NCBI RefSeq assembly: GCF_013408535.1
Contig: NZ_JACBZA010000001.1
Coordinates: 3,556,850-3,620,849, forward strand
Length of the DNA stretch: 64,000 nucleotides
Reading direction: 5' to 3'
Source of the DNA: Actinopolymorpha cephalotaxi
GTDB lineage: Bacteria > Actinomycetota > Actinomycetes > Propionibacteriales > Actinopolymorphaceae
Below the pieces are notes generated by a model. It was given only the letters and a program-made list of their open reading frames with translations. It did no database searches and was not told the DNA's origin. Positions 1 through 64,000 of the stretch are shown here, in pieces (the first letter of the stretch is position 1; every line of letters starts with the position of its first letter). Both the position numbers and the translations under genes were made by a program.

Positions 1-1029
1 GACATCCTCGACGAACGTCCGGGTCCGGCGTTCGAGCTCGGGCAGCGCGGACACGGTGTCGGTGACCACCTGCCACGCGTCGGCGTACTTCGTCGCGTAG
101 TGGTTGCCCACGGTCTCGGTGCGGTCCCAGTTGCGGCGGTTCGGGAAGTGCCAGCCGAGCAGGAACGTGAACGTGTGCGTCTCCCCCGGCGCGAGCGTCC
201 GGGTCGCGGCGACCGATGCCGTCGGGGTGTCGGTGCCGCCGGCGCGTTCCTCCAGCCGGCCGTCGGCGGTGAAGTCGTCCCAGAAGTCCAGCAGCTCCCC
301 ACCCCAGCTGTGGTCGGCCCACGCGGTGCGGGTGGTCACGTCGTCCTCGCCGAGCGCCACCAGGGCCAGCGAGCCCCACTGCTCCGCTTCGCGGGGCACC
401 CCGTCGGAGGTGAGGAGTACGCCGGTGCCGAAGTCCTCCCGGCGTACGGTGTTGCGGTTGTCCTTGGCCACACCCTCGGTTCCGTCGGTGCCGACGAAGT
501 TCGACACGCTGCCCGCCACGGACACTTCCAGCGCGTGGGCGGCGGTGTTCGTCACGGCGTACCGGAGTACGGCCACCGGCAGGCCGCTCGCCTCGGCGTC
601 GGTGGGCACCAGCGGGTTGAACGCCTGCACCCGCACGTCGGCGGGCACGTCGGGGTCTTCCAGGACCACCTGACCGAACGGGTAGGCCGCGAGGAACTCC
701 GACCGCCGGAACCTCGGCAGGCCGTGGTTGGGCACGCCGGACCCGTGTCCACCCTCGTACAGCACGAGGTCGATCGGTCCTTCCAGCGCCCGTGCCACCA
801 CCGCGTCCGGAGCGCCGCCGCCCGCGGGTGCCGTCCGCACCGCGAAGAAGCTCCACTTCGGCGCGAACCCCTTGGCGGGACGGTTGACCACCTCCCAGTC
901 GCGCAGGTCACCACGCCCACCGAGGCTGACCGTGCCGGTGCCGATGCCGCCCAGCGGCAGTGCGACCCGGAGCGAGTGAGCTACGTCGTATCGGTTGAGG
1001 ACGGGCCAGTCCAAGGTCTCCGCGGTCAT
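1..1029 (-). CDS. GH116 family glycosidase (GBA2-like), 5' part only
   Basis: The 343 residues here are the N-terminal half of a glycoside hydrolase family 116 protein (non-lysosomal glucosylceramidase / beta-glucosidase type); the gene runs off the left edge, so the catalytic C-terminal barrel is not visible. The start of the protein reads MTAETLDWPVLNRYD and soon has the family hallmark LPLGGIGTGTVSLGGRGDL followed by DWEVVNRP, typical of the GBA2 N-terminal beta domain. No signal peptide is seen, so it should be cytoplasmic. The ATG at 1029 has GGAGAG about 11 bases upstream. It is divergent from the gas vesicle operon. Family assignment is firm; substrate is unknown. Confidence 0.8.
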   Translation of the reverse strand, partial: MTAETLDWPVLNRYDVAHSLRVALPLGGIGTGTVSLGGRGDLRDWEVVNRPAKGFAPKWSFFAVRTAPAGGGAPDAVVARALEGPIDLVLYEGGHGSGVPNHGLPRFRRSEFLAAYPFGQVVLEDPDVPADVRVQAFNPLVPTDAEASGLPVAVLRYAVTNTAAHALEVSVAGSVSNFVGTDGTEGVAKDNRNTVRREDFGTGVLLTSDGVPREAEQWGSLALVALGEDDVTTRTAWADHSWGGELLDFWDDFTADGRLEERAGGTDTPTASVAATRTLAPGETHTFTFLLGWHFPNRRNWDRTETVGNHYATKYADAWQVVTDTVSALPELERRTRTFVEDV

Positions 1030-1480
1030 CCGCGCACTGCCTCTCCGCTCCGGCGGCCCGCGCCCCCAGCGTCGTCTGGGGCGGCGCTGCCGGAACTTCG
1101 GTGGTCTCCTGGGTCGTCGTCCGCTGCCTGCGCATACGGTGCGGATCCTCGCGAAACTATGGTCGCCGCCCGAACCCTGTCAAGGCGATCCGGGCCGGTA
1201 CGCCGGGGCTGGCCGCACCCGGCTGACCGGCACCGGCAGTTCCCGGTTCGCCACCCCGCAGCACACTCGTCGGCTTTCGAATTCTCTTCGTCGAAATTCT
1301 TCGACATGGCGCCGATTTCCCTTTGCCGAAAGGCGGAACACTGGGCGCCGGCAACCTCGTATCTTTCGGGGTCACTGCGTAGCGTGGCAGTTAGGAATCC
1401 GCGCATCGCGCGCCCGGACGTGGACGATTGCGCGTCACCGCGACTGTGGAATTCGGGCGCAAGGAAGAGAAATCACGCGA
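1030..1480. other. Divergent intergenic region, GH116 / gvpO
   Basis: These 451 bases separate the GH116 gene from the gas vesicle operon and must hold both promoters. It is somewhat less GC-rich near 1270-1400. I could not pick a convincing -35/-10 pair or a clear operator. The sequence AAGGAAGAGA at 1461-1470 is the probable ribosome binding site of gvpO. Confidence 0.5.
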
Positions 1481-1918
1481 ATGACCGACGAACGCAGGCG
1501 CGGCAGCGATCGCGCTTCCCGGCGTACTCGTGACGACGGCCGCCCCGAACGTCCGCGGCGGACCACTCGTGGCGACTCCCCTGACCGCGCCGACCGTGGG
1601 GGCCGAGGGGACGGGAGTGACCGGCGCGACCGCCCCAGCCGTGACCTGAGCAGCAAACGGGGGACGGATCCCATGCGGGTCTCGCGTACCGCCATGGAGC
1701 AGTTGTCCGCGTTGACCAACTGCGAAGCTGCCGGGGTCTCCCGGTTGGAAAGCGACGGCGACGGCTGGGTTTTCCAGGTGGAGATCATCGAGGTCCCTCG
1801 CGTTCCGGACACCACCAGCATTCTGGCGAGTTACGAAGCCCGCACGGACTCGGACGGAAACATCACGGCGTATCGACGGCAGCGCAGATACCCGCGTAAC
1901 CAGGCAGGTGAAATGTGA
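1481..1918 (+). CDS. gvpO: Gas vesicle protein GvpO
   Basis: GvpO is a small accessory protein required for gas vesicle formation in haloarchaea and actinobacteria; its molecular role is not settled. The 145-residue product has an Arg/Asp-rich, probably disordered N-terminus (about residues 1-62) and a conserved C-terminal domain from about residue 68, with WVFQVEIIEVPRVPDT, ILASYEAR and a YRRQRRY end, which identifies the family. The ATG at 1481 has AAGGAAGAGA upstream. It is the first gene of the operon and its last codons overlap the start of gvpJ (stop TGA 1916-1918, next start 1915), so translation is probably coupled. Confidence 0.9.
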   Translation: MTDERRRGSDRASRRTRDDGRPERPRRTTRGDSPDRADRGGRGDGSDRRDRPSRDLSSKRGTDPMRVSRTAMEQLSALTNCEAAGVSRLESDGDGWVFQVEIIEVPRVPDTTSILASYEARTDSDGNITAYRRQRRYPRNQAGEM

Positions 1919-2331
1919 CCGCCCGGCCGCAGAATTCCCAGCGCTCCCAATACCCGCAATACCGGACGACGGGAGCAACCCCGGTGTCCCGGTCCAGCGA
2001 CTCTCTCGCCGACATTCTCGAACGCGTTCTGGACAAAGGCGTGGTGATCGCCGGCGACATCCAGGTGAACATTCTCGACATCGAACTCCTCACCCTGAAG
2101 GTGCGGCTGCTCATCGCCTCGGTCGACACCGCGCGCGACATGGGGATCGACTGGTGGTCCTCCGACCCGTTCCTGACCGGCAACTCCCGCCTGGAGCAGG
2201 AGAACCGCGAGCTCCGCGAACGCATCGAGCAGATGGAGGACCGGATGCGGGCCGCCGAGCTGCCCGCCGGTGAAGGGCGGGGCGAGCCCGCCGTCGGGTC
2301 CACCACGACCGAGAGCGGCGCACGCCGATGA
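1915..2331 (+). CDS. gvpJ: Gas vesicle protein GvpJ
   Basis: GvpJ is a minor GvpA paralogue thought to act in nucleation or at the tips of gas vesicles. The 138-residue protein has a 30-residue leader, a GvpA-type core at about 30-81 (DILERVLDKGVVIAGDI, then IELLTLKVRLLIASVD), the GvpJ-specific GIDWWSSDPFL after the core, and a coiled-coil at about 92-115. The DWW motif distinguishes it from GvpA and GvpS and matches GvpJ of Bacillus megaterium by family knowledge. It begins at a GTG overlapping the gvpO stop and ends in an ATGA overlap with the next gene. Confidence 0.88.
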   Translation: MTARPQNSQRSQYPQYRTTGATPVSRSSDSLADILERVLDKGVVIAGDIQVNILDIELLTLKVRLLIASVDTARDMGIDWWSSDPFLTGNSRLEQENRELRERIEQMEDRMRAAELPAGEGRGEPAVGSTTTESGARR

Positions 2332-3530
2332 GCGCCGCCGCCCGGAACCTGCTCGCCGGCCGGCCGACGCCGGACGAGGTGGCCTCGCTGCTCGACGAGG
2401 CGTCCCAGCGCGCCCGTGAGCTGGTGCGGGACGAACTCGTCGACCAGCTCGTCGAGCATTACCGCCTGGCGGTGCGTTCGGTGCTCGGTGTGGGATCGTT
2501 CCCACCGGAGGAGCCGACGGCCGGATTCGAACCCGGTCAGGTGCCGCGTGCCCGCGAGGCCGTCACCGAACTCCAGGCGTCCTCCGGCGAACGACGGTCC
2601 GCCGGCGAGGGCCGACCGGCCGACGCGAGCCCGGCGCCCACCGAGACGGCGTGGTACGTGTACGCGATCCTGCGCAGGGACGACCGCACCGCGGGCCGCT
2701 CGCTGCCCGTACCGGCCGAACTCCCGGCAGGAGTGGAGGGCGCGCCGGTCGAACTCCTCGACGCCGGAGACCTGGCCGTCGCGGCGTCGAAGGTCCCCCT
2801 CGCCGGGTTCCGGACCAGCGACCAGGACCCTGATCTGAGCGCCCACGGCTGGCTGCGTGCGGCGGTCGGCGCCCACGAGCGGGTGGTCGAGGAACTGGCG
2901 CGGAGCAGGACCGTGCTTCCGTTCCGTTTCGGCGCCCTCTACCCCAGCCGGGACGCCGCCCGCAAGGTCGCGTTGACAGAGGTCGACCAGCTGTCCGCGG
3001 AGCTGGAACGGCTCGACGGGGCGAGCGAATGGGGTGTCAAGGCGTACGTCGAGTCCCCCGCCGAACGCACCGACCAGGTGCCCGCCTACCTGGACGAGCC
3101 GGCGACCGGGACCACCTGGATGGTGCGGCGCCGGGAGGCCGCCGCGGCCCGGGAGGCGGCCGGCCGGATCCGCGCCGCCGTCGCCCCCGCACTCGAGGAC
3201 GCGCTGGCCGGTTACGCCCGCGATGTGGTCGTCCGCGGTTCGGCCCGGGTGGGGCACCCCACCGAGCCCTCCACCGGACCCTCCGCCGGCCATCCCACTG
3301 GGCAGCCCGCCGCCCACACCGACCTGGCGTTCGACGGCGTCTACCTCGTCTCCCACACCAGGCAGGAGGAGTTCGACACCGCGCTGCGGGAGGTGGCACG
3401 GCAGTACGCCGCCGACGGCCTGCGGGTGGAGGTGTCCGGGCCGTGGCCGCCGTACCACTTCGTCCGGATGCCGTCCGGTACGAACCGGCCGCGAACGTCC
3501 TCCCCCTCGACGACGGGAGCCTCGCGATGA
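2328..3530 (+). CDS. gvpL: Gas vesicle protein GvpL (GvpL/F family) with N-terminal extension
   Basis: Members of the GvpL/F family bind the shell protein and help assemble gas vesicles. The 400-residue product is longer than the usual 240-280 residues: the family domain runs from about residue 107 (WYVYAILRRD) to about 385, with VLPFRFGALYPS and a closing GPWPPYHFV. Residues 1-55 form an added predicted helix (DEVASLLDEASQRAREL), followed by a disordered linker. It is assigned as GvpL rather than GvpF because it sits directly before gvpS-gvpK, whereas the other copy follows gvpA. It overlaps its neighbours on both sides by ATGA. Confidence 0.85.
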   Translation: MSAAARNLLAGRPTPDEVASLLDEASQRARELVRDELVDQLVEHYRLAVRSVLGVGSFPPEEPTAGFEPGQVPRAREAVTELQASSGERRSAGEGRPADASPAPTETAWYVYAILRRDDRTAGRSLPVPAELPAGVEGAPVELLDAGDLAVAASKVPLAGFRTSDQDPDLSAHGWLRAAVGAHERVVEELARSRTVLPFRFGALYPSRDAARKVALTEVDQLSAELERLDGASEWGVKAYVESPAERTDQVPAYLDEPATGTTWMVRRREAAAAREAAGRIRAAVAPALEDALAGYARDVVVRGSARVGHPTEPSTGPSAGHPTGQPAAHTDLAFDGVYLVSHTRQEEFDTALREVARQYAADGLRVEVSGPWPPYHFVRMPSGTNRPRTSSPSTTGASR

Positions 3531-4276
3531 GTGGCGGCGAACACCGGCTGGCGCTCGACGACGGCTCGCTGGTCGACGTGCTGGACCGCTTGCTGGACTC
3601 GGGGGCCTGTGTCGACGGCAGCGTGCTGATCACCCTCGCCGACGTGGATCTCGTCCGGCTGGATCTGCGCCTGCTGCTGGCCTCGGTGCACACCCTCGAA
3701 CGCGCGGCCGAGCACGCTGCCGAACGCTCGCAGCCGGCGGAGGTGCCCACCGGGGCGGCGAGTTCGCCGAAGCCGGTCCACGGCGGTGGCGTACCCACGC
3801 CACGCGCGGAACAACCGCCCGCAGAACAACGACCAACCGAACGACCACGCACCGGTGCGGCGTATCGGCCGAAGGCTGACAGCTCACCCGCACCGCGTGC
3901 TGTTCGTACGGCCGCGGACCTGCCCGGAACCACGACGAGCACGGGCGCGGACGAAGGTGACCGCGAGGCGGGCGTCGCCGGCCTGGTGGTGTTCGTGGTC
4001 GATGTCGTACGCCAACTGCTCGAACGTCAGGCGCTGCGGCGGATGGACGCCGGCGAACTGACCTCGACGCAGGTGGAGCGCCTCGGCCGATCGCTGATGG
4101 CGCTGGAACGCCAGGTGGGCGAACTCACCGAGTTCGTGTCCGGGCGCCGCCGGCACCGGGAGGACCTGTCGCCGTTCCCGGCTCACGTCGATCCGTTCCC
4201 CGGCGGCCGGCCCGCCGCAGAAAGAAGTCCAGTCACAGAAGGAAGCCCCGTCACAGAAGGAAGATGGCAACGATGA
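3527..4276 (+). CDS. Fused GvpS-GvpK gas vesicle protein
   Basis: This 249-residue protein joins two normally separate gas vesicle proteins. Residues about 14-60 are a GvpS/GvpA-type core ([32 protein letters not shown]). Residues about 148-216 are GvpK ([36 protein letters not shown]). Between them lies an 85-residue Pro/Ala/Thr-rich linker with no stop or frame change. The ATG overlaps the gvpL stop (ATGA at 3527-3530), and the 3' end overlaps the gvpA start. In related clusters gvpS and gvpK are adjacent genes, so this looks like a fusion by loss of the intervening stop. GvpS is a minor shell paralogue; GvpK is an assembly factor. Confidence 0.85.
4232..4263 (+). repeat. Duplicated 14-bp block carrying the gvpA ribosome binding site
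   Basis: GTCACAGAAGGAAG occurs at 4232-4245 and 4250-4263, 18 bp apart, inside the end of the gvpS-gvpK gene (coding a doubled SPVTEG). The second copy places AGAAGGAAG at a proper distance from the gvpA ATG at 4273. This gives two Shine-Dalgarno-like sequences in tandem before the major shell gene. Confidence 0.7.
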
Positions 4277-4752
4277 CAGTCAGCCCCTGGCAGGGCTCGG
4301 GCAACCTCGCGCAGCGAGGAAGCTCCAGCAGTCTGTACGACGTCCTCGAACTCATCCTGGACAAGGGCCTGGTGATCGACGCCTACATCAGGGTGTCGCT
4401 GGTGGGTATCGAACTGCTCACCATCGACATCCGGATCGTCATCGCCAGCGTGGACACCTATCTGCGCTTCGCCGAGGCGGTGAACCGCGTCGACCTCGCC
4501 CAGAGCGGCAACTCCCGCACGCTGCCGGAGTTCATCGGCGACATGGAGGAGAAGGGCGCCGGCCGCAAGGTGAAGGGCGCACTGGGTGGGGCCGCCGAGT
4601 CGGTCAGCGAGGTGTTCCACAAGGGCGGCGACGACGACAGCGACGAGGAAGACCAACAGGACAAGGAAGAACGAGGCGGACGGCGGAAGGAACGCGCCAC
4701 CAGCAGCCGTGCCCGCCAGGCGCGTTCGCGGTCGCGGTCCCGTTCTGAGTGA
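4273..4752 (+). CDS. gvpA: Gas vesicle major structural protein GvpA
   Basis: GvpA polymerises into the ribbed protein shell of the gas vesicle. The 159-residue product has the highly conserved core at about 20-74 ([51 protein letters not shown]). The rest is an extended C-terminus: a conserved helical part to about 117, then an acidic stretch ([16 protein letters not shown]) and a basic RS-rich end (RSRSRSRSE). Non-actinobacterial GvpA is about 70 residues. An ATG at 4264 also lies in frame, but 4273 is preferred because it makes the ATGA overlap seen elsewhere in the operon, is correctly spaced from AGAAGGAAG, and gives the usual MTV start. Confidence 0.93.
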
Positions 4753-4830
4753 GGCACGACGGAGTGAGGCACGACGGAGTGAGGCACGACGGAGTGAGGC
4801 ACGACGGAGTGAGGCACGACGGAGTGAGGT
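4750..4830 (+). repeat. Five 15-bp repeats each containing an in-frame stop
   Basis: The unit TGAGGCACGACGGAG is repeated five times without change at 4750-4824, followed by a partial sixth copy (TGAGG at 4825). The first TGA is the gvpA stop codon. Because 15 is a multiple of three, each unit starts with an in-frame TGA, giving six stops in series. The array fills the gap between gvpA and gvpF. Confidence 0.95.
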
Positions 4831-4842
4831 GAAGGGGGCACC

Positions 4843-5685
4843 ATGGCAGGACAGACGAGGCAGCCTGAGCAGCGCGAGCAGACCGGGCAGGGCGAGCACA
4901 CCGGGCAGAGCGAGCACACCGTCGCAGCGGTCTACGTGTACGGCATCGTGGCCGCCGACCATCCCTGTGACCTGGGCGAGCTCGGCGGCGTGGGCGATCC
5001 GCCCGCCCCGCTGCGGAGACTGCGGGCCGGCCGGGTCGTGGCCGTGGTCAGCGACGCCCCTCCCGGACTGCGCGCCAAACGCCGGGATGTGCAGGCCCAC
5101 CAGGGAGTCCTCGACCGGCTCGGCCGGCAGGGAACCGTTCTGCCGATGCGGTTCGGGGTGGTCGCCACCGACGAGGACAGCCTGCGTGACGAGCTCGCCG
5201 ACGAGGACGACGCGCACCTCGCGACCCTCGACAGCCTCACCCGGCGGACGGAGATCAACGTCAAGGTGTTCTGCGACGAGGACGAGCTGATCCGGTCGGT
5301 CGCTGAGAACGACCCGACGGTGCGCAGGCTGCGGTCCCGCGCCGGCAGCGTGGACGAGCAGATCCAGCTCGGGGAGGCGGTGGCGGCCGCGATCGAGGAC
5401 CGTGAACGCGCACTGGAGGAACTGCTCCTCGCAGCACTCGGCCCGCTCGCCGTCAGCCACCTGACCGGTTCCAAGGTTCGCGGAGCGGCTGTCAACGAGA
5501 GCTTTCTCGTGGACGACGACCGCGCGGAGGAGTTCGCCGAGACCGCGGACCACCTCGACGCCGCATGGGGTCCGGCGATCCGGTTGCAACGCTCCGGGCC
5601 CCTTCCGCCGTACAGCTTCGTCACCACACCGGACCTCACGACCGAGCCGATGTCGGGAAAGCCGGTGCCGGGAGGGGAGGCGTAG
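4843..5685 (+). CDS. gvpF: Gas vesicle protein GvpF (GvpL/F family)
   Basis: This is the second GvpL/F family member, an assembly protein that contacts GvpA. The 280-residue product starts with a 28-residue Gln/Glu-rich leader with repeats of EHTGQ type, then has the family domain at about 30-270: VYVYGIVAADHP, TVLPMRFGVVATDE, INVKVFCDEDEL and the closing SGPLPPYSFV. The ATG at 4843 has GAAGGGGG four bases upstream. It follows gvpA directly, the position of gvpF in Streptomyces clusters, and ends three bases before gvpG. Confidence 0.88.
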   Translation: MAGQTRQPEQREQTGQGEHTGQSEHTVAAVYVYGIVAADHPCDLGELGGVGDPPAPLRRLRAGRVVAVVSDAPPGLRAKRRDVQAHQGVLDRLGRQGTVLPMRFGVVATDEDSLRDELADEDDAHLATLDSLTRRTEINVKVFCDEDELIRSVAENDPTVRRLRSRAGSVDEQIQLGEAVAAAIEDRERALEELLLAALGPLAVSHLTGSKVRGAAVNESFLVDDDRAEEFAETADHLDAAWGPAIRLQRSGPLPPYSFVTTPDLTTEPMSGKPVPGGEA

Positions 5686-5688
5686 CCC

Positions 5689-5940
5689 ATGGGACTGGTC
5701 ACCGGGCTGCTCACGTTGCCGCTGGCACCCGTACGCGGCGTGGGCTGGATCGCCGAGCAGATCCTCGACCTGGGCGAGCAGGAGTACTACGACGTCGCCC
5801 GCATCCGCGGTGAGCTGGCCGACCTGTCCGACGCCTACGACGCCGGGCTGCTCACCGAGGAGGAGTTCGAGGCCGCCGAGGACGGGATTCTCGACCGGTT
5901 GGAGGAGGCACAGGAGGTTCAGCGGCGCGGTAACCGATGA
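5689..5940 (+). CDS. gvpG: Gas vesicle protein GvpG
   Basis: GvpG is a small accessory protein of gas vesicle assembly, usually encoded between gvpF and later genes. The 83-residue product has the typical N-terminus LLTLPLAPVRGVGWIAEQIL and a charged helical second half (DVARIRGELADLSDAYDAG, LTEEEFEAAEDGILDRLEE). Length and pattern match the family. The ATG at 5689 has GGGAGGGGAGG upstream, within the end of gvpF; the spacing shows co-translation with it. Confidence 0.88.
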   Translation: MGLVTGLLTLPLAPVRGVGWIAEQILDLGEQEYYDVARIRGELADLSDAYDAGLLTEEEFEAAEDGILDRLEEAQEVQRRGNR

Positions 5941-5986
5941 CGGCGCCCGGCCGGGGGAAGCAGGCCGGCGTCACGAGGAGGGGGAG

Positions 5987-6679
5987 ATGAACAACTCGAC
6001 GAAGATCGCTCTGGCCGTGGTCGGAGGCTACGTGCTGGGCCGGCGCAAGAAGGCCCGGTTCGCCCTGTTGCTGGGCTCGGCTCTGATCGGCAAGCGGCTC
6101 GACCTGCGGGCACTCGGCCAGGAGGCCTTCGAACGGCTCTCGGAGTCGCCGCAGTTCGGCCGGATCAAGGACGAGGTGACCGGTGAGCTGGCGTCGACCG
6201 GTCGCGCCGCCGCGATGGCCAGCCTCACCAGGCCGCTGGACCGGCTGGCCGACTCTCTGGAGGAACGCACGGCGGGCCTGAGCGGCAAGCCGTCCGGGGA
6301 CGGTAAGGGCCGGGGGCGCGAGGACGAGGACCGGGACGAAGCCGAGGAACCCGAGGAGGACGAGGAGGAGGAGTCCGCCGAGGGCCGTCGCGGTGGGCGC
6401 AAGGCCGGCACTGCCCGCGGGCGCGGCGGCGAAGGGCGCGCCGGCGCCAAACGTACGGGAGAAGGGCGTACGGGAGAAAGGCGTACGGGTAAGGGACGTA
6501 CGAGCGAAGGACGCACCGGAGAGGGGCGCCGGCCCGCGTCGAGCCGCGGCGGAAGCAGCGGCTCCGAGCGAGGCGGCCGAAGCAGCGGCAAGGGCGAGCG
6601 CTCCGGCAGCGGGCGACCCGGTGGTCGATCCGGTGGTCGATCCGGCAGCCGCAGTACGTCGGGAGGGGGAAGCAGATGA
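5987..6679 (+). CDS. GvpY-like gas vesicle accessory protein
   Basis: The 230-residue product corresponds in position and layout to GvpY of Streptomyces gas vesicle clusters, whose function is unknown. The first 40 residues have a hydrophobic stretch (IALAVVGGYVLG) followed by Arg/Lys and a second hydrophobic stretch (FALLLGSALIG). Residues about 40-100 are a mixed helical domain. From about 103 to the end it is low complexity: acidic (EDEDRDEAEEPEEDEEEE), then Gly/Arg/Ser-rich with imperfect RTGEGR-type repeats. ATG 5987 has GAGGAGGGGGAG upstream. It overlaps gvpZ by ATGA. Confidence 0.7.
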   Translation: MNNSTKIALAVVGGYVLGRRKKARFALLLGSALIGKRLDLRALGQEAFERLSESPQFGRIKDEVTGELASTGRAAAMASLTRPLDRLADSLEERTAGLSGKPSGDGKGRGREDEDRDEAEEPEEDEEEESAEGRRGGRKAGTARGRGGEGRAGAKRTGEGRTGERRTGKGRTSEGRTGEGRRPASSRGGSSGSERGGRSSGKGERSGSGRPGGRSGGRSGSRSTSGGGSR

Positions 6680-7770
6680 GCCAGGCAGGAATCGGGCGAG
6701 CGCGCCCGGACAAGGTGAGCCTCTCCGACATCGGTGGCGGGATCCGCAAGGCCGCCGGCCGCAACCCCGCCACGCAACGCCTCCTCGAGGCCGCGCAGGG
6801 GTTCGCGGCGGCGAAAGCCGAGAAGGTACTGGGGAATCTCGGTGACAAGGTGGGCGACGCGACGAAGAACCTCACCGGGATCGCCGACGGAGACGACGAC
6901 GGAGGCAGCATGGTCGGGCGAGTGGTGAAGGAGACACTGAGCGGTTCCTCGCCGGGCAAGGCGGCCGCGAAGGCCGGTGTGCAGGGGCTGAAGGACAAGG
7001 TGAAGGGCATCTTCGGCGGTGGCAAGAGCAAGTCCTCCTCCGGCGGGAAGTACATGAACATCGTCGAGGACCTCTACGTGCCGGTGTCCGCGCGGGTCGC
7101 CTACAACACCTGGACGCAGTTCCAGGACTTCCCCAAGTGGACCAAGGGCCTGCAGAGCGTGGACTTCGACAAGGAGGACGAGACGAAGAGTTCCTGGAAG
7201 GGGAAGATCGCCTGGTCCAACCGGAGCTGGAACGCCACGACCAGCGAGCAGATCCCCGACGACCGGATCGTGTGGCGGTCGGAGGGCCAGACCGTGGTGA
7301 ACGGCGCGGTCAGCTTCCACCAGCTGGAGGACAACCTCACCCAGGTCCTGCTGCTCCTCGAGTACCACCCGCACGGGTTCTTCGAGAAGACCGCGAACCT
7401 GTGGCGGGCGCCGGGTCGCCGCGCCCGGCTGGACTTCAAGAAGTTCCGGCACTACGTGACGGTGGAGGCCGACCCCGAGGAGGAGGGCTGGCGCGGTGAG
7501 ATCCGCGACGGCGAACTCGTCCGCGACCACGACGAGGTGATGCGCGAGGAGGAGGAAGAGCGCGACCGGGACCGCGACGAGGACGAGGACCGCGACCAGG
7601 AGGACCGCGACCTCGACGAGGACGAACTCGAGGATGAGGACGAGGACCGGGGCGACGAGAACGACGAGGAAGACGAGGACGAGGAGGACCGGGGCGAGGA
7701 GGACGACAGCGAGGCCGAGGACGAGGACGAGCGGCCGCCCAGGTCGAAGCAGCGGTCACGTCGGCGTTGA
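6676..7770 (+). CDS. GvpZ-like SRPBCC gas vesicle accessory protein
   Basis: The 364-residue product has an Ala/Gly-rich N-terminal region (about 1-125), an SRPBCC (polyketide cyclase/START-like) domain at about 128-275 beginning MNIVEDLYVPVSARVAYNTW with FPKWTKGLQSVDF, and a strongly acidic tail of Asp/Glu/Arg repeats (about 280-352) ending in basic PRSKQRSRRR. An SRPBCC protein of this kind ends the Streptomyces gvp1 cluster and is called GvpZ; its function is not known. The start overlaps the previous stop, with GGAGGGGGAAG upstream. It is the last gene of the operon. Confidence 0.75.
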   Translation: MSQAGIGRARPDKVSLSDIGGGIRKAAGRNPATQRLLEAAQGFAAAKAEKVLGNLGDKVGDATKNLTGIADGDDDGGSMVGRVVKETLSGSSPGKAAAKAGVQGLKDKVKGIFGGGKSKSSSGGKYMNIVEDLYVPVSARVAYNTWTQFQDFPKWTKGLQSVDFDKEDETKSSWKGKIAWSNRSWNATTSEQIPDDRIVWRSEGQTVVNGAVSFHQLEDNLTQVLLLLEYHPHGFFEKTANLWRAPGRRARLDFKKFRHYVTVEADPEEEGWRGEIRDGELVRDHDEVMREEEEERDRDRDEDEDRDQEDRDLDEDELEDEDEDRGDENDEEDEDEEDRGEEDDSEAEDEDERPPRSKQRSRRR

Positions 7771-8063
7771 TGCGTGACCCGGCCCGCCCGTATTCCGGTT
7801 GACCTTCGGTCGATCTCGGTGGCAGGGTTACGCCGGTCCGTGTCCGACGCGGACCGTTCCTCTGATCTCCTCAGAGCTCAGATCTCCTCAGACCTTGGAT
7901 GATGCCTGTGATCTCGGCGACCCGCCGCGGCCGCCCGTACGCCCAGCCGTAGGCCCAGCCGTCCAACCTCTGGGCCTGGCGTTGCGGCGTACTCTCCGCG
8001 CGGCCTCACGCGGCTTCGTGCTGCCCGCATCCGCCCTCAGCTGACCCGAGGTCACACCTGATC
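7771..8063. other. Intergenic region after the gas vesicle operon
   Basis: No convincing gene is present. It contains direct repeats: GATCTCCTCAGA at 7864-7875 and 7881-7892, and a doubled GCCCAGCCGT near 7940-7965 that can pair with CTGGGC just downstream. It holds the end of the gvp transcript and the promoter of the following acetyltransferase gene. Confidence 0.4.
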
Positions 8064-8816
8064 ATGGACACCATCGTCCAGAGTTCTGTCGTACTCAACC
8101 TGTCCCGGCGCCCGGCGACGGTCCGCACCGGCCCGTTCGTCATCGGCTGGGACCCCACCACCGACAGCCGTTTCGTCAACTACGCAACGCCGTTGCCCGG
8201 TGCCGCCATCACCGCGAACGACGTGGCCGAACTCGTGGCCGCCTTCGGGAGCGTCGAACGCCTGCCCCGGCTGGAGTACGTCACCAGCTGCGCGCCCGGT
8301 CTCGAACGCCTCCTGCTCGACGCGGGGTTCACCGTGGAGGCCCGCAACGAGTACCTCACCTGCTCACCCCGCACCCTGCGGACCGCGGCCGAGCCGGCCG
8401 GGGTGGAGTTCGGTGAGCCCACCACCGACGAGGAACGCGCGGGGGTCGTCACCGCGCAGAACGCGGCGTTCGGATCAGCCGACGTGGCCGGCCCGGACGA
8501 CGTCGCCCGCATCCACCAGGCCCAGCGCGACGGTGGGGTGCTGGTGTACGCCCGGGACCTCGACGGCAGCTACGTCGGCGGCGCCCTGGCGACCGCACCG
8601 GCCGTCGGCCTGTCCGAGGTGACCGGCATCGCGGTCCGGGAACCGTACCGGCGACGTGGCATCGCCGGCGCGCTCACCGCGCTGGTCACCCGGCGGGTGT
8701 TCGAAACGGGTGCCACCGGCGCCTGGCTCGAGGCGTCCGGTGACGACTCCTGGCGGGTGTACGAGCGGGTCGGGTACGCCCCGACCGGCAAGCGGCTCTA
8801 CATCGCCCTGGAATAA
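8064..8816 (+). CDS. GNAT family N-acetyltransferase
   Basis: GNAT enzymes transfer an acetyl group from acetyl-CoA to an amine. The 250-residue product has a less conserved N-terminal half and a GNAT domain at about 115-250. The acetyl-CoA binding motif A is VREPYRRRGIAGALTALV at about 192-209, preceded by the strand GLSEVTGIAV, with a late WRVYERVGY motif. The substrate cannot be told. The ATG at 8064 has GAGG about 13 bases upstream, a rather long spacing. It stands alone between the gvp operon and a convergent cellulase gene. Confidence 0.8.
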   Translation: MDTIVQSSVVLNLSRRPATVRTGPFVIGWDPTTDSRFVNYATPLPGAAITANDVAELVAAFGSVERLPRLEYVTSCAPGLERLLLDAGFTVEARNEYLTCSPRTLRTAAEPAGVEFGEPTTDEERAGVVTAQNAAFGSADVAGPDDVARIHQAQRDGGVLVYARDLDGSYVGGALATAPAVGLSEVTGIAVREPYRRRGIAGALTALVTRRVFETGATGAWLEASGDDSWRVYERVGYAPTGKRLYIALE

Positions 8817-8842
8817 GGGCCCTGGAACAGGGGCCACGCCAC

Positions 8843-8879
8843 TCCGGGCCGGCACCTCACCCACAGGTGCCGGCCCGGA
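8843..8879. terminator. Bidirectional hairpin terminator
   Basis: A perfect 15-bp stem (arms 8843-8857 and 8865-8879, TCCGGGCCGGCACCT and its complement) with a 7-base loop lies between the convergent acetyltransferase and cellulase genes. There is no T tract, as is usual in actinobacteria. Confidence 0.75.
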
Positions 8880-8898
8880 GGCGTGCGCCTCAGCTCCG

Positions 8899-10854
8899 TC
8901 ACACCCGGCCGCGCCCGGCGCCGGCTCCCTGGTCGGCCGCGAACGACGACATCCACACCAGCGCGGAGTTCCAGTTGATGGCGTACTCGTTGGTGGCGTA
9001 GGACTGGATGTCGTCGACGTAGCACAGCTGCGGCTTGCAGCCTGCCAGCCGCTTCTGCGCCACCGGGTCCTGCAGGGCGGCATTCGGCCCGCCGGCGAGG
9101 AAGCCCGGCGGCGGCGGCGGCAGCTTCTTGTCCAGCTCGTGCGCGAAGGTCCTGCTGTGCAGGTTGTGGGAGACCTTCTTGCCGTAACCGGTGACGTAGG
9201 ACTGGTTCAGCGCGTTGCGCCCGAGAAGGTAGTCCATCCCCTGCAGGGCACCCGTGCGGTAGATGTCCTTCCCGGTGAGGTCGTACGCCGTGGACAGGAC
9301 GGCCAGGTTGTTGAGCACGTTGGAGTTCGAGCCCCAGCCGTAGTACTCCGGCCCGCCTGGCATCGGAAGCCCGTACGCCTGCCGGCGCTGGGTGGCGAGG
9401 TAGCCGTTCGCGGCCCGGATCACCGACGCCCGGGCAGCCCTACGTTCGGCGGCCGGGACCTTCCCCGGCACCGTCGCGAGGTCGAGCCGGGCGACCGGGC
9501 CCACCGACTGCCAGCCGAAGCCGACGGGAGTGAACACCGGCGCCGTGTGCAGCGGCGAGGCGCGCAGCGCGGCGAGGTAGGGCCGCTCGCCGGTGGTGAG
9601 GGCGAGTTCGGTGGCGGCCCAGTAGAACTCGTCGGTCACGTTGGTGTCGCCGTAGGCACCACCGCCGGTGCTGTCGCTGTCCGGCGCGTACAGCTTGGGG
9701 TGCCGCTTCGCCGCCGCCCACGCGGTCTTCGCCGCACCGAGGCAGCGGTTGGCGAACGCCTTGTCGTACGGCGCGAAGACGCGGGCGCACTGGGCGCCGG
9801 CGGCCGCGAGGTTCAGCGTCGCGGCGGTCGAGGGCCGGTGCAGCTCACGCGGCTGCGGGTCGTCCTGCGGCGCCATCGGCAGACCGGTCCACGCCTTGTC
9901 GTGCATCTTGTGGTGCGCCATCCCCGCCAGCGGCTTCCCGGACGGAACCTGCATGCGGAGCAGGAACTCCATCTCCCACCGTGCCTCGTCCAGGACGTCC
10001 GGCACGCCGTTGTGGTTCTCGGGGATGCTCAACGTGCCGTCGCCGAGCGCCTTGGGGTTGCCGGTGCGGGAGTGGTTCGCGCGCTCCCAGGCGCCGAACA
10101 GCTGCGACACCGCCAACCCGCCGTTGACGACGTACTTCCCGTGGTCGGCGGCGTCGTACCACCCACCGCGCACGTCCAGGCGGTAGTTGCAAACCCCGGG
10201 TTGACAGGGCACGTCCGCGTCGTTGCCGTTGGCGCCCACGCCGACGTGACCGGCCGGCCGGGCGTACTTCTTGCCGACCAGGGAGGCCAGAATCGGGGTG
10301 CCGCTGCGCTGGTAGTAGAAGAAGCGCAGGGCACTGTGGCGCAGCTTCGCGTAGTCCTGCGCGGAGATGTCGAACGGCAGGCTGGTCTGGCCGTCCATCC
10401 GGAGCGTGTAGCCCCGGCCCGGCCGGTCATAGCGGGTGAAGTCGACGGTCTGGACGTTCTGCCCCGACGCCTGGTCGGTTCCGCGCGGCGTCGAGCGCCC
10501 GTCGGCCACCACCCGGCCGGACGCGTCGCGCAGTTGCCACGAGAGCGGCTCGTTGGACCGGGTGACCGCCGTGGCGCCCTTGGGTCCGGTGGGGAGGTAA
10601 CCGACCTGGTTGACCCGGATCCGGCTTCCGGTGGCCTTCTTCCACTCGTCGCCACCGCCCGCGCCGAGGCCGGGGTCGACCGCGCCGGGACGCCCACCCG
10701 GGTTGCTCTTCGTCGTGGTCGTCGGCTCCTGGGACGGGCCGCCACAACTGGTCATGAACGTGACGAAGACCGCGGTGCACGCGAGTGCGACGGAGCGGGT
10801 GCGGCGCACGGATCGTCTTTCGGGGACACTTCGGTACGAAGGAGAAGGAGTCAC
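8899..10854 (-). CDS. GH9 family cellulase (endoglucanase), lipoprotein
   Basis: Family 9 glycoside hydrolases cut beta-1,4-glucan. The 651-residue product has a basic N-terminus and hydrophobic segment ending in FMTSC (probable lipobox, Cys near residue 41), a Thr/Gly/Pro linker, an Ig-like CelD N-terminal domain (about 75-170, [17 protein letters not shown]), and the (alpha/alpha)6 barrel. Catalytic signatures are visible: [13 protein letters not shown] with the catalytic Asp pair, VSHNLHSR with the conserved His and Arg, and [14 protein letters not shown] with the acid Glu. It is thus likely active on the cell surface. The start (10854) has GAGGACGC upstream. Confidence 0.88.
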
Positions 10855-11152
10855 GGGGCGTCCTCACACGCGGTCGGCGGCCCGGGGGGCGGGCGCTTGA
10901 GCGGATTGGTCCTTGGACCCGCCCGGTCGTGACAGACGACCCTTCAGTCCCCGATGTGGTCGTGTCAACGATTGGGAGTCTGGCCCAAGCCGTGATGTTG
11001 ACAGCCCGCCTTCGCCGGTGTCAATCACTGCCTGCCTCGTACCCACAAGTGTCGAACAATGTCCCTAAAACAAGGAAAACCGCACTTCGTTGGGCGGTCT
11101 TTCCGGGACAGAACCGACCAGCGGACGGGCTTTCGGCCGACTTCGCGATCGG
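10855..11152. promoter_or_regulatory. Cellulase upstream region
   Basis: This 298-bp gap precedes the GH9 gene. It holds TTGGG-N7-CCCAA at 10972-10988, a possible operator, and TTGACA/TGTCAA at 10998-11003 and 11019-11024; the latter is a possible minus-strand -35 hexamer. A weak stem (11079-11083 with 11094-11098) followed on the minus strand by TTTT may end the transcript of the small gene at 11153-11464. Confidence 0.35.
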
Positions 11153-11464
11153 TCAGTTGGGACGCGGCTCTGTGGGATCTTCTGCCTGCGCACGGCGTTC
11201 GGCGCCGGACTCCTGCGCGGCACCTGCGTCGTCGTCCCCGCCCACGCGGCCGACGTAGGTCTCACTCTGCGCGGTGCCGGTCGTGCCGGAGCCGGTCGAG
11301 CCGGTGCCGGTCGAGCCGGTGGGTTCGGGTCCCGCGGCCTCCGGTCCGCCACCGGTGGCCCGCGAGCTGCCCGGACCGGCGTCCGACGGCGCGTCCGCCT
11401 CGCCCAGGTGGCGTCCTGATCGGTCCCGTTTCACTCGGTCACGCATTCGCGTCCACAGCGACAT
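11153..11464 (-). CDS. Small disordered hypothetical protein
   Basis: The 103-residue product is not recognised. It starts MSLWTRMRDRVKRDRSGRHL, a short amphipathic basic helix, and continues as a Gly/Ser/Thr/Ala/Glu-rich disordered chain with TGSTG-type repeats. The ATG at 11464 has GGGAG seven bases upstream, better than the in-frame ATG at 11479, which has none. Codon usage is compatible with a real gene, but support is moderate. It sits downstream of the TPP enzyme gene on the same strand. Confidence 0.5.
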   Translation of the reverse strand: MSLWTRMRDRVKRDRSGRHLGEADAPSDAGPGSSRATGGGPEAAGPEPTGSTGTGSTGSGTTGTAQSETYVGRVGGDDDAGAAQESGAERRAQAEDPTEPRPN

Positions 11465-11613
11465 GGTGTGTTCTCCCATTCCGCGACCTTTCCGGCCGCA
11501 CCAGGCTTACCTACCACGCAGCCGGCCGCGTACGCGTACGCCACACCAGACGGGTAAGCGTTGTCGGGGCCTGGCGGAACCCACCCGCCTCGACGTCTCG
11601 ACCCCTCGACGCC

Positions 11614-13401
11614 TCAGCGCCCGCGGCGCAACTCCTGCGCCTTGGTCTTGGCGCCCTGCACCATCAGGTGCCAGGCGTTCGGGTCCCCCTTCAGCACCGA
11701 CTGCGCCGTCGCCTTCATCTGCTCCCAGGTGGCGTGCGGCGGGATCGGCGGCACCTCCGGGTCACAGCGGACGTCGAGCACTGCCGGCCGGTCCGCGTTC
11801 AGCGCGCGCTCCCAGGCCGGGCCGAGCTGGTCGGGGTGGTCGACCGTGACGGCGTCCAGGCCGATGCCGGCGGCGAAGTCGGCGTACGACACCTCCGGCA
11901 GCGCCTGCGACTCCTCGAACTTCGGCTCGCCGCCCATCGCCCGCAGCTCCCAGGTGACCTGGTTGAGGTCGTTGTTGTGGAAGACGCAGATCACGCACCT
12001 CGGGTCGGACCACAGCCGGTAGTAGCGCGAGATCGTGAGCAGCTCCGCCATGCCGTTCATCTGCATCGCGCCGTCACCGACCAGGGCGACCACCGGCCGG
12101 TCGGGGTGGGCGAACTTCGCGCCGATCGCGTACGGCACACCCGGGCCCATGGTGGCCAGGTTGCCGGACAGCGAGCCCCGGATGTCCCCGCGGATGCGCA
12201 GGTCGCGGGCGTACCAGTTGGCGGCGGAGCCGGAGTCCGACGTCACGATGGCGTTCTCGGGGATGCGCTGGGACAGCTCCCACACGATCCGCATCGGGTT
12301 GACCGGCTTGGCGTCCAGCATCGCCTGGTGCTCGACCGTCTCCCACCAGCGGGTGACGTTCTTCTCCACGGTCTCCCGCCAGGACCGGTCGTCCTTGCGG
12401 GTCAGCCGGGGCAGTAGGGCGGCAAGCGTGCCGCGGGTGTCGCCGAGCAGGTTGACCTCGGTGGGGTAACGCATCCCGATCAGGCCCGGGTCGAGGTCGA
12501 TCTGCACCGCGCGGGCCTGGCCGAAGTCCGGCAGGAACTGCGTGTACGGGAAGCTCGACCCGACGATCAGCAGGGTGTCGCAGTCGCGCATCAGCTCATA
12601 GCTCGGGCGGGTGCCGAGCAGGCCGATCGAGCCGGTGACGTACGGCAGATCGTCGGCGAGAACGTCCTTGCCCAGCAGGGCTTTCGCGACGCCGGCGCCG
12701 GTGACCTCGGCAACCTGGCGTACCTCCTCGGCTGCGCCGCGGGCACCCTGGCCGACCAGGATCGCGACCTTCGTACCCGCGTTGAGCACCTCCGCGGCGC
12801 GGGCGATCTCCGCCTCCGGCGGCACCGCCGTCGACCGCAGCTCGGCGGGAGGGCTGGAGGGCACCTGCTTGAACACGTGCTCGGGCGGGGAGTACTCCTC
12901 CTCCTGCAGGTCGGCCGGGATGATCAGCGCAGTGGGCGCCCGGCGTACCAGTGCGGTGCGGATCGCGCGGTCGAGGGCGTTGGGGAGCTGTTCGGGGACG
13001 TTGACCTCGACGAGGTACTCACTGGCCACGTCCTTGAACAGACTCTGCAGGTCGACCTCCTGCTGGTAGCTGCCGCCCATGGCGCTGCGGGCGGTCTGCC
13101 CGACGACCGCGACGACCGGCACGTGATCGAGCTTCGCGTCGTACAGGCCGTTCAGCAGGTGGATGGCGCCCGGCCCACTGGTCGCCATGCACACGCCGAC
13201 CTGGCCGCTGAACTTCGCGTAGCCCACGGCCTCGAACGCCGACATCTCCTCGTGCCGCGACTGCACGAACCGCGGCTGGTTGTCGGACTCACCGAACGCC
13301 GCCACCAGGCCGTTGATGCCGTCGCCAGGGTATGCGAAAACCTGCTCGACACCCCATTCCCGAAGCCGGGCAAGGATGTGGTTGGCGACTGTCTCGGCCA
13401 T
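11614..13401 (-). CDS. Thiamine-pyrophosphate enzyme, pyruvate oxidase/dehydrogenase-like
   Basis: The 595-residue product belongs to the TPP enzyme family that includes pyruvate oxidase PoxB and acetolactate synthase. The N-terminal TPP domain has VFAYPGDGINGLV and the catalytic Glu in SRHEEMSAFEAVGYA; the middle domain is Rossmann-like; the C-terminal domain has the TPP/Mg motif GDGAMQMNGMAELLT ending in FHNNDLNQVTWE. Overall layout favours pyruvate decarboxylation with electrons to quinone, but the exact reaction is inferred. ATG 13401 has a perfect AGGAGG. It lies 59 bp after the sigma factor gene on the same strand and may be co-transcribed with it. Confidence 0.82.
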   Translation of the reverse strand: MAETVANHILARLREWGVEQVFAYPGDGINGLVAAFGESDNQPRFVQSRHEEMSAFEAVGYAKFSGQVGVCMATSGPGAIHLLNGLYDAKLDHVPVVAVVGQTARSAMGGSYQQEVDLQSLFKDVASEYLVEVNVPEQLPNALDRAIRTALVRRAPTALIIPADLQEEEYSPPEHVFKQVPSSPPAELRSTAVPPEAEIARAAEVLNAGTKVAILVGQGARGAAEEVRQVAEVTGAGVAKALLGKDVLADDLPYVTGSIGLLGTRPSYELMRDCDTLLIVGSSFPYTQFLPDFGQARAVQIDLDPGLIGMRYPTEVNLLGDTRGTLAALLPRLTRKDDRSWRETVEKNVTRWWETVEHQAMLDAKPVNPMRIVWELSQRIPENAIVTSDSGSAANWYARDLRIRGDIRGSLSGNLATMGPGVPYAIGAKFAHPDRPVVALVGDGAMQMNGMAELLTISRYYRLWSDPRCVICVFHNNDLNQVTWELRAMGGEPKFEESQALPEVSYADFAAGIGLDAVTVDHPDQLGPAWERALNADRPAVLDVRCDPEVPPIPPHATWEQMKATAQSVLKGDPNAWHLMVQGAKTKAQELRRGR

Positions 13402-13460
13402 GTTTTTCCTCCTGTCTGGTGCGTTCGGTGCGTCCCGGTCCGGAGTGCGCGTGTCTGGCG

Positions 13461-14396
13461 TCAGCTCGCCTTCTGGCGCGGTGTCGGCCAGTTGGTGGGT
13501 GCGCCCCTGTCCTCGATCACCGCGGACCGGATGTTGGACAGCGTGGTGGCCAGCAGCCGGGAGACCTGCATCTGCGAGATGCCGAACTCGGCGGCGATCT
13601 GGGCCTGCGTCCGCTCGCGGAAGTAGGTGAGGTACAGAATCTGGCGTTCCCGCTCCGGCACGTGCGGAATCACCCGGCGGACAGCCTCGCGGTTCTCGAT
13701 GAACTCCACGTTGCTGTCGTCGTGGCCGATCAGGTCACCCAGGGTGTCGGCGTCGGGCTCGCCGCTGTCGACCGGGCTCTCCAGCGACAACGCGGAGTAG
13801 GCGCCGGCGCTCTCCTGGGCCTGGAGGATGTCCTCCTGCCTGACGTCGAGTTCCTTCGCCAGCTCGCTCACCGTCGGCGGACGGCGCAGCGAGTTGGACA
13901 TGTCCTCGTTGGCCTGGCGTACGGCACGGTGCAGGTCGTGCAGCCGGCGCGGAATGCGTACCGACCAGCAGTGGTCGCGGAAGTGGCGGCGAAGCTCACC
14001 CAGAATCGTGGGTACGGCGAACGTGCTGAAGCTGGTGCCCCGCTCGGGGTCGAACCGGTCGGCGGACAGGACGAGCCCGACCATGGCGACCTGGTGCAGT
14101 TCCTCGAGCGGCTCGCCGCGTCCCGCGTAACGGGACGCGAGATTCCTGGCCAGGCCGATGTGGTCGAGCACCAGCTGGGAACGGCTTCCGTCGCGGGCGT
14201 TCCTGCGGTCCGCGTCGTTTCTGGACTCGGAGCGGGCTTCGGAGCTGGACTCGGAGCGGACGTCGGAGTCGGGCGGAGGGGTCGTGGCGAGCGCCGTACG
14301 CGCCTGGCGGATGCTCTCGCTCGGGGAAAGGTCGGAAGAGCGGGCGGATCGGCTGCGGGCCGGTACCGCGGAGAGGGCCGTGGTGCTCGTGGCCAT
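13461..14396 (-). CDS. RNA polymerase sigma factor, SigB/SigF/SigG family
   Basis: The 311-residue product is a group 3 sigma factor of the stress/sporulation type. After a Ser/Glu/Arg-rich N-terminus of about 85 residues come region 2 (VLDHIGLARNLASRYAGRGE, ELHQVAMVGLVLSADRFDPE, FSTFAVPTILGELRRHFRD), region 3, and region 4 with the HTH (QAQIAAEFGISQMQVSRLL). The ATG at 14396 has GGAGG six bases upstream; a longer in-frame reading to 14609 lacks one. No anti-sigma factor gene is adjacent, which is unusual for this family. The TPP enzyme gene follows. Confidence 0.88.
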   Translation of the reverse strand: MATSTTALSAVPARSRSARSSDLSPSESIRQARTALATTPPPDSDVRSESSSEARSESRNDADRRNARDGSRSQLVLDHIGLARNLASRYAGRGEPLEELHQVAMVGLVLSADRFDPERGTSFSTFAVPTILGELRRHFRDHCWSVRIPRRLHDLHRAVRQANEDMSNSLRRPPTVSELAKELDVRQEDILQAQESAGAYSALSLESPVDSGEPDADTLGDLIGHDDSNVEFIENREAVRRVIPHVPERERQILYLTYFRERTQAQIAAEFGISQMQVSRLLATTLSNIRSAVIEDRGAPTNWPTPRQKAS

Positions 14397-14558
14397 GGGT
14401 GACCTCCTCGTCCATGCCGGGGTTCGGGGCTGGACTGTGACCCCTCCCCACGCCACATGCATCCGAAACCTCCACATTGATCTTTTCTTCTCCGGGCGGC
14501 CCCGATCGGTCAGAGCCGTCTTCGTGGGCACTCTCCAGGCGTACCACCCATCGGCATT

Positions 14559-14584
14559 ACTTGCAATCTCGCAAGTATTGCGAG
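14559..14584. promoter_or_regulatory. Overlapping palindromes, probable operator
   Basis: Two inverted repeats overlap: ACTTGC-N6-GCAAGT (14559-14576) and CTCGCAA-GTA-TTGCGAG (14568-14584, perfect 7-3-7). They lie between the divergent sigma factor and FAD/Fe-S dehydrogenase genes, about 90 bp before the latter. The TTGC...GCAA pattern suits a GntR- or TetR-type dimer; the regulator is not known. Confidence 0.6.
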
Positions 14585-14600
14585 TATGCAGGAATCCCAC

Positions 14601-14660
14601 AGGAATCATCGTCCGCCCAGAGGAATCACCGTCCGCCCACAGAAATCACCGTCCTGGAGA
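14601..14660 (+). repeat. Three imperfect 20-bp direct repeats
   Basis: Units at 14601-14620, 14621-14640 and 14641-14660 share AGGAATCACCGTCC with few changes; the third diverges at its end where it becomes the ribosome binding site GGAGAGGAAG of the next gene. A 20-bp period places the copies on the same face of the helix. Confidence 0.8.
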
Positions 14661-14673
14661 GGAAGCTCCGCTC

Positions 14674-17600
14674 GTGACCGAGGTCGACCTGCCCGCGCCC
14701 GTACTCCACGCCCCACGCCGCCCACACGTCGACGTGACCGAGCTGCGGCGGGACCTCGAGTCGAGGGTCGACGGCGAGGTGCGGTTCGACGAGGGCACCC
14801 GCGCCGCCTACTCCACCGACGCCTCCAACTTCCGGCAGGTGCCGATCGGGGTGGTCGTGCCCCGCTCGGTCGAGGCCGGGGTCGAGGCGGTGGCCGTGTG
14901 CCGCGAGCACGGCGCCCCGCTGCTGTCCCGGGGCGGGGGTACCAGCCTGGCCGGGCAGTGCACCAACGAGGCGGTGATGATCGACTGGGCGAAGTACTGC
15001 AACCGGTTACTGCACGTCGACACCGAGCGACGGACCTGCGTGGTCGAACCCGGCATCGTGCTGGACGTCCTCAACGGCCGGCTCGAGCGCCACGGCCTGC
15101 GATATGGCCCGGAGCCGGCCACCCACCCCAACTGCACGATCGGCGGGATGATCGGCAACAACTCCTGCGGCGCGACGGCGCAGCGGGCGGGCAAGGTGGT
15201 GGACAACATCGCCGGGCTGGAGGTGCTGCTCCACGACGGCACCCGCTTCTGGTGCGGTGAGACCGACGACGAGGAGTACGCCGCGATCGAACGCCGCGGC
15301 GACCGGCGCGCCGCCGTCTACCGCTCCCTGCGCAGACTGCGCGAGCGGTACGCCGAGGAGATCCGCGCCCGCTACCCCGACATCCCGCGCCGCGTGTCCG
15401 GCTACAACCTCGACTCCCTGCTGCCCGAGCACAACTTCGACGTCGCCGGGCTGCTCGTCGGCAGCGAGTCCACGCTGGTGACGGTGCTGCGGGCCGAGCT
15501 CGAACTGATTCCCGTACTCCCCGCCCGCACCCTCGTGGTGCTCGGCTTCGACGGGATCGCCGCGGCCGGTGACGCCGTACCCGCCGTACTCCCCCACGAG
15601 CCGATCGCGCTGGAGGGCCTGGACGAACGCCTGCTCACCGACGAGAAGATCAAGCACCTCAACCCGCTCGCCCGGGAGGAGCTACCCGAGGGTTCCGGCT
15701 TCCTGATGGTGCAGTTCGGCGCGGAGACCAGCGAGGAGTGCGAGCGGGCGGCGCACCGGATGCTGACCGCGCTGGGGAAGTCCGGTGACGACCCCGACGT
15801 CGCCTTCCTGGACAGGCCCGAACGCGAGGACGAGCTCTGGCGGGTACGCGAGGCCGGCCTCGGCGCCACCGCACACGTGCCCGGCCACCGGGAGACCTGG
15901 GAGGGCTGGGAGGACTCCGCCGTCGCACCCGAACGGCTCGGTGACTACCTGCGCGACCTGGAACGGCTGTTCGAGGAGTTCGGGTACGCCGACGAGACCG
16001 CGCCCAGCCTGTACGGCCACTTCGGTCAGGGCTGCGTGCACACCAGGATCCCGTTCGGGCTGACCGACGCCGAAGGCGTGGCGACGTACCGCCGGTTCCT
16101 GGAGAGCGCCGCCGACCTGGTGGCGTCCTACGGCGGCTCCTTCTCCGGCGAGCACGGCGACGGGCAGACCCGCGGCGAGCTGCTGCCCCGGATGTTCGGG
16201 CCGGACATCATCCGGGCGTTCGGAGAGCTGAAGGCGATCTTCGACCCGGACGACCGGATGAACCCCGGCAAGGTCGTCGCTCCGCACCGGCTGGACGAGA
16301 ACCTCCGGCTGGGCGCGTCGTGGACACCGCACCACGACGGGGAGGCGTACTTCCACTACCCCGAGACCGGCGGGTCGTTCGTGCAGGCCGTCAACCGCTG
16401 CGTCGGCGTGGGCAAGTGCCGGCAGCACTCGCACGAGGGCGGTGCGGTGATGTGCCCGTCGTACCAGGCGACGATGGAGGAGGAGCACTCCACCCGCGGC
16501 CGCTCGCGGCTGCTGTTCGAGATGCTTGCCGGACACCACGACTCCCCCGTCGTGGACGGCTGGCGCTCCACCGCCGTACGCGACGCGCTGGACCTCTGCC
16601 TTGCCTGCAAGGGCTGCAAGAGCGACTGCCCGGCCAACGTCGACATGGCGACCTACAAGGCGGAGTTTCTCGCGCACCACTACGAAGGCCGGCTGCGCCC
16701 CCGTGCGCACTACGCGCTCGGCTGGCTTCCGGTCGTCGCGGCCGGCGTCACCGGCGCGCGGCTGGGCCGGGTGGTGAACGCCTTCACCCACGCGCCCCTG
16801 TTGCCCCGGCTGGCGACCGCCGCGGCCGGGCTGGAGCACCGGGAGATTCCGTTGTTCGCGGGCGAGACGCTGCGGCAGTGGTGGCGGCGCCGCGGCACCG
16901 ATCGGGCGGGTGGGGCCAGGGGCTCGCGCCCTGGTTCACGTCCTGCAGGGAGCCGCGGCACGGTGATGCTGTGGCCGGACACGTTCACCAACACCTTCCA
17001 CCCGCACATCGGCCGCGCCGCGGTGGAGTTGCTGGAGGACGCCGGCTGGGAGGTGCGGATGCCGGAGCAGACGCTGTGCTGCGGCCTCACCTGGATCTCC
17101 ACCGGACAGCTCGCCACGGCGAAGAAGGTGCTGCGGCGTACGATCGACGCGCTGGCGGAGCACCTGCGCTCCGGCGGGTTCGTGGTCGGCCTGGAACCCA
17201 GCTGCACAACGGTTTTCCGCTCCGACGCGGCCGACCTGCTGGGCTCCGACGACGACGTCGAACGGCTGCGCAAGCAGACATTGACGCTGGCCGAGCTCCT
17301 CACCGAGCACACGCCAGACTGGACTCCGCCGTCCCTGGACGGCGTGCACGCGCTCGCCCAGGTGCACTGTCACCAGCACGCCGTCCTCGGCTGGGACGCC
17401 GACGCCGAACTCCTCTCCCGCGCCGGTGCGCGCGCCGAGCGGCTGGACTCCGGGTGCTGCGGACTGGCCGGAAACTTCGGGTTCGAGGCCGGGCACCTGG
17501 AGGTCAGCCAGGCCTGTGCGGAGAGCGTGCTGTTGCCGTCGGCACGCGGCGCCGAACCCGGAACCGCGATCCTGGCGGACGGCTTCAGCTGCCGTACCCA

Positions 17601-17913
17601 ACTGCACGAACTCGACAGCGGCGGACGCGAGGGAGTCCACCTGGCCGAACTCCTCGCCCGCGGGCTGCCCGGCCGGCGGCACTCCCCCTCCTCTGCCGCC
17701 GCCGGCGTGGGCGCCGAGGCGGGCCGGAACGACCTGGAGCCGGGTGACCGGCCGCGCACCCCGAGCCCGCTCGCCCGGGCCGCCGCACTGGCCGGGACCG
17801 CTCTGGTCGCAGGTGCCGTGGGAACTCTCGCCGCCCGCCTCGGCAGCCGGGCCGCCACCCGGCTGACCGGGCGTCGAACCAGCCGCCGGACCAGGGGCCG
17901 GACCGGGCGATGA
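14674..17913 (+). CDS. FAD- and Fe-S-binding dehydrogenase, YdiJ type
   Basis: This 1079-residue protein fuses a GlcD-like FAD oxidase with a GlpC/CCG Fe-S module, as in E. coli YdiJ (D-2-hydroxyacid dehydrogenase). The FAD domain shows LLSRGGGTSLAGQ and GGMIGNNSCGATAQRAGKV; the oxidase C-terminal part has GSFSGEHGDGQTRGELL. Cysteine clusters follow: CVGVGKC and CLACKGCKSDCP for Fe-S clusters, then two CCG domains (LCCGLTW, GCCGLAGNFG). The last 60 residues are extra, with a hydrophobic Ala-rich stretch and a basic Arg/Thr end. The start is GTG 14674 with GGAGAGGAAG upstream. It probably oxidises a D-2-hydroxyacid; the substrate is inferred. Confidence 0.85.
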   Translation: MTEVDLPAPVLHAPRRPHVDVTELRRDLESRVDGEVRFDEGTRAAYSTDASNFRQVPIGVVVPRSVEAGVEAVAVCREHGAPLLSRGGGTSLAGQCTNEAVMIDWAKYCNRLLHVDTERRTCVVEPGIVLDVLNGRLERHGLRYGPEPATHPNCTIGGMIGNNSCGATAQRAGKVVDNIAGLEVLLHDGTRFWCGETDDEEYAAIERRGDRRAAVYRSLRRLRERYAEEIRARYPDIPRRVSGYNLDSLLPEHNFDVAGLLVGSESTLVTVLRAELELIPVLPARTLVVLGFDGIAAAGDAVPAVLPHEPIALEGLDERLLTDEKIKHLNPLAREELPEGSGFLMVQFGAETSEECERAAHRMLTALGKSGDDPDVAFLDRPEREDELWRVREAGLGATAHVPGHRETWEGWEDSAVAPERLGDYLRDLERLFEEFGYADETAPSLYGHFGQGCVHTRIPFGLTDAEGVATYRRFLESAADLVASYGGSFSGEHGDGQTRGELLPRMFGPDIIRAFGELKAIFDPDDRMNPGKVVAPHRLDENLRLGASWTPHHDGEAYFHYPETGGSFVQAVNRCVGVGKCRQHSHEGGAVMCPSYQATMEEEHSTRGRSRLLFEMLAGHHDSPVVDGWRSTAVRDALDLCLACKGCKSDCPANVDMATYKAEFLAHHYEGRLRPRAHYALGWLPVVAAGVTGARLGRVVNAFTHAPLLPRLATAAAGLEHREIPLFAGETLRQWWRRRGTDRAGGARGSRPGSRPAGSRGTVMLWPDTFTNTFHPHIGRAAVELLEDAGWEVRMPEQTLCCGLTWISTGQLATAKKVLRRTIDALAEHLRSGGFVVGLEPSCTTVFRSDAADLLGSDDDVERLRKQTLTLAELLTEHTPDWTPPSLDGVHALAQVHCHQHAVLGWDADAELLSRAGARAERLDSGCCGLAGNFGFEAGHLEVSQACAESVLLPSARGAEPGTAILADGFSCRTQLHELDSGGREGVHLAELLARGLPGRRHSPSSAAAGVGAEAGRNDLEPGDRPRTPSPLARAAALAGTALVAGAVGTLAARLGSRAATRLTGRRTSRRTRGRTGR

Positions 17914-17919
17914 CCGTCG

Positions 17920-18864
17920 TCAAGGCGTACTTGACGCCCCCTGCTGGTGCTCGCGGGGGCTCATCCCGCGCACCCGCTTGAACGCGGCGCTGAGCGCGAA
18001 CGGGCTGGCGTACCCCACCCTGGTCGCCACCGACCCGACCGTGGCGCCCGGCTCGGTCAGCAGGTCCGCCGCGAGCGCCAGCCGCCAGCCGGCCAGGAAC
18101 GCCATCGGCGGCTCGCCCACGAGCTCGGTGAACCTGCGCGCCAGGCCCGCCCGCGACACACCGCACTCGGCGGCCAGCCGGGCCACGGTCCACGGCCGGG
18201 CCGGCGCGTTCTGCAACAGTCGCAACGCCCGCCCGACAACGGGATCGTCGTGCGCGGCGTACCACGGCGGGGTGGCGGTGTCGGGGCGTGCGAACCACGT
18301 CCGCAGCGACATCACCACCAGCAGGTCGAGCAGCCGGTCGAGCACGACCTCCTGCCCCGGATCCTCGCGTTGGGTCTCGGTACCGAGCAGCGGCACCAGC
18401 GGTGAGTCCCACGCCGCACCGGGCAGAACCACCAACGCCGGAAGGGCTTCCAGCAGCAGGGCACCGACCGCGCCGACCTCGGGGTAGGTGCCGACGAGCA
18501 TGGCAACCTGGCCTTGCGGGTTGGTTCCCCAGCTCCGCACGCCGAGGTCCATCGCCTCGGACATGCTCTCCCCGGTCGGCGTGGTGCAGCGCTGGCCGGG
18601 GTGGATGACCACCTGCGGCGGCGTGTCCGGATGGTCGGCGACGACGTACGGCTCGGGTCCCCGGAACAGCGCGACGTCACCCGCACGCAGCGGGCACCGC
18701 TCCCCCGCGTCGGGAACGACCCAGGCGTCGCCGCGCACCATCACCACCAGGGTCAGCGGCGCCTGGTCCTGAATGCGCATCGACCACGGCGGGTCGAGCA
18801 GCGCACGCAGCAGGAACGCCTGCCGTGCGCGGGGACCGGACAGCAGTCCGGCGAGCGGGTCCAT
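17920..18864 (-). CDS. AraC family transcriptional regulator
   Basis: The 314-residue product has an N-terminal cupin-like sensor domain (about 1-200, with VVPDAGERCPLRAGDVALF) and a C-terminal AraC-type double HTH (WTVARLAAECGVSRAGLARRF, then VGSVATRVGYASPFALSAAF, ending MSPREHQ). The start at 18864 is favoured over a longer reading because TAGACT lies 7 bases before it, a leaderless promoter arrangement. It is divergent from the NmrA-type reductase gene, which it likely controls. Confidence 0.87.
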   Translation of the reverse strand: MDPLAGLLSGPRARQAFLLRALLDPPWSMRIQDQAPLTLVVMVRGDAWVVPDAGERCPLRAGDVALFRGPEPYVVADHPDTPPQVVIHPGQRCTTPTGESMSEAMDLGVRSWGTNPQGQVAMLVGTYPEVGAVGALLLEALPALVVLPGAAWDSPLVPLLGTETQREDPGQEVVLDRLLDLLVVMSLRTWFARPDTATPPWYAAHDDPVVGRALRLLQNAPARPWTVARLAAECGVSRAGLARRFTELVGEPPMAFLAGWRLALAADLLTEPGATVGSVATRVGYASPFALSAAFKRVRGMSPREHQQGASSTP

Positions 18865-18871
18865 GTCCGGG

Positions 18872-18877
18872 AGTCTA
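18872..18877 (-). promoter_or_regulatory. Leaderless promoter -10, AraC gene
   Basis: TAGACT on the minus strand lies 7 bases before the ATG at 18864 and there is no good ribosome binding site, so transcription likely begins at the start codon. Confidence 0.5.
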
Positions 18878-18964
18878 GGCGCGAACGTCCGGTGTGGACG
18901 TACGCGTATGGAATCGAGCTTCTCGACCATGGCTCGTCCAGCTCGGTGGCTGTTGGCTGGAGCC

Positions 18965-19891
18965 ATGACACAGACCCCGCAGAATGTGGACCAGCACGAG
19001 GACCAGCACCAGGATCAGTTCCAGCACCAGATGCCGGCGCCGGCGCACCCGAACCTGGGCGCGGCGGGCACCACCCTCGTCCTGGCCGGTACGGGAAAGA
19101 CCGGTGCCCGGGTCGCGCGACTGCTGGCCGCCCGTGGCGCCTCCGTCCGGATCGGATCCCGGTCCGCGCAGCCATCCTTCGACTGGGAGGATCCCGGCAC
19201 CTGGCCCGCGGCGATCGAGGGCGTGTCCGCGGCCTACGTCGCGTACGTCCCCGATCTCGGCTTTCCCGGCGCGGCGGAGACGGTGGGCGCGTTCGCCCGG
19301 CTGGCCGTCGACCACGGTGTGCGCCGGCTGGTCCTGCTCAGCGGACGCGGCGAACCCGAAGCACAACGCACCGAACGGGCCCTGCGGGACGCGTGTGGCG
19401 AGTCCGCTTCCTGGACGGTCGTACGATCCAGCTTCTTCGCGCAGAACTTCAGCGAGGGCTTCCTGGCCGACGCCGTGCGCGCGGGCGTACTTCCCTTCCC
19501 CGCGGGGGACGTCGCCGAGCCGTTCGTCGACGCCGACGACGTGGCCGACGTGGCGGTCGCCGCCCTCACCGAGCCGGGCCACGAGGGACAGGTGTACGAG
19601 GTGACCGGGCCGCGGTCGCTGCGCTTCGCCGAGGTCGCGGCGGAGATCTCCGCCGCGTCCGGACGTGAGGTGACCTACGCGCCGGTCACCGTCGAGCAGT
19701 TCGCCGCCGGCCTCGTCGAGGAGGGTGTGCCGGCGGAGTTCGCCGCTTTGCTGTCGGGGCTGTTCGGTGAGGTGCTCGACGGGCGCAACGCGGGGTTGAC
19801 AGACGGTGTTCAACGCGCGCTGGGCCGTGAACCGCGCGACTTCTCCGCGTACGTCCGATCACCGACTGCCCTTGCCACCTGGACGTCCTGA
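18965..19891 (+). CDS. NmrA-like NAD(P)-binding oxidoreductase
   Basis: The 308-residue product is an atypical short-chain dehydrogenase of the NmrA/azoreductase-like group. It begins with a 34-residue Gln/His/Asp-rich leader, then TTLVLAGTGKTGARVARLL, a nucleotide-binding variant of GxxGxxG, and later VRRLVLLSGRG and EVTGPRSLRFAEVAAEIS. The usual YxxxK catalytic pair is not evident, so redox activity is uncertain and an NADPH-sensing role is possible. ATG 18965 has TGGAG upstream. The divergent AraC gene is its likely regulator. Confidence 0.8.
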   Translation: MTQTPQNVDQHEDQHQDQFQHQMPAPAHPNLGAAGTTLVLAGTGKTGARVARLLAARGASVRIGSRSAQPSFDWEDPGTWPAAIEGVSAAYVAYVPDLGFPGAAETVGAFARLAVDHGVRRLVLLSGRGEPEAQRTERALRDACGESASWTVVRSSFFAQNFSEGFLADAVRAGVLPFPAGDVAEPFVDADDVADVAVAALTEPGHEGQVYEVTGPRSLRFAEVAAEISAASGREVTYAPVTVEQFAAGLVEEGVPAEFAALLSGLFGEVLDGRNAGLTDGVQRALGREPRDFSAYVRSPTALATWTS

Positions 19892-20024
19892 CGACGACAC
19901 CGTTACCAGCTAGCAGGAAGATGCACCGGAGACATCGGTTCACCGAAACAAGTCTGCGGACTCCTCGGCCGAAGCTGGGGTGATCACCCCGGTTTCGGCC
20001 GGTCGGTCCCGGTTGACAGCCGCC

Positions 20025-20030
20025 TACGAT
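20025..20030 (+). promoter_or_regulatory. Leaderless promoter -10, GAF protein gene
   Basis: TACGAT lies 7 bases before the ATG at 20038, with no ribosome binding site between. Confidence 0.45.
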
Positions 20031-20037
20031 CGAAGCC

Positions 20038-21885
20038 ATGGCATCGAACGCCGACCGTTTCGGCCCGGCGTCCCCCTCGTCGCCCGGCCACGAAGACAGC
20101 GGACCCGAAGACGCCGGACAGGACCTCACCGAGACACTCCAGCAGATCGTCTCCACGGCGTGTGAGCTGGTGAGTGCCCGCAGTGGCGCCCTGCTGGTCA
20201 CCGAGTCCGACTGGAATGTCCGTGAGCTCGTGACCTGCGGGCTCACCGACGAGGAGAGCAGCGAGGTCGCCGGGCTGCCCCGCCTGCACGGCCTGCTGGA
20301 ATTACTGCTGGAATCCGAGCAGCCGGTCCGGCTGAACTCGCTGCGCGACCATCCCACTGCGCATCACCTGCCACACCACGAGCTGGCCGCCACGCTGCTC
20401 GCCGTCCCGGTGCATCTGCGCGACGCGGCATACGGTCACCTCTACCTCGCCGACAAGGCGGACGGGCAGGACTTCACAGCGGCCGACGAACAGACCGTCG
20501 TCGCACTGGGCAGCGCCGCCGCGCTGGCGATCGAGAACCACCGGTTGCTGGGCCAGGAGCAGCGCAGGCAGCGGTGGCTGGAGGGTTGTTCGGAACTGAC
20601 CTCCCTGCTGCTGGACGAGGTGGACCTCGCCGCCACGACCCGGCTCGCGACCCGGCGGTTCCGGGAGATCTCCGGCGCGGAGTACGCCGCGGTGATCCTG
20701 GTCGATCCGGCCGACCCGGACCAACTCGTCTACCAGGCGGCCGCCGGCCTGGCCGACCTGCCGGCCCCCGGCACCCGCGTCCCCCGTCGGGGGCTCGCGG
20801 CCGCCGTGCTCGACAGCGGCGAGCCGATCGTCACCGACCGCCTCCTGGACGACCCGCGCTTCGACCCGGGCCCCGACCCGCACGAGGACCTGTCGGTTCT
20901 GGGGCTGACCATGGTCCTGCCGCTCGCGGCGCCCGGTCAGCAGTTCGGGGTGCTGTTCGTCGGCTGGCGCCGGGACTCCCCCGCCGCACCGGTCGCCGCC
21001 CGCGAGGGTGAACTCGTGCGTACGTTCGCCAACCACACCGCCCTGGTCCTGCTCCGCGTCGAGGCACAGGAGGCTCGCAACCGGCGCGAACGCTGGCTGG
21101 AAGCCGCAGCCGAGATGGCCCGGCTGCTGCTGGGCGAGGTGGACCGCGACGAGGCGATGCGGCTGCTGGTGGACCACCTGCGGGAGGTGTCCGGCGCGGA
21201 CGTCGCCGGCGTGCTGCTCGCGGACCCGACCGACCCCGGCTCGGTGTTCGTCGTGGTCTTCGAGGGCGGCGGCCTGGTGCCCGCACCGCCCGACCTGCGC
21301 ATCCCGCGGGCCGGTCTGCTGGCCCGGGTGCTCGACACCGGCGAACCCGTCGTCAGTGACGACTATCCGAACGAACCCGGGCACGACCCACCCGCCGCAT
21401 GGCACAACGCTCTCGCGGCGGTGGGCCTGGGCATGATGCTCCCGCTCACCACCGACGGCGAGGTGCTGGGCACGTTGTTCGTCGCCTGGCGCCGGGGCTC
21501 ACCCCAGGCTCCCCTCGCCCGCGAGGAGGCCGTGCGGATACAGATCTTCGCCGACGTGGCCGCGCTCGCACTGCAACGGGTGCGTACGCAGGGAGACCGC
21601 GAACACCTTGCCGTACTGGAGGAACGCGACCGCATCGCGCTGGAGATGCGGGACGTGATCGTCCAGCAGTTGTTCGGCGTCAGCCTGCGGTTGCGCAGCG
21701 CCGGCGGCCTGAGTTCCGAACCGGTCGTACGCCAACGGCTCAGCGACGTCCTCGACGACCTGGACCGCACCAGCCGCCAGGTCAGGAGCGCCATCTTCGG
21801 CGACGACGACCACGACGACCACGACGGCTACGCCCACGCCCACCGCGGCGCCGACGGCAGCCTCGACGTCAACGGCGCCCGCTGA
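20038..21885 (+). CDS. Triple-GAF sensor protein with degenerate kinase remnant
   Basis: The 615-residue protein has three GAF domains (about 25-170, 195-340, 370-520), small-molecule sensor modules like those of DevS/DosT kinases. They are followed by a segment resembling a HisKA_3 dimerisation helix (EERDRIALEMRDVIVQQLFG, about 535-554). In active kinases of this type the motif has His-Asp; here the His is Arg. No HATPase domain follows: after about 40 more residues the protein ends in an Asp/His-rich tail (DDDHDDHDGYAHAH). It should be unable to phosphorylate and may act as a sensor scaffold or partner protein. Start at 20038 is supported by the leaderless -10. Confidence 0.8.
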   Translation: MASNADRFGPASPSSPGHEDSGPEDAGQDLTETLQQIVSTACELVSARSGALLVTESDWNVRELVTCGLTDEESSEVAGLPRLHGLLELLLESEQPVRLNSLRDHPTAHHLPHHELAATLLAVPVHLRDAAYGHLYLADKADGQDFTAADEQTVVALGSAAALAIENHRLLGQEQRRQRWLEGCSELTSLLLDEVDLAATTRLATRRFREISGAEYAAVILVDPADPDQLVYQAAAGLADLPAPGTRVPRRGLAAAVLDSGEPIVTDRLLDDPRFDPGPDPHEDLSVLGLTMVLPLAAPGQQFGVLFVGWRRDSPAAPVAAREGELVRTFANHTALVLLRVEAQEARNRRERWLEAAAEMARLLLGEVDRDEAMRLLVDHLREVSGADVAGVLLADPTDPGSVFVVVFEGGGLVPAPPDLRIPRAGLLARVLDTGEPVVSDDYPNEPGHDPPAAWHNALAAVGLGMMLPLTTDGEVLGTLFVAWRRGSPQAPLAREEAVRIQIFADVAALALQRVRTQGDREHLAVLEERDRIALEMRDVIVQQLFGVSLRLRSAGGLSSEPVVRQRLSDVLDDLDRTSRQVRSAIFGDDDHDDHDGYAHAHRGADGSLDVNGAR

Positions 21886-21915
21886 GCTTCGGTTCGCCAC
21901 TGTCGGGTGCCGGCC

Positions 21916-22743
21916 TTACTTGAAGGCGGCGATGTTACGTGCTGCCCACTCGGCGAAGGTGCGCGGCCGGCGACCGAGAATCCGCTCGACGTCGGGACTG
22001 ACCCGCTGCTCACCGCTGGTGGGGTTGCCCAGGATGTCGAGAGTGGCCTCCACGACCGGCTCGGGCATGAACCGCAGCAGCTGCTCCCGAGCCTCCGCGT
22101 GGGTTTGGTCGACGAACCGGACCGGTTCGCCCAGTGCGTCGGCGATCGCCGCTGCCTGTTGCCGAGGTGAGACCGGCTCCGGTCCGGTCAGTTCGTAGGC
22201 CCTGCCGACGTGGCCGGGGCCTCGCAGGGCCACGGCGGCCACCTCGGCGATGTCGGCCGGGTCGATGGTCGGCAGGGCGACATCGCCGAACGGTGCGGCA
22301 ACCATCCGTTGCGTGCGGATTGTCTCCGCCCACCGCAGGGTGTTGGAGTCGAACCCGCCAGGCCGCAACAGGGTCCATTCCAGCTCCGACCGCGTGACGG
22401 GATCCTCCAGGGCCGAGGGATGCCTTCCGGTGGCGACGCCCTGCGAGGACAGCAGAACGACCCGGCGTACTCCTCCGGCCCGAGCGACGTCGAGGACGGC
22501 CCCTGCGCTGCCGCCGGCCGCGAGGAAGTCGCCGGAGGTCACCAGGAACAGCGCTTCGGCGTTGTCGAACACCGGCACGAGTCCACCCGGGTCGAGCAGG
22601 TCGGCCTGGAGGTGCCGCACCCCCGGCGGGATGTCGGCCACCGAGATCCGGCGGGAGACCGCCGTCACCTGTTCGCCGGCGGCCACGAGTGCCTGCACCA
22701 GTGGCCGTCCTACGTTGCCCGTGGCTCCGGTCACCACGATCAT
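21916..22743 (-). CDS. NmrA-like NAD(P)-binding oxidoreductase
   Basis: The 275-residue product starts directly with MIVVTGATGNVGRPLVQALV, the nucleotide-binding GxxGxxG of an NmrA/NAD(P)H-quinone-reductase-like SDR. Further family features are VRRVVLLSSQGVA, WTLLRPGGFDSNTLRW and a DPADIAEVAAVAL segment. ATG 22743 has GGGAGCGA upstream; an in-frame ATG at 22809 lies in the shared promoter and is rejected. It is divergent from an HxlR regulator, an arrangement known for QorR-type redox-responsive pairs, so control by that regulator is likely. Confidence 0.85.
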   Translation of the reverse strand: MIVVTGATGNVGRPLVQALVAAGEQVTAVSRRISVADIPPGVRHLQADLLDPGGLVPVFDNAEALFLVTSGDFLAAGGSAGAVLDVARAGGVRRVVLLSSQGVATGRHPSALEDPVTRSELEWTLLRPGGFDSNTLRWAETIRTQRMVAAPFGDVALPTIDPADIAEVAAVALRGPGHVGRAYELTGPEPVSPRQQAAAIADALGEPVRFVDQTHAEAREQLLRFMPEPVVEATLDILGNPTSGEQRVSPDVERILGRRPRTFAEWAARNIAAFK

Positions 22744-22820
22744 GTTCGCTCCCGTTTCGTCGAGTCTCTGGTTGTCGAGTCCCTGGGTGGGTTCAACGGA
22801 AGCTAGCATCGCCGGGATAG

Positions 22821-22830
22821 TAGGTACCTA
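22821..22830. promoter_or_regulatory. Palindrome in NmrA/HxlR divergent region
   Basis: TAGGTACCTA is a perfect 10-bp palindrome, with AGTACT nearby at 22837-22842. It is centred about 35 bp before the hxlR-type start and is a candidate binding site for that regulator. Confidence 0.45.
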
Positions 22831-22859
22831 GAGGAAAGTACTGGAGGGAGAGGCCCGAC

Positions 22860-23264
22860 GTGACCAGCAACAAGGCTCCGGCGGCTCCCGTCGACGTCGC
22901 CCCGGAGCAGGCCTGCCCGATCGCTCCCGTGGTCGACATCGTCTTCAGCCGCTGGACCACTCCGATCCTCTGGACACTCAACGAACACGGGCGGCATCGG
23001 TTCGTGGAACTCCAGCGGCGGATCGCCACCATCACGCCCAAGGTGCTGACCGAGCGGTTGCGACAGCTGGAACGCGACGGGCTCGTCGTACGCACGTACC
23101 ACCCCGAGGTTCCGCCTCGGGTGGAGTACGAGATCAGCGAACTCGGACGCAGTCTGGCGCCGCTGTTCGCAGCACTCGCCCACTGGTCGGTCAACCTGGA
23201 CAGCGTGGAACAGGCCCGGCAGGACTACGACGCCAAGGATCGGATTCCCGGCCGTCGAGGCTGA
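22860..23264 (+). CDS. HxlR family transcriptional regulator
   Basis: The 134-residue product is a winged-helix regulator of the HxlR (MarR-like) family. A conserved Cys lies in EQACPIAPVVDIVFSRWTTP, followed by ILWTLNEHGRHRFVELQRRI and the recognition helix ITPKVLTERLRQLERDGLV, then the wing VPPRVEYEISELGRSL. The single N-terminal Cys is often the redox sensor in this family. It starts at GTG 22860 with GGAGGGAGAGG upstream and is divergent from the NmrA-type gene. Confidence 0.88.
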   Translation: MTSNKAPAAPVDVAPEQACPIAPVVDIVFSRWTTPILWTLNEHGRHRFVELQRRIATITPKVLTERLRQLERDGLVVRTYHPEVPPRVEYEISELGRSLAPLFAALAHWSVNLDSVEQARQDYDAKDRIPGRRG

Positions 23265-23274
23265 CCCTGGCGCC

Positions 23275-23349
23275 GTCGGCATCCGTCGGCATCCGTCGGC
23301 ATCCGTCGGCATCCGTCGGCATCCGTCGGCATCCGTCGGCATCCGTCGG
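23275..23349 (+). repeat. Seven 10-bp tandem repeats after the hxlR-type gene
   Basis: GTCGGCATCC is repeated seven times without change (23275-23344), plus a partial copy, starting 11 bp after the stop codon. The rest of the gap to 23593 holds no gene that I can support. Confidence 0.95.
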
Positions 23350-23593
23350 TGACGCCGACCGGGTCCGCTCCGAAGCTCACCCCCTCAGTGCGACCATCAC
23401 CTCCCGCCGAACGAGCAGCCCGCCCCTGGCGCGAAGTCCGGATCAGGCCAGTGATGTCCGCCCGCGACCTGTCGACAGTTGCCCGTGCCGCCGCCTAGCG
23501 TGAGGGCGTTCTTTTAGGTCGGGTCCGAAACTTCGAACGGCCCGATGCCCGACGCCAGCCCGAAAGCCGGGGGCGAACTGTGCAGGAGTGCCG

Positions 23594-26242
23594 ATGCGCC
23601 GAGCCATTCGTCAGGTCCCGTCCGTGGTCGCGCTCACCGGCGCGGCCGCGTTGCTGTTCACGTCCGTGCTCGCTGGTACCGCCGGGGCCGCCGGTGCAAC
23701 CGGCCGAAGTCCGACGACCGTGGGTCCGGTGAGCGCGCCCGATCCCGCCGCCGGCAAAACCGCGGCGAGCGAAGCCGCGGCGAGCGAACCCGTCGCCGAC
23801 GGGGATCTGCTGATCCCCAACCACAGTTTCGAGTCCGGGCTGACCGGATGGACGGTGCAGTCCGGCCGGCACGGCGACGATGCCGGCCCGGCGTGCGAGG
23901 GCACCGTCACGGTCGTGTCGCAGTTCCCCAAGTCCGGCACCGCGTCCGCCCGGCTGACTCCCGCCCGCGCCTGCGTGATGCCCGCGCTGGCGAGCGCACC
24001 GGTCGACGTACGGGCGGGTACGACGTACACCGCGTTCGCCACGGTGCGGGCGGCGCACGGCGGCGCGGCGATCGGCCTGCGCTACCTCGACTCCGCGGGC
24101 GGCACGGTCGGTGAGGTCTGGTCCGCCCGAGCTTCCGCGAACGAGCAGCCGGCCACGATGCGCGCCGACGCGAAGGCGCCGGCGGCCGCGAAGTCCGCCC
24201 GGATCGTCGTCGCGACCACCGGCGAGACCTTCGTGGACGACGTGCTGGTGTCGGCGCGGTTCACCGACCTCGGCAACCAGGTCAAGGTGAACGCGACCGC
24301 CAACGGCACGGCGTACAGCACCGACGGCCACGGCCGCGACACCGCCTACACGACCCTCACCGGGGGACACGGCTTCGACGCCCATCTCGTCGGCATCGAC
24401 CTGGTGACCACCGAGGTCACCCTGGACATCCCGATCCCGAAGGCCATGGGTGCGTGGAACGCCACCTCCACGCCGGACGGCACGGTCTACATCGGCGCGT
24501 ACAACTACGCCGACCCGGGCGTCAACGGCCATCTGTACTCCTACACCCCGGGTGCGGACCAGGTGGTCGACCTCGGTGAACCGGTGCCCGGCGACGGCTT
24601 CCTCTACGGCGTGACCGGCGCGCCCGACGGCAGCGTCTACGGCGGCAGCTTCCCCTCCGGCGGGGTGTGGAAGTACACGCCGGGCAAGGGATACACCCAG
24701 ATCGGCCCGCGGCCGATCCTGCCCGGCATCCAGTACGTCCGCAGCATCGGCTACGACCAGACCACCGGCATCGTCTACGCCGGCACCGGCGGGAGCTCGC
24801 ACATCGTGGCCTGCCGGGCCGACGGCGTGGGTGACTGCGTGGAACTCCTGCCGAGCAGCTACGCGAAGTACCCCTGGGTCTACAACCTCACCGCCGACGA
24901 CGGCCACGCGTTCGCCCGGGTGACCGACGACCACGGCGACGACCACCTCGTGGTGCTGAAGGCCTCGGTCGGTGCCGACGGCGCGATCCACGGCGAGGTG
25001 GTGACGGACATCCCGGGGCTGTCGTTCCCCGGTGTCTCCAACGCGGTGGACGGAAAGGTCTACTACGCCAAGAGCGGCGCGTTGTTCAGCTACGACATCG
25101 CGTCCGGAACCGAGACGGATCTCAAGGCCAACACGGGAATCTGGGCCCGCCAGTGGACGGTGCTGCACCTCGCCGACCAGGACGCTTATCCGGGCGACAC
25201 GCTGGTGGGTACGAACTCCAGCGGGTACGTCGCGAGGTACAACATCCCGACCGGCAAGCTCACCATCACCCAGGTCGCCGCGCTGCCCAAGGCCGTGGCC
25301 GACATCGAGACCATTGTCGGCGGGCCGGACGGGAAGATCTACAACGCCGGCTACCTCGTCGGCGGCCTCGGGGTCTACAGCCCGATGCGGCAGGACCAGC
25401 AGATCCTGGTGCCCAACAGCGCGGGCTACGGCCAGGCCGAGGGCATGACGGTGCTCGGCGACCGGATCTACCAGGGCGTGTATCCGGGTGCGTTCATCAA
25501 GTCGTTCGACCCGGCCACCGCGGCCGCGGGCAAGGGGCCCCGCACCGACTGTGAGCTGCACGAGGAACAGGACCGCCCCTACGGCATGCTCGGCGCGTAC
25601 GGCAAGGTGTGGGCCGGGACGATGGCGATCTACGGCCGTAACGCCGGTGCGCTCAGCGTGTTCGATCCCGCCGACGGCAGCTGCACGGTGTACAAGAACG
25701 TCGTACCCGAGCAGAGCCTGGTGAGCCTCACCGCCTCGCGCGGGCTGATCTTCGGTGGCTCGCTGGTGTGGGGCGGCCTCGGCGCCGACCCGACCCAGGC
25801 GGAGGCGAAGCTGCTGGTGTTCGACCCGGCGACCGAGAAGGCCACGACGTACGACCTGCCGGTACGCGGGATCCGGGCGATCACCGGGCTGACCACCGCA
25901 CCGGACGGCAAGGTGTGGTTGCTCGCGCAGAACCACATCTTCCAGTTCGACCCCGACAGCCGGACGTTCGCGCGCGGCCGCAACGCCTTCCCCGACCTGA
26001 CGTACGACCCGAACACCCGGATCACGGCGTACGACGGGACTCTGATCACCGCCAAGGACGGCTACATCTACGGCGCCATCCGGCAGAAGTACTTCTTCCG
26101 GCTGGACCCGCGTAGCGGTGCGGTCACGGTGCTCAGCTCGTCCATCGAGGCGTTCAACCTGGCCGAGGACGGCTACGGCAACATCTACCTGATCCGGCAC
26201 GCGAACCGCCTGCTGCGGTACGTGCCCGAGCCGAGGCAGTAG
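23594..26242 (+). CDS. Secreted beta-propeller protein with carbohydrate-binding-like N-terminal domain
   Basis: The 882-residue product has a Sec signal peptide (MRRAIRQVPSVVALTGAAAL, cleavage near AGTAGAAG at about 30-37), a short Ala-rich linker, a jelly-roll domain resembling CBM4/9 (about 60-210, LLIPNHSFESGLTGW), and a long repetitive propeller with recurrent motifs of the type PDGTVYIGAY, PDGSVYGGSF, PDGKIYNAGY and PDGKVWLLAQ. No enzyme motif was seen, so it is probably an extracellular polymer- or sugar-binding protein. The ATG at 23594 has AGGAG at proper spacing; a GTG two codons earlier is too close to it. Confidence 0.7.
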   Translation: MRRAIRQVPSVVALTGAAALLFTSVLAGTAGAAGATGRSPTTVGPVSAPDPAAGKTAASEAAASEPVADGDLLIPNHSFESGLTGWTVQSGRHGDDAGPACEGTVTVVSQFPKSGTASARLTPARACVMPALASAPVDVRAGTTYTAFATVRAAHGGAAIGLRYLDSAGGTVGEVWSARASANEQPATMRADAKAPAAAKSARIVVATTGETFVDDVLVSARFTDLGNQVKVNATANGTAYSTDGHGRDTAYTTLTGGHGFDAHLVGIDLVTTEVTLDIPIPKAMGAWNATSTPDGTVYIGAYNYADPGVNGHLYSYTPGADQVVDLGEPVPGDGFLYGVTGAPDGSVYGGSFPSGGVWKYTPGKGYTQIGPRPILPGIQYVRSIGYDQTTGIVYAGTGGSSHIVACRADGVGDCVELLPSSYAKYPWVYNLTADDGHAFARVTDDHGDDHLVVLKASVGADGAIHGEVVTDIPGLSFPGVSNAVDGKVYYAKSGALFSYDIASGTETDLKANTGIWARQWTVLHLADQDAYPGDTLVGTNSSGYVARYNIPTGKLTITQVAALPKAVADIETIVGGPDGKIYNAGYLVGGLGVYSPMRQDQQILVPNSAGYGQAEGMTVLGDRIYQGVYPGAFIKSFDPATAAAGKGPRTDCELHEEQDRPYGMLGAYGKVWAGTMAIYGRNAGALSVFDPADGSCTVYKNVVPEQSLVSLTASRGLIFGGSLVWGGLGADPTQAEAKLLVFDPATEKATTYDLPVRGIRAITGLTTAPDGKVWLLAQNHIFQFDPDSRTFARGRNAFPDLTYDPNTRITAYDGTLITAKDGYIYGAIRQKYFFRLDPRSGAVTVLSSSIEAFNLAEDGYGNIYLIRHANRLLRYVPEPRQ

Positions 26243-26266
26243 CCGAGGCAGTAGCCGAGGCAGTAG
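26231..26266 (+). repeat. Three 12-bp repeats carrying the stop codon
   Basis: CCGAGGCAGTAG is repeated three times. The TAG at 26240-26242 is the stop of the propeller gene; the 12-bp unit keeps the frame, so TAG recurs in frame at 26252 and 26264. Confidence 0.95.
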
Positions 26267-26285
26267 CCGAATCAGCCCGTACACG

Positions 26286-26325
26286 GGGCCCGGGTGGTCG
26301 TCAGGCCTGACGACCACCCGGGCCC
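26286..26325. terminator. Perfect 40-bp palindrome, bidirectional terminator
   Basis: Arms 26286-26305 and 26306-26325 (GGGCCCGGGTGG...) are exact complements without a spacer, so the hairpin forms by sacrificing a few central pairs. It lies between two convergent genes. Confidence 0.8.
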
Positions 26326-26405
26326 GTCACATCGTCCTGTCGTCGACGTCGCCTTGTCGTCAACGGCGCCTTGTCATCAATGTCGGCTTGACGAGTGCCC
26401 TTCGG

Positions 26406-27278
26406 TCAGACGCCCAGGGCGCGGAGGTTGTCCCGGCTGATCCGGGCACTCTCCAACGGCGTCTCGCGCTGGGTGACGTCGGTCTCCACGATCAGCCAGC
26501 CGGCGAAGCCGGCCTGGTCCAGCAGGGAGAACATCGTGGCGAAGTCGACCTCGCCGTGTCCCACCTCGGCCCAGATCGCGTGCTTCTCGAACGTGGAGTA
26601 GTCCCAGCCGGCCTCGCGGCCGCGGTCTCGTACGGCGACGTCGATGTCCTTCAGGTGCGCGGTCTTGATCCGCTCGGCGTGCCGGCGGGTGAACTCCACC
26701 ACGTCGACGCCCGCCCAGGCGAGGTGGCCGGTGTCGGGGCCGAGGAACAGCACCTCCGGATCGACCGCGGCCAGCAGCCGCTCGATCTCGTCCTCGGTCT
26801 CCACGAAAGTGCCGACGTGGTTGTGGTAGCAGGACCGCACGCCGTACTCCAGCGTCGCGCGGGCGATCGCGTCCACGGTCCGCACCAACTGGCCGAACTC
26901 CTTCTCCGGCAGGGCATCGTCCGGGCCCGCGTGCGCGGCGACGTCCCGGCGGGTGCGACCGGACCGGGTGGTGGTGTTGAACCCGCCCGCGGAGACGTAG
27001 ACCTCGTGCACCCCGAGGTCGCTGGCGATCCTTGCGTGCTCGCCCGCCTGGGCGACGTACTCGTCGTGCCGGTCCGCCTCCCAGAAGTCGCCGCCGAAGT
27101 AGCCGGGCGCGGGCGCCAGGCCGTATCCGCCCCAGATCTGCGCGATCTGTTCGGCCGTACGTCCGCCGTGGGCGCTCAGCGGCGCACCGGCGTAACCGGC
27201 CTCGGCGATGTCGGCGAGCACCTTCTCCTCCGGGACACCTCGCCACGTGATCTGGCCACAGCCCAGGTCGACCTTCAT
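26406..27278 (-). CDS. Sugar phosphate isomerase/epimerase (xylose isomerase-like TIM barrel)
   Basis: The 290-residue product belongs to the AP endonuclease 2 / xylose-isomerase-like TIM barrel family, which includes inosose dehydratase IolE. Metal-site motifs are visible: CYHNHVGTFVET (His and Glu), FLGPDTGHLAWAG (Asp/His), IKTAHLKDID, and a late GWLIVETD. The start at 27278 has GGAGGAGGCGGG just upstream. It lies after a Gfo/Idh/MocA oxidoreductase gene on the same strand, a common pairing in sugar or inositol breakdown, so inosose or keto-sugar dehydration/isomerisation is likely. Confidence 0.83.
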   Translation of the reverse strand: MKVDLGCGQITWRGVPEEKVLADIAEAGYAGAPLSAHGGRTAEQIAQIWGGYGLAPAPGYFGGDFWEADRHDEYVAQAGEHARIASDLGVHEVYVSAGGFNTTTRSGRTRRDVAAHAGPDDALPEKEFGQLVRTVDAIARATLEYGVRSCYHNHVGTFVETEDEIERLLAAVDPEVLFLGPDTGHLAWAGVDVVEFTRRHAERIKTAHLKDIDVAVRDRGREAGWDYSTFEKHAIWAEVGHGEVDFATMFSLLDQAGFAGWLIVETDVTQRETPLESARISRDNLRALGV

Positions 27279-27384
27279 CCCGCCTCCTCCATGCACCTCG
27301 AATGTCCCTCGGGCAACCCGGCACAACTGCGGATCATCCCGAAAACCCTTGCCTGCCTGTCGTTCCGGCACCGGCTCGCCGGCA

Positions 27385-27433
27385 GCAGCTGTCAGCAGAT
27401 GCCAGCAGCTGTCAGTAGATGTCAGGAGCTGTC
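27385..27433 (-). repeat. 20-bp repeats at the 3' end of the Gfo/Idh gene
   Basis: Two 20-bp units (27385-27404 and 27405-27424), sharing GCAGCTGTCAG and differing at three positions, are followed by a partial third. The stop codon of the oxidoreductase gene (27422-27424) lies at the edge of one unit. The rest of the 143-bp gap has no other feature. Confidence 0.85.
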
Positions 27434-28510
27434 CTGGCCCAGCAGGGCCGCTCGCTCCTCCGCCGGCAGCGGCGGCGCCGGCGTGCACGTCGTGGTCAGC
27501 TCCACCCGCTCACCTGTGCGCGCCGAGTGGACCAGGCCGGTGATCAGCTCGACCACGTGGCAGGCGATGTCGCCGCCGGCGCGGGGTGCGCGGCCGGCCC
27601 GCACCGCGGCCGCCAGCTCACCGACGCCGAGCCCGCGCAGGTTGTGCGGGAGGTCGGCCGGCTGCCGGCTGCCCGGAACCTCCTGCCAGTCCTCGCCGTA
27701 CCGCCGAACGTACGCGGGGTCGCCGAAGTTGTTCGGGTTCGGCGCGGCGAGTTCGCCGTCGCTGCCGTAGACGGTGAGCACCGGAACCTCGCGTGGATGG
27801 TCGGTGCCCCACACCAGCGCGGTGTTCGCCAGCAGCCCGTTCTCGAACTCCACCACCGCGGCGGTGGCGATCGCCGCGCCGGCCGGCGGCCGGGTCGGCT
27901 GCTCCCCCGCGCCGAGCATGTGGGCCGCGCCGCTCACCCGCACCGCGGGGCCGAACAGGTTGACCAGCGCGGAGAAGTAGTACGGCGCCATGTCCAGGAT
28001 CGGTGTCGCGCCCTCGGTGTAGAAGCTCGCCCCGCCCATCGCCCCACGAAACATCAGCCCGCTCGCCGACAATGGCGAGCCGACCGCGCCGTCGGCCAGG
28101 GCGGCCCGCGCGGCCTGGAATCCCGAGCCCAGCAGGGTGTCCGGAGCGCATCCCACCGCCAGCCCGCGCTGCTCGGCGGCCGCGAGGAGCTCCCGCGCCT
28201 GATCCAGCGTGGGGGCGAGCGGCTTCTCCGACCACAGGTGCTTGCCCGCTGTCAACGCCGCCCTGCTCACCTCGACATGCACCGCGATCGGGGTGAGGTT
28301 GACGACCACCTCGACGTCGGCGTTGTCAAGCACCGACCGCGGGTTCGTCGCCTGCGGCACGTCGTACTTCGTGGCGACCTGCCTCGCCCGCTCCTGGTCG
28401 ACGTCGGCCACCGCGGCGACCTCGACCCCCGGCATCCGGCCCAGGACCGGGAGGTACATGTGGCTGACCTGTCCGCACCCGATGACTCCGACCGTCGTCG
28501 TCGCCGGCAT
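27422..28510 (-). CDS. Gfo/Idh/MocA family oxidoreductase
   Basis: The 362-residue product has the N-terminal Rossmann fold (TTVGVIGCGQVSHMYLPVL) and the family's EKP motif (GKHLWSEKPLAP) with the conserved Lys, then a C-terminal alpha/beta domain. Such enzymes oxidise or reduce sugars or inositols with NAD(P). The start at 28510 has GGGTGGGGATG about 10 bases upstream. The isomerase gene 143 bp downstream is probably in the same transcript, suggesting catabolism of an inositol or a sugar. The substrate is not determinable here. Confidence 0.87.
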   Translation of the reverse strand: MPATTTVGVIGCGQVSHMYLPVLGRMPGVEVAAVADVDQERARQVATKYDVPQATNPRSVLDNADVEVVVNLTPIAVHVEVSRAALTAGKHLWSEKPLAPTLDQARELLAAAEQRGLAVGCAPDTLLGSGFQAARAALADGAVGSPLSASGLMFRGAMGGASFYTEGATPILDMAPYYFSALVNLFGPAVRVSGAAHMLGAGEQPTRPPAGAAIATAAVVEFENGLLANTALVWGTDHPREVPVLTVYGSDGELAAPNPNNFGDPAYVRRYGEDWQEVPGSRQPADLPHNLRGLGVGELAAAVRAGRAPRAGGDIACHVVELITGLVHSARTGERVELTTTCTPAPPLPAEERAALLGQDSS

Positions 28511-28722
28511 CCCGCATCCCCACCCTGAAGTGTCGTCGGATCGGCTGTCGCGGCTCGGCGCTACCTCGCGCCCCTTCGCGATGCGGTGGTCACCAGGCGG
28601 GCCGGAACCGTTCCTTGGACGCTAGCAGGGTGTGGGCGGGCAGGCCTGTCCGATTCCTGACGTACGAACCCCGTCAGGGTCGGGGCGGCGCCGGGGTGAG
28701 CCGGTTCCGGCCGGGTCGGGTC

Positions 28723-28761
28723 CGGTCGGTGGATGCGGCCGGTGGGTGCGGTCGGTGGATG
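28723..28761 (-). repeat. Three 13-bp repeats after the helicase gene
   Basis: CGGTCGGTGGATG, CGGCCGGTGGGTG and CGGTCGGTGGATG follow one another. They lie 48 bp past the stop of the DEAD-box helicase gene. The remaining bases of the 298-bp gap (28511-28808) show the Gfo/Idh gene's upstream region and nothing else I can name. Confidence 0.85.
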
Positions 28762-28808
28762 TGGTCACGCCACCCGGTGGAACCGACCAGGCCTTCGCGG
28801 GACCGGTG

Positions 28809-30488
28809 CTAGCGAGAGCGTTCCCTGCGTGCGTTGACCTTCCGGCCCTTCACGGTCGTGGACCGCAGCGCGGCGATGACCTCGTTGGCCGCGGTCTCCG
28901 GTACCTCCACCAGCGAGAAATTGTCGGTGATCTCGATCGCACCGATCTCCCGGCCACGCAGGCTGGACTCGTTGGCGATCGCTCCCACCAGGTCCTGGGG
29001 CCGCACTCCCGCGCGCCGGCCGAGGCCGACGAACAGCCGGGTCATGCCAGCTCCGCCACGGCCCCGTGCACGGCCGCTCTGGGGGCGCCCGCCGTCTCCC
29101 CTGCGCCGGTCGCCCTCGGACTCCGGGGTCGCGTTCGGGATCTCCGGCTCGTCCTCGTCGATCCTGCCGCCGATGGCCTCGTGCGCCAGCTTGACCGCGG
29201 CCAGCGCCACCTCCATCACGTCGAACTCGTCGGTGAGGGTCTCCACCACGACGCGGAAGTGCTCCAGGTCGTCCTCGATCAGGCTTTCCTGCAGCGCGGC
29301 CCGGGTGAGTTCCAGCCGGCGAGCCTGCAGGTCGGCGACCGTCGGCATCTTCTCGACGGCGATCTTGCGGCCGGTCACGCGTTCGATCGTCTTCAGCATC
29401 CGGTGCTCGCGCGGCGCGGCCAGCGTGATCGCCACGCCTTCCCGGCCAGCCCGTCCCACCCGGCCGATCCGGTGGACGTAGGACTCCGGCGCGGACGGCA
29501 CGTCGTAGTTGACGACGTGGCTGAGGTGGTCGATGTCCAGGCCGCGGGCCGCGACGTCGGTGGCCACCAGCAGGTCGGCGGTACGGCTGCGCAGGCGGCC
29601 CATCACCCGGTCGCGCTGCTCCTGGCTCATGCCGCCGTGCAGGGCTTCCGCGCGGTAGCCCCGGCCGTTCAGCGTCTCGGCGAGCTGGTCGACCTCCTCG
29701 CGCGTACGGCAGAAGACCAGCGACGCGGTCGGCGACTCGACGTCGAGGACCCGGCCCAGCGCCGCCGGCTTGTGCGCCCGCGGAATGACGTAGGCGACCT
29801 GGCGTACCAGCGGCGCCTCGCCGGGCTCCGGCTTGTGCCGCGCGATCTCGATCCGCTCCGGGTCGCGCAGGTGGCGCTTGACCATTCCGCCGATGCGGGG
29901 CGGCATCGTCGCCGAGAACAACACCGTCTGGCGTTCGGCCGGCGTCTCCTGCAGGATCGCCTCGATGTCCTCGGCGAACCCCATGTCGAGCATCTCGTCG
30001 GCCTCGTCCAGGATCACCGTGGTCAGGCCGTCCAGGTGGAGAGTGCCGCGACCGATGTGGTCGAGGGCGCGGCCCGGCGTCGCGACCACGACGTCGACGC
30101 CCTGGGACAGCGAGCGCAGCTGCCGGCCGATCGGCTGACCGCCGTAGATGGGCAGCACCCGGATGCCGATGCCCCGGCCGTACCGGTGGAACGCCTCCGA
30201 CACCTGCACGGCGAGCTCCCGCGTGGGGACCAGGACGAGCGCGGTGGGCGCCGTGCCGCGATCACTTCCGGGCATTCGCTGCAGGGTCGGCAGCGCGAAC
30301 GCAGCCGTCTTGCCCGTGCCCGTCGCCGCCTGCCCGAGGACGTCCCGTCCGGCCAGCATCGGTGGGATCGCCGCGAGCTGGATCGGCGTCGGCTCCTCGT
30401 ACCCCAGGCTGGTCAGCTCGTGGAGGAGCTCCGGACGCAGGCCGAGATCGGCGAAGCTGGTCGGGTTGTCGGATTCGTGCACGGTCAT
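28809..30488 (-). CDS. DEAD-box ATP-dependent RNA helicase, DeaD/DbpA type
   Basis: The 559-residue product is a DEAD-box RNA helicase. It has the Q motif (FADLGLRPELLHEL ... EEPTPIQ), motif I AATGTGKT, PTRELAVQ, motif II DEAD (ILDEADEMLDMGF), motif III SAT, VATDVAARGLDID and motif VI HRIGRVGRAGR. The C-terminal part is an RG-rich linker and a DbpA RNA-binding domain (TRLFVGLGRRAGVRP). It likely unwinds rRNA or mRNA structure, often at low temperature. ATG 30488 begins right at the Q-motif region; an alternative ATG at 30554 has a better ribosome site (GGGGGAAC), so the start could be 22 codons earlier. Confidence 0.9.
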   Translation of the reverse strand: MTVHESDNPTSFADLGLRPELLHELTSLGYEEPTPIQLAAIPPMLAGRDVLGQAATGTGKTAAFALPTLQRMPGSDRGTAPTALVLVPTRELAVQVSEAFHRYGRGIGIRVLPIYGGQPIGRQLRSLSQGVDVVVATPGRALDHIGRGTLHLDGLTTVILDEADEMLDMGFAEDIEAILQETPAERQTVLFSATMPPRIGGMVKRHLRDPERIEIARHKPEPGEAPLVRQVAYVIPRAHKPAALGRVLDVESPTASLVFCRTREEVDQLAETLNGRGYRAEALHGGMSQEQRDRVMGRLRSRTADLLVATDVAARGLDIDHLSHVVNYDVPSAPESYVHRIGRVGRAGREGVAITLAAPREHRMLKTIERVTGRKIAVEKMPTVADLQARRLELTRAALQESLIEDDLEHFRVVVETLTDEFDVMEVALAAVKLAHEAIGGRIDEDEPEIPNATPESEGDRRRGDGGRPQSGRARGRGGAGMTRLFVGLGRRAGVRPQDLVGAIANESSLRGREIGAIEITDNFSLVEVPETAANEVIAALRSTTVKGRKVNARRERSR

Positions 30489-31293
30489 GGTCAGGTCAGG
30501 CTCCTCAGGGTCCGGGCACGAGTGTCCCAGCGTCGCGGCGACGTCAGGGTTCATGTTCCCCCGCCGACGGTTGAGTTGCGCGCACGACTGGCACGGCGGG
30601 CCGGAAAGGCACGCGCAGTTCCCCTGGTGACCACCCTGTGTCACCGGCAGATGTGTCACCGGCAGGTGTGACGCCGGCTCGTCCGTCCCGGAGGGACCCC
30701 GCGGTTGCCGAGAGACCCTGGCCACGGAGTCGAACCGCGACAGGACGATCTTGCCGGATCGCCCGCTCTTCCGTTGAGCTAGCCAGGGGAGAAGATCGAG
30801 TGGCTGTCCTCAACCAGGCGGGAGTTCCGTCACCGAGAAGGACGTCCCACCATGATCGACCCGGCATGATCGCGTTGTCCCGCAAATGATCGAAGTCCCT
30901 GTCACAGTTGTTCCGGCTGTTCCGGCTGTCGCGGCTGTCGCGGCGGCGGTGTTGTCGGCGAGCTGGTGAACGCCCTAACATCAGGCTGCGACCGCCGGTA
31001 GGCGACTCCACTGGGACGCATCTCTCTCCGCGCCACCTCTCTTCCGGCGCACCTCCTCTGCGGCCGGCCCTTCTGGTGCACTCTTCGGGCCCACCGCTTC
31101 TGGCGCACCCCTTCTGCGGCCACTTCGTTCTGCGGCCACTTCGCCGCGGCCAACTCGTTCTGCGGCCACTTCTCTGCCCCGTTCGTTCGGCGGCATCCCC
31201 TGCCGGCCCACCTCGTCCCGCGCATCTGTGGTCGCACGTGGCCCACTCCCGTCCTCCTTGTCCGCGCTTCCCTCCCCTACTGCGAGGTCTCCC
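30489..31293. other. 805-bp gap with minisatellite-like repeats
   Basis: No gene is supported here. It contains the possible longer 5' end of the helicase gene (to 30554), 15-bp tandem repeats of TGTGTCACCGGCAGA at 30637-30678, 9-bp GGCTGTTCC-type repeats near 30908-30945, and a degenerate array of 13-16-bp units at about 31025-31190 (exact copies of TTCTGCGGCCACTTC at 31112, 31128 and 31158). It must hold the divergent promoters of the helicase and phosphotransferase genes. Confidence 0.6.
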
Positions 31294-32136
31294 ATGACCG
31301 ACACACCCGCGGCGATCGATCTTTCCTATGTCGAGGCCGTCCTCGGTCCGTGCACCGTCGTGCGCGAGCACAGCTGGCCGCATCGCGGTGCCACGGTCCT
31401 CGAGATCGGTGACGCGTCCGGCCGCCGGTGGTTCGCGAAGCGCCATCAGCGCCGTGAGCAGTACGACCGGGAGCTTTCCGCGTACCTCCGATGGGTGCCC
31501 GCGTTGCGGCCGAACGCTCCCGAACTGCACGCGTACGACGACGAACGGCGCACGCTGGTGCTGTCGGCGGTACCGGGGAGGGTCGTGCCCGACCACACTC
31601 CCGGCCTGCACCGCCTGGGCGGAACGCTGCTGCGCCGCCTGCACGACGCGGAGGAGTTCACGCCGGATCCGGACTACGCGGCCGCGAAGGAAGCCGAGCT
31701 GGAGGAGTGGCTCGCGCGTTCCGACGGGCTCCTCGACCCGGCGGAGACGGCCTTCGCACGCTCGGAGATCCGTTGCCTGCAAGGGCTCCCGAGCCCACCC
31801 ACTGTGCCGTGCCACCGTGACTACAGTCCGCGCAACTGGCTCCTGGACGGCAGGAATCTGTACGCCATCGACTTCGAGTGGGCTCGCCCGGATGCGTGGG
31901 TGGCCGACCTCGGCAAGCTGTTCTTCGGACCGTGGCAGGGGCGGCCCGACCTGCGCGATGCGTTCCTGGAGGGGTACGGGCACATGCTGACCGGCGACGA
32001 TCTCGGACACCTCGTCCACGGGCACGCGCTGACCGTGACCTGGCAGCTCATCTGGTCGACTCAGCACGGCAACCTGAGCTTCGCCGCCGGCACCCGTGAA
32101 GTCCTGCACGGACTGATGCAACGTGCCTACTCCTGA
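31294..32136 (+). CDS. Aminoglycoside/choline phosphotransferase-like kinase
   Basis: The 280-residue product has the APH/choline-kinase fold. The catalytic loop reads CHRDYSPRNWLLDG (HxDxxxxN, near residue 182) and the metal-binding Asp is in AIDFEWARPDAW. The N-lobe has WFAKRHQRREQYDREL with the ATP-binding Lys. Such enzymes phosphorylate small-molecule hydroxyls; with no resistance gene context a housekeeping or small-metabolite role is as likely as drug resistance. ATG 31294 has GAGG about 6 bases upstream; a longer in-frame reading starts in the repeat region and is rejected. Confidence 0.8.
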   Translation: MTDTPAAIDLSYVEAVLGPCTVVREHSWPHRGATVLEIGDASGRRWFAKRHQRREQYDRELSAYLRWVPALRPNAPELHAYDDERRTLVLSAVPGRVVPDHTPGLHRLGGTLLRRLHDAEEFTPDPDYAAAKEAELEEWLARSDGLLDPAETAFARSEIRCLQGLPSPPTVPCHRDYSPRNWLLDGRNLYAIDFEWARPDAWVADLGKLFFGPWQGRPDLRDAFLEGYGHMLTGDDLGHLVHGHALTVTWQLIWSTQHGNLSFAAGTREVLHGLMQRAYS

Positions 32137-32228
32137 CGCGCCTCCCCCTGACCGTCGGGCGCGGGGACGGCGTCGTACGTGGACACACCGTCGAACGTAG
32201 AGACAGCGTCGTCCGGCGTCGGTGGCGG

Positions 32229-34357
32229 TCACGGGCGGATGATTCGTTGTCGCACGTCCACCCACTCCGGAGGAACGTACTCGGGGTGGCCGTGGTCGCC
32301 CATGCGGACGGTCCAGCCCTTGTGGTGGACGAAGGTGTGGTGCGACTTGCACAAGAGGACTCCGTTCGCGAGGTCGGTCGGCCCGAAGTCGTCCCAAGCC
32401 GTCATGTGGTGGGCGACGCAGAGTCGTTCGGGGACCTGGCATTCAGGGAAGTGGCAGTGGGACCCGTCACGGACCGCGAGGGCGCGGCGTTGGGCTTCGG
32501 TGAAGAACCGGTCGGCCATCCCGACATCGAGGACCTCGCCGTTGCCGCCGAGGACGACCGGGATGATGTTCGCGTCGCACGCCATCCGCCGAATCGTGGC
32601 CACCGAGAGCGGCTCTCCGCGCAGTCCGGTGATGCGAGCCGATCCGCCACCACCGCACTTGCTGCACCCGTCGTGGGGTCGAAGGCAGCCTCCGGCCCCG
32701 CCGCACCCTCCTCGGGTTCGTCGTCGTCGGCGTCGTCTTCTTCTGCCACGAGGTCGCAGTTCTCGGGTCCGGTGTCTGGTCCCGGATCGGATCCAGGTCC
32801 CGGCTCAGTTTCCGGGTCGGGTTCAATTCCCGATTCGGGTTGGATTCCGGTGGCGGTGTTCGGTTGTGGGGGCTGGCCGGGTTCTCGCGGTGCGGGTATC
32901 CGCTCCGCGACCCCGGCCGGCGGGTCCGGCTGGTCGGCTGGTGGTTTCTCGTTGTCCGGTTCACGTTCCAGGGCGGTCGCTGTGGTCTCCGCGGCAGTGG
33001 GAGCCGCCTCCGGAGCGCTGGTACCGGTCGGCACCGCACCCTCGCCGGTGCCGGCCGGGTCGCCCGGGTCGTCCGGGTCGTCCGGGTCGGTGACTGCCCG
33101 GCCCGGCTGGGCGTCCGTCCCGGTGTCGTCGGCGTTCTCACTGCGATTGGCGTTGCTGGGTTCGCCGTTCCTGCTGGGCTCGGCGTCCTCAGACGTGACG
33201 GCCCCGTTGCTGCCGGGATTCCTACCCGGCTTGGTGGTCTCGGCCTTGTCGGGCTTGACGCTCTCGCCATCGCCGGCACGCTCGCCGGGGCCGGCGTCCG
33301 TTGTGTCGCAGGGAGTCGTGCTCGACCTGGGACCTTCCGACGCAGAGCTCTTGTTGCGCTTGGTGTGCTCGCGGGCCTTGCGCTTGGCGTTCTGACGTTT
33401 GGCGTCGGGGGTCTGGCAGCCGCAGGGCATGGGGCGGACGGGGTTGAGGTCGTCGATGGTGCCGAACCCGATACCGTTCATGAGTTGGTGCAGGTGGATC
33501 AGGACGGTGACGCAGTCCCGTCCGCGGCCGCGGTTGGGCGATGCCTGCTGCTGCGCCCACTGGGTGACGAGGTCGGCGAACACGTCCCCGCGCTTTTGGT
33601 CCAGGGGGCGGTCGTCGGGGCGGGTGTCCGCGGCGACCAGCGCCTCGATGATCTTGCGGAGTTGTTCCATCTCCACCACCGGCAACTTGATCACCACGGT
33701 CTCCGAACCGGGGATCCCATTGGCCATGAAACACAGCGACCGTTTGCGTTCGGCGGCGGCTTCTTCCTTGGCCAGCTGTTCACCCAGCCGCCGCTCCCAT
33801 TCTTCGGGTGCGATCGCCTGCAGCAGGTGCCGTCCCAGCACCCGCACGTCGTCGGGGTTACGCCGCTTCGACTCGGCGATCAGGAATTTCTCCGCCTCGA
33901 CGAGCTGGTCGGGGCTGACCCAGGTGGGCAGGTCCTTGATCGCGAACGCGATCACCTGCGCATGCCGAAACGAGATGTCCCCACGCCCGAGGGCCCGGGC
34001 AGTCAGGGTCACGGTGCGGTCGAGGTCTCTGGCCAGATTCACCGTCGCACTGGCATCTTTGACCGACATCCGCTGGGTGGTACGCAGCCACACCCTGGTG
34101 CTCACCGCGCCGGTCGTCTTGGCGGCGTCGCAGGCATCTGCCCTGGCCACCATCGCCAGCTTCAGCGCGGCCATCATCGCCTCGTCGACGCCGTGCAGCT
34201 CCAGCAGCCGGCCCAGCCTCTCCGGCCGCAAGGACAGCATCGGCGCGGCCAGCGCGTCACCGACGACGGTGCGGACCTGAACGAGCGCAGCCTCCAGGCG
34301 TTGTTCGGCGTCGGTGCCGCCGTCCCAGCCCGGAGGTTCCTGCATCGTCGAATGCAT
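32229..34357 (-). pseudogene. DUF222 / HNH endonuclease (13E12-type) gene broken by a frameshift
   Basis: The first 340 or so residues from ATG 34357 form a DUF222 domain (LHGVDEAMMAALKLAMVARA, FRHAQVIAFAI, DCVTVLIHLHQLMNG), then a long acidic Pro/Asp/Glu linker. The HNH part lies in another frame, open from 33221 to the stop at 32229: CSKCGG, RRMACDANIIPVVLGG, CHFPECQVPERLCVAHH, NGVLLCKSHH. The first frame instead runs on to a stop at 32402 with no similarity. The switch is probably between about 32650 and 32760. Either the gene is decayed, the sequence has an error, or a frameshift is used. Family members are multicopy, often mobile-looking, with unproven nuclease function. Confidence 0.8.
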
Positions 34358-34363
34358 GTTCGA
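34348..34363 (-). promoter_or_regulatory. LexA (SOS) box at the DUF222 gene start
   Basis: TCGAATGCATGTTCGA matches the actinobacterial SOS box TCGAAC-N4-GTTCGA at 11 of 12 positions and covers the ATG at 34357. TAGAGT at 34364-34369 (minus strand) is a -10 six bases before the start, so LexA would block the promoter directly. 13E12-family genes in Mycobacterium are known LexA targets. Confidence 0.65.
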
Positions 34364-34552
34364 ACTCTACAGGCTGCCACCGACAGCTCACCCTTTGTCC
34401 ACAAGCGCAAGCCGATCCGCCACCTGTGGACAAAAACCTGGTCACGGCGACGGCGGCTGGCGGCCGACGGAGAAGAACAACGAAGGGGCGACGCATGCGC
34501 CGCCCCCTCGTCAACGCCTGACCGTCAGCTCCACGCCGTCAGCCCTGGCCGC

Positions 34553-34750
34553 TCATCCTTCGTCGGCGACGCTGATCGCACCGGTCGGGCACAACTGCGT
34601 CGCCTCCCGCGCGACGTCGGCCTCGGCGGCCTCGGGCTGGCGGCGCAGCACCACCAGTCCGTCCTCGTCGCTCTGGTCGAAGATGTCGGGCGCGGTCAGT
34701 ACGCACATCCCAGCACCACAACAGATGTCCCGGTCGACATTGATCCTCAT
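34553..34750 (-). CDS. 3Fe-4S ferredoxin, P450 partner
   Basis: The 65-residue product is a small ferredoxin of the type that passes electrons to actinobacterial P450s. Cysteines lie in DICCGAGMC (CX5C spacing with one extra Cys) and QLCPTGAI; the central Cys of a 4Fe-4S site is absent, so a 3Fe-4S cluster is expected. ATG 34750 has GGAGGTGACGG upstream. It lies 104 bp after the P450 gene on the same strand, with short repeats between them, and is very likely its redox partner. No reductase gene is nearby. Confidence 0.88.
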   Translation of the reverse strand: MRINVDRDICCGAGMCVLTAPDIFDQSDEDGLVVLRRQPEAAEADVAREATQLCPTGAISVADEG

Positions 34751-34763
34751 CCGTCACCTCCCG

Positions 34764-34800
34764 TACCCGGCGAACCGCTACCCGGCGAACCGCTACCCGC
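34764..34800 (-). repeat. 15-bp repeats between P450 and ferredoxin genes
   Basis: TACCCGGCGAACCGC occurs twice exactly (34764-34778, 34779-34793) with a partial third copy, just before the ribosome binding site of the ferredoxin gene. Confidence 0.9.
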
Positions 34801-34854
34801 AGACCTGCGTGCCGCCCACCGTAGCGACCCAACCGCTCGGACCGAACCGCGCGG

Positions 34855-36075
34855 CTACCACGCCACCGGCAGGCTGTGTACGCCGTAGATGGCCATGTCG
34901 GTTCGCAGCTGCACGTCCTCCGGCTCCACCGCCAGCCGGAGATTCGGGAACCGCGCCAGCAGCTGGTTGAACCCGGTCCGCATCTCGATCCGCGCCAGCT
35001 GCTGGCCGAGGCACTGGTGGATGCCGTGCCCGAACGCCAGGTGCCCGGTGGCGGAACGGCGCAGGTCGAGTTCGTCGGGTTCGTCGAAGCGTTCCGGGTC
35101 GCGGTTGGCGGCCGGCAGCGACAGGGTGACGACCTCGCCGGACCGCACCAGTTCACCGCCGAGCTCGACGTCCTCCAGCGCGGCCCGCGTGGGCCCGATG
35201 TGCACGATGGTGAGGTAGCGCAGCAACTCCTCCACGGCGTTCTCCACCAGTGCGGGATCCGCGCGCAGCGCCGCGAGCTGGTCGGGGTGGCGCAGCAACG
35301 CGAACGTACCCAGCCCCAGCATGTTGGCAGTGGTCTCGTGCCCGGCGATCAGCAACAGCACGGCGACCCCGGCGATCTCCTCGTCGTTCAGGGCACCGTC
35401 GGCGATCAGCGTGCTGATCAGGTCGTCGGCGGGCGCTGACCGCTTGCGTACGACCAGCCCGTGGAGGTACTCCCGCAGCGAGACCAGTGCGCCCATCGCC
35501 TCCTGGAAGCTGGACTCCAGGTGCAGCAGCACCCTGGTGTCGTGCTGGAACTTCTCCCGGTCGGTGTACGGAACGCCGAGCAGTTCGCAGATCACCAGCG
35601 ACGGGATCGGCAGCGCGAACTCCGCCACCAGGTCGGCCGGCGAACCGTGGCGTTCCATCGCGTCCAGGTGCTCGGAGGTGATGCGGGCGATCCTGTCCTC
35701 CAGGTCCCGCATCCGCCGGACGGTGAAGTGGGCGGTCAACTGGCGCCGGTAGCGGGTGTGCTCGGGTGGGTCCATGCCGATGAAGAAGCCCGGCTCGGAC
35801 GGGCCGGGGTGCTCCTCCTCGAAGGCGATCCGGCGCGGGGCACGCTGCAGCTCCCGCCGCCGGCTGAACCTCGGGTCGGCCAGCACCGCACGTGCGAGCG
35901 GATAGCTCGTCACCAGCCAGCCCTGCGAGCCGTCGGGGTAGCGCAACCGGCTGATCGGGCGTTCCTCGCGTAAGGCCGCGAGAACCGCGGGTGGGTCGAA
36001 CGGGTCGGATCGCTCGACGGGGAGGCCGTCCACCGGTGGCATGGGCGCCACGGATGTCGGCATGGTCTTCGCCAT
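34855..36075 (-). CDS. Cytochrome P450
   Basis: The 406-residue product is a soluble class I bacterial P450. It shows the I-helix oxygen-activation motif LLIAGHETTANM, the ExxR motif in VEELLRYLT, and the heme loop FGHGIHQCLGQQLAR with the cysteine ligand. FFIGMDPPEHTRYRRQL with the C-helix His/Arg is also typical. The start at 36075 has AAGGAGCACGTG immediately upstream. With the ferredoxin gene downstream it forms a monooxygenase pair; the substrate is unknown and no biosynthetic cluster is nearby. Confidence 0.92.
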   Translation of the reverse strand: MAKTMPTSVAPMPPVDGLPVERSDPFDPPAVLAALREERPISRLRYPDGSQGWLVTSYPLARAVLADPRFSRRRELQRAPRRIAFEEEHPGPSEPGFFIGMDPPEHTRYRRQLTAHFTVRRMRDLEDRIARITSEHLDAMERHGSPADLVAEFALPIPSLVICELLGVPYTDREKFQHDTRVLLHLESSFQEAMGALVSLREYLHGLVVRKRSAPADDLISTLIADGALNDEEIAGVAVLLLIAGHETTANMLGLGTFALLRHPDQLAALRADPALVENAVEELLRYLTIVHIGPTRAALEDVELGGELVRSGEVVTLSLPAANRDPERFDEPDELDLRRSATGHLAFGHGIHQCLGQQLARIEMRTGFNQLLARFPNLRLAVEPEDVQLRTDMAIYGVHSLPVAW

Positions 36076-36251
36076 CACGTGCTCCTTACGTTCCGGATCA
36101 TCGTTCGAACTGCGCTTCTCCCTTCCAGCAAACACCCGGCGCACCGAAAGTACAACCAGTGTAAAAATTCTTTTGATGTACGCAGACCGGAGAGGCGCGG
36201 ACTCTCGCGGAAGGCCCGAGCGGACTGCTCGCGTCGCCCGGCGCACCGGGG

Positions 36252-36257
36252 TAGAAC
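36252..36257 (+). promoter_or_regulatory. Leaderless promoter -10, ligase gene
   Basis: TAGAAC lies 7 bases before the GTG at 36265; no ribosome binding site of good quality intervenes. Confidence 0.45.
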
Positions 36258-36264
36258 AGGACAC

Positions 36265-37857
36265 GTGCCCGACAAGTTGGACGCCTACCGCAGCAAGCGC
36301 AGCGCCGATCGCACCGCCGAGCCGGTGCCCGCAGAAGGCCCGCTGCCGGAGGGCAACGACGACACGTTCGTGATCCAGGAGCACCACGCCCGCCGCCTGC
36401 ACTGGGACTTCCGGCTCGAGCGCGACGGCGTACTCGTCTCCTGGGCGCTGCCCAAGGGCCTGCCGGACGACCCGAAGAAGAACCACCTCGCGGTGCACAC
36501 CGAGGACCACCCGCTGGAGTACGCCGACTTCGCCGGCGAGATCGCCAAGGGCGAGTACGGCGGAGGCACGGTGGAGATCTGGGACCGAGGCACGTACGAG
36601 TGTGAGAAGTGGACCGACCGCGAGGTGAAGGTCGTCCTGCACGGCACCCACGGCGACCGGTCCCAGGGCCGTTTCGTACTCATCAGGACGGGCGAGAACT
36701 GGCTCATCCACCGGATGGACTACTCCCCCGACGAGAACGCCGACCCGGACTCGAAGGCGGCCCCCGCGAAGAAGTCGACGAAGAAGACCGCCACAAAGAA
36801 GGCGTCCGCGAAGAAGCAGTCGCCGGCGAGCAGTACGTCCACGCCCGGAAGGAAGGCCACCTCGGCGAACACGTCGGGTGCGGAGCCGTTGCCCGAACTC
36901 ATACGCCCGATGCTGGCGACCCTGGGCGAGCTGCCGCCGAGCCGCGACGACGAGAAGTTCGGCTACGAGATGAAGTGGGACGGCCTGCGCGCGGTCGCCT
37001 ACGCCGACGGCACGAAGGTACGGCTGAAGACCCGCAACGACCTCGACGTCACCGGCACCTATCCCGAGCTGGCGGAGCTGCAGGAGTCGCTGGGATCGTT
37101 GCCGGCCGTGCTGGACGGGGAGATCGTCGCGTTCGACGCGAAGACCGGCCGAATCTCCTTCGCCGCCCTGCAACAGCGGATGCACGTACGAGACGCCGCC
37201 CAGGTGCGCCGGTTGCGCGACCAGTCGCCGGTGACGTACCTGATCTTCGACCTGCTGCACCTCGACGGCCGCAGCACGGTCGGCCTGACGTACGAGCAGC
37301 GCAGGGAACTCCTGGAGTCACTGGAGCTTCGCGGTCCGCACTGGGACACCCCGCCCTACACCGGCGGCGGCGGACGGAAGCTGATGGCCGAGTCGAAGAA
37401 GCAGGCCCTGGAGGGCGTGGTCGCCAAGCGGCTGACGTCGCGCTACGAACCCGGCCGGCGGTCGCGGGACTGGGTCAAGGTGAAGCACTCGCGTACCCAG
37501 GAGGTCGTGGTCGGCGGCTGGCAGCCGGGGCAGGGCCGGCGGGCCGGCACCATCGGGTCGCTGCTGCTGGGAGTTCCCGGCCCGGACGGACTGGAGTACG
37601 TCGGTCAGGTCGGCACCGGCTTCACCGACGAGATGCTGGCCGACCTCGCCGACCGCACCCGCCGGATCGAACGCCGGACGTCGCCGTTCGCCGGGACGAT
37701 GCCGGCGAAGGACAGCCGGGACGCGCGGTGGGTCACGCCGAAGCTCGTGGGCGAGGTCCGCTTCGCGGAATGGACCCGCGACGGCCGGCTGCGCCACCCC
37801 GCCTGGCGTGGGCTGCGGCCGGACAAGGCGCCGAGCGACGTCGTACGCGAGTCCTGA
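36265..37857 (+). CDS. ATP-dependent DNA ligase with 3'-phosphoesterase domain (LigD type)
   Basis: The 530-residue product joins a phosphoesterase domain (about 20-150, HHARRLHWDFRLERDG and WALPKGLPDDP) to an ATP-dependent ligase domain through a Lys/Ala/Ser linker (about 160-205). The ligase nucleotidyl motif is EMKWDGLRAVAY, with the adenylated Lys; further motifs are VLDGEIVAFD and EGVVAKRLTSRYEPG, and RDWVKVK closes the core. The primase/polymerase domain of full LigD is missing, as in many actinobacteria where it is encoded separately. It would act in Ku-dependent end joining, but no ku gene is in the window. Start GTG 36265. Confidence 0.9.
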   Translation: MPDKLDAYRSKRSADRTAEPVPAEGPLPEGNDDTFVIQEHHARRLHWDFRLERDGVLVSWALPKGLPDDPKKNHLAVHTEDHPLEYADFAGEIAKGEYGGGTVEIWDRGTYECEKWTDREVKVVLHGTHGDRSQGRFVLIRTGENWLIHRMDYSPDENADPDSKAAPAKKSTKKTATKKASAKKQSPASSTSTPGRKATSANTSGAEPLPELIRPMLATLGELPPSRDDEKFGYEMKWDGLRAVAYADGTKVRLKTRNDLDVTGTYPELAELQESLGSLPAVLDGEIVAFDAKTGRISFAALQQRMHVRDAAQVRRLRDQSPVTYLIFDLLHLDGRSTVGLTYEQRRELLESLELRGPHWDTPPYTGGGGRKLMAESKKQALEGVVAKRLTSRYEPGRRSRDWVKVKHSRTQEVVVGGWQPGQGRRAGTIGSLLLGVPGPDGLEYVGQVGTGFTDEMLADLADRTRRIERRTSPFAGTMPAKDSRDARWVTPKLVGEVRFAEWTRDGRLRHPAWRGLRPDKAPSDVVRES

Positions 37858-37861
37858 GCCG

Positions 37862-39979
37862 TCAGGTGTGTTTGGCGGGGTCGTCCCAGAAGTAGACCTC
37901 CGGGTCGTACACCGCGGGCGTGGGGTGCGCCCAGGTGTTGACCATCCCGCCCTGCGCGAGCTGCTCGCGGGTCGGCACGTTGCGAAGGTCGCGCTTGCTC
38001 ATCGTCACCTGCGGATAGTTGGCCACGGTGCCCATGAAGAACGGCCCGTCCTGGATGTGGATCTTGATCATGTCCCACACGATCTTCGTCCGCGCCACAC
38101 CGTCAACCTCGCCTTTCGCCTTGGCGTAGCCGTCCCACAGCTTCGCGATCGGGCTACCGGGCTCGGCGTCGACGCGAGGGGGCGTGCGCTTCCAGGGATC
38201 GACGTTCAGCTGCTGCTTCTCCTTCCCGGTGCCCCGCAGCGTCCACATCTGCCCGTGCAGCGGCGCCCACCGGGCTGGCTCGATCGGGACGAACCACCAG
38301 GGGCCGGTGATGTGGTCGGGTCCGTCACCGACCTCCCACGAACTCTGCGCCATCAGCCGGCCGTTGTTCCACGCGTCGCCGAAGCTTTCCGGCGCCATCG
38401 GGTTGATCTTCACTGTGACACCGACCGCCTCCCAGTCCCGCTTGAGGAGGTCGTTCTTCTTCCGGTGTTCGGCGCTCACGTCGGCGGGCACGTCGATGCG
38501 GACCACCAGGTCGTCCTCACCACCGGGCATCCTGCGCTTCCCGTCCGAACCCATCTTCGCGCCGAGCTCGTCCAGCATCCGCTTCGCCCGCTCAGGATCA
38601 TGTTTGACGTAGGCGTCCCGCCACTGGTGGTAGACCTTCCTGCCCTGCTCGCCCTGGTACTCCTGGGCCTTGGGGCTGTAGGTGCCGGTGGTCTTCTCCC
38701 CCGTGTTGAAGTAGACCGCCTTCTGCGCCTCGGAACGATCGAAGGCGAACGACAGCGCCTGGCGAAACTTCGGGTTGCGGATGAGCTCGCGCATCTTCGG
38801 CTCGGGATAGTCGTAGTTGAAGAAGAACACCGAGCCGGTGCCCGAACCGCTGTCCCACAGGTAGACGTTCATGTTGTGCCGGTTCTGCGTCTGCTTCATG
38901 CCGGAGATGTCGCCCAGCCCGATCGGCACGAACGCCCCGTGCACGTAGTCCAGCTTGCCCTCCTGGATCTGCAGCTTGCGCACCTCCGGCTCCTGGACGA
39001 CGTTGAACACCATCTCGTCGACGTACGGCAACTGCGCACCGGACCGGTCGACGCACCAGTAGTACGGATTGCGTTCCAGCACGACCCGGCGTCCCTCGGA
39101 GTAGGTCTTGGTCCGCCAGCCGGTCAGCGTCGGGCACTTCGGGTCGATCACCCAGTTGAGGTGCTGGTCGTGTTTCTCGAACCAGTTCTTCGCCGTGACC
39201 GCCTTGTTGTAGCGGGGATGCCACTGCTTCAGGTAGTGCTTCGGCAGGAACCAGTCACCGGTGTCCACACCGTTGGCCAGCAGGGCGGGAGTGAGCGGGG
39301 TCGGACTGTCGAAGGTGAGGACGAGTGTCTGGTCGTCCGGCGCGGTGAGGTTCATCGCCGTGCCCGAGCCCGACCGGCCGGAGTCCGGCGGGAGCGCGGG
39401 GTGCACCTCGTCGACAACCATGTCCTTCCACCAGTACAACGCGTCGCCCGCGGTGAGTGGCTGGCCGTCGGACCACTTCAGGCCCTTGCGCAGGTGCAGG
39501 GTCCAGGTCGAGGCGTCGTCGTCGGACTCCCACGACTCGATCAGACCGGGCCCGATGTCCAGGCCGTCGTTGAGCCAGCGCAACGGCGAGCGGCCGTACA
39601 GGTGCTCGTTGATGATCCCGCTGTCGGAGGCGTCGGTGAGCGCGTACATCGTCCCGCCGTACTTGCCCTCGGTGCACCACCGGTGCGGAATGACGTACGG
39701 CTTCTCCGGGATGCGTTGCTTCAGCGGCGGCAGCGCACCGCTCTTCACCTGGGCGGCCAGCGCCGGGGACTCCCGCAGCTTGCTCGGCACCGGAACCGGC
39801 TTGCGCTCGGATCCCTTGGTCGAGGCGCTGGTTCCCGCGGGGCGAGGCTTGCCTCCCTCGCCGGACTTCGTGCTCGAACTGCACGCGCCGGTCAGTGCCG
39901 TCACCGCCGTCAGTGCCGAGGCGTACAGCACCGTACGCCGGCTGGGCTTGCCGACCGGTCCACCGAAGTCGTGGGGCAT
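37862..39979 (-). CDS. ABC transporter substrate-binding lipoprotein (peptide/nickel family 5)
   Basis: The 705-residue product has an N-terminus with twin Arg (SRRTVLYASALTAVTALTGAC) and lipobox LTGAC, so it is an anchored lipoprotein, perhaps Tat-exported. The rest is a family 5 extracellular solute-binding protein: GLIESWESDDDASTWTLHLR, KGLKWSDGQPLTAGDALYWW and VKINPMAPESFGDAW are typical. It is longer than the usual 520-600 residues. ATG 39979 has GAGGGAGACC upstream. No permease or ATPase genes adjoin it, so its transporter must lie elsewhere or it has a signalling role. It ends 4 bp from the ligase gene. Confidence 0.88.
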   Translation of the reverse strand: MPHDFGGPVGKPSRRTVLYASALTAVTALTGACSSSTKSGEGGKPRPAGTSASTKGSERKPVPVPSKLRESPALAAQVKSGALPPLKQRIPEKPYVIPHRWCTEGKYGGTMYALTDASDSGIINEHLYGRSPLRWLNDGLDIGPGLIESWESDDDASTWTLHLRKGLKWSDGQPLTAGDALYWWKDMVVDEVHPALPPDSGRSGSGTAMNLTAPDDQTLVLTFDSPTPLTPALLANGVDTGDWFLPKHYLKQWHPRYNKAVTAKNWFEKHDQHLNWVIDPKCPTLTGWRTKTYSEGRRVVLERNPYYWCVDRSGAQLPYVDEMVFNVVQEPEVRKLQIQEGKLDYVHGAFVPIGLGDISGMKQTQNRHNMNVYLWDSGSGTGSVFFFNYDYPEPKMRELIRNPKFRQALSFAFDRSEAQKAVYFNTGEKTTGTYSPKAQEYQGEQGRKVYHQWRDAYVKHDPERAKRMLDELGAKMGSDGKRRMPGGEDDLVVRIDVPADVSAEHRKKNDLLKRDWEAVGVTVKINPMAPESFGDAWNNGRLMAQSSWEVGDGPDHITGPWWFVPIEPARWAPLHGQMWTLRGTGKEKQQLNVDPWKRTPPRVDAEPGSPIAKLWDGYAKAKGEVDGVARTKIVWDMIKIHIQDGPFFMGTVANYPQVTMSKRDLRNVPTREQLAQGGMVNTWAHPTPAVYDPEVYFWDDPAKHT

Positions 39980-40181
39980 CGTGGTCTCCCTCGCCGCAGG
40001 TGCCCCGGATTATTGGTCTGGTTTCGTCTGCTGTGCAAGGGATTGCGACGTACGGCAGGGTCGGCGCGCCGGACGGTGTCATGTCTCGGCCACCTCGCGA
40101 CCGCCGCCGGTCACGCCGTCAGGGTCCGCGGTTCCGGCGGTCGGTTCGGGCCGACAGGCATAGGTGACGGCTCCCGAAGCC

Positions 40182-40661
40182 CTACGCCAGTTCGGTCCAC
40201 AGCCAGGCCGCCGGGGCGGAGTCCACCCCGTCCGCACCTGCCGGCACGGGTGCCGGTCGTGTGCTGAGACGGCGGCCGTGGACCAGCTGCAGTCGGATCC
40301 GGACGAACGCCGACGTCTCGTCGCCGTGCGTCCATGCCGGGGGCAGCGAGCGGCCGGTGAGGTACTGCTGCGGGTCGGTCACCAGGTCGGCCGAGCCCAC
40401 TCCGGTCACGGTCCAGCCGTCACGCAGGTCCGAACTCACGCTGTCCACCTCGAACGCCACGATCATCTGGTCGAGGGTGTTCGCCAGCGGGGAGCCCGGT
40501 GCCGTGCGCACCAGGGCGGCCGTGCCCACCATCACGTAAGACACCGGCTCGACCTCCGGCAACGCGTTGTGGGTGTGGACGACCCGGCCCACGTACGTCT
40601 CGTTCAGCAGGTGCAGGCATTCGGCCTGGGAGAGTTCGACCGCTTGCTGGATGTGCGTCAT
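40182..40661 (-). CDS. Pyridoxamine 5'-phosphate oxidase-like flavin protein
   Basis: The 159-residue product has the PPOX split-barrel fold pattern: ECLHLLNETYVGRVVHTHN, PEVEPVSYVMVG, ANTLDQMIVAFEVDSV and WTVTGVGSADLV. Such small proteins bind FMN, F420 or heme and often reduce small molecules; the exact activity is unknown. The start at 40661 has GAGGGAGCCCGCC upstream. It follows the GH13 gene by 11 bp on the same strand, so they may be co-transcribed. The last 30 residues are Pro/Ala-rich. Confidence 0.8.
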   Translation of the reverse strand: MTHIQQAVELSQAECLHLLNETYVGRVVHTHNALPEVEPVSYVMVGTAALVRTAPGSPLANTLDQMIVAFEVDSVSSDLRDGWTVTGVGSADLVTDPQQYLTGRSLPPAWTHGDETSAFVRIRLQLVHGRRLSTRPAPVPAGADGVDSAPAAWLWTELA

Positions 40662-40672
40662 GGCGGGCTCCC

Positions 40673-42652
40673 TCAGATCGCTTCGGTGACCGCGTCGTCG
40701 GCGGTGGAGGCGGCGTCGGCGGGGGTGTCGTGGTGGTACCAGACGGTGGTGTTGGGGGGGATGGTGTCGGTGGGGTGGGGGGTGGGGTGGGTGGTGAGGA
40801 TGGGTTGGCCGGGGTGGGGGTGTGGTGTGGGGATGGGGTGGTGGGTGGTGTTGGTGTAGGTGGTGAGGTGGGTGCCGCGGGACAGGGCGAGGAGCCCGGG
40901 TGGGGTGTCGGTGTGGAGGGTGAGGGTGGTGGTGGCGAGGTCGGGGATGGTGCGGCGTAGGGCGAGTGCTTGGCGGTAGAGGTTGAGGGTGGAGGTGGTG
41001 GTGTGGTGTTGGGTGTCGGCGGCGAGGTCGGCCCAGGTGGGGGGTTGGGGTAGCCAGGCGGGGGTGGTGGTGGCGGGTGGGGAGAAGCCGTGGTGGTGGT
41101 CGGGGCTGGTGGTCCAGGGCAGGGGGACGCGGCAGCCGTCGCGGCCGGGCCGGGTCCCGCCGGAGCGGTGGTACATGGGGTCTTTGAGGACGGTGACCGG
41201 TAGGTCGGCGACGTCGGGCAGTCCGAGTTCTTCGCCTTGGTAGAGGTAGACCGCGCCGGGCAGCGCGAGCATGAGCGCGGCGGCGGCCCGTGCCCGGGCG
41301 AGCCCGATCTGGGCGGGGTCCGCACCGGCCGGCAACTCCTCACCGTCGCCGTCGCCGTCGCCGTCGCGGTCCCTGGGGGTGGGGGTGTGGCGGGTGACGG
41401 CGCGGGGGAGGTCGTGGTTGTTCGCGACCCAGGCCACGCCGTCGGGGTGGTGGGCGAGTGCGGTGGTGATGACGTGGCGGTAGGTGTCGGCGTCGAAGGT
41501 GGCGTGGGCGAAGGGGAAGCAGAAGGTGTGGTGGAGTTCGCCGGGGCGGGTGTAGTCGGCGACGGCGGCGGGGTCGGTCAGCCCGACCTCTCCGATCAGC
41601 AGCCGGTCCCGCCCGTCACGGGCGGTGTAGTCCTCCACGAGCCTGCGCCACGAACGCCACACCTGGTGCACGGCCGGCTGGTTCCACGCGTTCGGGTTGA
41701 CCGGGTCCCCGGTGGCCTCGTCAGCCCAGGCGTCGGGGTGGTCGGGCAGGCCGGCCAACTTGTGCAGGCCCTGGGCGACGTCGACGCGGAATCCGTCGAC
41801 GCCGCGGTCCAGCCAGAACGACAGCACCCGCTCGAACAGCGCCGGAACATCCGCGTGGGTCCAGTTCCAGTCGGGTTGTTCGGCGGCGAAGGTGTGCAGG
41901 TACCACTGCCCCGGTGTGCCGTCGGGTTCGCTGATCCGGGTCCAGGCCGGGCCGCCGAAGATGGACCGCCAGTTGTTCGGCGGCTCGTTCCCGTCGGGTC
42001 CTTGGCCGTCGGCGAAGTGGAACCGGCCCCGCTGCGGGCTGCCCGGCCCGGCGGCGAGGGCGGCAGCAAACCAGGGGTGGGCGATCGAGGCGTGGTTGGG
42101 CACCACGTCCAGGATCACCCGGATCCCGTGCCCGTGCGCGGTGGCGACGAGCTCGTCGAACCCCTCCAACGACCCGTACGCCGGGTCGACCGCGCAGTGG
42201 TCGGCCACGTCATAGCCGTGGTCATGCCCCGGAGAGGCGTAGAACGGGTTCAGCCACAACCCGTCCACACCCAGACCCGCCAGATACGGCAACTTCCCCA
42301 CCACACCCGCCAGATCCCCCACCCCATCACCATCACCATCACAAAAACTCCGCACATACACCTGATACACAACCGCCCGCCGCCACCACTCCGCGCCCAG
42401 GGACGCCACCGACGAGGAGTCGATGGAGGAGTAGGTGGAGTCGAACGTGGAGGAGCGGAACGAGGTGATCGGCCGCAGCGCCGAGGTCTCCAGCGCGGGC
42501 ACGGTGGTCGGCAGCGGAGCGACGGACCCGCGGGCCGGCGGAAGGGTGCACCGCCGGCGGGTGGACCGGGTGACGTTCCTGTGCGCCGGCAACGTCGCGG
42601 GGGTCGTGGTCCGCGTCGCCACCGCGGTGCTGGTGCGCTGGGAAGTTCCCAT
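40673..42652 (-). CDS. GH13 alpha-glucosidase-like enzyme
   Basis: The 659-residue product has a Thr/Arg/Ser-rich leader of about 75 residues with no clear signal peptide, then a GH13 catalytic barrel starting WWRRAVVYQVYVRSFCDGDG. The four conserved regions are visible: DVVPNH, GFRVDVAQG (nucleophile Asp), LLIGEV (acid Glu) and VANNHDL. Two Asp-Gly repeat loops are present (DGDGDGVGD, DRDGDGDGDG). It should act on short alpha-glucans or maltose/trehalose-type sugars. The C-terminal 150 residues are His/Pro/Thr-rich and their DNA is strongly strand-biased. ATG 42652 has GAGGAC close upstream. Confidence 0.85.
   Translation of the reverse strand: MGTSQRTSTAVATRTTTPATLPAHRNVTRSTRRRCTLPPARGSVAPLPTTVPALETSALRPITSFRSSTFDSTYSSIDSSSVASLGAEWWRRAVVYQVYVRSFCDGDGDGVGDLAGVVGKLPYLAGLGVDGLWLNPFYASPGHDHGYDVADHCAVDPAYGSLEGFDELVATAHGHGIRVILDVVPNHASIAHPWFAAALAAGPGSPQRGRFHFADGQGPDGNEPPNNWRSIFGGPAWTRISEPDGTPGQWYLHTFAAEQPDWNWTHADVPALFERVLSFWLDRGVDGFRVDVAQGLHKLAGLPDHPDAWADEATGDPVNPNAWNQPAVHQVWRSWRRLVEDYTARDGRDRLLIGEVGLTDPAAVADYTRPGELHHTFCFPFAHATFDADTYRHVITTALAHHPDGVAWVANNHDLPRAVTRHTPTPRDRDGDGDGDGEELPAGADPAQIGLARARAAAALMLALPGAVYLYQGEELGLPDVADLPVTVLKDPMYHRSGGTRPGRDGCRVPLPWTTSPDHHHGFSPPATTTPAWLPQPPTWADLAADTQHHTTTSTLNLYRQALALRRTIPDLATTTLTLHTDTPPGLLALSRGTHLTTYTNTTHHPIPTPHPHPGQPILTTHPTPHPTDTIPPNTTVWYHHDTPADAASTADDAVTEAI
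40772..40791 (+). other. Strong G-quadruplex motif
   Basis: Four G runs (4, 6, 4 and 3 long) are separated by single T residues, the tightest form of a G4 motif, with more G runs to about 40860. It lies on the template strand of the GH13 gene, near its 3' end. Confidence 0.7.
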
Positions 42653-42911
42653 GTCCTCGACCTTTCGAATCCTGATCCGCAGGTGAGCTCCGTCACTTGC
42701 AAGCATCGGCCGAGGCAGGGCCCCGAGTCGTCACGGCGAGCCGCCATCCGCCGGGTGGGCCTTCTGGCAGGTTGGCGTACCTGCTGGCTGGTAGGCGCGA
42801 GCCACGATCTGCCGGTACGTGCGGAATGGGCGGAACGCGCCCGTCACGATTGGGTGGAATGTGAGGGTCCGGCGTGGGGGACCCGGGACTTCCGGCCCCC
42901 CCCATGAGGGG

Positions 42912-44825
42912 TCAGGACGTGGCCTGGCCGGATCCCACCGGGAGCTCGGCGTGGATCCGGGTTCCCCTGCCCGTCGGGCTGGTCACCTTGAGCACGCCGC
43001 CGAGCGCCTCGACCCGGTCGGTGAGACCGACCAGGCCGGAGCCGTCGCCGAAGCTCGCGCCGCCGACCCCGTCGTCTTCCACGTCGACGCACACCCGGCC
43101 GTCGCGTTCGGACGTGGTGACCTCCACGTGCGAGGCCTGCGCGTGCTTCGCGGCGTTCGTCAGCGCCTCGGCGACGACGTAGTACGCCGCGACCTCGATC
43201 GGCTGAGGCAACCTCGTCTTGACACCGAGCCCGAGCTCGACCGGAACGGCGGACCTTCTGGCCAGCGCCTTCAGCGCGGGCCCCAGGCCGGCCTCGGACA
43301 GGATCGCCGGGTGGATGCCGCGGGCCATCTCGCGGAGCTCCTCGACGGCGTCGGTGAGCCCGGTGGCCACCTCGGCCACATCTGCCCGCACCTGGTCGTC
43401 GGGGATGTCCGCCTCGATGCCGCGCAGGTCCAACAACAACGACACCAGGCGCTGCTGGGCGCCGTCGTGCAGGTCGCGTTCGATCCGCCGGCGTGCTCGG
43501 TCGGTGGCCGCGACCACGCGTGCTCTGGACGCCGCGAGCTCAGACCGCGCCTGTGCGTTGGCGATCGCGAGGGCGACGACCTCGGTGAAGTCGGCGAAGC
43601 GCGCCTCGGCGTCCCTGGGCAGTGGCCTTTCCTTGGTGGAGAACGCGGTCAGCGCTCCCCACAGCCTGCCCTGCACCTCGATCGGCGCGGCCACCGCCGA
43701 ACGCACCCCGAGCTCACGCGGCCCGCGGTCCTTGTCCCGCGAGCCCGCGTAGCTGTCCAGCCGGGCATGGCGGCCGGTGCGGCGTACCTGCGCCGGGACG
43801 GTCCGCTCCCCCAGTTCCGCTCGCGAACCGACCTCGGGCAGGGAGGAGTCCCGCTGTCCCCACAGCGCGACCGCGGTCGCGGTGCCGTCCGCCTCGTACC
43901 GCACCATCGCGGTGCCGTCGGCCTCGAACAGCTCCCCGATCTCCTCGGTCACGGTGGCGAACGTGGTGGCCGGCGGGACGGCGCGGGCCACGAGGGTGGA
44001 CAGCCGGCGCAAGGCCGTCTGCTCCTCCACCAGCTTGGCCAGCTCGTCCCGGTTGCGTTCCAGCGACTCGCCCATCGTGTTGAACGAGTGTTCCAGGGTG
44101 CGGATCTCCCCTGCTCCCGTCTCGGGCAGCCGGGCGCTCAGGTCGCCTGCGGCGAGCTCGCCCGCCATCGTCGCGGCCCGCCGCACCGGACGGACGATCG
44201 ACCTGGTGAGGTACGCCGCGAGGAGCGCGACCAGCAGCACGGAGCCGGCCATTCCGACGACGGACGCGACCTCCGCCCGGCGAGCGGCCGCGGCGGCCCG
44301 CTCCTGCCGGGCAACGGTGGCCGCACGGGCGGAGGCGGACAACCGGTCGATCTGGGCACGGATCACGTCGACCCGCCGTTTGCCCTCCAGCGTGTGGGAC
44401 AGGCTGCGGGCGGCCTTCGGGTCACGGGTGGCGAGCGCGACCAGGGGCACCGAGTAGTCACGTACGTACGACCGGGTCGAGTGGATGATCTGGTGGGCCA
44501 TCCGCTCCCGGGCCGGGTTGATGATGAGGTCGGTCAACCGCACGCCCACCGGCGGGATCTGTGCCCGGGCCGCGCTCCACGGTTGCAGGAAACGCGGGTC
44601 GCCGGTGAGGAGGTAGCCGCGTTCGCCGGTCTCCACGTCCAGGACGAGCGCCTGCATGCGGTTCGCCGTGGTCAGGACCTGCTGGGAACGCCGCGACAGC
44701 GCGGCCGCGTCGCGCTGGTCCGAAACCGCCAGCAGCAGAACGGCGAACACCGAGCCGAGCAGCACCGCGAGCACACAGCTCGCGGCCACCAGCCGGCCGG
44801 TCAGCCCTCGCCGCAGGTGCGCCAT
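42912..44825 (-). CDS. Sensor histidine kinase, CHASE3-HAMP-GAF-HisKA_3
   Basis: The 637-residue membrane kinase has TM1 at about 12-32 (LVAASCVLAVLLGSVFAVLL), a CHASE3-like external domain with VETGERGYLLTGDPRFL, TM2 near 195-215, a HAMP domain (TRSIVRPVRRAATMAGELA), a GAF domain, then HisKA_3 with RRRIERDLHDGAQQRLVSLL (phospho-acceptor His) and a HATPase with YVVAEALTNAAKHA and the closing VEDDGVGG...GLVGLTDRV. It probably phosphorylates the divergent LuxR-type regulator at 45056. Start at ATG 44825 is a choice; GTG 44849 is the alternative. Confidence 0.88.
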   Translation of the reverse strand: MAHLRRGLTGRLVAASCVLAVLLGSVFAVLLLAVSDQRDAAALSRRSQQVLTTANRMQALVLDVETGERGYLLTGDPRFLQPWSAARAQIPPVGVRLTDLIINPARERMAHQIIHSTRSYVRDYSVPLVALATRDPKAARSLSHTLEGKRRVDVIRAQIDRLSASARAATVARQERAAAAARRAEVASVVGMAGSVLLVALLAAYLTRSIVRPVRRAATMAGELAAGDLSARLPETGAGEIRTLEHSFNTMGESLERNRDELAKLVEEQTALRRLSTLVARAVPPATTFATVTEEIGELFEADGTAMVRYEADGTATAVALWGQRDSSLPEVGSRAELGERTVPAQVRRTGRHARLDSYAGSRDKDRGPRELGVRSAVAAPIEVQGRLWGALTAFSTKERPLPRDAEARFADFTEVVALAIANAQARSELAASRARVVAATDRARRRIERDLHDGAQQRLVSLLLDLRGIEADIPDDQVRADVAEVATGLTDAVEELREMARGIHPAILSEAGLGPALKALARRSAVPVELGLGVKTRLPQPIEVAAYYVVAEALTNAAKHAQASHVEVTTSERDGRVCVDVEDDGVGGASFGDGSGLVGLTDRVEALGGVLKVTSPTGRGTRIHAELPVGSGQATS

Positions 44826-45055
44826 CAGGTCAGCTGCTCGCTGTCGCACGTAGGCTGAACGAGTGCCTCGCCTTAAGGCCTCCGCGGCACTTCGCCGCGG
44901 GCCCTTCCGGCGCGGCGCACCGAGCGATTGCGTACATCTTCGGAGGCATCACCACGAACTCCCCCGGCACGAGCGGGCGCCCACCGCGCCAGGTGGCACA
45001 GGACCGTCCGCCACGGCAGCGCCCAGAGCAAGCCGCCGTTGACAGCGGTGCCGCC

Positions 45056-45721
45056 ATGGGCCGGGTGGTGCTCGCCGACGACGACCTGTTGCTGCGCGAG
45101 GGAATGGCGAGCCTGCTGGGCCGCCAGGGCTTCGAGGTCGTCGGCCAGGCCGGTGATGCTACTGACCTACTCACGATGGTTCGCGAAACTCTTCCTGATC
45201 TGGTGGTGGTCGACATCCGGATGCCGCCCACCCACACCAACGAGGGGCTGGAGGCTGCCCGGACGATCCGCGAGGAGTTTCCGCAGATCGGGATTCTGGT
45301 GCTCTCAGCATATGTCGAGGTGGAGCACGCGACGGAACTCCTCGCCACCGGGCAAAGCATCGGCTACCTGCTGAAAACCCGGGTCACCGACGTCGGCGAG
45401 TTCACCGAGACCCTGCGGCGAATCGTCAAGGGGGGTTCGGTTGTCGACCCCACCCTCGTGCACGAACTCGTCTCCGCCCGCCGCCGGGACGACCCGCTGG
45501 ACGTCCTCAGCAGTCGCGAACGCGAGGTTCTCGCCCTGATGGCCGAAGGGCGTTCGAACGCCGGGATCGCCCGGCATCTGTGGGTCACCGAGGGAACGGT
45601 GGAAAAGCACGTCCAGCACATTCTGACGAAGCTGCGTCTCCCGGAGACCGGCGACGACCACCGCCGGGTGCTGGCGGTGCTGACGTTCCTCGAGGGCTCG
45701 GGTTCGCAGGGCGGGTCGTAG
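45056..45721 (+). CDS. NarL/LuxR-type response regulator
   Basis: The 221-residue product has a receiver domain (VVLADDDLLLREGMASLL, phospho-acceptor Asp in LVVVDIRMPPT, and the conserved Lys in YLLKTRV) and a LuxR-type HTH (LSSREREVLALMAEGRSNAG, VTEGTVEKHVQHILTKL). It is divergent from the histidine kinase, the usual NarL-type pairing. The start at 45056 places the receiver at the N-terminus; a GTG at 44993 would add 21 residues without a good ribosome site. Confidence 0.87.
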   Translation: MGRVVLADDDLLLREGMASLLGRQGFEVVGQAGDATDLLTMVRETLPDLVVVDIRMPPTHTNEGLEAARTIREEFPQIGILVLSAYVEVEHATELLATGQSIGYLLKTRVTDVGEFTETLRRIVKGGSVVDPTLVHELVSARRRDDPLDVLSSREREVLALMAEGRSNAGIARHLWVTEGTVEKHVQHILTKLRLPETGDDHRRVLAVLTFLEGSGSQGGS

Positions 45722-45780
45722 GCGGGTGCAAGTTCCGGTTGACACCAACGCGGAACGGTCGCGGGTCGGCCGCGATGGGC

Positions 45781-46143
45781 TCAGTCCGCTCCGACCAGGG
45801 AGGCGATCGCCGCCGCGCTGAGGTTCGACTTGTCCAGGAAACCCGCGGCCGGACTGGACTCGATCAGGTCCTCGAAGTCGTCCGCGCTGTGGCTGGAGAT
45901 CAGGATCACCTGGGGGCGGCCGTCGTGGTGTTGGCCCGACGTCAGCCGACGAGCCAGGTCGAAGCCACTCTCCCCGCTCAGGTTGATGTCCACCAGGGTC
46001 ACGTCCGGACGGAGTTCGGCCACCCGGGCGAGCGCCTCCTCACCGGTCTGGGCCATGCCGACGACGGCGACGCCCTCGCGTTCGAGGAGGGCACGCGCGG
46101 CCCGCAGGTAACGCGGGCTGTCGTCGATGAGGAGGCAGCGCAT
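45781..46143 (-). CDS. Single-domain response regulator
   Basis: The 120-residue product is a lone receiver domain: MRCLLIDDSPRYLRAARALL with the acidic pair, phospho-acceptor Asp in VTLVDINLSGESGFDLARRL, and the conserved Lys near GFLDKSNLSAAAI. No output domain follows. It lies convergent to the LuxR-type regulator and may be a second target or phosphate sink of the nearby kinase. The start at 46143 is taken from the domain border; a longer reading upstream is low complexity. Confidence 0.83.
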   Translation of the reverse strand: MRCLLIDDSPRYLRAARALLEREGVAVVGMAQTGEEALARVAELRPDVTLVDINLSGESGFDLARRLTSGQHHDGRPQVILISSHSADDFEDLIESSPAAGFLDKSNLSAAAIASLVGAD

Positions 46144-46391
46144 GTCTTCAGCATGCCCAAGAGGGGGGAGCGAGACATTCCGGCTACCCGGAAGATGCCG
46201 ACGCCAGCCTCCCTGACCGGAACCGGCCCACCGACCTCCGGGCTGCCGGAGCGGGTTGTCGGCGCGGCGTCCGTGCGCGAAATGCCTCAACTGCCCCGAG
46301 CGGGCAGGATGGGGCAGAAGGCGCGCAGAACACGCCACTGCACGACCACTGCACGATCACAACACGCCACGAGACGCACGAGGGAGCCCCG

Positions 46392-46856
46392 ATGAGCAGC
46401 GAGGTCACGCGGTCGATCGCCGCACCGGCCGACCAGGTGTGGGACGTGCTTGCCGACGGGTGGACGTACGCCGCCTGGCTGGTGGGCGCCTCCCACATCC
46501 GGGCCGTCGACGCCGGCTGGCCCGCGCCGGACACGAAGATCCACCACAGCGTCGGGTCCTGGCCGCTGGTCATCCAGGACGACACCAAGGTGCTGAGCTG
46601 CGAGCCCGGACAGTTCCTGGAGCTGGAGGCCCGCGTCTACCCCGCGGGCGCCGCGCACGTGCGGTTCCACCTCACCTCGCTCGGCCCGGCCCGCACCGAG
46701 CTCCGGATGACCGAGGAGCTCCACCGCGGACCCGCGCAGCACCTGCCCAAGGTCGCGCAGAGCCTGCTCCTCACCCCGCGCAACAAGGAGTCACTGGCCC
46801 GGCTGGCCTCCTACGTCGAGGGCCGGGTCCGCACGGGCCGTCAGCCCACGCCGTAG
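46392..46856 (+). CDS. SRPBCC family protein
   Basis: The 154-residue product has the START/SRPBCC pattern SSEVTRSIAAPADQVWDVLA at the start, followed by WAWL-type residues, a central GQFLELEARVYPAGAAHVRF and a C-terminal helix (LARLASYVEGRV). Such proteins bind hydrophobic ligands; no enzyme role can be given. The ATG has CGAGGGAGCCCCG upstream. Its last 16 bases overlap the end of the convergent oxidoreductase gene. Confidence 0.8.
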   Translation: MSSEVTRSIAAPADQVWDVLADGWTYAAWLVGASHIRAVDAGWPAPDTKIHHSVGSWPLVIQDDTKVLSCEPGQFLELEARVYPAGAAHVRFHLTSLGPARTELRMTEELHRGPAQHLPKVAQSLLLTPRNKESLARLASYVEGRVRTGRQPTP

Positions 46857-48451
46857 CCCGAGCCGTAGACAGCGCGGTGACCGAGCCTGATGGCCGCGGC
46901 GTACACGTCGCCGGCCAGACCCGCCCGGGCCAGCGCGGCCCGGGCGGCGTTGGCTCCGGGTGCACCGTGCACCGCGCCGCCCGGGTGCGCGGACGCGCCG
47001 GCGAGATACAGCTTGTCCACCGGGGTGTCGGCGCGGGCCAGGCCCGGCGTCGGCCGGAAGATCAGCTCCTGGTGGATGGCCGCCGTCCCGGCGTTGATCG
47101 CCCCCTCCACCAGACTGGGGTTGTGCGCCTCCAGGTCGGGCGGGCCGGCCACGTGCCGGCCGAGCACGAGGTCGCCGAAGCCCGGCGCGTGGCGTTCGAT
47201 CACGGCCTGCATGCTGTCGGCGTAGCGTTCGCACCGCGTGGCGTCCCAGCGTTCACCGCGGGGTACGTGGGTGTACGCCCACACCGTCTCCGTACCCGCC
47301 GGGGACCGTGTCGGGTCGGCGACCCCCATCTGCCCCAGCAGCATGAACGGTGTGCTCGGCACCCGTGACCGGGACAGGTCCGAGCCGTACTCCACCAGCG
47401 CGTCCAGGTCACCGCCGAGGTGCACCGTCCCCGCGCCGCGTACCTCGGCGGCGGTCCAGGGGACAGGCCCCGACAGGGCCCAGTCGACCTTGACGGTCGC
47501 GTTGTCCCAGTGAAACCGCTCCAGATCCGACAGCAGCCGGGCCGGCAGGTGCTCCGCGCCGACGAGTTGGTGATAGAGGATTGGGGCGGGTACGTCGGCG
47601 AGTACGCCGCGGCGTGCCCGGACCAGCCCGCCGTCGGCGGTTCGTACGCCGAGAGCGCGCCCGCCGGCGACGACCACCTGACTGACCGAGGTGTCGCAGA
47701 CGATGCGGCCGCCGAGCGAGGTGAGGCGGTGCACCAGCGCCCGCGTCAGCTCACCGGCGCCGCCCTCGGGCACCGGGAACCCGACGTCCTGCCCGAGCAT
47801 GGACAGCAGCCAGCCGAAGACACCGCTGCCGGCGTGGTCGGGGCCGAGGTCGGTGTGCAGGGCGTTGCCCGCGAGGAGCACCCGGGCGCCCTCGCCGTCG
47901 AACGTCTCCTCGCCGAGGGTGCGAGCGGGCAGCGTCAGCAACCGCGCCATCCGCAGCGCGTCCGCGGTGCCGAGCCTGCGCAGCAGGCGGCTGCCGGCGC
48001 GTACGGGCGGGAACGGCCGCAGCAGCGCGGTGATCAGGTCGGTGCTGATCCGCTGCCAGCGCTCGAACTCCGCCAGCCAGGCCGGCCCGTCGCCGGGCGC
48101 GAACGCCGCCAGCGAGGCCGCGGTCGCCTCCGGATCGCGGTGCAGGACCGCGGCCCGGTCGTCGGGCAGGACGTGCGCGAGCACCGCGGGCGCGTGCCGC
48201 CAGCGCAGGCCGTGCAGTTCCAGGTCGAGGTCGGCGAACACCGGGGACACCGCGCCCAGCGGGTAGAAGGCGCTGCACAGGTCGCTGTGGAAGCCGGGCC
48301 GGACGAACTCCGCGGTGCGCACCGCTCCCCCGGGCTCCGGGGTCGCCTCCAGCACCAGGACGTCCCAGCCGGCATCGGCGAGGACGTTGGCGGCCACCAG
48401 GCCGTTCGGCCCGGCACCGACGACCACCGCGTCGACGACCTCGGTGGTCAT
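46841..48451 (-). CDS. FAD-dependent oxidoreductase, phytoene desaturase-like
   Basis: The 536-residue product resembles the CrtI/PYROXD2 group. It has the dinucleotide fold VVDAVVVGAGPNGLVAANVL, LVLEATPEPGGAVRTAEF, and the C-terminal FAD-binding part KLYLAGASAHPGGAVHGAPG with ANAARAAL. It may dehydrogenate a polyene or another hydrophobic substrate; no carotenoid gene is nearby. The 3' end overlaps the convergent SRPBCC gene by 16 bp. Translation begins at ATG 48451. Confidence 0.85.
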   Translation of the reverse strand: MTTEVVDAVVVGAGPNGLVAANVLADAGWDVLVLEATPEPGGAVRTAEFVRPGFHSDLCSAFYPLGAVSPVFADLDLELHGLRWRHAPAVLAHVLPDDRAAVLHRDPEATAASLAAFAPGDGPAWLAEFERWQRISTDLITALLRPFPPVRAGSRLLRRLGTADALRMARLLTLPARTLGEETFDGEGARVLLAGNALHTDLGPDHAGSGVFGWLLSMLGQDVGFPVPEGGAGELTRALVHRLTSLGGRIVCDTSVSQVVVAGGRALGVRTADGGLVRARRGVLADVPAPILYHQLVGAEHLPARLLSDLERFHWDNATVKVDWALSGPVPWTAAEVRGAGTVHLGGDLDALVEYGSDLSRSRVPSTPFMLLGQMGVADPTRSPAGTETVWAYTHVPRGERWDATRCERYADSMQAVIERHAPGFGDLVLGRHVAGPPDLEAHNPSLVEGAINAGTAAIHQELIFRPTPGLARADTPVDKLYLAGASAHPGGAVHGAPGANAARAALARAGLAGDVYAAAIRLGHRAVYGSGYGVG

Positions 48452-48502
48452 CGGCCCGCTCCCTGTGCCGGCCGGCTCCGGCCGGTCAGGCCCGCGCGCT
48501 CC

Positions 48503-48931
48503 TCACCGGTCGTCGTCATCGATCTCCATCGCCGGATCCGGAATCTCCGCCGCGAGGCGCTGGTCGAGGGTGTCCCCGCGCTCGTCGTCATCGTCGGTGG
48601 GGCGCCGCTGGGTTTCGCGGCTGAGCCGGTCCGGCGGCTCGAACTCGGTGACGTCGGACTCCGGGCGCAGCTCGTCGGTGACCAGCGGGTCGTAGCCCGC
48701 GTCGCCGGCCACGTCGCGGGCGGCCTCGACGTCGGGCTCGAGCAGAACGTCCGGCTCACCCTCCGTCGGGTCCTGCGGGACGTCGCCCGCGTCCGGGAGG
48801 TCGAGGTCGGCGTCGAGATCGGCGTCCGGAATCTCGGAGTCGGGCAGGTCGAGGTTGTCCTCACCGGTGAAGTCCGGGTCGGGAATCTCCTCGCCCGCGG
48901 GGGTACGGTCCGGCACGTCCGGGCTGCTCAC
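48503..48931 (-). CDS. DUF5709 family protein
   Basis: The 142-residue acidic protein is rich in Asp, Pro and Glu, with repeated LDLPDSE / PDADLD segments, and ends in DTLDQRLAAEIPDPAMEIDDD, a pattern of the actinobacterial DUF5709 family of unknown function. It is probably disordered. The start is GTG 48931 with AGGAGG upstream. It is 52 bp before the phytoene-desaturase-like gene on the same strand. Confidence 0.72.
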   Translation of the reverse strand: MSSPDVPDRTPAGEEIPDPDFTGEDNLDLPDSEIPDADLDADLDLPDAGDVPQDPTEGEPDVLLEPDVEAARDVAGDAGYDPLVTDELRPESDVTEFEPPDRLSRETQRRPTDDDDERGDTLDQRLAAEIPDPAMEIDDDDR

Positions 48932-49222
48932 GATGCGACCTCCTGTGGTGCTGCTACTGGCCTGAGACGATCTGGCCGGTGACGAATCTGGCCTGTCGTA
49001 CGTCTGGATCGCGCGGGTCTCCCCGAGCGTAGCGCCGGGTCCGTCCCACCTGTCCGACCGTAGCCGCACCCGCGCCCACCCGCACGACACCACCCCTGAC
49101 CGCGCATCTGACCGCGGCGCGCCCGCCGACGCCACGTCCGGCGATCGGCGGGCGCAGCCCACCACGCGTCAAGTGCGGCTTGACATCGGTCCCGACGGCT
49201 GGTGGACAGTCCATGTCCGGGC
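48932..49222. other. Intergenic region
   Basis: Upstream region of the DUF5709 gene and 3' flank of the clpP pair. It is very GC-rich, without a gene or a clear hairpin that I can support. Confidence 0.35.
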
Positions 49223-49831
49223 TCACAGCGAGTCGGGATCGTCACCCCGGTAGACGAGCACCTCGTCGATCAGTCCGTACGCCCTGGCCTCCTCGGCGTC
49301 GAAGACGCGTTCGCGGTCGGTGTCGGCCCGCAGCGCCTCGATGCTGCGGCCGGTGTGCCGGTTGAGCACCTCCAGCATGAGAGTGCGTACGCGAGCCACC
49401 TCGGCGGCCTGCAGCTGCAGGTCCGACAGCGCACCCTGCCCTCTCGTCGCGGGCTGGTGCAGGGCGATCCGGGAGTGGCGCAGGGCGAGCCGCTTGCCTG
49501 GTGCGCCACCCGCCAGTAACACCGTCGCCGCCGAGCTCGCCTGGCCCAGGCACATCGTCGACACGTCCGGCAGGACGAACTGCATCGTGTCGTAGATGCC
49601 CATCAGCGCGCTGAACGAGCCGCCAGGTGAGTTGATGTACAACGAGATGTCCTGCGACGGACTGGCCGCCTCCAGGTGGATCAGCTGTGCCATCACGACG
49701 TTCGCCACGTCGGCGTCGATCTCGGTGCCGAGGAAGATGATCCGCTCCGACAGCAGCCGGCTGAACAGGTCGGTGGCGCGTTCACCGGTGTGCGTGCGCT
49801 CGATGACGTTGGGGATCGTGTAGTGGGCCAT
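49223..49831 (-). CDS. clpP: ATP-dependent Clp protease proteolytic subunit, second of pair
   Basis: The 202-residue product is a ClpP serine peptidase subunit. The handle and oligomer motifs ([39 protein letters not shown]) are present. The catalytic Ser is in [14 protein letters not shown] (variant of GQAASM), His in [11 protein letters not shown], and the Asp in DTDRERVF. It starts 3 bases after the stop of the first clpP gene, so they are translated together and probably form one mixed tetradecamer. No clpX or clpA gene is near. Confidence 0.9.
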
Positions 49832-49834
49832 GGC

Positions 49835-50452
49835 TCAGACCCCCGCCCGGTGGGAGATTCCGTGGCCGATGCGGTCCAGTGAGTCCACGACCGCGTCCAC
49901 CATGCCGTACTCGCGGGCCTCCTCGGCGGAGAACCACCGGTCCCGCTCACTGTCCTCGCGGATGCGCTCCACCGGCTGACCGGTGTTGGCGGCGAGCAGG
50001 CGCTCCATCTGGCCCCTGGAGTGCTCCAGGTTGTCGGCCTGGATAGCGATGTCCGCGGCCGTTCCGCCGATGCCGGCCGAACCCTGGTGCATCATGATCC
50101 GGGCGTGTGGCAGGGCGTACCGCTTGCCCTTCGTACCCCCGCACAGCAGGAACTGCCCCATGCTGGCGGCGAAGCCCATCGCCAGTGTGGACACGTCGTT
50201 CGGGATCAGCCGCATCGTGTCGTAGATCGCCATCCCGGCGTACACCCCACCGCCGGGGCTGTGGATGTAGAGGCTGATGTCGGTACGCGGGTCCTGGGCG
50301 GACAGCAGCAGCAACTGCGCGCACACCCGGTTGGCGCTCACCTCGTCGACCTCCGAGCCGAGCAGGACGATTCGGTGGTGCAGCAGCCTGGCCGCCAGCT
50401 GGTCGTCGAAACCGTGGCCGCTGGGGGCCGCGTCGGTCATGGACGGATTCAC
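49835..50452 (-). CDS. clpP: ATP-dependent Clp protease proteolytic subunit, first of pair
   Basis: The 205-residue ClpP has LLHHRIVLLGSEVDEVSANR, YIHSPGGGVYAGMAIYDTM, the catalytic Ser in MGFAASMGQFLLCGG, His in LPHARIMMHQ, and Asp in EDSERDRWFSAEEA. The start GTG 50452 has AGGAGG at 5-base spacing, whereas the ATG four codons later is too far from it. Two clpP genes side by side without clpX resemble the secondary clpP3-clpP4 operon of Streptomyces, which is induced when the main pair is lost. Confidence 0.9.
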   Translation of the reverse strand: MNPSMTDAAPSGHGFDDQLAARLLHHRIVLLGSEVDEVSANRVCAQLLLLSAQDPRTDISLYIHSPGGGVYAGMAIYDTMRLIPNDVSTLAMGFAASMGQFLLCGGTKGKRYALPHARIMMHQGSAGIGGTAADIAIQADNLEHSRGQMERLLAANTGQPVERIREDSERDRWFSAEEAREYGMVDAVVDSLDRIGHGISHRAGV

Positions 50453-50521
50453 GGATGCCTCCTGGACGTGATGCCCTTCGTTGCCACCACTTTCACCGAA
50501 GAAGCGGGTGGCATCACCGTG

Positions 50522-50555
50522 TGTACGCCCTGAGCGAATCCGCTCAGGGCGTACA
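50522..50555. promoter_or_regulatory. 15-bp inverted repeat before the clpP pair
   Basis: Arms TGTACGCCCTGAGCG (50522-50536) and its exact complement (50541-50555) flank AATC. It lies 70-104 bp before the clpP start. It could be an operator for a PopR/ClgR-like activator or an RNA hairpin in the leader. Confidence 0.55.
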
Positions 50556-50715
50556 GGAATCCTTGACGTGGCAGGCAGTCCGGTGAGCGGCGACCTCAAC
50601 CGGAGAGGACGAGACGAGGACGCGATGCGCGATCACCGGCGCGACTGCCGGACACCACTGCACGCCGGGGTCGGTGACGTCCTCGGCCCGGCGCCGGTCG
50701 CGGACCAGCAGGGTG

Positions 50716-51205
50716 TCGAGCGCGCTGGTGGCGTACGGCTTCTCCCACATCCGCTGGCGCGGGCGCAATGTGGTGTTCGTGCTCGTCATCTCCACGATGT
50801 TGCTGCCGTACGAAGTGACGATGATCTCGCAGTACATCATGTTCGCCAACCTGGGTTGGGTGAACACCTACCTGCCGCTGACGGTGCCGAGCTTCTTCGG
50901 TGTGCCGTTCTACATCTTCATGCTGCGGCAGTTCTTCCTGCGGATCCCGGTGGAGATGACCGAGGCGGCCCGGATCGACGGCGCCTCGGAGCTGCGGATC
51001 TTCGCGAGCATCGTGTTGCCGTTGGCGGTTCCGGTTCTACACGCTCTCCCTCGGCATGCACTACTTCCGCACCAGCCTCTACCAGACCGAGCTCGGCCCC
51101 CAGGCGGCGTACGCGTTCATGATCGCGCTGCCGGTGATCGTGGTGTTCTTCCTCGCCCAGCGCAGGTTCATCCAGGGGATCGCGCTGACCGGCCTGAAGG
51201 GCTGA
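50716..51205 (+). pseudogene. Remnant of a MalG-type sugar ABC permease
   Basis: From 50716 the reading frame gives permease sequence: SSALVAYGFSHIRWRGR, MLLPYEVTMISQYIMFANLG, FFGVPFYIFMLRQFFLRIP and the EAA loop EMTEAARIDGASELRIF. At about 51035 the frame changes and about 30 residues are missing; the next frame gives FYTLSLGMHYFRTSLYQ and VFFLAQRRFIQGIALTGLKG with a proper stop at 51203. The first 100 or so residues, with two membrane spans, are also absent. Three lesions show a dead gene, and no partner ABC genes remain. Confidence 0.85.
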
Positions 51206-51809
51206 CGGTCTCGTAGGACACGAGGAACGCCTCCGCCGCCGCGTCCACCGCCTCCCGGTCACCGGTGACGAGCAGGTCGAACAGCAGACCGCGGGCGACG
51301 GCCAGCGCGAGGCGTGCGTGTGCCCGCGCCTCCTCCTCCGACCGGCCGGTACGCCGGCTGAGCTCGGTGAGCGGTGGCAGCCAGTCGTCGACGATGCCCT
51401 CCAGCAGCGGTACGGCGTGCGGGTTGCCGACGAGGGCCTGCCCGGTCAGTTCGAAGAACAGCCGGGCGGGCCAGTGCTCGGCGGCGGACAGGTGGCGGTG
51501 GAACTCCCGGGCCAGGTCCGCGGCGCTGTGGCCGGAGTCCAGGTTGAGCTGCGCCATCGCCGCGCGCTGCTCGGCCTCGACCCGACGGACCACCTCCACG
51601 AGCAGGCCGTCCTTGGAGCCGAAGTGGTAGATGAGCATGCGGTGGCTGGTGCCGAGTTCGGCAGCGAGGCCGCGCAGGCTGAAGTCGCCGACGCCGTGCC
51701 GGGCGAAGTGCGCGACCACCTCGTCCAGCAACCGCTCCCGAGCGGGCCGGGCCGGCCGTCCTCGGGATCGACGTTCGGATCTGTTGTCCGGTTGACTGTC
51801 CTTCGGCAT
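51168..51809 (-). CDS. TetR family transcriptional regulator
   Basis: The 213-residue product has an N-terminal TetR HTH (LLDEVVAHFARHGVGDFSLR, GLAAELGTSHRMLIYHFGSKDGLL) and a ligand domain with PARLFFELTGQALVGNPHA. Its last 12 or so residues are read from the end of the opposing permease remnant, so the original C-terminus was probably shorter. The ATG at 51809 has a -10-like TACCAT 7 bases upstream and no ribosome site, so it is probably leaderless. An inverted repeat covers this region and suggests self-repression. Confidence 0.86.
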   Translation of the reverse strand: MPKDSQPDNRSERRSRGRPARPARERLLDEVVAHFARHGVGDFSLRGLAAELGTSHRMLIYHFGSKDGLLVEVVRRVEAEQRAAMAQLNLDSGHSAADLAREFHRHLSAAEHWPARLFFELTGQALVGNPHAVPLLEGIVDDWLPPLTELSRRTGRSEEEARAHARLALAVARGLLFDLLVTGDREAVDAAAEAFLVSYETVSPSGRSARSPG

Positions 51810-51825
51810 GTACCAGATGGTACAT
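51808..51825. promoter_or_regulatory. TetR operator overlapping promoter and start codon
   Basis: ATGTACCA-GA-TGGTACAT is a perfect 8-2-8 inverted repeat. It contains the minus-strand -10 (TACCAT, 51817-51822) and the first bases of the tetR-type start codon, so binding would block its transcription. Confidence 0.7.
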
Positions 51826-51915
51826 ATGACGATGGAAGAACGATGTGCAGTCCCGCTGTGCCGCGGCCACGACGAACCGTGGAGGCCCGCGGCTCGTGGC
51901 TCCCTGGAGGAAGTC

Positions 51916-52356
51916 ATGCATGACGAGGTCGAGTTCGAGGTCGCCGCACCGGTCGAACAGGTCTGGAACCTGCTGGTCGACGTCGAGCGCTGGCCGGAGT
52001 GGAGCGAGTCGATGACATCGGTACGCCGGCTCGGCACCGGTCCGCTGGCCGTCGGCGAACGCGCCGTGGTCAAGCAGCCGAAGTTCCCGGAGATGACCTG
52101 GGAGGTGACCGAGCTCGCCGAGGGTTCGTCGTTCGTCTGGGTCAGCCGCTCCCCCGGCATCACCACCACCGGCGGCCACTACGTCACGCCGTCCGTCGGC
52201 GGCGCACAGACCGCGACGGTCCGGCTCACCATCGACCAGAACGGTCCGGGCGCCAAGGTGGTCGGGTTGTTCACCAACTCCCTCACTCGCCGCTACCTCC
52301 AGCTGGAGCGGCGCGGCCTCACCGCGCGGGCGGAGTCGACGACGGCCCAAAGTTGA
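51916..52356 (+). CDS. SRPBCC family protein
   Basis: The 146-residue product has the SRPBCC start DEVEFEVAAPVEQVWNLLVD, ERWPEWSESMTSVRRL, then WEVTELAEGSSFVWVSRSPG. Members bind hydrophobic small molecules or act as cyclases/hydratases; no catalytic residue can be named. ATG 51916 has GGAGG 5 bases upstream; a longer reading from 51808 overlaps the operator and is rejected. It is divergent from the TetR gene and is likely controlled by it. Confidence 0.82.
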   Translation: MHDEVEFEVAAPVEQVWNLLVDVERWPEWSESMTSVRRLGTGPLAVGERAVVKQPKFPEMTWEVTELAEGSSFVWVSRSPGITTTGGHYVTPSVGGAQTATVRLTIDQNGPGAKVVGLFTNSLTRRYLQLERRGLTARAESTTAQS

Positions 52357-52380
52357 GAACGGCGCAGAGCTGAGGACCAC

Positions 52381-53481
52381 TCAGAGCAGACCGAGTTTCA
52401 CCTTCACCGTCGCGTCCTTCTCCTGGCGGCGGATGGAGACGGTGACCAGCTGGCCGGGCCGGTGCTGGGCGATGACCTCGCTCAGCGCCGCGCTCGTCGG
52501 CGTCTTCACCGCGTTGACGGCGGTGATGACGTCGCCGCGCAGGATGCCGGCGTTCGCCGCGCCGCTGCCGGTGCGCACCGACACGACACCGACGCCGACC
52601 GGTGTGCCCTGAGGGTCGGTGACCGTCGCGCCGGTCACGCCGAGCGCCGCCCGGCCGGAGTTCACCACCCGGCCGTGCCTGATGATCTGGCCGGCGATCC
52701 GGGTCACGGTGTTGCTCGGAATGGCGAACCCGATCCCGGCCGCGGCGCCGCCGCCCTCGCCCTGCGGGTCGGTGGCGGCGAGGGTGGGGATGCCGACCAC
52801 CTTTCCGGCCAGGTCGACCAGGGCGCCGCCGCTGTTGCCGGGGTTGATCGGTGCGGACGTCTGGATCATGCTCGTGATCGTCGTACCCGGCACGCCGTCG
52901 CGCGCCGACTCGGGCACGGTGCGCCCGACGGCGGAGATGATGCCGCTGGTGACGCTGCCGGACAGGCCGAGCGGGTTGCCCATCGCCAGCACGATCTGGC
53001 CCACCCGCAGCTTGCTGGAGTCGGCGAACGCGGCAGGCGCCAGCCGTGGCGCCCGGTCCAGCCTGACCACCGCGAGGTCGCTCGGCGTGTAGGCCGCGAC
53101 CAGGTGCGCGGTCAGCGGCGCTCCCCCGGTGGCGAGCAGAACCTGCACCGTGGTGGCCCGGCCCAGCACGTGTGCGTTGGTGACGATGTGGCCCTGCCTG
53201 TCGTAGATGATGCCGGACCCGAGGCCGCCACCACTGACGTTGAGCTGTACGACGGAGATGAGGGTGTGGCGTACGACGGCCTCGTAGTCGCGCTGCAGCG
53301 CCTGCGCCTCACCGCCGGGCGCGGCCGCCCCGGTACTCGACGCGCCGGGACTCTCCCGGGAGGTGCCGGGCGGGCTGCCGGTACATCCGGCCGCGGCGGT
53401 CGCAAGCACGACGGTCGCGACGAGCGCGACGAACCAGGACGCGGCGGGCCGAGCGGGCCGAGGTCGCCGGATCGTTCTCAT
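52381..53481 (-). CDS. HtrA-like trypsin/PDZ serine protease, lipoprotein
   Basis: The 366-residue product has an N-terminal hydrophobic segment ending in LATAAAGC (lipobox), a Ser/Pro/Gly linker, a trypsin-like domain with the catalytic triad His in VTNAHVLG, Asp in PSDLAVVRL and Ser in NPGNSGGALVDL, and a C-terminal PDZ domain (about 275-360, GILRGDVITAVNAVKTPTS). It should be a cell-envelope quality-control protease. The ATG at 53481 has GCGAGGGGG upstream; a GTG nine codons earlier is possible. It ends 24 bp from the convergent SRPBCC gene. Confidence 0.9.
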   Translation of the reverse strand: MRTIRRPRPARPAASWFVALVATVVLATAAAGCTGSPPGTSRESPGASSTGAAAPGGEAQALQRDYEAVVRHTLISVVQLNVSGGGLGSGIIYDRQGHIVTNAHVLGRATTVQVLLATGGAPLTAHLVAAYTPSDLAVVRLDRAPRLAPAAFADSSKLRVGQIVLAMGNPLGLSGSVTSGIISAVGRTVPESARDGVPGTTITSMIQTSAPINPGNSGGALVDLAGKVVGIPTLAATDPQGEGGGAAAGIGFAIPSNTVTRIAGQIIRHGRVVNSGRAALGVTGATVTDPQGTPVGVGVVSVRTGSGAANAGILRGDVITAVNAVKTPTSAALSEVIAQHRPGQLVTVSIRRQEKDATVKVKLGLL

Positions 53482-53795
53482 GGGCGGGCACCCCCTCGCC
53501 CGGGACACGTCCAGGATGTACCCGGAGAGCCGCGGCCTACTCCGCCGGCCGCCGGGACAGGGCCGCCGGGACAGGGCCCCTGGACGGTGCGCGGGAGGCC
53601 CGGGGAGGCGGACCCGCGGTGTACCCGCGGGATCGGTGGCTTACGCTGCCGGTGCGTCGTACCTCACTGGCCGCCACCGGCCATCGCTGTAGGAGCGGTG
53701 CCGGACATTCTCCGCGGAGGGACCGTGACCATCCCGACCGTCTCGTCGTTGACGTTCCGGACCGGCCGGAGCGGCTGCGGGACGGGGACGCACAG
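53482..53795. other. Divergent intergenic region, protease / GGDEF gene
   Basis: 314 bases with no supported gene. It contains CCCGCGG-TGTA-CCCGCGG (near 53612-53630), a partly self-complementary doublet, and must hold both promoters. No clear -35/-10 was chosen. Confidence 0.35.
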
Positions 53796-55502
53796 ATGAA
53801 CCACTCACACCACCGCCACGCGGCGCGGGACGGCGCCCCACCGGGGGCGCGACCTGGTGCCCCGCCGGGCGCCCACCTGGGCGGTCGGCAGATGCGCGCG
53901 CGCCCGCCCGAGCTCACGGACGTGACCGGGCTGCTGATCCGCGCGCAGTCCGGGTCCGCCCGCGAGGTGCTGGCCGAGCTGGACGACCTGCTGGCCGACG
54001 CCCGGCGCGGGCACGCGCACGAGCGCGCGCAGTGGCTGCGGTTCGTCCGCTTCGCCGCCCACCACGAACTCGGCGAACTCGACCACGCCGACGCCGCGGC
54101 GACCGAGATGATCCGGCTGGCCGAGCCGCGCGACGACCGGACCTGGGAGGCGTTCGGGCACGCGCTGCGCGGCATGGCGCTGTTGCTGCGCAGCCGGTTC
54201 GAACCCGCCTACGACGAGCTCGCCCGCGCCGTGGTGTTGCTGGAGGAGATCTCCGAGCCCGGCTACGCGATCGGGCACGCCATCAACGCGGCGGTGCTCG
54301 CCCTCGCCCGGCTGGACCTGTACGAGCTCGCCGTCACCTGGCTGGAACGGCTGCGCGAGGTGTCCACCGCGCTGTCCGACGCCATGCTGGCGACGCTGTA
54401 CGCGTACAACAGCGGCTGGCTGGAGCTCAACTGGGCCTGCGAGCTCGAGCTCATCGGCGAGGCCGACGCCGCCGGCGCGCACTACCGCGCGACGCTGGCC
54501 GCGTTCGAGGCGGCGCCGTCGGGCATGGACGCGATCGACCGGTCGTACTGGCCGCGCGAGGTGGTCGTGCAGGCCGGCGCGGCGCGGGCGATGCTCGGCG
54601 CGGGCGCGGAGGTGATTCCGGAGCTGGACGCCCACCTGGTGGCCGTCGCCGCGACCGAACGCCAGGAGGCCACCATCGTCGGTTACCTCGGGCTGGCCCG
54701 CGCGCACGCCAACGAGGGCGAGACCGAGCAGGCGCTGGAGTGCGCCTCGCAGGCCTGCGCGGTGGGTGACACGCTGCCCCGGCTGAACGTCGTCGCCGTA
54801 CGCGCCTACTGGGAGTACGCCGAACTGCTGCGCCGCGTGCACGGTCCGGGTCACACCGGCCAGGCGTACGCCCGGCTGACGTCCCGGCTGGTCCGCGACC
54901 GCTGGAACGAACGCCGGGCCCGCGTCACCTCCTTCGACGAGCGGCTGTCCGCCGAGCGGTTGCGTGACGAGCTGCGCCGCAGGGCCGCGGCGTACCTCAC
55001 CGACCCGCTGACCGGGCTCGGCAACCGGCGGCTGATCGAGATCCGGCTGCCGGAGCTGCTGGTGGAGTCCGCGGCGACCGGTCACCCGCTGGCGGTCGCG
55101 TTCGTCGACGTCGACGACTTCAAGAGTGTCAACGACGAGTTGTCACACCTGGTGGGCGACGACCTGCTGCGGGAACTGGCGCAGGAGATGCGCGCGGCGC
55201 TGTCCCCCGACGACGCGCTGGCCAGGTTCGGCGGGGAGGAGTTCGTGATCGTGCTGCCGAGCCGGGGCGCCGACCAGGCGTTCGACGTGGTGGACGCGCT
55301 CCGCCGGCGGATCGAGGGACGGGTGTGGAACTGCCTGCCGCACGACCGCCGGATCCGGATCACCGCGGGCCTCGCGCAGTCCTGGCACGGCGCCACCCGC
55401 ACCCAGCTGCTGGCCGCCGCCGACGAGGCGCTGCTGCGGGCCAAGCGGCAGGGCAAGAACCGGGTCGAGGTCCGGGTGAGCCCGCTCGCCGGCGACCTGT
55501 AG
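53796..55502 (+). CDS. TPR-like domain diguanylate cyclase (GGDEF)
   Basis: The 568-residue product makes the second messenger c-di-GMP. Residues about 40-385 are helical repeats of TPR type (for example AYDELARAVVLLEEISEPGY, HALRGMALLLRSRFEPAYDE); residues about 410-560 are a GGDEF domain: LTDPLTGLGNRRLIEIRLPE, VAFVDVDDFKSVNDELSH and the active motif RFGGEEFVIVLPS. The inhibitory I-site RxxD before the motif reads SPDD, so product feedback is probably weak. No membrane span is seen, so it is cytoplasmic, with the TPR part as a likely protein-binding sensor. ATG 53796 is a reasoned choice. Confidence 0.87.
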   Translation: MNHSHHRHAARDGAPPGARPGAPPGAHLGGRQMRARPPELTDVTGLLIRAQSGSAREVLAELDDLLADARRGHAHERAQWLRFVRFAAHHELGELDHADAAATEMIRLAEPRDDRTWEAFGHALRGMALLLRSRFEPAYDELARAVVLLEEISEPGYAIGHAINAAVLALARLDLYELAVTWLERLREVSTALSDAMLATLYAYNSGWLELNWACELELIGEADAAGAHYRATLAAFEAAPSGMDAIDRSYWPREVVVQAGAARAMLGAGAEVIPELDAHLVAVAATERQEATIVGYLGLARAHANEGETEQALECASQACAVGDTLPRLNVVAVRAYWEYAELLRRVHGPGHTGQAYARLTSRLVRDRWNERRARVTSFDERLSAERLRDELRRRAAAYLTDPLTGLGNRRLIEIRLPELLVESAATGHPLAVAFVDVDDFKSVNDELSHLVGDDLLRELAQEMRAALSPDDALARFGGEEFVIVLPSRGADQAFDVVDALRRRIEGRVWNCLPHDRRIRITAGLAQSWHGATRTQLLAAADEALLRAKRQGKNRVEVRVSPLAGDL

Positions 55503-55537
55503 GGCGGCGGGGTCGCCCGAAAGTTGGGCTTCGGGCG

Positions 55538-55543
55538 TACGGT
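55538..55543 (+). promoter_or_regulatory. Leaderless promoter -10, MoxR-type gene
   Basis: TACGGT lies 7 bases before the GTG at 55551, and no ribosome site is present. Confidence 0.45.
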
Positions 55544-55550
55544 CGACTCC

Positions 55551-56933
55551 GTGACCCGACCCACCACACTCGGCGCCCTGCGCGCCACACCGCACCTGCA
55601 CCGCAGCGTCAAGGAAGAGCTCCGCACCAACCTCGTCGCCGCTCTCCGCTCCGGCGCCCCGGCGTTCCCCGGCATCGTGGGCTTCGACGACACGGTCCTC
55701 CCCCAGCTCGAACGCGCCCTGCTCGCCGGGCACGACCTCGTACTCCTCGGTGAACGCGGCCAGGGCAAGACCCGCCTGATGCGCACCCTCGTCGGCCTGC
55801 TCGACGAGTGGACGCCGGTGGTCGACGGCTGCGAGATCAACGACCATCCGTACTCCCCCACCTGCACCCGGTGCCGGCGGCTGGCCGACGAGCTCGGTGA
55901 CGAGCTGCCGGTGGCGTGGAAGCACCGCGAGGAGAGGTACGGCGAGAAGCTCGCCACCCCCGACACCAGCGTCGGCGACCTGGTCGGCGACGTCGACCCG
56001 GTGAAGGTCGCCGAGGGCCGCACGCTCGGGGACCCCGAGACCGTCCACTACGGACTGGTCCCCCGCACCAACCGCGGCATCTTCGCCCTCAACGAGCTGC
56101 CCGACCTGGCCGAACGCATCCAGGTGGCGCTGTTCAACGTGCTGGAGGAACGCGACATCCAGGTGCGCGGCTACCTCCTGCGGCTTCCGTTGGACGTGCT
56201 GCTGATCGCCTCCGCCAACCCCGAGGACTACACCAACCGCGGCCGGATCATCACCCCGCTGAAGGACCGCTTCGGGGCCGAGATCCGTACGCACTACCCG
56301 CAGGAGGTGAGCGAGGAGCTGGTCCTGATCCGCCAGGAGGCGGAGCTGGCCGCGCCGGTGCCGGACTTCCTGCTGGAGGTGGTGGCCCGGCTGACCCGCG
56401 GCCTGCGGGAGTCGCCCTCGATCGACCAGCGGTCCGGGGTGTCCGCCCGGTTCGCGATCACCGCGGCGGAGACCGTCGGCGCCTCCGCACTGCGCCGGTC
56501 CGCCCTCACCGGCGAGCCCGGCCCGGTCGCGCGGGTGTGCGACGTGCCCGGCGTGCTGCCCACCCTGCGCGGCAAGGTGGAGTTCGAGATGGGCGAGGAG
56601 GGCCGCGAACAGGAGATCTTCGGCCACCTGCTGCGGGTGGCGCTGGCGGAGACGTTCCGCGAGCGGCTACGTGGCCTCGACCTCGGCGGGTTCAGCAACC
56701 GGTTCGCCGAGGGCACGACGGTGGAGACCGGTGAGCTCACCCGCGGCGACGAGCTGCTCGACCAGCTCGGCACCATCCCCGGCCTGGCGAAGGTGCTGGA
56801 ACGCCTCGACCTCGGCGACGCACCGTCCCCCGGTGAGGTCGCCTCGGCGGTGGAGTTCGTGCTGGAGGGCCTGCACCTCACCCGGCGGCTGGCGAAGGAG
56901 ACCGTGGACGGGGTGACCTACTACGGCGCCTGA
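55551..56933 (+). CDS. MoxR-like AAA+ ATPase (magnesium-chelatase type)
   Basis: The 460-residue product is an AAA+ ATPase. It has HDLVLLGERGQGKTRLMRTL (Walker A), a Cys4-type insert (HPYSPTCTRCRRLADE), RGIFALNELPDLAERIQVAL (Walker B region with NELPDL) and DVLLIASANPEDY (sensor 1). GTG 55551 matches the normal N-terminus TRPTTLGALRATPHLHRSVK. The VWA-domain gene next to it encodes the usual partner: such ATPase/VWA pairs act as chaperones that insert metals or remodel proteins. The target is unknown. Confidence 0.88.
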   Translation: MTRPTTLGALRATPHLHRSVKEELRTNLVAALRSGAPAFPGIVGFDDTVLPQLERALLAGHDLVLLGERGQGKTRLMRTLVGLLDEWTPVVDGCEINDHPYSPTCTRCRRLADELGDELPVAWKHREERYGEKLATPDTSVGDLVGDVDPVKVAEGRTLGDPETVHYGLVPRTNRGIFALNELPDLAERIQVALFNVLEERDIQVRGYLLRLPLDVLLIASANPEDYTNRGRIITPLKDRFGAEIRTHYPQEVSEELVLIRQEAELAAPVPDFLLEVVARLTRGLRESPSIDQRSGVSARFAITAAETVGASALRRSALTGEPGPVARVCDVPGVLPTLRGKVEFEMGEEGREQEIFGHLLRVALAETFRERLRGLDLGGFSNRFAEGTTVETGELTRGDELLDQLGTIPGLAKVLERLDLGDAPSPGEVASAVEFVLEGLHLTRRLAKETVDGVTYYGA

Positions 56934-56952
56934 CCAGCCGCTCAACCCGCTT

Positions 56953-56988
56953 GATCCGTTCGACCCGTTCGATCCGTTCGATCCGTCC
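56953..56988 (+). repeat. Four 9-bp repeats between MoxR and VWA genes
   Basis: GATCCGTTC (with one change in copies 2 and 4) is repeated four times at 56953-56988, starting 20 bp after the MoxR-type stop. Confidence 0.85.
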
Positions 56989-57032
56989 GGCCCCGGTCGG
57001 CACAGGCACAGGCACTCCAGGAGGGCGGCGCG

Positions 57033-59000
57033 GTGAGCGCACGGAAGTTCCGCTACGGGCCCTGGGACAACGGCCCGGACCCCCTCGCATCGCCGTACGA
57101 CGTCCGCGAGGCGCTGGACCAGCTCGGCCGCGACGTCCTCGCCGGCGGCAGCCTGCGGGAGGCGCTGCGTGACCTGCTGCGGCAGGGCACCCAGGGCCGG
57201 CGCGGGCTGAACGACCTGCAAGCCGCGGCACGGCGCCGCCGGCAGGAGGCACGCCGGCGCGGCAACCTCGCGGGCACGCTGGACCGCGTACGCCAGATGC
57301 TCGACCAGGCGCTGGCCGCGGAGAAGGACACGCTGGCCCGCGACCCCGGCGACGACGCGCGGATGCGGGAGATGGAGCTGGACACCCTCCCCGACGACGT
57401 GGCCCGTGCCGTCCGCGACCTCTCGGCGTACGAATGGCAGTCGGAGGAAGGCCGGCAGGCGTACGAGCAGATCCAGCAGATGCTCCGCCGGGACATCCTG
57501 GACGCGCAGTTCGCCGGGATGAAGCAGGCGTTGTCCGGGCAGGACCCGGCCGCCAGCCAGGCGGTCCGCGACATGCTCGCCGACCTCAACCAGCTGCTGG
57601 CCGCGCACTCCCGTGGCGAGGACACCACCGACCGGTTCGCCGAGTTCATGCAGCGGCACGGGGAGTTCTTTCCCGAGAACCCCGCCGACACCGACGAGCT
57701 GATCGACCTGCTGGCCCGGCGCGCCGCCGCCGCCGAACGCCTGATGCGGTCGCTGTCGCCGCAGCAGCGCGACGAGCTGGCCCAGCTGATGAGCCAGGCG
57801 CTCGGCGACCCCGACCTCGCCAGCCAGCTCGGCCAGCTGCACGACAACCTGCACGCGCTGCGGCCCGGCCTGGACTGGCAGTCGCGCGCCCAGATGCGCG
57901 GCCAGCAGCCGCTCGGGTACGGCGAGGCGGTCGAGGCGGTGGCCGACCTGGCCGACCTGGAGGCGCTCACCGAACAACTCGGCCAGGAACACCCCGGCGC
58001 CACCCTGGACGACGTCGACGTCGAGGCGCTGGAACGCCAGCTCGGCCCGGAGGCCGCGGTCGACATCCGTGCCCTGCGGGAGCTGGAACGCGAACTCGAG
58101 CGCCAGGGCTACGTCTCCCGCGGCGCCGACGGGCTGCGGCTCACCCCGAAGGCGCTGCGCCGGCTGGGCGAGGCGGCGCTGCGGCGGGTGTTCCAGGAGC
58201 TGTCCACCAGCGGGCGCGGCGACCACGACGACCACCGCACCGGCGCCGCGGACGAGCCGACCGGAGCCAGCCGGGAGTGGAGGTTCGGCGACGAGCACCC
58301 CATCGACGCCACCCGTACCGTCCACAACGCCGTGCTGCGCTCGGCCGCCGAACGCCGCCGTCCGCCGCTGTCCCTGTTCGTGGAGGACTTCGAGATCGCC
58401 GAGACCGAACGCCGGTCCTCGGCGGCGGTCGCGCTGTGTGTCGACCTGTCGTACTCCATGATCCAGGAGGGCCGCTGGGGCCCGATGAAACAGACCGCGC
58501 TCGCCCTGTCACACCTGGTCGCCACCAGGTTCCGGCAGGACGCGCTGGAGATCATCGGCTTCGACCGGGTGGCCCGCCGGCTGTCCCCCGTCCAGCTCGC
58601 CGAGATCGAACCGGACTGGATCCAGGGCACCAACCTCCAGCACGCGCTGATGCTGGCCGGCCGCCACGTACGCCGGCACCCCGACGCCGAGCCGGTGATC
58701 CTCGTGGTCACCGACGGCGAGCCGACCGCCCACCTGGAGCCGGACGGTGAGCCGTTCTTCTCCTGGCCGACCACCCACGAGACGCTGCGGGCGACGATCA
58801 CCGAGGTGGACGCGCTGACGAGGTACGGCGCGACGCTGAACCTGTTCATGCTCGGCGAGGACGAGGGGCTGGCCCGGTTCATGGACGCGGTGGCCAGGCG
58901 AAACGGCGGCCGGGTGTTCACGCCCGATCTGGACCGGTTGGGCGATTTCGTGGTGGCCGACTACCTCCGGGCCCGGCGAGGCTTCCGCCGGTCGGCGTGA
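57033..59000 (+). CDS. VWA-domain protein, MoxR partner
   Basis: The 655-residue product has a long charged helical N-terminal part with Gln-rich segments, and a C-terminal von Willebrand A domain (about 460-650) with an intact MIDAS: AVALCVDLSYSMIQEGRWG (DxSxS), WIQGTNLQHALMLAG, and VILVVTDGEPTAH. It has no signal peptide or membrane span. GTG 57033 has GGAGGGCGG upstream. Together with the MoxR-type ATPase it forms a two-gene unit; the ATPase and metal-binding VWA protein usually act together on a client. Confidence 0.87.
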   Translation: MSARKFRYGPWDNGPDPLASPYDVREALDQLGRDVLAGGSLREALRDLLRQGTQGRRGLNDLQAAARRRRQEARRRGNLAGTLDRVRQMLDQALAAEKDTLARDPGDDARMREMELDTLPDDVARAVRDLSAYEWQSEEGRQAYEQIQQMLRRDILDAQFAGMKQALSGQDPAASQAVRDMLADLNQLLAAHSRGEDTTDRFAEFMQRHGEFFPENPADTDELIDLLARRAAAAERLMRSLSPQQRDELAQLMSQALGDPDLASQLGQLHDNLHALRPGLDWQSRAQMRGQQPLGYGEAVEAVADLADLEALTEQLGQEHPGATLDDVDVEALERQLGPEAAVDIRALRELERELERQGYVSRGADGLRLTPKALRRLGEAALRRVFQELSTSGRGDHDDHRTGAADEPTGASREWRFGDEHPIDATRTVHNAVLRSAAERRRPPLSLFVEDFEIAETERRSSAAVALCVDLSYSMIQEGRWGPMKQTALALSHLVATRFRQDALEIIGFDRVARRLSPVQLAEIEPDWIQGTNLQHALMLAGRHVRRHPDAEPVILVVTDGEPTAHLEPDGEPFFSWPTTHETLRATITEVDALTRYGATLNLFMLGEDEGLARFMDAVARRNGGRVFTPDLDRLGDFVVADYLRARRGFRRSA

Positions 59001-59016
59001 CCGAGGCGGGACCGCC

Positions 59017-59022
59017 TAGGCT
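59017..59022 (+). promoter_or_regulatory. Leaderless promoter -10, orn
   Basis: TAGGCT lies 8 bases before the ATG at 59031; only TGACAGTC lies between, so no ribosome site fits. Confidence 0.5.
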
Positions 59023-59030
59023 TGACAGTC

Positions 59031-59663
59031 ATGTACGACCGCTTGGTGTGGATCGACTGTGAGATGACAGGGCTCGACCTCGGAGCCGACGCACTCGTCG
59101 AGGTGGCCGCGCTCGTCACCGACGGGCAGCTCAACGTCCTCGGCGACGGCGTTGACCTGGTGATCAAACCGCCCCAGCCGGCGCTGGACCAGATGCGGGA
59201 CGTCGTGCGCACCATGCACACGTCCTCGGGGCTGCTGGACGAGCTCGCCGGCGGAGTGTCCCTCGCGGAGGCCGAGGAGCGGGTGCTGTCCTACGTCCGC
59301 ACCTACGCGCCCGAGGGCAACAAGGCCCCGCTGGCCGGCAACACCGTGGCCACCGACCGGGCGTTCCTCGCCCGCGACATGCCCACGCTCGAACAGCACC
59401 TGCACTACCGCATCGTGGACGTGTCCTCGATCAAGGAACTCGCCCGCCGCTGGTATCCCCGCGCCTACTTCGCCAGCCCCGGCAAGGTCGGCAACCACCG
59501 GGCCCTCGCCGACATCCGCGAGTCGATCGACGAGCTCCGCTACTACCGCGCCGCGGTGTTCGTGCCGCAGCCGGGGCCGGACACCGCCACCGCGAAGGCG
59601 ATCGCGGACGGGATCCTCGGCCACCCCACCCAGTCCGGACCGGCCACCGACGCGGTGACCTGA
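59031..59663 (+). CDS. orn: Oligoribonuclease
   Basis: Orn degrades 2-5-nt RNA, including pGpG, the breakdown product of c-di-GMP. The 210-residue product has the DEDDh exonuclease residues: [58 protein letters not shown], and the catalytic His in [13 protein letters not shown]. Length and order fit the family. The start is ATG 59031, preceded by a -10 element; the TTG at 59022 is not needed. It lies 30 bp after the VWA gene. A series of in-frame stop codons follows. Confidence 0.93.
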
Positions 59664-59702
59664 TCGGGGCGCTGACCGGTGACCTGATCGCTGACCTGAT
59701 CT
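59654..59702 (+). repeat. Repeats with in-frame stop codons after orn
   Basis: GGTGACCTGATCG at 59654-59666 and 59678-59690, and a close copy at 59690-59702, surround the orn stop. In the orn frame, TGA occurs at 59661, 59673, 59685 and 59697, exactly every 12 bases. Confidence 0.85.
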
Positions 59703-59729
59703 CGGTGCAGGGGCCGCCGACCGGATCGC

Positions 59730-59735
59730 TATACT
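59730..59735 (+). promoter_or_regulatory. Possible promoter for tRNA-His
   Basis: TATACT is a good -10 hexamer about 75 bases before the tRNA; TAGTCT at 59793-59798 is a second candidate close to the 5' end. No clear -35 is seen for either. Confidence 0.35.
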
Positions 59736-59810
59736 CGTGGCGCCGCGGAGGAATTCGCGGCTGTCGTTCGTAGGGGGACCACTCCGTCCGGATAGTCTCC
59801 CTGTGGCGTG

Positions 59811-59886
59811 GTGGGTGTAGCTCAGCTGGTAGAGCACTGGGTTGTGATCCCAGGTGTCGCGGGTTCAAGTCCCGTCACTCACCCCA
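59811..59886 (+). tRNA. tRNA-His (anticodon GTG)
   Basis: The cloverleaf is complete: acceptor GTGGGTG with CACTCAC, D arm AGCTCAGCTGGTAGAGC, anticodon stem CTGGG/CCCAG around TTGTGAT, T arm GCGGGTTCAAGTCCCGT. The discriminator base is C and the CCA end is encoded at 59884-59886. A G lies just before position 1 (59810), as expected for the extra G of tRNA-His. Confidence 0.97.
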
Positions 59887-59893
59887 TCCTCGT

Positions 59894-59929
59894 AGGGCCG
59901 CTGCCCCGCCTCGTGCGGGCAGCGGCCCT
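59894..59929 (+). terminator. Terminator after tRNA-His
   Basis: A 13-bp perfect stem (AGGGCCGCTGCCC, 59894-59906, with 59917-59929) and 10-base loop is followed by CTCTCTCGTTTCC. Confidence 0.8.
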
Positions 59930-60032
59930 CTCTCGTTTCCGTGCGGCTTCTGCGACCAAGGCGCCTGACCTGGACTTTCACGTCCTGATGACTGGTGGCG
60001 GCTATGAATACCCCAGAACGAAGGGGGCGCAG

Positions 60033-60137
60033 ATGCTTCACCACCATCACCACCACCGGGGTCCAGGCCTCTTCCGGCACGCGTGGGACCGCCACCAGCG
60101 CCGCCGTCTGCTGCGGGCGTTCGCCCGCGGACGGTGA
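60033..60137 (+). CDS. Possible small basic protein with natural His6
   Basis: A 34-residue reading frame starts MLHHHHHHRGPGLFRHAW and ends in a basic RRRLLRAFARGR. The ATG at 60033 has AAGGGGGCG about 5 bases upstream. I know no family for it. The six His codons are mixed CAC/CAT. It could be a small metal- or nucleic-acid-binding peptide, or chance. Confidence 0.35.
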   Translation: MLHHHHHHRGPGLFRHAWDRHQRRRLLRAFARGR

Positions 60138-60405
60138 ACGGATTTTCACGAACCGGGCTTGGGTGATTGCCCGGCCCCGCTCACGCCCGGTCCGATTGCT
60201 CCGCCGCCACTAGGTCGGCTGGACGTACGCGAAGCTCCGCATCGGCCTTTGCGGCGTCGTGTCGTACGACCTCGCCCGGCGAGTCCTGACTGGCGAGACC
60301 CGCTGCCCGGCATCGGGCTCGGCCGTTCTGGAGGACGGCGCGCGGGGTATCCCGTACCGCGAGGGGCGCAGGGCGCAGCCAGCTCAGCCGGACGGGAGGC
60401 GCACA

Positions 60406-61044
60406 GTGCAGGTCACCATCCTCGGCGCGGGCAGCATGAGCCGCGGTATCGCCACCAGACTCCTCGCCGGCGGCCACGAGGTGCACATCCTGGACCGGGA
60501 CGCCGGCCACGCGGCCACCCTGGTGGACGAACTCCGCAGCGCCAGCGACGGCCGGGTCTCCGCCGGAGCCGTCGGCGACAAGCTGATGGGTGACGTGGTG
60601 ATCCTCGCCGTCCCGTACGTCGGGGTCGCCCGGATGATCCGCGCCTACGCCGACCAGCTGCCGGGCCGGGTCCTCGTCGACGTCACCAACCCGGTGAACG
60701 CCGCCTACGACGGGCTGAGCGTGCCGCCGGACACCTCCGCCGCGGAGGAGATCGCGAAGCTGGCTCCGGACAGCACGAAGGTGATCAAGGCGTTCAACAC
60801 GACGTTCGCCGGCACGCTGCTGACCGGCCGGGCCGGCGGGCTGCCGCTGGACGTGCTGATCGCCGGGGACGACGCGGACGCCAAGGCGACGATCGCCCGC
60901 CTGGTCGAGATGGGCGGCATGCGCCCGCTGGACGTCGGCCCGCTGCACCGGGCGCGTCAGCTCGAGGGGATGGGCCTGCTGCACATCACGCTGCAGTTCA
61001 CGATGGGCACGGGGTTCGGCAGCGCGATCAAGATCGTTTCCTGA
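60406..61044 (+). CDS. NADP oxidoreductase, coenzyme F420-dependent type
   Basis: The 212-residue product has the Rossmann start QVTILGAGSMSRGIATRLLA with an IVLDRD-like second strand (HILDRDAGHAATLV), then DVVILAVPYVGVARMIRAYA, LVDVTNPVNAAYDGL and VIKAFNTTFAGTLLTG, the pattern of F420H2:NADP oxidoreductase and related NADPH-dependent F420 reductases. It is expected to shuttle electrons between NADP and F420 or reduce a small compound. GTG 60406 has GGGAGG upstream. The gap before it (60138-60405) shows no gene. Confidence 0.82.
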   Translation: MQVTILGAGSMSRGIATRLLAGGHEVHILDRDAGHAATLVDELRSASDGRVSAGAVGDKLMGDVVILAVPYVGVARMIRAYADQLPGRVLVDVTNPVNAAYDGLSVPPDTSAAEEIAKLAPDSTKVIKAFNTTFAGTLLTGRAGGLPLDVLIAGDDADAKATIARLVEMGGMRPLDVGPLHRARQLEGMGLLHITLQFTMGTGFGSAIKIVS

Positions 61045-61061
61045 CCGCCTGGGGTCTGTCC

Positions 61062-61067
61062 TAGTCT
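61062..61067 (+). promoter_or_regulatory. Leaderless promoter -10, FAD oxidoreductase
   Basis: TAGTCT lies 7 bases before the ATG at 61075, with no ribosome site. Confidence 0.5.
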
Positions 61068-61074
61068 TCGGGGC

Positions 61075-62684
61075 ATGGAGTCGTACGACGTCGCCGTGGT
61101 CGGAGGCGGCCACAACGCCCTGGTCGCGGCGGCCTACCTCGCCCGCGCAGGCCTGTCGGTGATCGTCCTGGAGCGACTGGACCACCTCGGTGGCGCCGCG
61201 GTGAGCGAGCGGCCGTTCGCGGGCCAGGACGCCCGGCTGTCGCGGTACTCCTACCTCGTGAGCCTGCTCCCCGACCGGATCGTCGCCGACCTGGACCTGC
61301 GGCTCGACCTGCGGTCCCGTTCGGTCGCGTCGTACACCCCGGTGGTCCGCGACGGCACCCCCACCGGCCTGATGGTGGAGCGCGAGCCGGGGCCGGCGAC
61401 CGAGGAGTCGTTCCGGTCGCTGACCGGGTCGGACCGGGAGTACGCCGCGTGGCGGGGGTTCTACGGCGAACTGGAGGGCGTGGCCGAAGCGCTGGCCCCC
61501 ACCCTGCTGGAGCCGCTGCGGCCCGCCGCCGAGGCCCGCAACGAGATCGGCGCGCGGGCGTGGGACCGGTTCGTGGACCGGCCGCTCGGCGAGGTGGTCG
61601 AGCAGACCTTCGCCGACGATCTCGTACGCGGCGTCGTCCTCACCGACGGGGTGATCGGGACGTTCACCCACGCGCACGACCCGTCGCTGCGGCAGAACCG
61701 CTGCTTCCTCTACCACCTGATCGGCAACGGCACCGGTGAGTGGCGTGTGCCGGTGGGCGGGATGGGCGCGGTCTCCGGCGCGCTCGCCACCGCCGCACGG
61801 CAGGCGGGTGCGACGTTGCGTACCGGCACCGAGGTCACCGCGGTCGAGGTCGACGGCACGTCGGCGCGAGTGGCCTTCACCGACGAGGACGGCGAGCACG
61901 CCGTCGCCGCGTCGTACGTCCTGGCCGGGTGTGCGCCCGCCACCCTGGACCGGCTGCGGGGGCGTACGCCTGCCGAGGTGCCCGAGGGCGCCCAGCTCAA
62001 GCTCAACCTGCTGCTGACCCGGCTGCCGAAGCTGCGTTCGGGCGCCGACCCGCGGCAGGCGTACGCCGGGACGTTCCACATCGACGAGGGGTACGCCGAA
62101 CTACAGCGGGCGTACGACGAGGCAGCCGGAGGCCGGCTGCCCACCCGTCCGCCGGGTGAGATCTACTGCCACACCCTCACCGACCCGACGATCCTCGCGC
62201 CCGACCTCGCCGAACGGGGCTGGCACACGCTCACGTTGTTCGGCGTACACGCGCCGGCCCGGCTGTTCGGCGGCAGCGAGGCGGACCACGCCGCGTCGCG
62301 GGACGCCGCCGCGGCGGCCTACCTGGCCGGCCTGAACGCCCACCTCGCCGAGCCGATCGAGGACTGCCTGGCCACCGACCGGGACGGGCGGCCCTGCGTG
62401 GAGGCGAAGACGCCGCTCGACGTCGAGGCCTCGGTGGGAATGCCGGGCGGGCACATCTTCCACGGGGACCTCGCCTGGCCGTGGGCGGAGACGCGCGACG
62501 AGGAGGGTACGTGGGGGGTCGAGACGGACGTACCGAATCTCCTGATCTGCGGCAGCGGCGCCCGGCGCGGCGGGGCGGTCAGCGGGATCGGCGGGCACAA
62601 CGCCGCCCAGGCCGTCCTCCAGCGGTGGGACCGAACCCGCAATTCGCCCGCCGGGACCCACACTGCTAACATCTCCGATGCCAC

Positions 62685-62694
<10 letters not shown>
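61075..62694 (+). CDS. FAD-dependent oxidoreductase, phytoene desaturase/PYROXD2-like
   Basis: The 539-residue product has YDVAVVGGGHNALVAAAYLA and VIVLERLDHLGGAAVSE (dinucleotide fold with the GG doublet), a central FAD/substrate domain (WRVPVGGMGAVSGALATAAR) and a C-terminal PNLLICGSGARRGGAVSGIG. It is a second member of the family seen at 46841-48451, with little resemblance outside motifs. The stop TAG (62692-62694) is made of bases 8-10 of the tRNA-Lys gene, so the two genes overlap by 10 bp. The last 20 residues are probably an add-on. Confidence 0.85.
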
Positions 62695-62757
<63 letters not shown>

Positions 62758-62762
62758 CAGCG

Positions 62763-62801
62763 GGCGGTTGACCAGCAGAGATGCAGGTCAACCGCCTTTC
62801 T
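62763..62801 (+). terminator. Terminator after tRNA-Lys
   Basis: An 11-bp perfect stem (GGCGGTTGACC with its complement at 62786-62796) and a 12-base loop is followed by TTTCT. Confidence 0.75.
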
Positions 62802-63270
62802 CGTCCCACGGCACGGCAGCTGATCTGCCCCATGACCACCACCGCCGCCGTACCCGTGCCTGCGAGCCCATCGCGACCCGTGATGCACCAAGTAGCCCGG
62901 CCGTGTCGGATTGCTCGCGAAGATCGCGATACGTGTCCGGCAGGTCACGGACGCTGCCTGCCGACACAAGACCGGTTCGTCGGCGAAGCGCTCCCCCGCC
63001 CTCCCGGCCCCCAAGTCGCACCACGACTCCCCGACCTCGACCGTACCCGCCTCCAGGTCGACCCACATCCCAGACGATGGTCGCCCGTCCCCACCGATCT
63101 GCGGCCGTTGGTGGCGGCGTCAAAGACAATGAGAAGCCACGCACATTTGCAACCTACTGACGAGACCACGGTTCCACGCCAATACTGTTGTCACCGCCGA
63201 CCGCACCACGGCCCCTCCGCCTGAGCGGAACTAAGGCAGTGCCAAATTGGCGGGCCCTTTAGTAGTAGGG
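62802..63270. other. Gap after tRNA-Lys, no clear gene
   Basis: Several frames are open here on both strands but none has a recognised family or a good start. GC falls towards 63270. On the minus strand the words LPDTYRDLREQSDTAG and WVDLEAGTVEVGESW look protein-like but are in different frames, so this may be a decayed gene. Confidence 0.4.
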
Positions 63271-64000
63271 GTGGGTTCGTTGTCAACAAACCAAGACGAG
63301 AAAACTTCCAGGGAACGACTATGGAAATATGCACCTGGAATCCTCAGCGCGACCGTCGTCGTGACGGGGCTTGTCGTCTATGGCGTGCTCGCAACTGCCT
63401 ACGATCGCTTCTACTCAGAGCTAGGACTGACTCCCGCCGATGTCGGGTTACAGTATGGCAAGACTTTGGGTGGTGCCGCGGCGCTGGCGTTGCTTTTCAT
63501 TCTGATAGCGCCTTTTCTAGCCTTGGGTATAAGGTATCTATTGAATCAGATGCGTGCACTGCCACGGAGACGGTTAAATGTAGCCCTGATCATACTAGTT
63601 GTCGTAGCGGCCGTCGCATGGCTAATAGCAAGTTTGAACCTGGGATTCCTAACCGGAGGCGTATTGCTCGCCGTGGTAATCGCTTTCTATGCCGGAGTTA
63701 AGAGCAAGGACTGGAAGGAAGACGGCGCAGCCGTTGCGGCCGCGGCCGTTGCGGCCGGGATTACCTGGCTTTTCCTTTCTACTGGCGTGGGACTGTATGC
63801 CAACTACTATGCGAACAGCGTCAAGCGCGGCGATTGGATCAAACCGCCGGAGAGTGGCAGCCTCGTCTTCTTCTCAGTCCGAGCGATGCCAACAAACTTC
63901 GTACCGGCAACGCGGTCGCCGACCGATCTTGCCTTTGCCAGAGCTCACGAGAACCATCGACTGCTCTTTCTCGGCGTATCGAACGGACTCCTCATCATCT
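63271..64000 (+). CDS. Membrane protein of unknown function, 3' end outside window
   Basis: The open frame runs to the right edge (about 243 residues visible). It has about five membrane segments (ILSATVVVTGLVVYGVLATA; AALALLFILIAPFLALGI; VALIILVVVAAVAWLIA; GGVLLAVVIAFYAG; AAVAAGITWLFLSTGVGLYA), followed by a soluble segment. A stretch FYSELGLTPADVGLQYGKT precedes the second span. The start is uncertain: GTG 63271 or TTG 63280. GC is clearly lower than in the rest of the window, and TTA, CTA, ATA and AGA codons occur often. I do not recognise the family. It is probably horizontally acquired. Confidence 0.7.
   Translation, partial: MGSLSTNQDEKTSRERLWKYAPGILSATVVVTGLVVYGVLATAYDRFYSELGLTPADVGLQYGKTLGGAAALALLFILIAPFLALGIRYLLNQMRALPRRRLNVALIILVVVAAVAWLIASLNLGFLTGGVLLAVVIAFYAGVKSKDWKEDGAAVAAAAVAAGITWLFLSTGVGLYANYYANSVKRGDWIKPPESGSLVFFSVRAMPTNFVPATRSPTDLAFARAHENHRLLFLGVSNGLLII

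What the first reader, a model, noticed from the sequence alone, without database searches (positions are those of the whole stretch)
62758..64000. Edge of an acquired island beside tRNA-Lys(CTT)
After tRNA-Lys the sequence changes: a probable decayed stretch, then a multi-span membrane protein with low GC and rare TTA, CTA, ATA and AGA codons. tRNA 3' ends are common integration sites. The gene has no family I know and continues past the window; this is the likeliest place for an undescribed system.
Basis: partly seen in the sequence, partly recalled or inferred. Interest (0 to 1): 0.6.

Follow-up and report, generated by a model that had tools for sequence, protein, structure and literature searches.

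The report
Decayed mobile-element remnant beside tRNA-Lys(CTT)
Beside a tRNA gene of an actinomycete lies a 2-kb scrap of an old integrated mobile element (a broken integrase gene and two foreign orphan genes), an ordinary kind of leftover at a site where a sibling species still carries a whole element with a phage-defence cargo.

Summary
tRNA-Lys(CTT) is at 62685-62758, followed by a decayed stretch, then a membrane-protein gene (63280 to 64107, 107 bases past the window) with low GC and rare codons. Reading on in the genome, the foreign stretch is only about 2 kb (62.8-64.8 kb). From about 65.3 kb GC is near normal and gene order matches congeners: no large island.

The decayed stretch is a broken tyrosine-integrase gene (62888-63084, minus strand, pointing at the tRNA), far above shuffled controls. 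It resembles the integrase of a 16-kb element that a congener carries in the same tRNA. That element has integrase, RepSA and FtsK/TraB-like genes, a 38-bp repeat of the tRNA 3' end, and a UG22 reverse transcriptase with HEPN partner as cargo: an actinomycete integrative and conjugative element (AICE). Two other congeners have integrase scraps beside this tRNA; a third has a degenerate tRNA-end repeat.

Best reading: a decayed AICE with two leftover cargo genes. No second att copy survives here. Such remnants are already described. The membrane protein belongs to a small unnamed actinobacterial family; its convergent neighbour has no relative found. No new system is visible.

The parts
62685..62758 (+). 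tRNA-Lys(CTT), the integration site; its 3' 38 bases are repeated at the far end of the element in congener G004
   Evidence: ARAGORN; alignments of the site in congeners
62762..62797 (+). terminator hairpin after the tRNA, shared with G003 and with the sequence beyond the far end of the G004 element
   Evidence: fold -27.9 kcal/mol, z -5.2, followed by TTTCTCG; match to G003 and G004
62888..63084 (-). remnant of a tyrosine integrase gene (parts matching residues 222-248 and about 281-318 of the G004 integrase), frameshifted, pointing at the tRNA
   Evidence: 52-base match at 90%; frameshift-tolerant score 89 against shuffles 36.7 +/- 4.4, maximum 49; alignment
63280..64000 (+). orphan membrane-protein gene, 275 aa, about five spans; continues to position 64107 outside the window (L007:3280-4107). 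Next, outside the window, lies a convergent 155-aa single-span protein gene (L007:4126-4593, minus)
   Evidence: open frame and translation; foreign codon use; distant relatives in actinobacteria

Best explanation
[quoted passage not shown] Its tyrosine integrase gene, lying next to the tRNA and pointing at it as in the intact AICE of a sibling species, has decayed. Replication, transfer and excision genes and the far att copy are gone; two low-GC orphan cargo genes remain. The neighbouring mycothiol-S-transferase-like gene, intact in G003, is a pseudogene here that has lost its 3' part, probably by the same deletion. Shown: the integrase remnant, the foreign composition, the absence of both genes from five congeners, the AICE in the same tRNA in G004, integrase scraps at this tRNA in two more congeners. 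Inferred: that the orphan genes came in with the same element as the integrase, that this element was an AICE rather than another tyrosine-integrase element, and the order of deletions.
For: Integrase remnant. Site used in congeners: AICE with tRNA-end repeat in G004, integrase fragments in G001 and G002, degenerate tRNA-end repeat in G003, nearly empty site in G005. Foreign composition. Orphan genes absent from congeners. Backbone conserved beyond. Published parallel of partial integrase plus cargo at AICE sites: PMC9513070; AICEs in tRNA-Lys: PMC3218068.
Against: No second copy of the tRNA 3' end is detectable in this genome next to the remnant. The remnant covers only two pieces of the integrase. 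No replication or transfer gene remains, so the class of element rests on the integrase and on the congener. The terminator just after the tRNA is the one found beyond the G004 element, so the remnant is not simply the left end of a G004-type element. Relatives of the membrane protein are not in visible mobile elements.
Confidence: 0.8

Rival explanations
1. Two separate events: an old tRNA-integrating element left the integrase scrap, and the two low-GC orphan genes came by another route, for example recombination in a variable intergenic spot.
For: The spot between the tRNA and the ligase gene differs in every congener. The integrase scrap has near-host GC (0.64-0.69) while the orphan genes have 0.52-0.56.
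Against: AICE cargo is often of different GC from the element backbone; the G004 cargo is 0.54-0.56 in an element of about 0.67. The scrap and the genes adjoin.
Confidence: 0.15
2. The remnant comes from a prophage or another tyrosine-integrase island rather than an AICE.
For: Tyrosine integrases of many element types use tRNA 3' ends, and no RepSA or TraB gene remains here.
Against: The closest integrase known at this tRNA is in an element with RepSA and an FtsK-like protein. No phage relative of either orphan protein was found.
Confidence: 0.1
3. One reading: the edge of a large acquired island that continues past the window.
For: The composition change starts here and the tRNA is an integration site.
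Against: GC is 0.65 or more from 64.6 kb and near normal soon after, and genes from about 65.3 kb are in the same order in three congeners for 30 kb.
Confidence: 0.01
4. Native genes that drifted in composition, not acquired DNA.
For: A Kribbella relative of the membrane protein lies in an ordinary GC-rich chromosomal setting.
Against: Neither gene occurs in five congeners, codon use is foreign, and an integrase remnant adjoins.
Confidence: 0.01

Closest known systems
Decayed AICEs of Streptomyces (PMC9513070, 'AICEs are prone to decay')
   Same: A partial integrase and leftover cargo genes at a site that holds an intact AICE or nothing in relatives; backbone order conserved on both sides
   Different: There two direct repeats still flank the remnant; here the far repeat is not detectable. 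There the site is a glycosyltransferase gene, here a tRNA-Lys gene
AICE of congener G004 in the same tRNA-Lys(CTT)
   Same: Same integration site; integrase next to and pointing at the tRNA; recognisable similarity to the remnant
   Different: Complete (integrase, HTH excisionase-like gene, RepSA, FtsK-like gene, far tRNA-end repeat), other cargo (UG22 reverse transcriptase and HEPN partner), and inserted between the tRNA and the terminator that G000 still has directly after its tRNA
Frankia AICEs in tRNA-Lys (PMC3218068)
   Same: AICEs with tyrosine integrases in a tRNA-Lys gene, also as tandem arrays
   Different: Intact elements in another family of actinobacteria; sequences not compared here
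Unnamed membrane-protein family with Kribbella and Frankiaceae members (L115, L116, L114)
   Same: First span followed by FYxxLGxxPxxVGL, further spans, C-terminal part with an LG...YD-like stretch; 42-48% identity around the motif
   Different: 15-25% identity overall; the relatives are GC-rich, and no element is seen around the Kribbella copy

Membership tests
AICE (intact element) | intact site-specific integrase | tested here: not met
   only two frameshifted pieces remain
AICE (intact element) | RepSA or other replication initiator and FtsK/TraB-like transfer protein | tested here: not met
   none between the tRNA and the conserved backbone; present in G004
AICE (intact element) | direct repeat of the tRNA 3' end at the far end | tested here: not met
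   best local match no better than shuffles; no exact word of 14 or more other than in a tRNA-Leu gene within 77 kb
AICE remnant | trace of a tyrosine integrase next to a tRNA 3' end, in the usual orientation | tested here: met
AICE remnant | same site occupied by an AICE in relatives, with conserved flanks | tested here: met
   G004
AICE remnant | the lost element had AICE replication and transfer genes | not testable with these tools
   those genes are gone from this genome
Known anti-phage defence genes | match of the two orphan proteins to a PADLOC profile | tested here: not met
   no match up to E 1
Cytochrome bd oxidase subunit II (PF02322) | score above the Pfam gathering cut-off | tested here: not met
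   22 bits against a cut-off of 35.6; probably hydrophobic resemblance only

The most novel reading that the evidence does not exclude
The membrane protein, perhaps together with the convergent single-span protein, has been kept because it does something for the host or the element, such as exclusion of other elements or phage defence at the membrane, and its small actinobacterial family is an uncharacterised cargo function.
Probability: 0.06. Interest if true: 0.4.

Novelty: new member of a known kind. Interest (0 to 1): 0.18.

Why it matters
It explains a composition anomaly as a common kind of leftover and marks tRNA-Lys(CTT) in this genus as a repeated landing site for AICE-type elements. 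The more useful lead lies in a sibling species, whose intact element at this site carries a reverse-transcriptase defence system.

Tried and rejected
A second copy of the tRNA 3' end was sought over 77 kb downstream (exact words) and over the next 2.6 kb (local alignment with shuffles): none. A profile of AICE integrases run on six-frame chunks missed the remnant because of its frameshifts; a frameshift-tolerant alignment found it. Phage and plasmid collections and viral contigs gave no relative of either orphan protein. Pfam, NCBIfam, PHROGs and PADLOC gave nothing above cut-offs for them. Structure models were too weak to search with (mean pLDDT 45 and 55), so no fold search was run. Integrase traces in G003 and G005 were not significant (scores 35 and 29). 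Many weak matches to the membrane protein at class level are mostly chance hydrophobic similarity; only those with the FYxxLGxxPxxVGL motif were kept.

Full report
What was checked. The window lies at 3556850-3620849 of a single 6.86-Mb contig. The next 76 kb were fetched.

Extent. GC returns to 0.65-0.67 at about 64.6 kb and to host values soon after. Comparison with five congeners shows that the tRNA and the bases before it are shared by all. From about 64.8 kb (G003) or 65.3 kb (G005) the same genes follow: a flavin-dependent monooxygenase-like gene, an ATP-dependent DNA ligase and on for 30 kb. G004 joins the same order at the ligase gene. The part private to this genome is therefore about 2 kb. 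At 64.8-65.2 kb lies a broken copy of a mycothiol-S-transferase-like gene (PF04978) that is intact in G003.

The decayed stretch. Between the terminator and the membrane-protein gene, 52 bases match the integrase gene of congener G004 at 90%. A frameshift-tolerant alignment of that integrase with the minus strand scores 89, against 36.7 +/- 4.4 and a maximum of 49 for 60 dinucleotide shuffles, and a maximum of 57 at 60 other places of the window on both strands. Two collinear pieces cover residues 222-248 and about 281-318. The reading direction, towards the tRNA, is that of the G004 integrase.

The site in relatives. In G004 a 16-kb element sits in the same tRNA, with 38 bases of the tRNA 3' end repeated exactly at its far end. 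It encodes a tyrosine integrase, a helix-turn-helix excisionase-like protein, RepSA, an FtsK/SpoIIIE-type protein and a GntR regulator: the gene set of an AICE. Its low-GC cargo includes a UG22 reverse transcriptase (PADLOC E 6e-126) and a HEPN partner (E 1.6e-39). G001 and G002 have integrase fragments next to the tRNA (scores 212 and 184). G003 has a degenerate repeat of the tRNA 3' end 1.2 kb away, better than all 100 shuffles. G005 is nearly empty. A secreted-protein gene beyond the G004 element resembles one in the G001 island (44% over 149 aa), a sign of successive elements at one site.

The two orphan genes. The membrane protein (275 aa, about five spans) has relatives in a few actinobacteria, among them Kribbella and a Frankiaceae bacterium, recognised by FYxxLGxxPxxVGL after the first span. 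It is rare: 2 of 294 genomes of the order, own genome included, and 5 of 395 of the class with the motif profile, of which two are weak. The Kribbella copy sits among ordinary chromosomal genes of normal GC. The second protein (155 aa, one span) had no relative in 294 and 395 genomes, plasmids, phages or viral contigs. The two genes are convergent, so not one operon. Neither matches a known defence profile. No function can be assigned; leftover cargo is the most likely status.

Interpretation. Partial integrases with orphan cargo at AICE sites are described in Streptomyces (PMC9513070), and AICEs in tRNA-Lys in Frankia (PMC3218068). The locus fits that pattern, except that the far repeat is lost. 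The terminator directly after the tRNA here is the one found beyond the far end of the G004 element. So the remnant belongs to an older element, with the terminator perhaps its left end; newer elements would insert between the tRNA and older ones. That step is inference.

Verdict. Observation confirmed.

Noticed in passing
G004:C1 about 3372616-3388700 (L041, reversed): Intact AICE in the same tRNA-Lys(CTT) with low-GC cargo: UG22 reverse transcriptase, HEPN partner, and a 358-aa protein of no known family beside them.
   Followed up: partly
G001:C3 downstream of tRNA-Lys (L045 and L046, reversed; first 20 kb): Island with two partial integrase fragments (at 0.3-0.9 and 7.3-7.7 kb) fused in frame to a helix-turn-helix regulator-like part, and repeated secreted-protein genes ending in LxKVxWLH.
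   Followed up: partly
G005:C14:156754-157308 (L020): A fragment 70% identical to the AICE integrase lies next to another tRNA of Lys-like sequence, so related elements use a second tRNA in this genus.
   Followed up: no
window 30714-30788, minus strand: ARAGORN reports a tRNA-like structure with a four-base anticodon (ggca) and no identity; possibly a pseudo-tRNA or a chance match.
   Followed up: no
L007:4790-5230 (window scale 64790-65230, outside the window): Pseudogene of a mycothiol-S-transferase-like (DinB superfamily) gene that is intact in G003.
   Followed up: partly
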